Under the pieces are notes generated by a model. That model was not told the origin of the DNA. It worked only from the letters and a program-made list of their open reading frames with translations, and did not search any database. A stretch of 33,814 bases of DNA from Spirochaetota bacterium (lineage in GTDB: Bacteria > Spirochaetota > UBA4802 > UB4802), in the NCBI GenBank assembly GCA_026414805.1, contig JAOAIH010000025.1, positions 4,115 through 37,928 on the forward strand, given 5' to 3'. Shown here in pieces: positions 1 to 33,814 of this stretch. Within the stretch, counting starts at the first letter, position 1. Each line of letters opens with the position of its first letter. Made by a program: the position numbers and the translations under genes.

Positions 1-273
1 GTTATCCGTGATGTTGAAGCTGCATGGAATGACGCTTTGAGCAGAAACCCTAAAGTCATTGGCATTAACTGCAAGAATTTAAAATTTATTGATTCATCAG
101 CCCTTGGCACATTAGTAAAATTTATGAACAGTGCAACAAATCGAAAGATAACATTATCGCTTTTTAATGTGCCACCATCAATAATAACCATTTTTAAAAC
201 TTCCCGTTTAGACAGATTTTTTACAATCAATACAAAAGAGGATTTTGAAAATAAATATCTTTTAGTTAGATGA
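1..273 (+). CDS. STAS-domain protein (anti-sigma factor antagonist type), 5' end outside window
   Basis: The reading frame is open from the first base of the window, so the gene starts upstream; a TTG at 37 is in frame but has no visible ribosome site and is unlikely to be the start. The visible 90 residues match the second half of a STAS domain: a buried beta strand followed by the FIDSSALG loop (the position of the phosphorylatable serine in SpoIIAA/RsbV-like proteins) and the following helix GTLVKFM. Proteins of this family bind anti-sigma kinases and release a sigma factor or control a phosphatase switch when unphosphorylated. No partner kinase is visible in the window. The family is clear; the pathway controlled cannot be told. 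Confidence 0.8.
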   Translation, partial: VIRDVEAAWNDALSRNPKVIGINCKNLKFIDSSALGTLVKFMNSATNRKITLSLFNVPPSIITIFKTSRLDRFFTINTKEDFENKYLLVR

Positions 274-398
274 TATTTTAGTTACTGAGATGTTATGATT
301 CTTATGTCAATATATTGCTTTTATTACTGTATGGTATATCATGTTCATTTTAGTTGGGTGTTAAATTAACATTCAGCTTTTATATAGAAAAACCATAT

Positions 399-681
399 TA
401 TCTCTCTTGTATCAGACCACAATTATCATGAAAAGAAGATATGTCCATACCTGCTTTGTGAGCAAGACGATTACTACCACGCTTTTGACTGTATGATATG
501 TGAATCTATCAAGAATGCGTGCAATCTGAAATAAATGCTTATTTTTATAAGCTAATGCGAATAAAGCTTCTCCTTTTTCTTCACAAAGGACTCTATAAAT
601 AATTTCTCTGACAAACATTGGGCTCAGAAATTTTTTGTATTATGGCAACAGCATTGATTCAAGAAGCTTTATACGTGCTGC
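399..681 (-). pseudogene. Decayed AraC-family transcriptional regulator (AraC_N plus start of HTH)
   Basis: Reading the minus strand from 681, one frame gives AARIKLLESMLLP, then a stop, then YKKFLSPMFVREIIYRVLCEEKG and further residues up to QIARILDRF. This is the typical end of the AraC_N ligand domain (family pattern RLL..LD.P....L.P...REI.YRLL...G). Just downstream, a different frame (minus strand about 475-399) gives NRLAHKAGMDISSFHDN, which matches the first helices of an AraC HTH (LA..AGMS.SSFHR.F). One stop codon and at least one frameshift separate these parts and the second half of the HTH is missing, so the gene is dead. The N-terminal half between about 681 and 860 could not be recognised in any frame. 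Confidence 0.6.
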
Positions 682-1012
682 ATTATTTTTTCGTTAGAAG
701 GGACTTGATAGATCCCCTTTGGCAGTTTTTTTGAATTATGACTGCCATCATCAATAGGGATCAAAGGGGGCACATGCAGTAAAATTATGGGAAAGACAGA
801 TGTTATTTTTTTGGGATATAGGAACCCAAGTGATGAATGATACCTATACATAGAAAGCTACCAAAAATTGTTATACAGGCAGAATAAAAAAACTTGTAAA
901 ATAACCCCACCATATTAGAAATTAGTTTGTATTACAAAAACATCTTAATGGTGCACCACTACCATGGGGTAAGGGTTGGTTATTTTTATTATATAAAATG
1001 GAGGATATATTC

Positions 1013-2209
1013 ATGGCAGACAACGATGTAGTAGTTGTATCGGCTTGCAGAACACCAATAGGAAGTTTTGGACAATCGCTAAAGGATGTTAAAGCGTATG
1101 AATTAGCTGCAATTGTTATGAAGGAAGCTTTGCAGCGTGCACACATTGAAGGCAGTGCATTGTCGGATGTTATCTTTGGTAACTGTTTGATGGGCTCTGA
1201 TGAAGCTAATGTGGCTCGTACAGCTGCCCTGAAAGCAGGTATCCCCGTTGAGGTACCAGCAACATCAGTACAGCGGCAATGCGCCTCTGGCATGACAGCG
1301 GTGGTGTTTGGTACACAGCAGCTTATTGCTGGGGATTCGGATATTGTATTGGTTGGTGGAGTTGAGTCAATGTCAAATGCTCCCTATGTACTATGGAAAG
1401 CACGCTGGGGGCTACGCCTTACTCATTCAGAGCTAACTGATGCAATGTGGGAACTGCTTCATTCAGGCAGTGGCCTTTTAGGTGAGCCGTATATCATGGG
1501 GCAGACAGCTGAAAATCTAGCGGAAAAATACAATATATCACGCCAGGAGCAGGACCAGGTTGCATACGAAAGCCATAAAAAAGCTGCCGCAGCTATTGAT
1601 TCAGGAAGATTTAATGATGAGATAGTTCCTGTTCCTATACCTCAGAAAAAAGGTGAACCTAAATTATTTGAAAAAGATGAACATGTTCGCCGTGATGTTA
1701 CACTGGAAAGCCTTGCTGCCCTGAAACCTGCATTTAAAAAGAATGGCACAGTAACTGCTGGCAATGCATCAGGTATTAATGATGGTGCAGCGGCACTGGT
1801 GCTTACAACGGCTAAACGCGCACACCAGCTGGGAGTAAAGCCCTTAGCACGGATTGCAGCCAATGCATTTGCTGGAGTTGAGCCTCATCTTATGGGCTAT
1901 GGCCCTGTCCCGGCAGTGAATAAACTGCTTAAAAAGACAGGAAAAAAGTTAGATGATATAGACCTGATTGAACTCAACGAAGCGTTTGCAGCACAGTATT
2001 TGGCATGTGAAAAAGGTCTTGGACTTGACCGAAGTAAAGTCAATGTGAATGGTTCAGGTATTGCCTTAGGACATCCGGTTGGATGTACTGGTGCGCGTAT
2101 TATCGTTTCCCTCATTTATGAGATGAAAAAGCGCAATGCACAGTGGGGGATAGCAACACTGTGTGTTGGCGGTGGAATGGGTGCAGCAGTACTTGTAGAG
2201 AATATATAA
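1013..2209 (+). CDS. Acetyl-CoA acetyltransferase / thiolase family protein
   Basis: A 398-residue thiolase, full length for the degradative/biosynthetic thiolase family. It opens with [15 protein letters not shown]; the acyl-accepting cysteine is Cys90 in QRQCASGM; the conserved ELNEAFAAQ, the histidine in [14 protein letters not shown] and the second catalytic cysteine in CVGGGMGAA are all present. Such enzymes condense or cleave acyl-CoA with acetyl-CoA in the cytoplasm. An upstream in-frame ATG at 998 exists, but a GGAGG at 1000-1004 is well spaced for the ATG at 1013, so that start is preferred. It stands alone: a strong hairpin follows at 2219-2244 and the next gene begins 149 bases later. 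Whether it works in acetoacetyl-CoA synthesis or in beta-oxidation cannot be decided here, as no partner genes are adjacent. Confidence 0.92.
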
Positions 2210-2218
2210 ATCTTTGGC

Positions 2219-2244
2219 CAGGCGCGATGATAACATCGCGCCTG
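2219..2244 (+). terminator. Strong 11-bp hairpin after the thiolase gene
   Basis: CAGGCGCGATG, loop ATAA, CATCGCGCCTG: a perfect 11-bp GC-rich stem starting 10 bases after the thiolase stop. An outer pair TTTGGC (2213-2218) / GCCAAA (2254-2259) could extend it around one copy of the CTATCGCC octamer. There is no immediate T-tract, so it may stop transcription inefficiently or mainly protect the mRNA 3' end. Confidence 0.55.
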
Positions 2245-2312
2245 CATAGCTATCGCCAAAATTGTCATAAAAAAACTGAAAATAAATAAAATAATGATAC
2301 ATTTTTTACTAT

Positions 2313-2318
2313 TATAAT
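2313..2318 (+). promoter_or_regulatory. Possible -10 element upstream of the leuC-type gene
   Basis: A consensus TATAAT lies 40 bases before the leuC-type start codon in an AT-rich stretch between the hairpin and the gene. No convincing -35 box is seen at the usual distance, so this is tentative. Confidence 0.3.
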
Positions 2319-2358
2319 CCGGTGTAATTACAAACATCAATAGTAAGAGGAAACTGTT

Positions 2359-3618
2359 ATGGGCATGACAATTACCCAAAAGATTTTAGCTGCACATGCC
2401 GGGAAGGAATATGTTGAGCCAGGAGAATTGATTGAAGCAAAAGTAGATCTGGTGCTGGGAAATGATATTACTGCTCCTATAGCAATAAAGGAATTTGAAG
2501 AATTAGGTATAGGCAAAGTTTTTGATAATGAAAAAATAGCGCTTATTCCTGATCATTTTACCCCCAATAAGGACATAAAATCTGCTGAGCAAGTTAAAAT
2601 ATTGCGAGAATTTGCAAAAAAATATGGCATAGTTCATTTTTATGATGTGGGTAGAGTTGGCGTTGAACATGCATTGCTTCCTGAATTAGGTCTGGTGCGA
2701 CCGGGGATGTGTATTATTGGTGCTGATTCACATACCTGTACTTATGGCGCATTTGGTGCTTTTTCAACCGGTGTTGGATCAACCGATATGGCTGCTGCTA
2801 TGGCAACCGGTAAGACTTGGTTTAAAGTACCGGAGTCAATCAAGTTTGTTGTATACGGCAAACTGCAACCGTATGTTTCGGCAAAGGATATTATTCTGCA
2901 TATCATAGGCAGCATTGGTGTTGATGGTGCATTATATCAATCAATGGAATTTACTGGTGAGACAATTTCAGAGCTGTCCATGGAAGGAAGAATGACTATA
3001 GCCAATATGGCTATTGAAGCTGGTGCCAAGAACGGCATCTTTGCGCCCGATGGTAAAACGGTTGAGTATATAAAGAGCCGTACGGGATTACCGTATACAT
3101 TGTACTACAGTGATGACGATGCTCAGTATGTTGCTGTTAAAGAATATGATGCTTCCAAAATAGAACCAACAGTGTCATTTCCGCATTTACCTGAAAATAT
3201 CAAGCCTGCACGCGAGTCGGGAGTAACCATTGATCAGGTGGTAATTGGCTCATGTACCAACGGGCGTATTGAGGATTTACGGGTGGCAGCAAAGATTTTA
3301 AAAGGCCGTAAAGTGCATAAGGATGTGCGCTTGCTTATAATTCCTGCTACTCAGGAGGTGTACCGGAAGGCGCTAGAGGAAGGATTGATTGATATTTTTA
3401 TTGAAGCAGAAGCTGCTGTATCTGCTCCAACCTGTGGGCCCTGTTTGGGTGGTCACATGGGAATATTAGCCGAAGGCGAGCGCTGTGTTGCTACAACCAA
3501 TCGTAATTTTGTTGGTAGAATGGGACATCCAAAGAGCGAAGTCTATCTGGCAAGTCCTGCAGTGGCGGCTGCATCTGCAATTCTTGGGAGGATTGCTCAC
3601 CCGGAAGAAGTGAAATAA
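2359..3618 (+). CDS. leuC: 3-isopropylmalate dehydratase-type hydro-lyase, large subunit
   Basis: 419 residues, the size of the LeuC2/HacA (archaeal-type) large subunit of the aconitase superfamily. Visible hallmarks are LIPDHFTP near residue 65, the [22 protein letters not shown] segment, and the 4Fe-4S cysteines in GSCTNGR and CGPCLGG. The enzyme isomerises 2-isopropylmalate to 3-isopropylmalate in leucine synthesis; close relatives act on homoaconitate, citraconate or dimethylmalate, and the sequence alone does not decide. AGAGG at 2346-2350 supports the ATG at 2359; a second ATG (2365) is possible. The small subunit gene follows after 38 bases and the two are expected to form one heteromeric enzyme. 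Confidence 0.9.
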
Positions 3619-3656
3619 TTAGAGCTATCGCCAATAAATTTATTATGAGGTACAAC

Positions 3657-4151
3657 ATGAAGGCACATGGAAAAGCATGGAAATTTGGAAATGACATCAA
3701 CACTGATGAAATAATACCCGCACGCTATCTCAACACTTCCAACCCTGATGAGCTGGCATTGCATTGCATGGAAGATGCTGACCCTGAATTTATGAAAAAG
3801 GCAAAGCCAGGCGATATTATTGTTGCTGGGAAAAATTTTGGTTGCGGTTCTTCACGTGAGCATGCTCCTATTGCCATAAAAGCTGCAAAGCTGTCGTGTG
3901 TTATAGCTGAATCATTTGCGCGCATATTTTACCGAAACAGCATCAACATTGGGCTTCCCATAATTGAATCCCAAGAGGCTGCACGTGATATTGAGCAGGG
4001 AGATGAAATAGAAATTGATTTTGATTCTGGGGTTATAAAAAATATTACAAAAAACAAGGAATATAAAGCCAAGCCATTCCCGCCATTTATGCAGGACATT
4101 ATTGCCAAAGGGGGGTTGATGGCTAAAATACGTTCTGAATTGAAAGGGTAA
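3657..4151 (+). CDS. leuD: 3-isopropylmalate dehydratase-type hydro-lyase, small subunit
   Basis: 164 residues, the short archaeal-type LeuD/HacB form. It shows the [24 protein letters not shown] start, the substrate-selecting YLNTSNP loop and the swivel-domain [14 protein letters not shown] motif. It pairs with the upstream large subunit. An ATG at 3645 is in frame, but family members begin MKAHG and a GAGG at 3647-3650 sits at the right distance for the ATG at 3657. The intergenic gap carries one CTATCGCC octamer at 3625-3632. The gene converges on the AsmA-like gene with only two bases between stop codons and no terminator between them. Confidence 0.9.
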
Positions 4152-4153
4152 AA

Positions 4154-6241
4154 TTACTGTACTTGCTTTATATTTTTACCATCAAATATGTTTTTCCCTT
4201 CTGCCTTAAATGGTATTATATACCAGCGTCCTTTTTTATATTTAGCAAGTTGCAAAAGTGCCGGATTAGGCAGGTCCTGAATAAAAGCGGAACTGAATTC
4301 AAGTGAAATAGTGATGTCGCTTTCATCATGGCGATTGTACTGTCCGTTTAATTTTAACCGTATTTCAGGCGCATTGAATATAAAAGAATTTATGGTGACT
4401 TCAGGACCACTGAGATTAAAATTACCGTATATTTTTTGAAACTCTAAATTGGCAAGCTTATATTTTAAATCTTGCAGCCATATACTCAGTCCATTCTGCA
4501 ATCCGGTATTAGCTAATTTGCCATTTTCCACAGATACTTCAACCTTGCCGGTTATTCGGTCAATAACAGGATCTTTAGGTACGATAGTTACCTGCAATTG
4601 ACCTGATACATTCCCAAAAAGTCGATTTTCATACTCTTTAAAGTACGAGGTTATATTCTGTAAACGTACATTGTTAAATTTAGCCACCAGGTTAATCTGG
4701 GGATTATCCTGTGAAAGGGAAATGACACTTCTGCCACTTACTTCTCCACCAAAAATCTTTGCAGTAAATGAGGATAGAGCAATAACATTTTTTGACATGG
4801 TGTAATTGCAGTTAATTTTTTCAATAACCAATTGGTCTTTATATGCTTTTTGTATCAAAAGCTTTCCGGAAAGTTCATAGGGTATGTTAATTTCTTTTTT
4901 TGATTTTTCAGGTTGTTCTGATTGTCCAGTAATGATTTTATTCAGGTCAACTTCATCTGCTTCTATATTTACTGCAAACTTTTCAAACGAAGAATCTGCT
5001 GTAGCTACAGACAGTCCAAAGGGTACAGAATAGACAACCGCCTGTATCCCATCTTTTTTAAACTGATTGTTTTTGATAAGCAGATTTGTATCCTTCACGG
5101 AAAAAATAGGGTCTTTTTTCCCAACAACGATGTTTTGCAGCGTTACGTCAGCATCTATGGCTTTGTTTTTATATTCAAAATTTCCTTTTATTACTCCCGA
5201 AACATCACTTATGTCTATTGTACCAAGTAATGGTGCTATTTCTTTTACTGTAATGGATGCATCACTTACTTTTATATTTGTGATATCTCCATTAAAGGTA
5301 AAGAGCAACTGGTTCAGGACAAAGTTTGAATTTTCTATTTTTCCTTTTGCATTGGCAATAGTTACTATCCCCTTGTTTATACTTACATTACAGAACAGAT
5401 TGCTTATATACAGCATTGCTCCATTGCTAAGCTTGCAGCTTCCTGTTACTGTTCCTTGAACATTGTTCTTTGTTATTGACAAATTGTCAATGCTGCCGGT
5501 AAATATGCGGTAGGGTAGTATAGTATCAAGTTTGCTGCCCCAGCGATAAACCCATAATAGATCACAGCCATGTAAGGTAACATTGCCTCGTATGCTAAAA
5601 TCTTTAGTGGTTTTAATTGAGCAATCTCCAACAATTTTTCCTCTATTCTGTGGTAGTAGTAGTGAAAGATTCTTCAAATCTACCGTTTCATCGTTAAGCT
5701 CAACATTGGTGTCTATAGTATAGGTGCCTTCCAGTGGTTTGAGCTCTTTTGGGGGGTTTTCAAGAATGACAGTTGTATTGTGTAAAGACAGGGATTTTAT
5801 CTGAGTGGTGATGCTTGATTGTTCTTTTTCCAAAAGCTCTTTGATCAATTTTTCAAGATTTGATGTTACGGTCTTATTTTCTGTATAATACAATATATGT
5901 ATTACAGCATCATCCAGCGAGATATAATTGATGATGAATTGTTTTTGCAATAAAGGCATAAGCTGAAACCGTATAGCAGCGTCTTTTGAGTGTGCAATAA
6001 ATGGCTTATCTTTATCAGTATCATAGATAAATAATTCTGCTATCTGTATACCTGTGATGCTATAATCAATGGTACCTATTTTGACAGGTCTGTTTAAAGA
6101 ATCCTGCAGTGTTGTTACTATTATTGATTTGAGTGTTTCTTTGGGGAAGAAATAGATAAATGCTGCTGCAAAAGCAGCAATCAGTAGTATAACAATAAAA
6201 AGAGCTATCGCACTGTATTTAACTACTCTTGCTGGCTTCAC
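4154..6241 (-). CDS. AsmA-like inner-membrane-anchored protein
   Basis: 695 residues. One N-terminal membrane helix (about residues 11-32) is followed by a long beta-rich periplasmic-type region with repeated strand patterns and a C-terminal part (about 540-680: GKVEVSVENGKLANTG...INSFIFNAPEIRLKLNGQYN) that resembles the AsmA/DUF748-type C-terminal domain. Proteins of this class span the envelope and are linked to outer membrane biogenesis and lipid transport in diderm bacteria. Its start overlaps the 3' end of the upstream cNMP-domain gene by 23 bases, so the two are probably translated together. The specific function is not known; the family call rests on architecture and a few motifs. Confidence 0.65.
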   Translation of the reverse strand: MKPARVVKYSAIALFIVILLIAAFAAAFIYFFPKETLKSIIVTTLQDSLNRPVKIGTIDYSITGIQIAELFIYDTDKDKPFIAHSKDAAIRFQLMPLLQKQFIINYISLDDAVIHILYYTENKTVTSNLEKLIKELLEKEQSSITTQIKSLSLHNTTVILENPPKELKPLEGTYTIDTNVELNDETVDLKNLSLLLPQNRGKIVGDCSIKTTKDFSIRGNVTLHGCDLLWVYRWGSKLDTILPYRIFTGSIDNLSITKNNVQGTVTGSCKLSNGAMLYISNLFCNVSINKGIVTIANAKGKIENSNFVLNQLLFTFNGDITNIKVSDASITVKEIAPLLGTIDISDVSGVIKGNFEYKNKAIDADVTLQNIVVGKKDPIFSVKDTNLLIKNNQFKKDGIQAVVYSVPFGLSVATADSSFEKFAVNIEADEVDLNKIITGQSEQPEKSKKEINIPYELSGKLLIQKAYKDQLVIEKINCNYTMSKNVIALSSFTAKIFGGEVSGRSVISLSQDNPQINLVAKFNNVRLQNITSYFKEYENRLFGNVSGQLQVTIVPKDPVIDRITGKVEVSVENGKLANTGLQNGLSIWLQDLKYKLANLEFQKIYGNFNLSGPEVTINSFIFNAPEIRLKLNGQYNRHDESDITISLEFSSAFIQDLPNPALLQLAKYKKGRWYIIPFKAEGKNIFDGKNIKQVQ

Positions 6242-7436
6242 GTTTTCGTTCTAATGCTGATTTTTTCTTGTAAAAGTTAACAGTCTTTTCAAGCTCTTCC
6301 AGATTAGTACAGATGAGCTTGCCTTCATCTAATGTTATGTTTTTATCTTCCAATAATTCCACTACAAGGTGATCACCTTTATCGTGGGGAATGCCTACCA
6401 TGTTGAGAAGTTCTTTGACACCAAAATCAAAAGTAAAGCTTTCTTTTGGAGCTATCTTTACCTTTTGTTTTTCAACCTGTATAAGCAGCGTATCGTACAT
6501 CCTGCCTAACGGGTCACGTATCATCAGGTTTTCAAGCTGTCGGTATGCTGTCCAAATTCGTTCACTCAAAAGCTGTATGAGCCGGGTTGCAAGCTGTGGT
6601 TGGGTTTGAACCATTGTTTCAAAATTTTGCCTGTTTATTGCCATAAGTGTGGTATCGCCAAATGTGATTGCCGATGCGCTTCGTGGCCTGTTTTCAAGCA
6701 ATGCCATCTCGCCAAAGATGTCGCCTGGTTTTAGCACTGCAAGCAGCACTTCTTCATCGACAATTTTGGTAATTTTGACTTTGCCGCTTTGAATGATATA
6801 TAATTCATCACCGGGTTCATTTTCACAGAATATCATCTGGTTGTCTTTATATAGCCTGGTTAAGCTGTTCTTTTGAGGATTTTCAGGGACTTTGAGCGGA
6901 GCATTGATTGACTTTAAATGAGCTATCGCCTTATCCCTGTTTATACCGGTAGGGCAATACTGTATATAACGCTGTAATGCATACGCTGCATGTGGGATGT
7001 TTTTCTTTTTAAGGTAGTATTCGCCAATTTTAAAAAGGTGTTCGGGGTCCTCCTCAACTGCATTGGCAAATGTCAGGCGCGTTATTGCTTGGTCAAATTC
7101 TCTTAGTTTGCGTGAAAAAAACCGAATGATCTTCATGGCAACGGCAGGGTTTTTCTGGATGAGTATTCCAAACTGATCGCGCTGTACTGAAATAAGTGAT
7201 ACATCGGTAAGTGCTACGGCGCTTTCAATGTGGGCATGGCCGCTCATACAGGGAATAACGCCAAAAAAATCACCTGGCCCAAGGAGAGGATTTGCTTCTT
7301 GAGCTATTGGATTTTCTTTTACAAGCTTTACTTTTCCCTGGCGAATAATATAAAAATTGTCAGCGTTACGCTTTCCTTCTACAATAATGAAAGAATTTGC
7401 CAGATAGTTTACAACTTTAAACTGTTCCTGTACCAT
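6219..7436 (-). CDS. Tandem cyclic-nucleotide-binding-domain protein (Crp-like)
   Basis: 405 residues with two cNMP-binding folds. The first (about 5-115) is degenerate: its phosphate-binding loop reads FFGVIPCMSGHAHIESAVAL and lacks the Arg. The second (about 195-305) has an intact cassette, FGEMALLENRPRSASA, so only this one is likely to bind cAMP or cGMP. Between them lies a TPR-like helical stretch (EHLFKIGEYYLKKKNIPHAAYALQRYI). The C-terminal 90 residues take the place of the Crp DNA-binding part but no clear helix-turn-helix is seen, so this may be a signalling protein rather than a transcription factor. It shares a 23-base overlap with the AsmA-like gene. A CTATCGCC octamer falls in its coding sequence at 6923-6930. 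Confidence 0.8.
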   Translation of the reverse strand: MVQEQFKVVNYLANSFIIVEGKRNADNFYIIRQGKVKLVKENPIAQEANPLLGPGDFFGVIPCMSGHAHIESAVALTDVSLISVQRDQFGILIQKNPAVAMKIIRFFSRKLREFDQAITRLTFANAVEEDPEHLFKIGEYYLKKKNIPHAAYALQRYIQYCPTGINRDKAIAHLKSINAPLKVPENPQKNSLTRLYKDNQMIFCENEPGDELYIIQSGKVKITKIVDEEVLLAVLKPGDIFGEMALLENRPRSASAITFGDTTLMAINRQNFETMVQTQPQLATRLIQLLSERIWTAYRQLENLMIRDPLGRMYDTLLIQVEKQKVKIAPKESFTFDFGVKELLNMVGIPHDKGDHLVVELLEDKNITLDEGKLICTNLEELEKTVNFYKKKSALERKREASKSS

Positions 7437-7599
7437 CGATTGCCATTATAAAAATAAAATTGCTGTGTTGCTTCAAAGAATAGTATATTCACATTAAAAG
7501 TAAACAAAAAAATATATTTCAGCAATACTGCTATACATTAAAAATCGGTATTATGGAGTATAATATCAAGAATTTTTAAATAAAACAAACAGGTAGGTA

Positions 7600-7950
7600 C
7601 TATGCTTTGATGTTGGTTAAGTTTTGTATTTTCAGCCGTTTAATCTGATTAAAGATATTTGTGTCCGAAGGCTCATAGTATGTGGCTTTTTGGTAAGAAG
7701 CAATGGCAGCCTGTGTGTTCTGTAATTTTTCATATACCTGTCCACGATGTGAATAAAATTCCTTTTGACGTATACGGACTTTCCTCAAAGAGAGGTCAGG
7801 TTGTTCTCCAAGTGATGGTACCGGGAGTTCTTTTTTAAAGCGTTTCATAGGGGCTAGGATATCGTTTGTGTCGTGAGGAAAAGTTGAGCTCTTTTTTTTA
7901 TGCTGTAATAATACAGGTGTAGACGGGTTGTACTTTACTGGTTCAATCAT
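7600..7950 (-). CDS. Small TPR-containing protein of unknown function
   Basis: 116 residues, no signal peptide. The N-terminal half is basic and Pro/Ser-rich; the C-terminal half holds one recognisable tetratricopeptide unit (FYSHRGQVYEKLQNTQAAIASYQKATYYEPSDTN). A single TPR usually serves protein binding. It lies between the cNMP-domain gene (149 bases beyond its stop) and the membrane coiled-coil gene, on the same strand, which hints at a shared process but does not reveal it. Start ATG at 7950 is preceded by a weak GGA. Confidence 0.6.
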   Translation of the reverse strand: MIEPVKYNPSTPVLLQHKKKSSTFPHDTNDILAPMKRFKKELPVPSLGEQPDLSLRKVRIRQKEFYSHRGQVYEKLQNTQAAIASYQKATYYEPSDTNIFNQIKRLKIQNLTNIKA

Positions 7951-8031
7951 AGTAATATTCCACTGATAATATAAAGATACACAAAGTGTACTCAGAAAGT
8001 CAATAAAAAAAGAAAGAGTTGTCTATATCAT

Positions 8032-9702
8032 CTAATCTGAAGTAAGATATTTTTCAAGATACTCATTGAGGTCGTTAATATTTTTTCGTATCATGGATTT
8101 GAATTCTGGTGGTATATTCTGCTGCATTACCACTTTATAGTAATTGAGCGCATCACGTACTTTCCGCTTCTTTATAAGGTCGTCTGCTTTCTGTAAAAGT
8201 GGGCGGTATTTATAAAATGCATATTCAAGGATATTCTTTTCTCTGGAAAGGCTGAATTCATCAGGAAGCTTTTTAAAGTCATACGTTACTTTTAGTATAG
8301 GTAATTCTTTTTTCTTTCGCCTATCATGTTGTAAAAACTTTTCGTAGAATTTACGGTCTTCTTCAAGTTTACGCAATGTTTCCGGATCATCCGTATCATA
8401 TTCAACATCCTCTGATTTTCTGTAATCGCCTAGTATTTCAATTTCGTCATTTTTTTTATGCTTATCATCTTCAAGTATCTTTTTAAATATATCTTCGTCG
8501 CTTACTTCATCAAGCTGGCTTTTTTTATCGTCTTTCACAATGTCGCGTATTAGTTCCCAGTCCTCTTCTTCCTTTTGCTTTTCTGTTTTTTCTGCAACTT
8601 GTGATGATTGTGTTGTTGGAGCAGGTATGACGGTATCGCCATATAGTTTTTTCAGTATATCTTTTGCCATATCACTGTGAATTTTATCTTTATTCACAGG
8701 CTGTGGATGTGGAGCAGTAATGGTTGGTAGTTTTTCCAAAATTTTCAATATAGGTTCAGGATCAAGTTCTATTGGTAATTTGCCTTCGTATTTGACAGTT
8801 GAAACCTGAGGCTGTTTGCCTGACTCAAGAAGTCGGGAATGTACTTCTTTTAAGTTTTCTAATTCCTGTCTGGTCTTTTCCTTTTCTTCATACAGCTTAA
8901 ACATCCTGTCAGTGAGGTCATTGAGCTGGCTCTGTAGTTTCTGTATTTCAGAGGATTCATCTTTTGAAGCCAATCCCTTTAATTGGCTACCCAATTCTTT
9001 CTTCAAGTCCTCAAGGCGTGATGCTAGTGTAGCAATTTCATCCTTATATTTATCGATTGTGGTTTCTTCCAGGTTTTTTAATTTCTGTTTTTCCTGTATA
9101 CGTTTGGTAATTTCATCAACTATTCTGTCAACATCTAGTGGCTGTGGGTTAAATCCAATTTGTATTTTGTCAGGAAGCTTGATTGGGCTATCAAGTGAAA
9201 TTTTTATTTCATTGGGTTTGTTTTTGGCTTCAGCCTCTCTCTGACGGTGCTGTTGTTCCTGTTTTTGTTTGTATTTCTTAAGATAGTCAATGTTTGCTTC
9301 AATTTTAGTATTGGTTTCAGCATCTAATATTCTTTCATTAACTCCTTCATATAATGATATTGCAGTGGTAAAATCGCCTTTTTTTGCATACACTTCAGCA
9401 TTCATTAAAATCCGCATATATATCCTGAACCGTGAATAAGGAGGAATTATTTCTTCAGCAGAGTATGGCAGCTTAAAATCTTCATCAATGAATGTTTTCT
9501 CCACAGGCACATCAGTTGCCCTTCTTTTAGGCTTGGTGGCATCAGGGTATTGCTCTTCAATTTCAAGGTCACTTGCGCGGCGGCGATAAATTTTTTCAGG
9601 TGGTGTAGTCTTGTTTGCATCAGGCTTTGTATCATTGCCTGTGATTGCCCATAGCAGTATGATGATGACAATAATCAGCGATGTAATAAGAATTGGTATC
9701 AT
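8032..9702 (-). CDS. Membrane-anchored coiled-coil protein with TPR-like segments, unknown function
   Basis: 556 residues. A hydrophobic helix at residues 2-19 anchors it. Two Arg-rich short repeats follow, YRRRASDLEIEEQYPDA and PKRRATDVPVEKTF. A TPR-like hairpin (AEVYAKKGDFTTAISLYEGV) sits near residues 100-120, then a charged coiled coil at about 190-295 (KNLEETTIDKYKDEIATLAS, QKLQSQLNDLTDRMFKLYEE), a Lys/Asp/Glu-rich linker, and a second TPR-like segment at the end (ADDLIKKRKVRDALNYYKVV). It may scaffold other proteins at the membrane. No known family was recognised. Confidence 0.65.
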   Translation of the reverse strand: MIPILITSLIIVIIILLWAITGNDTKPDANKTTPPEKIYRRRASDLEIEEQYPDATKPKRRATDVPVEKTFIDEDFKLPYSAEEIIPPYSRFRIYMRILMNAEVYAKKGDFTTAISLYEGVNERILDAETNTKIEANIDYLKKYKQKQEQQHRQREAEAKNKPNEIKISLDSPIKLPDKIQIGFNPQPLDVDRIVDEITKRIQEKQKLKNLEETTIDKYKDEIATLASRLEDLKKELGSQLKGLASKDESSEIQKLQSQLNDLTDRMFKLYEEKEKTRQELENLKEVHSRLLESGKQPQVSTVKYEGKLPIELDPEPILKILEKLPTITAPHPQPVNKDKIHSDMAKDILKKLYGDTVIPAPTTQSSQVAEKTEKQKEEEDWELIRDIVKDDKKSQLDEVSDEDIFKKILEDDKHKKNDEIEILGDYRKSEDVEYDTDDPETLRKLEEDRKFYEKFLQHDRRKKKELPILKVTYDFKKLPDEFSLSREKNILEYAFYKYRPLLQKADDLIKKRKVRDALNYYKVVMQQNIPPEFKSMIRKNINDLNEYLEKYLTSD

Positions 9703-9751
9703 AGCAATAATAAAAATATATAATTAATAACAGTTATGCAATACATATATT

Positions 9752-9810
9752 AAAAAAATAGTATGGGCGATAGTTACTGGTAAAAACCCTCAATTACACT
9801 ATCGTCATAC
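9752..9810 (-). terminator. Probable terminator of the glgX-type gene
   Basis: On the minus strand GTATGACGATAG, overlapping the glgX stop codon, can pair with CTATCGCCCATAC about 24 bases later (small bulge), followed by TATTTTTTT. The 3' arm is one copy of the dispersed CTATCGCC octamer. The long loop keeps confidence moderate. Confidence 0.45.
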
Positions 9811-11949
9811 CGGTGAAGAAATCAAAACCACTGAAGACATTTTTTTACATAAATAGCTATCCTGTGAGGCAATTGGTGTCCCCTGCAGTGTTATATCATC
9901 AGGTGATGGCAGTGAAGTATCCACAACTCGTATCCAGTATGTACCGTTAAATGGCTTTGGCAATGAAAATGTAAGGTCATACTCAGAAGCATTGAAAATG
10001 ATATAGATATCGTTGTCACGTGTACCGGATACAAGCCGAGCGTATTCACCATTAAGGTGCAGAGCAATGGAATGGCTAAAATACCCTAAATCAGGAGCAT
10101 AGCAGTTGACGCCGTGCCACACGCAGTCAGGATCTGTAAATCCCTGTTGAATAGTACCTGCTAAAAAGCGCTTTTGCCGCAGTACCGGGTGGGATTTGCG
10201 AAAATTAATCAGACATTGTACAAAACGCCATATATCCTCAAATTGTTTCCTCCTGTCCCAATTAACCCAGGATATTTCGTTATCCTGACAATAGGCATTA
10301 TTGTTACCGTTCTGGGTTCGTCCCATTTCATCGCCTGCCAGTATCATAGGTACGCCTTGTGAAACAAGCAGTGTGGTAAAGAAATTCTTGATCTGCTGCC
10401 TTCGTATTTTCAGTATTTCAGGTGGAGCATCATGCCCTTCAACACCCCAGTTGTAGCTTAAGTTGTTGTTGTCGCCATCTCTATTGTCTTCGCCATTTTC
10501 TAGGTTGTGCTTTTCGTTAAACGATACTAAATCAAGCATGGTGAAGCCATCGTGGCAGGTGATAAAGTTAATGCTGTGCAACGGGCTTCTGTTTGTACGC
10601 TGATAGATATCAGGGCTGCCAATAATGCGCTGCATAAAATTGGCCACGGTATCATTATCCCTGCGCCAAAAACGGCGAACGTCATCGCGGAATTTTCCAT
10701 TCCATTCAGCCCATCGGCCCGGGAAGTGTCCAATTAAGTATGCTCCACCGGCGTCCCATGCTTCGGCAATAATCTTGGTATTGCGCAGGATTGGGTCTTC
10801 GGATATTTTTTCAATAAGTGGAGGGTTCTGAAGAATATTGCCATCTTGATCTCGCCCAAGAATTGATGCCAGGTCAAACCTGAATCCATCAATGTGCATG
10901 TCCACAACCCAGTAGCGCAAGCAATCCAGTATGAAGTCACGGACAAGTGGATTGTTACAGTTAACGGTGTTGCCACAACCGGAAAAATTTTGATAAAAGC
11001 GCTTATTGTCTTTAAGCATGTAATATATGGAATTATCAAGTCCTTTGAAGCTTATAGTAGGGCCTAAGTGATCGCCTTCAGCAGTATGATTAAATACAAC
11101 ATCTAAAAAAACCTCAATGCCAGCTTCATGAAAATCGCGTATCATTTCTTTAAATTCATTAATTTGCTGTCCCATTGTGCCACTTGATGAGTAGCTTGAT
11201 TTTGGAGCAAAAAAAGCAATGGTACTGTAACCCCAGTAGTTTTTAAGCCGTTCTCCAGTAAACGGATTCACATTAACATTTTCAAATTCATCAAATTCCT
11301 GTATGGGCATAAGTTCAATAGCGGTAACTCCTAGTTCTTTTAGATATGGTATTTTTTCGGCAAGTCCTTTGTAAGTGCCAGGGTGTAATACCTGTGATGA
11401 TGGGTGATAGGTGAATCCTTTCACATGAAGTTCATATATAATGGTATCTTCCATTGGAGTTTGGATAGGGCGGTCGTACCAGTCAAATTCAGTATCAACT
11501 ACAATGCATTTGGGCGATTCTTTATAATTTTTATCCGTGGAAAATGAAAGGTCTTCATCGGGATGTCCTTTTATATAACCACATGCTTTACTGAAATCCC
11601 ATATATGATTACCGCTGATAGCTTTAGCATATGGGTCAAGCAACAGCTTGTTTTTATTGAAACGATGTCCTTGAAGTGGCTGATAGGGTCCGTCAACCTT
11701 ATAGCCATATAACTGCCCTTCTCTAATGCCTGCAATCCAGATGTGCCATATATCACCAGTTTTATTGAGTTTTGGATCCAGTTCAATTTCAATGTATTCT
11801 TCGGTTTCTGAAGAAGCAAAAAGTAGTATTGAAACAGCAGTTGCATGTCGGCTGAATAGTGCAAAGCGTGCACCATGCCTGTCTAGGTGAACGCCTAACG
11901 GTAACGGAGTGCCAGGTAATGTCACAAAATGATGTTTTATTGTGTGCAT
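9805..11949 (-). CDS. glgX: Glycogen debranching enzyme / isoamylase, GH13 family
   Basis: 714 residues from the preferred start, typical for GlgX/TreX. An N-terminal CBM48-like domain (PLGVHLDRHGARFALFSRHA) precedes the GH13 barrel. Barrel motifs are DVVFNHTAEG, the nucleophile Asp in DGFRFDLAS, the acid Glu in IIAEAWDAGG and the third Asp in TCHDGFTMLD; a beta-sandwich ends the protein. It hydrolyses alpha-1,6 branches of glycogen or limit dextrins in the cytoplasm. The frame is open up to 12039, but family members start shortly before the PLG motif, so the ATG at 11949 (MHTIKHHF) is preferred; no ribosome site supports any candidate well. No other glycogen gene is nearby; the gene is alone between two unrelated groups. 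Confidence 0.92.
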   Translation of the reverse strand: MHTIKHHFVTLPGTPLPLGVHLDRHGARFALFSRHATAVSILLFASSETEEYIEIELDPKLNKTGDIWHIWIAGIREGQLYGYKVDGPYQPLQGHRFNKNKLLLDPYAKAISGNHIWDFSKACGYIKGHPDEDLSFSTDKNYKESPKCIVVDTEFDWYDRPIQTPMEDTIIYELHVKGFTYHPSSQVLHPGTYKGLAEKIPYLKELGVTAIELMPIQEFDEFENVNVNPFTGERLKNYWGYSTIAFFAPKSSYSSSGTMGQQINEFKEMIRDFHEAGIEVFLDVVFNHTAEGDHLGPTISFKGLDNSIYYMLKDNKRFYQNFSGCGNTVNCNNPLVRDFILDCLRYWVVDMHIDGFRFDLASILGRDQDGNILQNPPLIEKISEDPILRNTKIIAEAWDAGGAYLIGHFPGRWAEWNGKFRDDVRRFWRRDNDTVANFMQRIIGSPDIYQRTNRSPLHSINFITCHDGFTMLDLVSFNEKHNLENGEDNRDGDNNNLSYNWGVEGHDAPPEILKIRRQQIKNFFTTLLVSQGVPMILAGDEMGRTQNGNNNAYCQDNEISWVNWDRRKQFEDIWRFVQCLINFRKSHPVLRQKRFLAGTIQQGFTDPDCVWHGVNCYAPDLGYFSHSIALHLNGEYARLVSGTRDNDIYIIFNASEYDLTFSLPKPFNGTYWIRVVDTSLPSPDDITLQGTPIASQDSYLCKKMSSVVLISSPV

Positions 11950-12163
11950 AAGTATAAATATATCTTTTGTTTTTGAATACTTAATCCTGACAAACATTAC
12001 TCTTGTATAGGGTAAACAGTCAATGCAAATTTTTATCAATTAGACATGGTATACTGCATCTTTGGCTATGCACAGATGGCTTGCTGGTTTGTATTAATTC
12101 AATTTTTTTATGCAAGCCTAATCGTTTTATAAGAAATATTAATATAATTTTTTAAAAAATTTC

Positions 12164-12191
12164 TTGACAAACATATCACATGTAATATCAT
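12164..12191 (+). promoter_or_regulatory. Putative sigma-70-type promoter of the sugar-acid operon
   Basis: TTGACA at 12164-12169, 16 bases, then TATCAT at 12186-12191 (five of six matches to TATAAT). It lies 42 bases before the preferred start codon of the first operon gene, in an AT-rich gap. An in-frame TTG inside this -35 box could be mistaken for a start codon. Confidence 0.5.
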
Positions 12192-12210
12192 CAGACCAGC
12201 TGATAATCAG
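12190..12210 (+). promoter_or_regulatory. Candidate operator: three ATCAG half-sites
   Basis: ATCAG (12190-12194), five bases, CTGAT (12200-12204), one base, ATCAG (12206-12210): overlapping inverted repeats that touch the -10 box and the likely transcription start. The position suits a repressor; the GntR/FadR protein encoded two genes later is the obvious candidate ligand-responsive binder, by inference only. Confidence 0.45.
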
Positions 12211-12232
12211 AACAATTAGAGATGAAAAAAGC

Positions 12233-13231
12233 ATGATTAAAATTGCAGAACTTATCCCTCCCCGCCCATCGCCACTGTGGAAGCTGGTGAAACAGTGTGG
12301 GGTAGAACATGTGGTGGGGGGTATGCAATTGTATGCAGGATGGGAGTCGCTCCCTAAAGACTTTTGGCCATGGAGTTACAATTCATTAGTGCATATTAAA
12401 ACTGCATATCACGATGCAGGATTTAAACTGGAGGTTATTGAATCCCGTCCACCAATGGAAAAAATTAAGTTAGGCCTTCCCGGCAGGGATGAAGAAATTG
12501 AAAATATCATAATGCTTATACAAAACATGGGCAAACTTAGCATTCCTGTATGGTGCTATGAGTGGATGCCTGTGTTTGGATGGACAAGAACTTCAACTAC
12601 TACGCCAATTCGCGGTGGCGCGCTGGCAACTTCGTATGACCATTCACTGATGGAAAATGCTCCAATGACCGAATATGGAGTAATCACAGAAGAAACATTA
12701 TGGAAAAATCTTGAATATTTTTTAAAAGCTGTAATACCAGAAGCTGAACGCGCAGGGGTTAAACTTGCCATGCATCCGGATGATCCACCTCTCTCGCCTA
12801 TCCGTGGTGTGGCACGAATTATGTGTTCGGTTGAAAATTTCCAGAAGCTTATAGATCTTTATCCAAGTCCAGCCAACGGCATTGCGCTATGCCAGGGAAA
12901 CTTTGCACTTATGACAGATGATCTTCCATCTGTAATCAGAAAGTTTGGAAGGCAGAAAAAAATATTTTTTGTTCACTTTAGAAATGTGAGGGGAACTGCA
13001 TACAAGTTTACTGAAACGTTTCACGATGATGGGATGATTGATATGTATGAATGCATGAAGGCATACTATGAGATTGGCTACGATGGGGTAATGCGTCCTG
13101 ATCATGTTCCCACTATGGAGGGAGACAGCAACGATAATCCTGCATACTCGTCAATAGGCAGGCTCTTTGCTTTGGGATATATGAAAGGTTTATTGGAAGC
13201 AGTTGAAAAAAGCCAAAAGGTCAAACGGTAA
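12233..13231 (+). CDS. uxuA: Mannonate dehydratase-type enzyme (UxuA family)
   Basis: 332 residues with the TIM-barrel motifs of D-mannonate dehydratase: a start on KIAELIPPRPSPLWKL, the metal-site segment KLAMHPDDPPLSPIRG, a conserved LCQGNFA, and the HFRNVRG and RPDHVP segments near the end. UxuA converts D-mannonate to 2-keto-3-deoxygluconate in hexuronate breakdown. The reading frame is open back to a TTG at 12164, but that TTG is the -35 box; ATG at 12233 starts the family-typical MIKIAEL and has GAGAT upstream. It is first in a nine-gene run that also encodes a KDG-type kinase, which supports the role. Slightly short for UxuA, so a sister activity on a related sugar acid is possible. 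Confidence 0.82.
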   Translation: MIKIAELIPPRPSPLWKLVKQCGVEHVVGGMQLYAGWESLPKDFWPWSYNSLVHIKTAYHDAGFKLEVIESRPPMEKIKLGLPGRDEEIENIIMLIQNMGKLSIPVWCYEWMPVFGWTRTSTTTPIRGGALATSYDHSLMENAPMTEYGVITEETLWKNLEYFLKAVIPEAERAGVKLAMHPDDPPLSPIRGVARIMCSVENFQKLIDLYPSPANGIALCQGNFALMTDDLPSVIRKFGRQKKIFFVHFRNVRGTAYKFTETFHDDGMIDMYECMKAYYEIGYDGVMRPDHVPTMEGDSNDNPAYSSIGRLFALGYMKGLLEAVEKSQKVKR

Positions 13232-13939
13232 ATGTATATGGATACCATACAGCCAGTAAAGCGAAGCAAACTTACAGAATCCATAGTCAATGTGCTTTTG
13301 ACTAATATTAAAAATGGCACTCTTGCACCCGGGAGTAAATTGCCGCCCGAGCGCGAATTGATGAAGAAATTACAGGTGGGGCGTTCCACATTGCGTGAAG
13401 CAGTACAATCGCTTGCACTGATGGGCATATTGGATGTAAAACCAGGCGAAGGAACATTTGTAAGAGCTATCTCCAAAGAAGAAATCATTGGGCCTCATAT
13501 CTTTGTTCCAATAATTGATAATGAAAGTATGGCAGATTTTTTTGAAGCACGCCTTTTGATAGAACCGCGCATTGCTGCATTGGCAGCTTTGCGAAGGAAT
13601 GAGCAGGATATAGTAGCAATTGAACAGACATTGTCAAAAACAAAGCAAAGTATAAATAGCGGTGGGGATGTGGATCGATGGGCAGGACAGTTCCATTTAC
13701 AGATTGCAAGAGCTTCTAAAAATATTGTATGCGTCCGCTTTCTTGAAGCTATACTCTCATTTCTTGTGGGCAAAAGGGAAAATGCCGAGCACAGTAAAGA
13801 CTTTTTGCAATGGGAATATGAATCGCATGAACGCATCTTTAAAGCAATTACAAAAGGAGATGATACTAAAGCGTATAAAGCCATGGAGGAGCATATACAG
13901 GCAGTTTTGCAGTGGTATAAAAAATTAGATATTGTATGA
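13232..13939 (+). CDS. GntR-family (FadR/FCD type) transcriptional regulator
   Basis: 235 residues. A winged helix-turn-helix at about 12-75 (GSKLPPERELMKKLQVGRST, ending in PGEGTFV) is followed by an FCD ligand domain (about 90-225) whose metal-binding pattern is visible as FH in QFHLQIARASKN, SHERIF and the final EEHIQAV. FCD regulators of this kind (UxuR, ExuR, LgoR) typically bind sugar acids such as fructuronate or related metabolites and repress their catabolic operon. Its ATG follows the stop of the dehydratase gene directly; an in-frame ATG at 13238 is an alternative. It most likely controls the promoter at 12164. Confidence 0.88.
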   Translation: MYMDTIQPVKRSKLTESIVNVLLTNIKNGTLAPGSKLPPERELMKKLQVGRSTLREAVQSLALMGILDVKPGEGTFVRAISKEEIIGPHIFVPIIDNESMADFFEARLLIEPRIAALAALRRNEQDIVAIEQTLSKTKQSINSGGDVDRWAGQFHLQIARASKNIVCVRFLEAILSFLVGKRENAEHSKDFLQWEYESHERIFKAITKGDDTKAYKAMEEHIQAVLQWYKKLDIV

Positions 13940-13958
13940 TGTACAACGGAGGTTTGCT

Positions 13959-16799
13959 GTGTATTGCAAAATTTTGTGTGTGCTAATTGCAATTGGATTT
14001 TATACAGGCGCATTTGCTGATACACCCATTTCAATCACACCAACACCATTAGTGTATAAATACCGCTCTACCTATATGCAACGATTCATTATTGAATCAC
14101 ATCAAGAATATGATGGGGAGATAGTTATTACAATTGATGGCAATGTAACAAAAACAAAAATTACACAAAAAACAAAATTCATTGCTGTTGATTGTAAACG
14201 CGATTTGGTAGGCTCATTTTCAAATGTCAAATTGGTGCTGCGCAAAAACGGTGTGATTGCGGCGCAGCATTCCATCACAATTCCCCCGGTAAAGAATTGG
14301 AAAATCTATTGTGTGCCCTTTGCACATATCGATATAGGCTTTACGCAATCGCAAAAAAATATACAAAAACAGAATCTGCAAAATGTTGAAACGCACCTTG
14401 AGCTTTGTAAAAAGACGCAACGCTATCCGCAGAACTCACAATTTAAACTTTTTACAGAAGTAAGCTGGCCTGTTATTGAGTATCTTAATGCAAAAGAAAT
14501 ACCACAGGAAAGAAAAAATGCGCTCATTGTGCAACTTAAAAAAGGCAATTTTGAGTTGGGAGCATTTGTTATCTCCCATCAAAATCGGTTTATGAGCCCG
14601 TATGCTCTGCTTGCATCATTGCAACATACGCTGAAAATTGCACATGCACATAGCATCCCCGTCAAAACTGCCTGCATACACGATGTGATGGATTTTTCTA
14701 AATTACCAAAAGTGCTATACGCAAATAACATTCCATATTGTATGATTGGTCCAAACGATTCGCGGTATAAAGTGCCACCTCTTTTTTATTTAGCTTCTCC
14801 TGATAAAAGCGCAAAAATTTTGGTATGGCATACGGTGGGCCTCAATGGATATGGTGAAAATTTTGATTTGAATATGCGGCTGACACTGCCTTTCAACGAC
14901 GAAAAATTTACCCTCATGGAAAATAGCATTGCACGTCACTTAGCACAGCTTGAAAAAGGATATCCAACAGAAGAGATCTTGCGATATTATGATTACAATC
15001 AAGCCCACTGGAATTACCCTTACGATGCCTATCTTTTACCATATTACCCTTCTGAAGGTGGCGACAATCAACCCCAAACAATTACGCCTTCAGAGATTGC
15101 TAAAAGATGGAATGAAAAATTTATAAATCCAAAGATAATTATTGCAACACCAAAAGAATTTTTTGAATATGTGGCAGAAAAATACACTGGTCAAATCCCG
15201 CTACTACAAGGGGAACTGCCACCATTCTGGGGCGAACAGATATACCTGGATTTTATTCAGGTTGATCCAGAGCGCCTGTCTATCAATTACTGGTACGATA
15301 CTGAAGTGTTTATGCGCGGAGTAGATATGGTGCAACTCATACTTCGCGGCAATCCTGTTGAAAGTAGCAAACACATAGACCAAATCCTTGATGGCTACAT
15401 GGCAATCATACTCAACAATGACCACAATCCAAGACCCGTGCCTTTTGGGAAAACGCACTATACGTCGCAGGATGTGAAAGACTGGATGCACACCCGCAAC
15501 AGATGGGTATATACGCCTTTAGGCACTTTAAAAGATGCCAAATATCCTGAGCATAGTCACAAAGCACAAGGAGAATGGACGTTGCTTCCCGTGCACACAA
15601 ATCCTGTTACTCTGGACAATGCATTTTACCGCATTTTATTTGATACCAGTAAAGGGTGCATTGTCAGCATATTTGACAAACAGCTACAAAAAGAATGGGT
15701 GAATGCCAAGCATCAGTACGGTTTTAATCAATATGTGATTGGCGTTCGCGGCGAAAATGTGGCACAACGCAATTACTTTGAAACCATCCAGGGATTTAAA
15801 AAAGTTACGTCAACATTATATACTAATAGCAACAATGATTACAGAATAGTTGTTGAGGGGTCAGAGCGATCATACTACAAGGGGATGGATGTACTTTCAC
15901 AATTTTTACACAATGCCTTTGGGGTAAAGCTTCCACCGTTTTTATTAAAAATAGCGTACTTTTTCTATCAGCTGTTTACGCCGTCGCTTTCGCTTACACA
16001 GGAAATTATCATTCCCGCACAGCAAAAGCGCATTGATTTTGTTCAGCATTTTACAGGAACTGCACCACAAATTGCCGAACATTACATTTCCTATCCTGTG
16101 GCTGCAGAGGAGTTGTTGTATGATTCAGCATTTTCTGTTGTGAAATGGGGAAGCAATGAGACAGAAAGCACCCTTATCCCTGCTGTGAAAAATGTTGCAC
16201 CATTTAGAAGCATCAACGATACGCTTTTCCCATTTCAGTGGATGCATGGGGTGCCTTCATCTTTTCATTGTGATGGGTTTGTCATGCACAAAGACCGCTT
16301 GCACTATGCGGTGTTTATCCCACACAATAGCAAGGCGATAGTACCTGATAAAAACTCAAATGCATTTTATCATTGCTGCATTGGATGGTCGCTGTGGGGC
16401 ACAGTAGGCCTTGGACGAAATTTACCAGAAACTATCGCATTTAAAAGTACCTTTACAAGCTTTACCGCAAAAACGAAAAATGAAGCCATAGCTACCGCGT
16501 ATAATTTTAGTTTTGATCAGCTGGGCTTCAATAGGCCAGTGACGTTTGAGACCCACAATGCAAATGTACGGGTTATCTATAATCAGCCAGTTGCAAGAAA
16601 TAAAGTTGTGATAGGTGTTTTTGAATTATCAGGCACAACACAGACCGCTCAACTACGTGTGAATACAAAACGTGCGTTACACGCATATTATTCTGATATC
16701 AATGGGAAAAAGATCAAACCAGCCAAACTATTTAACACTTCAATTTCAGTACGTTTGAATCCGCACCAGCTTTCGTTTATAACATTGGAATTATTATAA
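13959..16799 (+). CDS. Secreted glycosyl hydrolase family 38-like protein (alpha-mannosidase type)
   Basis: 946 residues. The start is a GTG at 13959, with GGAGG at 13948-13952 six bases before it; this start makes residues 1-20 a clean signal peptide ending in GAFA. After a small beta domain, a GH38-type catalytic region begins at about residue 118 with the H-x-D pair in AHIDIGF (His123, Asp125). The nucleophile candidate is Asp242 or Asp245 in HDVMDFSKLP, in place of the common D-x-FG pattern, so substrate use may differ. The C-terminal half is the beta-sandwich region of GH38. It probably cleaves alpha-mannoside or a related sugar from a glycan outside the cytoplasm. It lies 19 bases after the regulator gene, inside the sugar-acid operon. 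Confidence 0.7.
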   Translation: MYCKILCVLIAIGFYTGAFADTPISITPTPLVYKYRSTYMQRFIIESHQEYDGEIVITIDGNVTKTKITQKTKFIAVDCKRDLVGSFSNVKLVLRKNGVIAAQHSITIPPVKNWKIYCVPFAHIDIGFTQSQKNIQKQNLQNVETHLELCKKTQRYPQNSQFKLFTEVSWPVIEYLNAKEIPQERKNALIVQLKKGNFELGAFVISHQNRFMSPYALLASLQHTLKIAHAHSIPVKTACIHDVMDFSKLPKVLYANNIPYCMIGPNDSRYKVPPLFYLASPDKSAKILVWHTVGLNGYGENFDLNMRLTLPFNDEKFTLMENSIARHLAQLEKGYPTEEILRYYDYNQAHWNYPYDAYLLPYYPSEGGDNQPQTITPSEIAKRWNEKFINPKIIIATPKEFFEYVAEKYTGQIPLLQGELPPFWGEQIYLDFIQVDPERLSINYWYDTEVFMRGVDMVQLILRGNPVESSKHIDQILDGYMAIILNNDHNPRPVPFGKTHYTSQDVKDWMHTRNRWVYTPLGTLKDAKYPEHSHKAQGEWTLLPVHTNPVTLDNAFYRILFDTSKGCIVSIFDKQLQKEWVNAKHQYGFNQYVIGVRGENVAQRNYFETIQGFKKVTSTLYTNSNNDYRIVVEGSERSYYKGMDVLSQFLHNAFGVKLPPFLLKIAYFFYQLFTPSLSLTQEIIIPAQQKRIDFVQHFTGTAPQIAEHYISYPVAAEELLYDSAFSVVKWGSNETESTLIPAVKNVAPFRSINDTLFPFQWMHGVPSSFHCDGFVMHKDRLHYAVFIPHNSKAIVPDKNSNAFYHCCIGWSLWGTVGLGRNLPETIAFKSTFTSFTAKTKNEAIATAYNFSFDQLGFNRPVTFETHNANVRVIYNQPVARNKVVIGVFELSGTTQTAQLRVNTKRALHAYYSDINGKKIKPAKLFNTSISVRLNPHQLSFITLELL

Positions 16800-16812
16800 A
16801 GGAGGTACGTTT

Positions 16813-17517
16813 ATGGCACCAGTATATTCGTATGATGAAATTATAAAGCTCTGCGAGCGTCTTGAAAAAACGTATACGCCTGCAGTATGCGACACACTTG
16901 ATGAGATGGGATTTATGCATCAGGCATTGTGCTCAGGGTTTACGCCAATCATGCCAAAGGCTGCTATAGCTGGGCCTGCATTTACCATGGAGGAAGCAAA
17001 AACGCGAAAAAGCACGCGATTAAAAGAGTATGACCCTGAATTTGTTGCAAAGGTGCTTGAGGATCTCTTTGGCACCATGCAAAAAGGGCAGGTGGTAGCA
17101 GTCAATACCAATGAATTTTACGGCGCTGGTGCATGGGGCGAGCTTATGTCAACTACCTGCAAGTACTTTGGTGGAGTGAAAGGTGCAGTGGTTGATGGAC
17201 CTATCCGCGATATAAATCGAATTCTTGAAATTGAATTTCCAGTATGGGCACGTGGCAATATTCCAACGGATTCAATAGGAAGGGTTGATCTTGTGGGAAT
17301 TGGTGGCCCTATATGGTGTGGCGGCGTGAGGGTAAATCCCGGTGATATTATCTTTGCTGACTGTGATGGGGTAGTAGTTATTCCCATAAAGGATGTTGAT
17401 TTAAAGGAAGTAGTGGAAAAGGCAGAAGAAGTGGTACAGGCAGAGAGACGTTCGCGCCAGGAAATACGGCAGGGCAAGTCACTTCTTGATGTGTACCGTA
17501 AATACGGAAAGCTGTAA
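16813..17517 (+). CDS. RraA / HMG-aldolase family protein
   Basis: 234 residues. The family core GGVKGAVVDGPIRDI (Arg and Asp bind substrate and metal), the preceding GAWGELMSTTCKYFG, and GDIIFADCDGVVVIP are intact. Annotated members act as class II 4-hydroxy-4-methyl-2-oxoglutarate aldolase or oxaloacetate decarboxylase, or as the RNase E regulator RraA; the old label demethylmenaquinone methyltransferase is misleading. AGGAGG at 16800-16805 precedes the ATG. Since the operon makes and phosphorylates a 2-keto-3-deoxy acid but shows no KDPG aldolase, this pyruvate-aldolase relative is a reasonable candidate for the cleavage step (inference). Confidence 0.82.
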   Translation: MAPVYSYDEIIKLCERLEKTYTPAVCDTLDEMGFMHQALCSGFTPIMPKAAIAGPAFTMEEAKTRKSTRLKEYDPEFVAKVLEDLFGTMQKGQVVAVNTNEFYGAGAWGELMSTTCKYFGGVKGAVVDGPIRDINRILEIEFPVWARGNIPTDSIGRVDLVGIGGPIWCGGVRVNPGDIIFADCDGVVVIPIKDVDLKEVVEKAEEVVQAERRSRQEIRQGKSLLDVYRKYGKL

Positions 17518-17532
17518 TGTAAGGAGCTGTCT

Positions 17533-18510
17533 ATGAAAACAGTAGTAGTTACCGGATGTTCTGGATATCTGGGACAACATGTAGTGCAAACGTTGCTCCG
17601 TGAAAAGTATGCAGTTACTGGCGTTGATATAAAGGAATCACCTGCAGAAGGGCAGAGCAATTTTACGTTTGTGAAAGGCGATATCGTTGATAGCGAATTG
17701 GTAATGAAAGCCTGCAACAATGCTACTGCTATAATACATTGTGCTGCTGCGCTTGCGCAATTTGTCAAAGATGCACAGCGTATGTATGATATAAATGTTG
17801 TTGGTACAAGGAACATCGTTGAAGTGTGTAAAAAGCGTGCAATTAAACAACTTGTCTTCATCTCGTCAGTTGAGGTGTATGGCATTGATGTTCCCGTTCC
17901 ATGCCCTGAAGATGCACTGCTTAACCCTGTGTGCCCGTATGGAGTACACAAAGTTATAGGTGAGCACATGTGCATGGAATTAGCAGATAAAGGGCATGGT
18001 GTTGCAATTCTACGGCCACCAACAATAAATGGTCCAGGGCAAAATGAGCCTTTTTTAGTGGCACAAATGGAAGCAGTGTATAAGGGAAAACCTGTGATAC
18101 TGCCAGGTGGTGGTAAAACAAAATTACAGATGGTGGATGTGCGCGATGTTGCACAGGCAGTGCTGCTATCTCTAAAAAAAATAAACAGGGGATTGCTCAT
18201 TGCAAATATTGCAAGCGATAATGTCCCAACACTACACCAGCTTGTTTCAGCTCTCTTTACACATGCAGGTAAAAAAGAAAAGATAATCTCAGTGCCTGCT
18301 GCGTTAGCCCGTGCACTTGTTAAAGGATTGTCACGTATCAAGCTTTCGCCTCTAGAGCCGCAACATTTAGAGATAGCGCTGCGAGATTATGTATTTGATA
18401 ACACGCGTGCAAAGAAAGTGTTAGGCTGGAAACCAACTAAAAACGATATTGAAAGCGCTATTGATGCGTATGAGTGGTTTGTCAACAGTTCCCGAAAAGA
18501 AATAAATTAA
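17533..18510 (+). CDS. NAD-dependent epimerase/dehydratase (extended SDR)
   Basis: 325 residues. The N-terminal Rossmann motif is VTGCSGYLGQH, Asp35-region GVDIKES points to NAD(H), the catalytic set is SSVEVYG with YGVHK (Tyr-x-x-x-Lys). Extended SDRs include sugar epimerases, nucleotide-sugar dehydratases and uronate dehydrogenase. In this operon a role in oxidising or epimerising a free sugar acid is more likely than nucleotide-sugar work, but the substrate cannot be read from the sequence. It follows the RraA-like gene by 15 bases with an AAGGAG ribosome site. Confidence 0.82.
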   Translation: MKTVVVTGCSGYLGQHVVQTLLREKYAVTGVDIKESPAEGQSNFTFVKGDIVDSELVMKACNNATAIIHCAAALAQFVKDAQRMYDINVVGTRNIVEVCKKRAIKQLVFISSVEVYGIDVPVPCPEDALLNPVCPYGVHKVIGEHMCMELADKGHGVAILRPPTINGPGQNEPFLVAQMEAVYKGKPVILPGGGKTKLQMVDVRDVAQAVLLSLKKINRGLLIANIASDNVPTLHQLVSALFTHAGKKEKIISVPAALARALVKGLSRIKLSPLEPQHLEIALRDYVFDNTRAKKVLGWKPTKNDIESAIDAYEWFVNSSRKEIN

Positions 18511-18534
18511 AAAATTGTATTAGGAGGTTTGCCT

Positions 18535-19686
18535 ATGGAGAAACACAAAGTTAAAGCTGCAGTAATGACGGATTTTAAAAAAATGGAGATTCAATATTTT
18601 CCATATCCAGAAGCTAAAGAAGATAGTGCAGTTGTAAAAATGATAATGTGTGGAATATGCGGAACTGATAAACATTTGTATGAGGGCAGGCATCCTGCGC
18701 CACTTTTTGTTAAATTTCCAATGATTCTAGGGCATGAGAATATTGGGATTATTGAAGAAATTGGTCCTATTGCAAAAGTGAAAATGGGAGTACAGGGAGA
18801 AGAACTAAAACCTGGTGACAGAGTAACTTGGTATGCTGGAATATTATGTGGAGAGTGTTACCATTGTAGGTTTTTACCATCAAATCATGCTGCTACATTA
18901 TGTTTAAATGCAAAAGGGTATGGCCAAAATTTATCATGTGCTGACTATCCTCATTTATTTGGTGGGTATTCAGAGTATTGTTATCTATTGCCTGGAGTGT
19001 GGGTTTACAAAATTCCTGAAGATATGCCAGATGAAATTGCAGTATTAACTGATGTGTTTGCTGCAACTGTTGGAGTAAGAAAAGCCATGATGCCATATCC
19101 AGTATTAAAAGAAGGATTTGGACCAGGAGATACAGCAATAATAATTGGATCAGGACCAATTGGAATAGCAGCTGGTATTACTGCGAGGATAGCTGGTGCT
19201 TATAGGGTTATCCTTGTGGGGAAAATTAAAGAAAGGTTAAAAATTGCAGAAGAAATTGGAGTCTTTGATCATATTGTAGATGTTGATGAATATCCTGATT
19301 TCTGGGAACGTTCATTATACATTCTTTCTTTAACGCCTAGAAATGTTGGTGCTGATATGGTGGTTGAATGTGCAGGGGTACCTGAAGCGGTACCAGAAGG
19401 GTTAGCGGTACTTAGGAGAGGTGGAGTATTTGTTGAATTGGGCAATTTCCTTGATACAGGAAATACAACAATAAATCCATTTGCTGATTTATGTTTTAAG
19501 GATGTAATTTTAATCGGTCAATGGTCATGTCCACCACAATCTTTTGACGTTGCTTTGAAAATAATGGAATTAGCTATGAAACAGGGGATTCCACTGCAAA
19601 AGTTGGTAACTCATAAATTCAGTATAGATGAGGCTGAATCTGCACTGCAAAGAAGTGACTATATGAAAGGAGTTATCATTCCATAG
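18535..19686 (+). CDS. Zinc-dependent alcohol/polyol dehydrogenase (MDR family)
   Basis: 383 residues. Catalytic zinc ligands are in CGICGTDKHLYEG and GHENIGIIEEIG; four structural-zinc cysteines are visible in LCGECYHC and TLCLN; the NAD-binding motif is GSGPIGIAAG. It resembles threonine/sorbitol/glucose dehydrogenases and would oxidise a hydroxyl of a sugar or sugar acid. The ATG at 18535 has AGGAGG at 18522-18527; an in-frame TTG at 18529 is rejected. The gene is visibly more AT-rich in silent positions (TTA, AGA, GGA codons) than the genes on either side, and lacks the CTATCGCC octamer, which suggests a separate origin within the operon. Confidence 0.88.
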   Translation: MEKHKVKAAVMTDFKKMEIQYFPYPEAKEDSAVVKMIMCGICGTDKHLYEGRHPAPLFVKFPMILGHENIGIIEEIGPIAKVKMGVQGEELKPGDRVTWYAGILCGECYHCRFLPSNHAATLCLNAKGYGQNLSCADYPHLFGGYSEYCYLLPGVWVYKIPEDMPDEIAVLTDVFAATVGVRKAMMPYPVLKEGFGPGDTAIIIGSGPIGIAAGITARIAGAYRVILVGKIKERLKIAEEIGVFDHIVDVDEYPDFWERSLYILSLTPRNVGADMVVECAGVPEAVPEGLAVLRRGGVFVELGNFLDTGNTTINPFADLCFKDVILIGQWSCPPQSFDVALKIMELAMKQGIPLQKLVTHKFSIDEAESALQRSDYMKGVIIP

Positions 19687-19706
19687 GTTTAGATACGAGG
19701 GTTATT

Positions 19707-20408
19707 ATGAATATTTCATTTACATTAATTGGCCAGGCAACAGTTGTTATGGATATAGATGGTGTAGTCTTTATGACCGATCCTTGGTGGGGATCGTTTG
19801 AGTTTTTGCGGGCTGTTCCAATTGTCTGTGATCCTGAAGGCATTTCACCGCTTCATTACATGCTGGTTTCGCACAATCACATTGACCACTGGTGTAACAG
19901 AGCTATCGCCCTTGCAAAAGAAAAAAATTGTACAGTTATAGGTTCAATTAAAGCAATAAAGCGTGCCAAAAAACGTGGGGTGAAAAATCTTAAGGCTCTG
20001 ACCCCAGGAGAAAGTGTTGATTGCAATGGCATTATTGTTGGTGCGGTCCCTGCGTTTCATCCTTTTGCAAAGGATGCAATTGGTTTCATTGTACAAAAAG
20101 GCAATGTTACACTGTATTTTTCGGGAGATACCCTGTATACGGAAAATTTACGCAAGGCTCTGACCCCATACTCGGTAACTATCGCCATGATACAGGTTGC
20201 CTGTTCAACGTACCCTCTGGTGGGCAAAGATGGAATGGATTTAGAGGCAGCAGCGCGCTTTGTTGCAGAAGTCAAACCTGAAATGATAATACCTATACAC
20301 TATCAGATAAAGGGGAAATATTGTACTGATGCGCAGCTACAAAACTGGGATGTTGGTGCACAAAAAATTATTTTGCCACATGGCAGAGAGTTCCATTTGA
20401 AATTGTAG
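19707..20408 (+). CDS. Metallo-beta-lactamase-fold hydrolase, UlaG-like
   Basis: 233 residues. The metal-binding motif SHNHIDHW (H-x-H-x-D-H), the Asp in FSGDTLYTE and the final histidine in IIPIHYQ are all present, and MNISFTLIGQATVVMDIDG is the usual start of the UlaG-like group. UlaG itself opens L-ascorbate-6-phosphate lactone; relatives include other lactonases and metal-dependent hydrolases. In a sugar-acid operon with a dehydrogenase, a lactonase that opens the sugar lactone made by that enzyme is the simplest reading (inference). Two copies of the CTATCGCC octamer lie in the gene at 19903 and 20179. Confidence 0.8.
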   Translation: MNISFTLIGQATVVMDIDGVVFMTDPWWGSFEFLRAVPIVCDPEGISPLHYMLVSHNHIDHWCNRAIALAKEKNCTVIGSIKAIKRAKKRGVKNLKALTPGESVDCNGIIVGAVPAFHPFAKDAIGFIVQKGNVTLYFSGDTLYTENLRKALTPYSVTIAMIQVACSTYPLVGKDGMDLEAAARFVAEVKPEMIIPIHYQIKGKYCTDAQLQNWDVGAQKIILPHGREFHLKL

Positions 20409-20433
20409 CAATATAATTCATATGGAGGAAAGT

Positions 20434-21750
20434 ATGATAGAAAAACCACCCTCTGGTTTTAACCTTATCAAAGTGTTGGGACCTGGTCTTGTGTGGTCGG
20501 CAAGTGCAATAGGGGTGTCAGAGCTTGTGTTTGCTACCCGCTCTGGCGCATTATTTGGATATTTGCTCCTATGGGCGCCGGTGGTTTCGCTTGCCATGAA
20601 ATATGCTATCTTTGAACTGGTTGGCCGCTACACCATCGCAACAGGGGAGAATGTTTTGATTGCATTTGCACAGGTTGAAATAGATTGCAAGCTTTTCAAA
20701 CTTAAAACTGGCTGGGTAATAACACTTTTCTGGATAGTGTTTATTGCAAGCGTTTCCGGGATGGCAGGAATTGCATTATCTGTGGGAAGTTGCATCTATG
20801 GACTTTTTCCTGCAATTTCAATGGAGGTGGCAACGGTGTGTTCGATAGTAACTGTTGGAATAATCCTATATTTGGGAAGTTATACAACTCTGGAAAAAAT
20901 ATCCAGAGTACTTGTTTTCATAATGATACTATTTTTAGTATATGCATTAATTGAAACAGCGCCTAATCCTGCCCAGATGGCACAGGGGCTTGTTCCTCGT
21001 GCGCCCTTTCATACGTTGCGCGAGCTTATACCACTTTTGGGGTGGACTGGTGCTGGTGCAATTGGTGTGGTGTGGTACTCATTGTGGATAGAAGGAAGTA
21101 AACGTGGTAAAGGCACTAACACCGTAGATACAGACGACGACAAACACAGGATTACGCAATGGATAAAAATTAATCAGATAGATTTGAGTATTAACACTCT
21201 TATCACCGCACTATTAACAGTATTGTTTTTGATTGCAGGTGCGGTGATATTATATCCCAAAGGCATAGTTCCTAAAGGTGAGCAATTGGGACTGCAGATA
21301 TCGCGCATTGCAGGGGAGAGCTTTGGCAAAGCTGGCGAGATAATTTTCCTTGTTGGCATCTTTGGCACACTGTTTAGCACATTGCTTGCAAATATTGATG
21401 GGCTATGCCGTGTAGCATCTAACTCTGTGTGGTATCAGCGCAAGAAAGATGGTGATGTGAAACTCAATTACTACAGGTTATTTGTCCTTGTCTATGTGGT
21501 GCTCACTGCGCTTTTTGCAGTGGTATTCCCTGCACCGGTAATACTTTTGCAAATTTCTGCAATCATTGATACGGTTTTTCTGCCACTTGTGATTGGACTA
21601 GGCATTTACATATGTCACACACATCTGCCAGCAATCTTTCGTCCGGGCAAAACACTCACAATAACTGCAATAGCGTCAGCGCTTTTTTTTACGTTTTTTA
21701 TTGGACTATTTTTCTGGGCTGTGATAATGAAAGTTAACTTTTCAATGTAA
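20434..21750 (+). CDS. Nramp-fold transporter lacking the usual metal-binding motif
   Basis: 438 residues with about 11 hydrophobic helices. The first helix begins LGPGLVWSASAIGVSELVFATRSGALFGYLLLW, in register with the Nramp signature GPGF..A....DPGN..T....GA..GY.LLW, but the DPGN metal-binding bend reads differently (IGVSE), and the helix-6 Met-Pro-His is not seen. It is therefore a member of the wider Nramp/APC superfamily that is unlikely to be a plain Mn/Fe importer; uptake of a sugar acid or another organic solute fits the operon better (inference). GGAGG at 20424-20428 decides for ATG 20434 over the upstream ATG 20422, which overlaps that site. Confidence 0.75.
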   Translation: MIEKPPSGFNLIKVLGPGLVWSASAIGVSELVFATRSGALFGYLLLWAPVVSLAMKYAIFELVGRYTIATGENVLIAFAQVEIDCKLFKLKTGWVITLFWIVFIASVSGMAGIALSVGSCIYGLFPAISMEVATVCSIVTVGIILYLGSYTTLEKISRVLVFIMILFLVYALIETAPNPAQMAQGLVPRAPFHTLRELIPLLGWTGAGAIGVVWYSLWIEGSKRGKGTNTVDTDDDKHRITQWIKINQIDLSINTLITALLTVLFLIAGAVILYPKGIVPKGEQLGLQISRIAGESFGKAGEIIFLVGIFGTLFSTLLANIDGLCRVASNSVWYQRKKDGDVKLNYYRLFVLVYVVLTALFAVVFPAPVILLQISAIIDTVFLPLVIGLGIYICHTHLPAIFRPGKTLTITAIASALFFTFFIGLFFWAVIMKVNFSM

Positions 21751-21759
21751 ATAACATCT

Positions 21760-22788
21760 ATGAATACTAACATGTTCGATAGCTCAAAGTATTTTACCTG
21801 CTGGGGCGAGGTGCTTTTGCGCCTATCACCTCCTGCTACTCAGCAATTAATGCAGACAAATGTATTTCACTCTTATTTTGGTGGTGCTGAAGCTAATTGT
21901 GCAGTGATGCTGTCGCAATTGGGGATAAAAACAAAATTAATTACTGCATTACCTGATAATGAATTAGGGCATGCTGCATTGCGCTATTTCAGATCGTTTG
22001 GCATAGATGTAAATGACATCAGATTGGTGAGCAACTCACGGCTGGGGCTTTATTTTTTTGAAAAAGGTATTGGCGTTAGGCCATCACACTTACTCTATGA
22101 TAGAGCTCACAGCGCATTTGCATTAATACAAAAAGGTGACATCAACTGGAGGGAGTCTTTAAAAGACTGTGGGTGGTTTCATACAACTGGGATAACGCTT
22201 TCACTATCGCCGGCAATAGTTGAAGAAACAATGAAAGCCTGCGACATTGTGAAGAGTAATCGTGGGGTTGTATCGTTTGACATTAACTATCGCCACACAT
22301 TATGGAAAGATATAAAGATGGCTAAACGCATGATTTGTGAATTGGTAAAAAAAGTAGATGTGTTAATTGGGAATGAAGAACATATCAAGATGCTTTTATT
22401 GTCAGAGAATCTACCACACTATCACTATAATGATAGTATAGATTATCTTTTTACAAATTTTACAAATTTGAACAGTATATTGCTAACACATCGATATGGT
22501 ACAACCGCTTCTGAGGTTGAGATAGGAGCTGTAGCAGCAACACGTGATACTATAACAGAATTAAAAATTAGAAAACTGCACAACGTTGTTGATCGTGTAG
22601 GTTCAGGTGACGCTATGGCAGCAGCATTTATGTACGGATTAATGAGTCGATACACCTTAGAACACTGTGTTGCTTTTGCCGTTGCAGCTGGGGCACTAGC
22701 GCATATGATTGATGGAGACAATTTTATTGTGAGTGAAAGTGATATTGTTACAGTAATGGAGGATAAAAGCTGGCAGTTAAAACGGTGA
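21760..22788 (+). CDS. kdgK: PfkB-family sugar kinase (2-keto-3-deoxygluconate kinase type)
   Basis: 342 residues with the ribokinase fold. FGGAEANCAVMLSQLG is the substrate lid and first signature; DRVGSGDAMAAAFMYGL is the second PfkB signature with the catalytic Asp and anion hole; NYRHTLW is typical for the KDG kinase branch. It would phosphorylate 2-keto-3-deoxygluconate, the product of the operon's mannonate dehydratase. It starts nine bases after the transporter gene with no clear ribosome site, so coupling is likely; ATG at 21772 is an alternative start. Two CTATCGCC octamers fall in it (22204 and 22287), in different reading frames. Confidence 0.82.
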   Translation: MNTNMFDSSKYFTCWGEVLLRLSPPATQQLMQTNVFHSYFGGAEANCAVMLSQLGIKTKLITALPDNELGHAALRYFRSFGIDVNDIRLVSNSRLGLYFFEKGIGVRPSHLLYDRAHSAFALIQKGDINWRESLKDCGWFHTTGITLSLSPAIVEETMKACDIVKSNRGVVSFDINYRHTLWKDIKMAKRMICELVKKVDVLIGNEEHIKMLLLSENLPHYHYNDSIDYLFTNFTNLNSILLTHRYGTTASEVEIGAVAATRDTITELKIRKLHNVVDRVGSGDAMAAAFMYGLMSRYTLEHCVAFAVAAGALAHMIDGDNFIVSESDIVTVMEDKSWQLKR

Positions 22789-23059
22789 AAGGAAAAAGTT
22801 ATGGCATAACCAAAACGCAGATATGGAATGGAAAAAATAATTGCATCATGGAAACCGTTTCCTGAAAGATTTTAATTTTACAATATCTTTACACGGTCTT
22901 CATAATTTCTTTATATTTATGAGATTTGTTAAATTAAAATCTATAGTGACTGAGTTGAATTTATTTTATTTAAATAGAATATATGGTATTTTACGTTTAT
23001 TTTTGCCAGTAGCATTTCACAGTATATGAGGAAATTATAAAAGAATTTATTAAATTGCC
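22789..23059 (+). other. Intergenic region before pstC with two short palindromes
   Basis: No gene is supported here. It holds GTTATGGCATAAC (22798-22810, 6-1-6) and GGAAACCGTTTCC (22850-22862, 6-1-6). The second resembles operators of LacI-type regulators. The rest is very AT-rich and may hold the pstC promoter, but no clear -35/-10 pair or Pho-box-like repeat could be picked out. Confidence 0.35.
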
Positions 23060-23966
23060 ATGTTAAAAGATACATTAAAATCAGCTCTTAATATCCATAA
23101 CTTAAGTGACAAGATAGTAAAATATATCTTTGCTGTGGTAGGATTTTTGTCAGTTTCGTTTTTGTTTTTAATAATGATATTTCTTTTTAAAGAAGGGTTT
23201 CCAATTTTTAAAACTGTTAGTTTAAATGATTTCCTTTTTGGAACAAGCTGGTATCCAACATCAGAACCGCCTAAATTTGGGACCCTACCTCTTATTGTGG
23301 CATCACTCTCGGTTACATTTATTGCTGCGCTCATAGCGGTGCCATTCAGTTTGGGCATAGCTATCTATTTATCCGAATTGGCTCCCGCACTTGTTCGTGA
23401 AATTGTCAAGCCTGCAATTGAACTTATTGCATCCATTCCATCGGTTATCATTGGCTTTTTTGGTATGGTTGTTATTGCTCCATTTTTACAGGATCACTTT
23501 GATATTGATACGGGATTAAATCTATTTAACGCGTCACTAATGCTTGCATTTATGGCCATACCAACAATTGCAAGTATCTCGGAGGATGCCTTGTCATCGG
23601 TGCCGGTGTCGTTAAAAGAAGCATCGTATGCCCTTGGTGCAAACCGTTGGCAAACAGGTACACATCACCATGCCGGCAGCCCTTTCTGGTATATGGACAG
23701 CTATTATATTGGGCATTGCACGGGTTCTTGGTGAAACCATGGTGGTGCTGATGGTAGCTGGTGGTGCAACCACATTCCCTACATCGCTATTTGACCCGGT
23801 AAGACCTCTCACTGCTAACATTGCAGCCGAGATGGCAGAAGCATCATATCGCAGTGATCATTACTATGCCTTATTTGCAATTGGCATTATATTGTTTTTA
23901 CTTACAATGCTTTTCAATGTCATTGCCAACTATCTCTCAATGAAATATAAATTCAAATATCATTAA
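23060..23966 (+). pseudogene. pstC: Phosphate ABC transporter permease PstC, interrupted by one frameshift
   Basis: The first frame (23060-about 23655) gives the N-terminal membrane helix and the permease core to YALGANRWQT; the second frame (about 23656-23966) continues with VHITMPAALSGIWTAIILGIARVLGETMVVLMVAGG and the last helices. The two parts join exactly inside the conserved EAA-type loop (family ALGA.RW.T....LPAAL.GI), and spacing suggests two bases are missing near 23655-23657. PstC with PstA forms the inner-membrane channel for phosphate. All other parts are intact and pstA follows directly, so a sequencing or assembly error is at least as likely as true inactivation. Confidence 0.85.
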
Positions 23967-23974
23967 AGGAAACT

Positions 23975-24841
23975 ATGGCATCATTACAGGCAAAAGCTAA
24001 GGCAATTGAAAAAACATCATTCATAATAATTACTTTGCTTTCATATGTTATCATAGCATTTTTGCTGTTTGTACTTGGCTACATATTTTTACAGGGCTAT
24101 AAAGCTTTGTCGTGGGAGTTTTTAACTGCTTTCCCAAGGAATGAAATGCGCGAAGGGGGAATATTCCCTGCTCTTTTGGGCACATTCTATCTTATGATAG
24201 GCTCTTCGGTTATATCAGTGCCTATTGGTGTTATGACTGCAATTTATTTAACAGAATATGTGGAAAATGTAAAAGTGCTTCAGTTTATACGTTTGGGCAT
24301 TAATAATTTAGCAGGTGTTCCATCAGTAGTGTTTGGCCTTTTTGGGTTAAGCGTGTTTGTCATATTCCTGGATTTTGGTTCTTCTATTGTTGCCGGTTCA
24401 CTCACGCTGGGTATTCTTAATCTTCCACTTGTTATACGCTCAACTGAGGAAGCGCTGCTTACGGTTCCCATGTCGTATCGCGAAGCATCCCTTTCACTTG
24501 GAGCAACCAAGTGGCAAACTATCTATAAGATAGTGTTGCCAACAGCACTGCCCGGAATATTAACTGGTATAATGCTGTCACTTGGAAGAGCAGCTGGTGA
24601 GACAGCTCCTATAATGTTTACCTGTGCAACATTTTATACACCGCATATACCAGATTCACTGTTCAGTGAGGTCATGGCTCTTCCCTATCACATCTACGTG
24701 CTTGCAACAGCAGGAACTCATATCGAAGCAACGCGGCATATACAGTATGGAACGGCTATAGTGCTTATTGTTTTAGTACTGGGGTTGAACTTTACGGGTA
24801 TGGTGTTGCGATATAAATATAGAAAGAAATTTAAACAGTAG
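23975..24841 (+). CDS. pstA: Phosphate ABC transporter permease PstA
   Basis: 288 residues with six predicted membrane helices. The permease loop is intact: REASLSLGATKWQTIYKIVLPTALPGILTG, and GRAAGETAP is the usual PstA motif. It pairs with PstC to move phosphate across the inner membrane, driven by PstB and fed by PstS. AAAGGA precedes the ATG by a few bases; it lies eight bases after pstC. Unlike the common pstSCAB-phoU order, pstB and phoU are on the opposite strand about 3.7-4.4 kb away. Confidence 0.93.
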   Translation: MASLQAKAKAIEKTSFIIITLLSYVIIAFLLFVLGYIFLQGYKALSWEFLTAFPRNEMREGGIFPALLGTFYLMIGSSVISVPIGVMTAIYLTEYVENVKVLQFIRLGINNLAGVPSVVFGLFGLSVFVIFLDFGSSIVAGSLTLGILNLPLVIRSTEEALLTVPMSYREASLSLGATKWQTIYKIVLPTALPGILTGIMLSLGRAAGETAPIMFTCATFYTPHIPDSLFSEVMALPYHIYVLATAGTHIEATRHIQYGTAIVLIVLVLGLNFTGMVLRYKYRKKFKQ

Positions 24842-24883
24842 TTTTTAATTTCAATAATAGTATTTAAATAGACGTGTGAGAAT

Positions 24884-25369
24884 ATGCAACCAGAGGTGTA
24901 TTCTGAATATCCCCCTTTGCTTGTTATAGTGAGAGTGGGTTTACTCATTACCATTTTTTTAAATGGTTTAATTATTACATATAATGAGGTTATTGTATTC
25001 TATGCTTATATATTTTTTGTGATATTCCTATTGATGTTTACATTATCGTGTGTATGCAAGTATTGTTATTATTTTGGCAAATATTGTGATAAAGGATTTG
25101 GTAAACTTGCAAAAGTAATTTTTAGGAATAATAACGTTGATTATGAAAAGTTTCAATTTTATGGAAATATATGCACAGTGCTAATTATTATTTTTTTATT
25201 GTTTCCTTTTGTATATGGTGCTGTGATATCATATACCACGTTTAGTGGAATATATCTTGCATTAACATTGCTAAGTTTAGCATTGGGAGTTGTATATATA
25301 CTTACACAGCAATTAATTTCATGTAGGCATTGCGCTATGAACAAATATTGTAGTATTTATATAAAATGA
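24884..25369 (+). CDS. Small Cys-rich membrane protein of unknown function
   Basis: 161 residues with four hydrophobic stretches (about 10-30, 32-52, 93-113, 118-138). Cysteines cluster in the loop after helix 2, CVCKYCYYFGKYCDKGFGK, and again at the C-terminus, SCRHCAMNKYCSIY. Both clusters have C-x-x-C spacing and could bind metal or undergo redox change on the cytoplasmic side. It follows pstA by 42 bases on the same strand and converges on phoR, so it may be co-transcribed with pstCA. Similar small membrane proteins with this Cys loop are known from anaerobes, but no function is established. Confidence 0.6.
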   Translation: MQPEVYSEYPPLLVIVRVGLLITIFLNGLIITYNEVIVFYAYIFFVIFLLMFTLSCVCKYCYYFGKYCDKGFGKLAKVIFRNNNVDYEKFQFYGNICTVLIIIFLLFPFVYGAVISYTTFSGIYLALTLLSLALGVVYILTQQLISCRHCAMNKYCSIYIK

Positions 25370-25371
25370 AT

Positions 25372-25399
25372 ACTACAAGGGAAATATTTCCTTAGTAGT
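25372..25399. terminator. Weak inverted repeat between convergent genes
   Basis: ACTAC-AAG-GAAAT pairs with ATTTC-CTT-GTAGT with two single-base bulges, between the Cys-rich membrane protein and phoR stop codons. A T-rich stretch lies on the minus strand before rather than after the stem, so a role as a shared terminator is only plausible. Confidence 0.3.
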
Positions 25400-25418
25400 G
25401 ACTAAAAAATGTAAAAAA

Positions 25419-27149
25419 CTAATGTGGTATTGTAATTGTAAAAGTTGAACCATTTGATGAAGAAGTTACCCCAACTGTCCATCCAAGTATTAGTGCAGCG
25501 TGTTTTACAATTGAAAGTCCCAATCCTGTGCCACCAGTTTCACGTGAGCGGCTTTTATCTACACGATAGAAGCGCTCAAAAATCCTGGGGATTTCGTCGT
25601 GTGGTATACCAATGCCCGTATCGGTGATATGGATTGAGAGGGATTGAGAATTTTTAGTGGCGGTTATGGTTATTGAGCCTTTCTCATTGTTATAGTTAAT
25701 TGCATTATCTATTAAATTGAAGAATATCTCTTCGGCAAGGAATGCATTGCCTAAAACTTTTTGTGGCAGTGATTCAATATCCATAACTATCGCCAGATTT
25801 TTTTTCTGAATTTTTGGCATAAGCAGTTCTACGCATTGATTAATTATTTTTTTAAGATTAATTGATTCGGTAACAGGGTACGAAGATGTTTCTAATTGAT
25901 TGAGCTTCAGCATATCGTTGATAATTGCGTTCTGTCGTTCAACATTGGTAAGAGCACTTTCAATGAATTGCTCTGCTGTTTTCTGATCACAGATGTTGTC
26001 TTTAATTGTTTCAAGGTAGCCCCGTATAATGCTGATAGGGGTTTTTAATTCATGTGAAAGGTTGCCTACAAGATCAGACTTCAGTTGCTGAATGCGCTTC
26101 TGTTCGGTGACGTCATGCATGAGTAGCAGAATTCCTTTTGCAGGCTCAGTGAAAGGATAGATAAAAATCTGAAAATGGTTGCCAGCTATTGTCTCTTCAA
26201 AAGAGATCCGCTGTTTTTGAGAAAAAGCAATGTGTATCTTGGCGTTTAACTCGCTGTGGCGAATAACTGTGAAATAGTATTTATTGGTAATATTTTCAGG
26301 GTATTCAAAGCAATTGGCAAATGCTTTATTGTAAATGGCAATCTTTTTGTCTTCGTCTATGAGTGCTATGGGGTCATGGATGCTTTCTATAATCATAAAG
26401 AGTTTATTTTTTTCATTGGTGAGCTCATTGATGCGTTGCTGTATGTTATCAGCTAATAGATTCATGGATTTCTGTAAATAACCCATTTCATCGTCGTTGT
26501 AATTGAGTATACGTGCGGTAAGATCACCATTGAAGAATTTATTTATAAACTGAACTGATTCTTTAATAGGCTTTGTGAACATGTTTGCAAAAATTGCTGT
26601 AACTGCAATACTGATAATAAGGACAATGATACCTGTAAAAAGAATATTTTTTGTTAGTGATTCAATTAAGGTATTGATGTTTGTCAAAGATTTTGCAGTA
26701 CGGATATAGTAAGAGTCGTAAAAGGAGGCCACGTACAACATATCAGCACCTATGGTATTGCTGAATCTAATTGACATCCCTGTACCATTTTTACGTGCTT
26801 CAAGAATTTCAGGGCGATAGGAATGGTTTTCCATCAATTCAGGATTAGCATCGGTATCAAAGAGCACTGTACCATCATGTTGGATGATGGTTATTCGCAA
26901 GGAGCTTTTTTGTGCTACATTTTTTAATGCAGTTACTATCTCATAATTAAAAAAATTTTTATTAATAGGTCTGTGGAATGATTGGCAGTAAGTGTGTATA
27001 TACTCAATATTTTGCTTAAGTTCGTCTCTTAAAAAAGAGGTAAATTCATTTTGTATGTGTTTGTGAATGTAAAAAAGTAGAAATGAAATAAAAAAAATTA
27101 ATGCAATCGAATACACAATTATTAATTTTGATCTGAGACTTTTTATCAT
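25419..27149 (-). CDS. phoR: Phosphate-regulon-type sensor histidine kinase
   Basis: 576 residues. Order of parts: membrane helix 8-28, periplasmic sensor loop, second helix at about 170-192, HAMP to about 245, PAS domain about 255-360 (IESIHDPIALIDEDKKI), HisKA with the phosphorylated His in NLSHELKTPISIIRG, and HATPase_c with NLIDNAINYNN, DTGIGIP and GGTGLGLSIVKH. It should phosphorylate the adjacent PhoB when phosphate is low. The longer periplasmic domain differs from the E. coli PhoR and resembles the Gram-positive/spirochaete WalK/PhoR layout. It lies six bases after phoB in a phoB-phoR reading order. Confidence 0.9.
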   Translation of the reverse strand: MIKSLRSKLIIVYSIALIFFISFLLFYIHKHIQNEFTSFLRDELKQNIEYIHTYCQSFHRPINKNFFNYEIVTALKNVAQKSSLRITIIQHDGTVLFDTDANPELMENHSYRPEILEARKNGTGMSIRFSNTIGADMLYVASFYDSYYIRTAKSLTNINTLIESLTKNILFTGIIVLIISIAVTAIFANMFTKPIKESVQFINKFFNGDLTARILNYNDDEMGYLQKSMNLLADNIQQRINELTNEKNKLFMIIESIHDPIALIDEDKKIAIYNKAFANCFEYPENITNKYYFTVIRHSELNAKIHIAFSQKQRISFEETIAGNHFQIFIYPFTEPAKGILLLMHDVTEQKRIQQLKSDLVGNLSHELKTPISIIRGYLETIKDNICDQKTAEQFIESALTNVERQNAIINDMLKLNQLETSSYPVTESINLKKIINQCVELLMPKIQKKNLAIVMDIESLPQKVLGNAFLAEEIFFNLIDNAINYNNEKGSITITATKNSQSLSIHITDTGIGIPHDEIPRIFERFYRVDKSRSRETGGTGLGLSIVKHAALILGWTVGVTSSSNGSTFTITIPH

Positions 27150-27155
27150 TACGCT

Positions 27156-27836
27156 TTACCCTTTTAATCCATACCCAACGCCAGAGTACGTTTTAATGAT
27201 TTCCTTGTATTGACCTAATTTTTTCCGTAAATTCATAATATGTACATCAACCGTTCTGTCAATAACATACACATTATCGCCACGGATGCTGTCGATGATA
27301 TTATCTCTGGAAAAAATCTTGCCAGGATATTGCATAAAAAGTTTTAAAATAAGAAATTCAGTTTTTGTTAAATCGATGGGGTTGTTGTCGATAGTTACCA
27401 AGAATTTTTCAGGATACAATTGAATGCCTTTACACGTTAAAACATCTTTTGTTTTTTCTTCTCTTGACTGAACGCGCCTTAGAATTGCTTTGACGCGAGC
27501 AATGAGTTCGTGGATGCTGAATGGCTTGGTGATGTAATCATCGGCTCCTAATTCAAGCCCTAACACCTTATCAAGTTCTGCCGATTTTGCTGAAAGAAAT
27601 AAAATGGGTATATCTTTAAAATTATGCGATGCGCGAATCTGCTTGCATAAATCAAAGCCATCCATACCACTCATCATTATATCAAGAATTAAAAGGTCAG
27701 GTTTGGCGATAGCTAATTGTTTTAAAACCTCTTCTGCTGACGCAAATGTGTAAACATCAAACCCATTTTTTTGTAAATTGACTTTCAGTATCTCGCGGAT
27801 ATCCTTTTCATCATCCACTACGTAAATTTTTGGCAT
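27156..27836 (-). CDS. phoB: Phosphate-regulon-type response regulator
   Basis: 226 residues: receiver domain (1-115) with acidic pocket DDEKD, phosphoacceptor Asp in LLILDIMMSGMDG, and the conserved Lys in DYITKPFS; then an OmpR/PhoB winged helix (about 130-226) ending YKEIIKTYSGVGYGLKG. It would bind direct repeats upstream of phosphate-uptake genes, such as the phased heptamers at 29344-29394. It lies between phoU and phoR, with three and six bases to each neighbour, so the four-gene minus-strand block pstB-phoU-phoB-phoR is one operon. Confidence 0.92.
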   Translation of the reverse strand: MPKIYVVDDEKDIREILKVNLQKNGFDVYTFASAEEVLKQLAIAKPDLLILDIMMSGMDGFDLCKQIRASHNFKDIPILFLSAKSAELDKVLGLELGADDYITKPFSIHELIARVKAILRRVQSREEKTKDVLTCKGIQLYPEKFLVTIDNNPIDLTKTEFLILKLFMQYPGKIFSRDNIIDSIRGDNVYVIDRTVDVHIMNLRKKLGQYKEIIKTYSGVGYGLKG

Positions 27837-27839
27837 GAA

Positions 27840-28493
27840 CTACTCCTGATGTCTGATGTCTTGACCTTCAATGAAATAAATTGCCCTTTCAGCAATATTG
27901 GTTGCATGGTCACCTATGCGCTCTAACGCTTTTGCTACCATGATAAGGCCAAATGCTGGTGATATGGTTGCAGGGTTTTCCACCATAAAGCTAAATAGTT
28001 CACGATTTATCTGCATGTTAAGTTCATCCACATCCTTATCAAGGTCAAGGCATTGTCGAGCATAGTTGATATTTTTCTCGGTTATTGCCTGAAATGCCAA
28101 TTTTATCATTTTAATACAGATTTCGGTCATACGGGGAATATCAATAAGTGGTTTTAAAAGCGATTTGCCCTCTAATCGTATTGTTTCTTTAGCAATATTA
28201 GTTGCAAGATCACCTATGCGCTCAAGGTCAGTATTTGATTTAAGAATTGCCAAAATAAGTCTCAGATCGGCTGCGGCTGGCTGTTTTGTTACAAGGATTC
28301 TTCCACACTCTTCGTCAATTAATACTTCCAGTTTATCAAGGACAGTGTCCTTCTGTATTACCTTTTCTGCTAATTTAACATCTATTGTTTTAAGGGACTG
28401 TACTGCATCAGCCACTGATTCAATGGCAATATCTGCCATTTCAAGTATCCTGCGCAATAAGTCATTAAGTTCCTGTTCAAGATGTGTTGGCAT
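27840..28493 (-). CDS. phoU: Phosphate-signalling protein PhoU
   Basis: 217 residues made of two three-helix PhoU repeats. Each carries the acidic metal-binding pattern: LERIGDLATNIAKETI in the first and LERIGDHATNIAERAIYF in the second. PhoU links the state of the Pst transporter to PhoR and keeps the regulon off when phosphate is plentiful. It follows pstB by 18 bases and precedes phoB by three. Confidence 0.93.
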   Translation of the reverse strand: MPTHLEQELNDLLRRILEMADIAIESVADAVQSLKTIDVKLAEKVIQKDTVLDKLEVLIDEECGRILVTKQPAAADLRLILAILKSNTDLERIGDLATNIAKETIRLEGKSLLKPLIDIPRMTEICIKMIKLAFQAITEKNINYARQCLDLDKDVDELNMQINRELFSFMVENPATISPAFGLIMVAKALERIGDHATNIAERAIYFIEGQDIRHQE

Positions 28494-28511
28494 TATCTTC
28501 TCCTTTCTTTA

Positions 28512-29276
28512 TTAACCAAATTTTCCGGTTATATAATTTTCGGTCATCTGTTTTTCGGGCTTTGTAAACATAATTTCGGTTTTATTTACTTCAATGAGCT
28601 TTCCCATATAAAAGAATGCGGTGTAATCGCTTACACGAGCTGCCTGCTGCATGTTATGGGTGACAATTATAATAGTGTACTGCTTCTTTAAATCCTGAAT
28701 GAGTTCTTCAATTTTTTGTGTTGATATGGGGTCAAGAGCTGATGCCGGTTCATCCATTAAGATAATTTCAGGCTGTACTGCAATGGTGCGTGCAATACAG
28801 AGCCGTTGCTGCTGACCACCGGATAAACTCATTGCTGAATCATTGAGCCTGTCTTTTACCTCATCCCATAGCGCAGTGCGCTTGAGGGAGTCTTCAACAA
28901 TGCGTTCAATGGTATACTTGTCTTTTATACCATTTATTTTTAGTCCATAGGCAATATTGTCAAAAATAGATTTAGGGAATGGATTTGATTTTTGGAACAC
29001 CATACCAACCCTGCGGCGCAGTTGGGTTACATCATATTTGGTATGGTATATTGATTGGCCATCTATAGTTAATTCACCTTCTACCCGTGTGTAGGGGATA
29101 ATATCATTCATCCTGTTTATACAACGAAGGAAAGTGGACTTGCCGCACCCTGAAGGACCAATAAGCGCCATAACAGTATTTGGATAAACAGTAAGATTAA
29201 TATCAAAAAGTGCCTGATTTTGGCCATAGAAAAAGGAAAGGTTTTCAGCTTTTACCTTTGCAGTGTTATCAGCCAT
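28512..29276 (-). CDS. pstB: Phosphate ABC transporter ATP-binding protein PstB
   Basis: 254 residues. Walker A is GPSGCGKST, the Q-loop is in [11 protein letters not shown] (the NPFP is typical for PstB), signature [17 protein letters not shown], Walker B with D-loop [13 protein letters not shown], and the switch His in [18 protein letters not shown]. It energises PstCA. It is the first gene of the minus-strand block and faces pstS across a 267-base divergent promoter region; its permease genes are transcribed separately. Confidence 0.95.
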
Positions 29277-29343
29277 ATATCACCATTATAGTTTATGTTT
29301 ATACTCATGAAAATAGTATCTTACGCAAATCCAATCACCTTAA

Positions 29344-29394
29344 AGTTAAGGATTTATAATGATAATGTAAAGAAAATGTTAAGATTTTGTCACT
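29344..29394 (+). promoter_or_regulatory. Candidate Pho box: 11-bp-phased heptamers
   Basis: Heptamers repeat every 11 bases: AGTTAAG (29344), TATAATG (29355, poor), TGTAAAG (29366), TGTTAAG (29377), TGTCACT (29388), separated by four mostly AT bases. A 7+4 direct-repeat layout is the known design of PhoB sites. It lies in the divergent region between pstB and pstS, about 150 bases before pstS and 68 before pstB. Confidence 0.5.
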
Positions 29395-29543
29395 ATCAAA
29401 ATTTTACTGAAACACTTCAATAATTACAAATAGAAAATTAATTGTATCTTTATAAAATTTTCATATCACAGGGGTATGTATAGACTAGATAAAAGTAACT
29501 TCTGTGATTTGCAGTAGTTATTAAAATATAACAGGAGGCCATA

Positions 29544-30371
29544 ATGAAGGTCAAGAGTTTTTTAATTTTTATGATGATAGCCCTAATAGGCTCATTGTCA
29601 ATTGGTTTTTCACAAACTAAAGGTTCCAAGGTAGTTATTAAAGGTTCAACAACAGTATTGCCGATAGCTCAGAAAGCACTGGAAGCATTCTATGAAAAGA
29701 CAAAGATAGTAATAAGCCTTTCTGGTACAGGTTCGGGAGACGGGATAAAATCGCTCATTGATGGTAGCTGTGACATTGCAAATTCTTCAAGAGAAATGAA
29801 ACCCGAAGAACTGAGTTTGGCACGATCAAAAGGCGAAAAGATTAAGGAAGTTGCCATTGCCTATGACATGATAGTCCCAATTGTGCATCCTTCAAATCCA
29901 GTAAAAAACCTTTCAATGGCACAGCTTAAGGCAATTTATGAAGGAGCTATCACCAACTGGAGCCAGGTAGGTGGCAACAATGAACGGATAGTTGTAATTT
30001 CACGTGACTCAAGCTCTGGTACATTTGAGGTATGGGAAAGTAAAGTAATGAAAAAATCAGAAGTTCGTAAGGATGCATTGTTGCAGGCATCCAATGGTGC
30101 AATAGTATCAGTAGTTGCAAAGAATAAAAGAGCTATCGGTTACATTGGATTTGGCTATCTTGATGACAGGGTAAAAGCACTTACTGTGAATGGTGTTGAA
30201 CCTACAATCCCTAATGGCAAATCAGGCGTGTATCCAATTTCCCGTAAATTGTACATGTATGTGAATGAAGTGAAAATAAAACCTGAAGCTCAGGCTTTTA
30301 TAGATTTTATCCTTTCAAAAGAAGGACAGCAGATTGTAAAGCAAACAGGGTTTATACCGCTCACTGACTAG
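29544..30371 (+). CDS. pstS: Phosphate-binding protein PstS, secreted form
   Basis: 275 residues. A signal peptide covers about residues 1-23 (hydrophobic FLIFMMIALIGSLSIGF, no lipobox Cys), so the product should be free in the periplasm. Phosphate-binding motifs are GSTTVLPI, GTGSGDGIKSL, and SRDSSSGTFEVWE. It delivers phosphate to PstCA. AGGAGG at 29532-29537 precedes the ATG. A strong terminator follows at 30403, then a second, closely similar pstS. Confidence 0.93.
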   Translation: MKVKSFLIFMMIALIGSLSIGFSQTKGSKVVIKGSTTVLPIAQKALEAFYEKTKIVISLSGTGSGDGIKSLIDGSCDIANSSREMKPEELSLARSKGEKIKEVAIAYDMIVPIVHPSNPVKNLSMAQLKAIYEGAITNWSQVGGNNERIVVISRDSSSGTFEVWESKVMKKSEVRKDALLQASNGAIVSVVAKNKRAIGYIGFGYLDDRVKALTVNGVEPTIPNGKSGVYPISRKLYMYVNEVKIKPEAQAFIDFILSKEGQQIVKQTGFIPLTD

Positions 30372-30402
30372 GTATAGTGGTGCACATAAAGTGTTTTTTA
30401 GG

Positions 30403-30428
30403 GCGCTACAGCAATGTAGCGCTTTTTT
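30403..30428 (+). terminator. Rho-independent terminator after the first pstS
   Basis: GCGCTACA, loop GCAA, TGTAGCGC, then TTTTTT: a perfect 8-bp stem with T-tract, 31 bases after the stop codon. It separates the two pstS copies into different transcripts or attenuates the second. Confidence 0.88.
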
Positions 30429-30535
30429 ATTAAAAAAAAGTTGCAAAAGATTGGGGCACTTCATAGGGTATAAGTATAAATAGTGAAAGGTGTGTTTATA
30501 AGAATGAAATTCTATTCCCAATTGGAGGTTATGAT

Positions 30536-31363
30536 ATGAAAATCAAAAAGAGTGTACGCATTGTTATAGCTTTTCTTATAGCATTAGCACTTAGTGTATC
30601 ATGTTCTAAAGAGTCAAGGGATAAGGTTGTTGTAAAAGGGTCAACAACAGTGTTGCCCATTACCCAGAAAGCATCAGAGGTTTTCTATGAAAAAAATAAA
30701 ATTGTTATCTCGCTTTCTGGTACAGGGTCGGGCGATGGCATTAAGTCCCTTATAGATGGCAGCTGTGATATTGCAAATTCCTCACGTGAAATGCATCCAG
30801 AAGAATTGGCACTAGCCCAACGTAAAGGTGAGATCATAAAAGAGGTGCCGATAGCATTTGATATGATAGTTCCTATAGTCCATCCTTCAAATTCTGTATC
30901 AAATCTTACTTTGCATCAGTTAAAGGCAATCTATGATGGCTCGGTCAAAAACTGGAAGGATGTTGGGGGAAAAGATGAAGCAATAGTTGTTATTTCGCGT
31001 GATTCAAGCTCAGGGACATTTGAGGTATGGGAATCAAAGGTAATGAAACATGTTGAAGTGCGAAAAGATGCACTGCTGCAAGCTTCTAACGGAGCTATCG
31101 TACAGACTGTATCACAAAACCCAAAGGCAATTGGGTATGTGGGCTATGGCTATTTGAATGAAAAAGTTAAACCATTATTTGTAAATAATGTAGAACCAAC
31201 AATAGAAAATGGCAAAAGTGGCAAATACCCAATTGCACGAAAGCTCTACATGTATGTGAATGAAGTAAAGATAAAACCAGCCGCGCAGGCATTCATAGAT
31301 TTCATGCTTTCTGATGAAGGACAAGCAATAGTGAAAGAGGCAGGGTTTATTCCAATTAAATAA
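30536..31363 (+). CDS. pstS: Phosphate-binding protein PstS, lipoprotein form
   Basis: 275 residues, the same length as the copy before it and closely similar over the whole mature part: GSTTVLPITQKA, SGTGSGDGIKSLIDGSCDIA, SRDSSSGTFEVWESKVM and the C-terminal GFIP are shared. The leader differs: IAFLIALALSVSC is a lipoprotein signal with lipobox LSVSC and Cys23, so this product should be tethered to a membrane. GGAGG ends about nine bases before the ATG. It lies beyond the first copy's terminator, so it probably has its own promoter, though none is clear in the 107-base gap. Confidence 0.92.
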   Translation: MKIKKSVRIVIAFLIALALSVSCSKESRDKVVVKGSTTVLPITQKASEVFYEKNKIVISLSGTGSGDGIKSLIDGSCDIANSSREMHPEELALAQRKGEIIKEVPIAFDMIVPIVHPSNSVSNLTLHQLKAIYDGSVKNWKDVGGKDEAIVVISRDSSSGTFEVWESKVMKHVEVRKDALLQASNGAIVQTVSQNPKAIGYVGYGYLNEKVKPLFVNNVEPTIENGKSGKYPIARKLYMYVNEVKIKPAAQAFIDFMLSDEGQAIVKEAGFIPIK

Positions 31364-31576
31364 GAGGATGAAATTAAAGCTATTTGCCAGAGGCTCATTA
31401 AGCTCACAAAAAGTATATTCAGGAAAGAACTGAAGAAATTAAAATGGCCATGAGAGTAGTGGGGAATTTGTAAAATAAAAGTTTTTTTGTGAATGTGGAC
31501 ATGGCGTGTAACGTTTAATAGCTTTGTATAGTTTTAATAGCGTATAGGTGCAGCTGTGAGAGGGATGTGGTACGAA
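31364..31576. other. Gap between pstS and the defence region
   Basis: No gene, terminator or repeat could be supported in these 213 bases. It marks the change from the phosphate genes to the accessory region. Confidence 0.4.
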
Positions 31577-31803
31577 TCATTCATATTCACCTCCCCATAC
31601 CTTGTCAGTTACCCGCTTGATTTTTTCTTTGTATGTTTTAATAAGCTCGCGACAACCCTCAACCACCTTCCGCTCGGCCTCGATCCACTAAACAATACGC
31701 TGCTGGACTTCGAGAGGGGGAAGGGGGAGTGTTTTAATAATGAGCATTTTACGCTTCTCTTGTGTTAAAAGACCTTTCCTATAATTTCCAGTATTCCAGT
31801 ATT
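31577..31803 (-). pseudogene. hsdS: Broken 3' end of a type I restriction specificity gene
   Basis: The minus strand from about 31803 reads NTGNYRKGLLTQEKRK, then KTLPLPPLEVQQRIV, an in-frame TAG (31688-31690), and WIEAERKVVEGCRELIKTYK continuing to DKVWGGEYE and a stop at 31577. This is the last part of an HsdS second target-recognition domain and its C-terminal coiled coil. The 5' part is missing: a stop precedes the segment and the KwaB-like gene begins its 3' end 95 bases further on. It is a remnant, not a working gene. It shares an 18-base stretch with the intact hsdS at 33564. Confidence 0.75.
31709..31726 (+). repeat. 18-bp direct repeat, copy 1 (in hsdS remnant)
   Basis: TTCGAGAGGGGGAAGGGG, identical to 33564-33581. 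It encodes the conserved PLPPLE motif of HsdS on the minus strand, so it marks the same place in two hsdS sequences and brackets the KwaA/KwaB-like pair. Confidence 0.85.
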
Positions 31804-31898
31804 AACATTTATTTTATCTCGAATTTTTTATTTTCACAAACAGGGGCAAGTATGGTTTTGTTCTTTTGCAAGCTCCCCACATCAACCTAACTTTTCTT

Positions 31899-32789
31899 CT
31901 ACCGATGCACCGGACTAGTGGAAGTATTGTCTTGTAAATATCTTTTAGAATTTGTGATACATTGTCTGCCAGTAAGTGGTGCAATGAAATAATCTTCGTC
32001 TAAAAACTTTATTATGTTTTTTATTGTGGCTTTGTCTTTTGGCAAATGTATCTTGTTGTCTTTAACGGTAATTTCCAAGCCAAATTTTGCTGCCTGCTTC
32101 TGTATATTAACTAATGTAGTATTCGATAACACTTGATTTTTTTGTAAAAGTGCAACCTTTTTTCTTATTACGGAATCAGCATTATCAATAAACCAGTTCT
32201 CATCTTCAACATTAATGATGCCTATTTTTACAAATTCCTTTAAATCTTCATTTGTCGCTTCCTTATAGTAATCTGATAAGTCAAAAATTTTTCTGGCATT
32301 ATGGAATGACAAAAACAAAATTTTATTTTGTCGATAAAGCAAATCAATACGTTCATTAATTATTAATCCTGGATCACTGAGCTTAGTGTAAGTATCGTTC
32401 GTGTTTAACAAAGTAAAAGATTTAGACAAAACTTTTCTTCTGTCAAAAGATTGAAAAATCACAAAAGTATTGTTAGTATTTGTTTTATCGACTATACCAC
32501 ACAATAACGATTTGATATAATCAACCTCATCTTTCAATTTTAATATATTTAAAGTTAAAGGATTTTCTACTGCATTTAATATGTTTTCAGATATGTTGTA
32601 ATTTTTAATAACTAGAATTTGATCTTCATCTACAGAATAACGACCGTCAAAATCGACTTCCTCTTTATTTTTTTCAAATTGACTTTTTATCTCGAGAAAA
32701 TACTTTGTCAATTCATTCTGTAAATCACCGTTTGAAACAATTCTGCGCAGAGAATTATCTGTCATTAAGGCAAGAAGGTTTAATTTCAT
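31899..32789 (-). CDS. kwaB: KwaB-like protein (DUF4868), Kiwa anti-phage system
   Basis: 296 residues, near the usual KwaB length. The C-terminal half matches the DUF4868 layout as I know it: a strand pair INERIDLLYRQNKILFLSFHNARKIFDL, a helical segment, then an ending DEDYFIAPLTGRQCITNSKRYL. In Kiwa, KwaB is the cytoplasmic DNA-binding effector that works with the membrane protein KwaA. Here its ATG overlaps the stop of the upstream membrane-protein gene (ATGA-type overlap), which fits the fixed kwaA-kwaB order. It is more AT-rich than the core genes and has no CTATCGCC octamer, as expected for acquired DNA. A DUF4868 protein of another system is the alternative. Confidence 0.7.
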   Translation of the reverse strand: MKLNLLALMTDNSLRRIVSNGDLQNELTKYFLEIKSQFEKNKEEVDFDGRYSVDEDQILVIKNYNISENILNAVENPLTLNILKLKDEVDYIKSLLCGIVDKTNTNNTFVIFQSFDRRKVLSKSFTLLNTNDTYTKLSDPGLIINERIDLLYRQNKILFLSFHNARKIFDLSDYYKEATNEDLKEFVKIGIINVEDENWFIDNADSVIRKKVALLQKNQVLSNTTLVNIQKQAAKFGLEITVKDNKIHLPKDKATIKNIIKFLDEDYFIAPLTGRQCITNSKRYLQDNTSTSPVHR

Positions 32790-33316
32790 CTTATTTTGTC
32801 CTCAATTTCTAAAATCATATATTCAGCAATCTGAACAACTGTTTTGATATTTTTTGTATTTGTTAGGTTTTTTTTGGTTATTAAGACATAAGTAATGCCA
32901 CCATCAATTGTAACTTCATAAAAATGGAAACCTAAAAAACCAAGAATAGGGTTAAAATGATAACTATTTGTTGTAAAAATACTGACAAAAAACAGTCCAA
33001 GGACAAAATATAACAATTTGGGTTCTATTTGAAATGCTGACTGATTGATTAATGGCAGCAAATAAACTAAAATAAATCCAACAATTTCTTTGTCTGAAGT
33101 AGATATTGACTGAATAACAACAGGCAATTTTTCAAGTTTCTTTTTGGCTAATGTAAGTATTAACAAACAAAGAAATACTAATACAATCGCTATTATTAAA
33201 AACCAGATTCCACTCTTTATATCCCAGGATTTTGAAAATTCAGCAAACCAGAGTGTTAAAAAAACAGGAGCAAAAGAAGTAGAAACAAGTAAAAATTTTG
33301 ATACTTTATTCAACAT
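32786..33316 (-). CDS. kwaA: KwaA-like four-helix membrane protein, Kiwa anti-phage system
   Basis: 176 residues with four hydrophobic helices (about 8-27, 37-58, 80-95, 101-118), followed by a soluble tail. The tail has the pattern YHFNPILGFLGFHFYEVTIDGGITYVLITKK, which I associate with KwaA proteins; STSDKEIVGFILVYLLPL before it is also typical. KwaA sits in the inner membrane and senses phage attack, recruiting KwaB. Its ATG lies inside the end of the hsdS gene (11-base overlap), so it is probably translated by coupling to the restriction operon. Family call rests on motif memory plus the correct partner and gene order. Confidence 0.7.
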   Translation of the reverse strand: MLNKVSKFLLVSTSFAPVFLTLWFAEFSKSWDIKSGIWFLIIAIVLVFLCLLILTLAKKKLEKLPVVIQSISTSDKEIVGFILVYLLPLINQSAFQIEPKLLYFVLGLFFVSIFTTNSYHFNPILGFLGFHFYEVTIDGGITYVLITKKNLTNTKNIKTVVQIAEYMILEIEDKIR

Positions 33317-33814
33317 TTTTTGTTCTCCTTCTTTTCGATTTCTTTCCGTCTTCCAGTTTTGCCTTCTCTTCTAAGATCCTTTTTAGCAATTCCTCAGCCG
33401 GTTCATCATTTGGATCCGGCTTTACCAGTTCACCGCGGAATGCCTTAGCAAGTATAGCTTGCTCCAGTTTTTCCACGCGCTCATAAGCTTTTTTGTATTT
33501 TGCCTCAAGAGAATCAGCAAGCGCAAAGAGCTTCTCCACTCGACGGACAATCTCGTTCTGTTCTTCGAGAGGGGGAAGGGGAATTATATAATTTTCAATA
33601 TACCATCTTGGAATCCTTTGTTGCCCAGCAGTTCCCGTCATAAAATTTTTACCATTCTCAATAAAATCAGTACTCTTAATTATATAATATAAATATTTTG
33701 ATAAAATAAGATCATTGCATCTTAATACAAAAAGTTCTGTAGTACCCGCCCCATAGCCATTTAATAAATTAACCATAATGCAAGATTTTGAATTTTCAAA
33801 ACAAGGTGTTATTT
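33306..33814 (-). CDS. hsdS: Type I restriction-modification specificity subunit, 5' end outside window
   Basis: The frame is open through the last base of the window, upstream of the first in-frame ATG at 33776, so this is the 3' part of a longer gene. It reads GYGAGTTELFVLR (end of the second target-recognition domain), TGTAGQQRIPRWYIENYIIPLPPLEEQNEIV, then the long C-terminal coiled coil ADSLEAKYKKAYERVEKLEQ, AKAFRGELVKPDPNDEPAEELL and a basic tail KKSKRRRTKNVE. HsdS chooses the DNA sequence that the type I complex methylates or cuts. hsdM and hsdR are expected beyond the window. The stop overlaps the KwaA-like start. Confidence 0.9.
   Translation of the reverse strand, partial: ITPCFENSKSCIMVNLLNGYGAGTTELFVLRCNDLILSKYLYYIIKSTDFIENGKNFMTGTAGQQRIPRWYIENYIIPLPPLEEQNEIVRRVEKLFALADSLEAKYKKAYERVEKLEQAILAKAFRGELVKPDPNDEPAEELLKRILEEKAKLEDGKKSKRRRTKNVE
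33564..33581 (+). repeat. 18-bp direct repeat, copy 2 (in hsdS)
   Basis: Identical to 31709-31726; encodes PLPPLEE of the intact hsdS on the minus strand. Distance between copies is about 1.85 kb. Confidence 0.85.

Follow-up and report, generated by a model that had tools for sequence, protein, structure and literature searches.

A divergent, Nramp-related transporter encoded within a conserved carbohydrate operon of a Spirochaetota bacterium has lost the canonical metal site, and probably imports the sugar acid or sugar on which the operon acts, not metal. The gene was analyzed in its context within a stretch of 33,814 nucleotides (the window, to which positions refer unless another locus is named).

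Organization and conservation of the operon

Between the start of uxuA (12233) and the end of the KDG kinase gene (22788), neighbouring genes overlap or stand no more than 25 bases apart; they encode the following products.

12233-13231 (+): uxuA-like mannonate dehydratase, 332 aa (PF03786, 315.8 bits; start taken from orthologues, open reading frame listed from TTG 12164)
13232-13939 (+): GntR/FCD transcriptional regulator (PF00392 and PF07729)
13932-16799 (+): GH38-like glycoside hydrolase, probably exported (PF01074, 30.9 bits; hydrophobic N-terminus)
16813-17517 (+): RraA-like aldolase (PF03737, 112.3 bits)
17533-18510 (+): extended SDR, NAD-dependent epimerase/dehydrogenase (PF01370, 148.1 bits)
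18529-19686 (+): zinc alcohol dehydrogenase (PF08240/PF00107)
19707-20408 (+): metallo-beta-lactamase (MBL)-fold hydrolase, possible lactonase (PF12706, 63.5 bits; best PDB match TM_1162)
20434-21750 (+): Nramp-related transporter, 438 aa (mechanical open reading frame listed from ATG 20422, 20422-21750)
21760-22788 (+): PfkB-family KDG kinase (PF00294, 121 bits; closest in the PDB is T. maritima KDG kinase 2afb, E 9.2e-53)

In addition to its Pfam match, the uxuA product scores above the cut-off of NF003027 (251.9 bits) and just under that of TIGR00695 (186.8 bits), and the N-terminus of the GH38-like protein was judged by eye to be signal-peptide-like. None of the other operon products matches a transporter family in Pfam or NCBIfam, as the sequence-only reading of a carbohydrate operon without any other transporter had it, leaving the Nramp-like protein as the only carrier candidate within the operon. 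Family models run on the neighbours found no metal regulator within or adjoining the operon, and no pxpABC neighbours were found at the window locus.

The cluster, including the Nramp-like gene, is kept in all five genus genomes. Gene order is retained in G032, G007 and G131, although in the last of these the contig stops within the kinase gene. G117 has uxuA at a distance, past the kinase gene and on the opposite strand, and its outer flanks are different; the block gntR-GH38-RraA-SDR-MBL-Nramp-KDGK is intact, with the Nramp gene between those of the MBL hydrolase and the kinase. The zinc alcohol dehydrogenase gene is missing at the corresponding position in the four other genomes. A further G117 cluster (L072:3092-13309), which starts divergently from the gntR operon, encodes a LacI regulator, FMN and FAD oxidoreductases, an SDR, a Gfo/Idh/MocA dehydrogenase and an MFS_2 sugar transporter.

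The GH38-like protein, whose substrate would name the sugar of the operon, is rare, occurring in 6 of 296 phylum genomes and as weak matches in two plasmid records. In the sixth genome (G204) a fragment of 545 residues is encoded at the end of an 8.9-kb contig that carries no other cluster genes, and phmmer gave no PDB relative for the GH38-like protein (window 13932-16799; also L071). A homologous operon with a swapped transporter was also sought through the GH38-like protein in the 296 phylum genomes and the plasmids, and no second operon was found.

Elsewhere in the window, a KwaA/KwaB pair of the Kiwa anti-phage system (31899-33776, minus strand; KwaB 1.1e-78, KwaA 7.5e-63) adjoins a short type I specificity subunit fragment. 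Two phosphate-type substrate-binding proteins of 275 aa each are encoded in tandem (29544-31363, plus strand), and pstC (23060-23966, plus strand) is apparently split by a frameshift into overlapping frames of 224 and 112 aa, in contrast to the single 302-aa frame of G032; the split looks like a sequencing error or a broken gene.

Predicted pathway and metal requirement

The operon appears to serve mannonate-type catabolism, its predicted enzymes pointing to hexonate breakdown. UxaC (PF02614) and the UxuB family (PF01232) are absent from all five genus genomes, the same searches being positive in 7 of 14 control genomes, which rules out the glucuronate route as the source of mannonate. Mannonate must then either enter the cell from outside or arise from mannose through an oxidizing enzyme plus a lactonase. 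The SDR and the MBL hydrolase could be the enzymes of the latter conversion, their activities being guesses. As the GH38-like enzyme looks exported and the other enzymes look cytosolic, a carrier for its product would be needed.

Enzymes of the UxuA, MBL and RraA types employ divalent metals. The main rival reading, which we regard as rather unlikely, is that a divalent cation (Mn2+, Fe2+ or Mg2+) is still imported through a rebuilt site and serves these metal-dependent enzymes. It owes its rank to two Nramp-related proteins of catabolic operons with manganese phenotypes, namely YcsG/MntG of B. subtilis (PMC10448178) and MumT of the urea catabolic operon of A. baumannii (PMC5050338), for both of which those reports give genetic evidence. 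Also in its favor, the Nramp-like gene is the sole PF01566 match in each of the five genus genomes, and matches to ABC-3 metal permeases in these genomes are weak (21 to 42 bits). Against it stand the presence of FeoB in four of the five and the lack of a metal regulator at the operon.

Gene start, homology and fold

A start at 20434 was preferred over 20422 because GGAGGA precedes ATG 20434 and the orthologues in L017 and L018 share that start; residue numbers are counted from 20422, and subtracting 4 gives the numbering of the 438-residue protein. The protein encoded by 20434-21750 matches Pfam PF01566 (Nramp; 73.9 bits, cut-off 29.8) and NCBIfam NF037982 (Nramp_1; 113.7 bits, cut-off 50). 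Automatic annotation gives such proteins the name 'Nramp family divalent metal transporter', which most annotated plasmid matches carry. The PF01566 scores of the five genus proteins range from 71 to 88 bits, versus about 329 to 470 for the phylum's canonical and NRMT-like Nramps. Alignment of the window protein with nine canonical Nramps by hhalign gave a probability of 99.2% and an E-value of 2.6e-19 over 388 columns; a phmmer search of PDB chains with the single sequence gave no match even at E 10. The AlphaFold model, of middling quality (mean pLDDT 69, pTM 0.72, from a 15-row alignment), has DraNramp 6d91 as its best Foldseek match (E 2.7e-10), and VIA fold comparison with this structure gave Z 36.4 and an rmsd of 2.8 over 388 residues, the listed Nramps ranging from Z 28.5 to 36.4 and the next family reaching 27.7.

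Family models, hhalign and predicted fold thus agree with the Nramp homology first proposed for this gene from its sequence, and the protein is a member of the Nramp/SLC11 superfamily in the broad sense, by homology of full-length sequence and fold. The common fold by itself gives no function.

Helices 1, 3 and 6

Two segments of the protein correspond to the bends that form the canonical site.

20509-20523 (+): helix-1 bend IGVSE, replacing canonical [IM]DPGN (alignment; helix break between residues 29 and 32 of the model)
21043-21087 (+): helix-6 bend WTGAGAIGVVWYSLW, without MPH (alignment; helix break at residue 211 of the model)

In the hhalign alignment, canonical FIDPGN of helix 1 corresponds without gaps to AIGVSE, so that G31 stands in place of Asp and E34 in place of Asn; IGVSE is identical in the five genus members. 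In helix 6, M, P and H correspond to V216, V217 and W218 in a register that is uncertain by five residues; an alternative register, with the break at G210-G212, places small residues at these positions, and neither contains Met or His. The helix-3 glutamate that is invariant in canonical Nramps (E134 of DraNramp as numbered in PMC12873925) is replaced by G116. Apart from E34, no acidic, Asn, Met or His residue is left at the canonical metal-ligand positions. The replacement of DPGN by IGVSE and the missing MPH, both remarked on in the sequence-only reading, are confirmed by the alignment, and structure prediction, proposed there as a check, places breaks in helices 1 and 6 as expected for a LeuT-fold site. 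All three marks of canonical Nramps, namely DPGN, MPH (A/CxxM) and the helix-3 Glu, are missing, as is the DxxG-TxxA/T signature of NRMT (Mg2+) proteins, helix 1 having GxxE (GVSE).

The emptied ligand positions argue against metal import; on the other side, EleNRMT, an Nramp-related protein, carries Mg2+ with a changed site (PMC8806188). The loss of the canonical site might also be taken for the mark of a non-transporting sensor or of a gene losing function, for which there is nothing direct. The gene is under strong purifying selection (dN/dS 0.046 and 0.058), its product is the second best conserved of the cluster between the window and L015 (93.9%), and the frame is free of stops in all five genus genomes, so that this alternative is highly improbable.

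A promoter element shared with uxuA

Two features were recognized ahead of uxuA.

12164-12191 (+): promoter-like TTGACA-16-TATCAT ahead of uxuA (11 of 12 consensus matches; layout common to the six transcription units compared)
12186-12200 (+): operator-like element TATCATCAGACCAGC overlapping the -10, probable GntR/FCD regulator site with predicted binding

Overall the promoter scan gave 37 sites versus 36.3 in shuffles, which is no evidence on its own. The 15-bp element, a new observation, is always found ahead of the Nramp/uxuA gene set: it occurs upstream of uxuA in all five genus genomes, overlapping or just past the -10 of a TTGACA promoter. The pattern TAWCATCAGACCAKC has exactly six occurrences in the five genomes (backward control, 0), once ahead of each uxuA and once in G117 ahead of the operon running from gntR through the Nramp gene to the kinase gene, so that all six stand at the uxuA/gntR-to-kinase gene set. 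As the pattern was derived from these promoters, its presence there is expected and the finding is its absence elsewhere. The gene set is split in G117 and the element precedes both units, indicating that both halves kept it; these are the only two copies in that genome, each oriented towards uxuA or the gntR operon.

The TATCATCAGACCAKC element is a putative operator of the GntR/FCD protein, and the shared promoter element suggests that the Nramp-like gene is co-regulated with the catabolic enzymes. The tie of the gene to a GntR/FCD regulon also weighs against the import of metal.

Relatives and their gene neighbourhoods

All 49 non-canonical rows of the alignment lack DPGN. In a second tree of 48 rows, from which long or distant rows were left out and where L126 still forms a long branch, the window protein falls within a clade of 16 rows (support 98/93), separate from the 'SGE' clade (99/98) and from the canonical, NRMT-like and IGPGT rows. 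The NRMT-like rows C_L084 and C_L086 are on another branch, and there is no grouping of the window protein with PxpT-like rows.

Annotated neighbourhoods were taken from 24 of 59 plasmid records; five loci of other motif groups (L057, L060, L061, L062 and L063) and a second Rubrobacter gene were left out of the context count. The G-motif loci include the following neighbours.

Microscilla: GH43/SusCD
Rubrobacter: UxaA/GntR
Streptomyces, two loci: four-carbon acid sugar kinase and PdxA (C4 sugar-acid genes)
Mesobacillus: CoA-transferase/thiolase
Rhodococcus: amidase (amidase/RidA)
Rhodococcus and Mycobacterium: FAD-oxidase/CoA-transferase
Natronorubrum: FAH/MBL

Catabolic clusters, sorted by hand and not blind, surround 10 of 19 G-motif plasmid loci (those listed and that of Halocatena) versus none of six canonical loci, all of which have DPGN and MPH, and mntR is a neighbour of 0 of 19 versus 3 of 6; the corresponding Fisher p values of 0.051 and 0.0087 come from a small sample of loci that are not independent. 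Consistent placement of the relatives next to metal-homeostasis genes, named at the outset as the pattern that would contradict a non-metal substrate, is thus not what was found.

Among individual loci, the plasmid of the archaeon Halocatena salina (L126:4605-7323) has an Nramp-related gene divergent from a mannonate dehydratase gene at a distance of 277 bases, with DHDPS-family and aldehyde dehydrogenase genes nearby. This dehydratase is 36% identical to that of the window over 306 residues, and the locus is an independent case of mannonate dehydratase beside an Nramp-related gene; as the Halocatena Nramp belongs to the SGE clade, the link is seen in two clades. Judged by their neighbours, the Halocatena, Rubrobacter and Streptomyces relatives would be expected to take mannonate, altronate-type and C4 sugar acids, respectively. 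Both associations would fit a metal importer too, and since UxuA-type enzymes need a divalent metal, the UxuA link alone cannot tell sugar-acid from metal import. Several relatives, for their part, adjoin enzymes that need no special metal, which speaks against metal import.

Counting against sugar-acid import, the closest proteins from beyond the genus (L019, L020, L023, L024 and L042) are not encoded in sugar operons: L042 is a lone gene, L019 lies near a xanthine/uracil permease gene, and the other three are beside kinase, antiporter and channel genes. Pfam searches of the neighbours of four Spirochaetota relatives revealed no catabolic cluster, and the neighbours of two Acidobacteria relatives had no Pfam match. 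In Roseomonas (L049) the G-motif gene follows siderophore genes, and in L044 an MgtC/SapB gene lies two genes upstream of it.

The IGPGT group can be tied to PxpT, as a LamB/YcsF (PxpA-type) gene comes next after each of the four IGPGT genes examined in Flavobacteriaceae. In Haloarcula marismortui (L063:5983-10811) hydantoinase/oxoprolinase A and B genes come immediately after an IGPGT Nramp-related gene, a second oxoprolinase type adjoining a PxpT-like protein.

The varied enzymes next to G-motif and PxpT-like relatives (CoA-transferase/thiolase, amidase/RidA, FAD-oxidase; 5-oxoprolinase) indicate that substrates vary in the wider group, and would agree with import of another organic solute that overlaps the operon only in use, such as an amino acid, 5-oxoproline or a short organic acid, or with product export. 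At the window locus this is improbable, the operon enzymes pointing to hexonate breakdown and no other importer being encoded alongside. Taken together, the relatives in clusters with no evident metal enzymes, the GntR-type control and the loss of ligands from the site favor a sugar acid or sugar over metal.

Proposed function

We infer the substrate, coupling, binding residues and repressor of this system as follows. The protein would act as a secondary importer with a LeuT fold, one of the Nramp-related ('G-motif') proteins, and would take up the carbon substrate of its own operon. D-Mannonate or another hexonate is the likeliest substrate; the alternative is a hexose freed by the exported GH38-like enzyme. 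In the unwound part of helix 1, G-V-S-E might offer backbone amides and the serine to carboxylate or hydroxyl groups, comparable to the G-S-G bend of APC amino-acid carriers; E34, which replaces the metal-binding Asn, may hold substrate or a proton, and small residues (GAGA) may open helix 6 in place of Met-Pro-His. The SDR and MBL hydrolase may yield mannonate from mannose, UxuA would convert it to KDG and the PfkB kinase KDG to KDPG, which an aldolase, perhaps the RraA-like one, would cleave. The GntR/FCD protein would act as a repressor that switches transporter and enzymes together.

As a more tentative generalization, possible but held with less assurance than import of the operon's own substrate, SGE/SEL-type Nramp-related proteins may be importers of organic or sugar acids in which the helix-1 metal bend has become a glycine-serine-glutamate carboxylate bend, the window protein being the first hexonate (mannonate) member. 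If so, hexonate would be a substrate class unreported for the Nramp fold in the open-access literature searched, and many proteins named 'divalent metal transporter' would be misnamed. Should Nramp-related groups carry organic acids, the assigned function of a large gene set would change, and how a single fold passed from carrying solutes to carrying metals would be open to direct study. The operon offers a concrete substrate guess, and a regulator, for testing this.

Comparison with known systems

Nramp-related proteins are described as paraphyletic, with loss of DPGN and MPH as a known mark, in PMC12873925, so that the lack of DPGN is not new in itself; that work presents all groups except the NRMT-like and 'G-motif 3' ones as entirely uncharacterized. 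The G-motif proteins of that work resemble the window protein in having an Nramp fold without DPGN, MPH and helix-3 Glu, and a Gly at the Asp position, and the window protein presumably belongs to one of its named G-motif groups.

A new substrate class for the fold, as first suggested from the sequence, holds in part. The open-access literature searched yielded no published sugar-acid (hexonate) substrate; the one paper pairing 'Nramp' with 'sugar acid' (PMC12445098) was discarded, Nramp naming mouse genotypes in the text concerned. An organic substrate as such is only partly new, 5-oxoproline having already been tied to the PxpT/YcsG group: PxpT is reported to be needed for growth on 5-oxoproline, and an organic substrate is proposed for it (PMC13274462). 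MntG and PxpT share 50% sequence identity, yet different substrates are claimed for them (PMC13274462, PMC10448178). Like the window protein, PxpT/YcsG (MntG) is Nramp-related and belongs to a catabolic operon, which in C. glutamicum has a gene for a GntR-family regulator close by, according to these two reports. The likely PxpT orthologues have IGPGT and precede PxpA-type genes, whereas the window protein has IGVSE, falls in another clade and belongs to a hexonate operon. MumT is likewise described as a divergent Nramp in a catabolic operon (PMC5050338), with genetic evidence that points to Mn.

Canonical Nramps (DraNramp, MntH, DMT1) share their fold with the window protein, in which all metal ligands are replaced, and differ in an MntR-type versus a GntR-type context. 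EleNRMT also resembles it in fold (7qji, Z 33.9) and in having a non-canonical site, DxxG-TxxA/T there versus GxxE here. APC amino-acid carriers (Asc1, AdiC) have the LeuT fold and match the window model at Z 24-28, under every listed Nramp; the G(S/T)G carboxylate site described for Asc1 (PMC10998858) is similar to the glycine-rich helix-1 bend of the window protein, which reads GVSE and not GSG.
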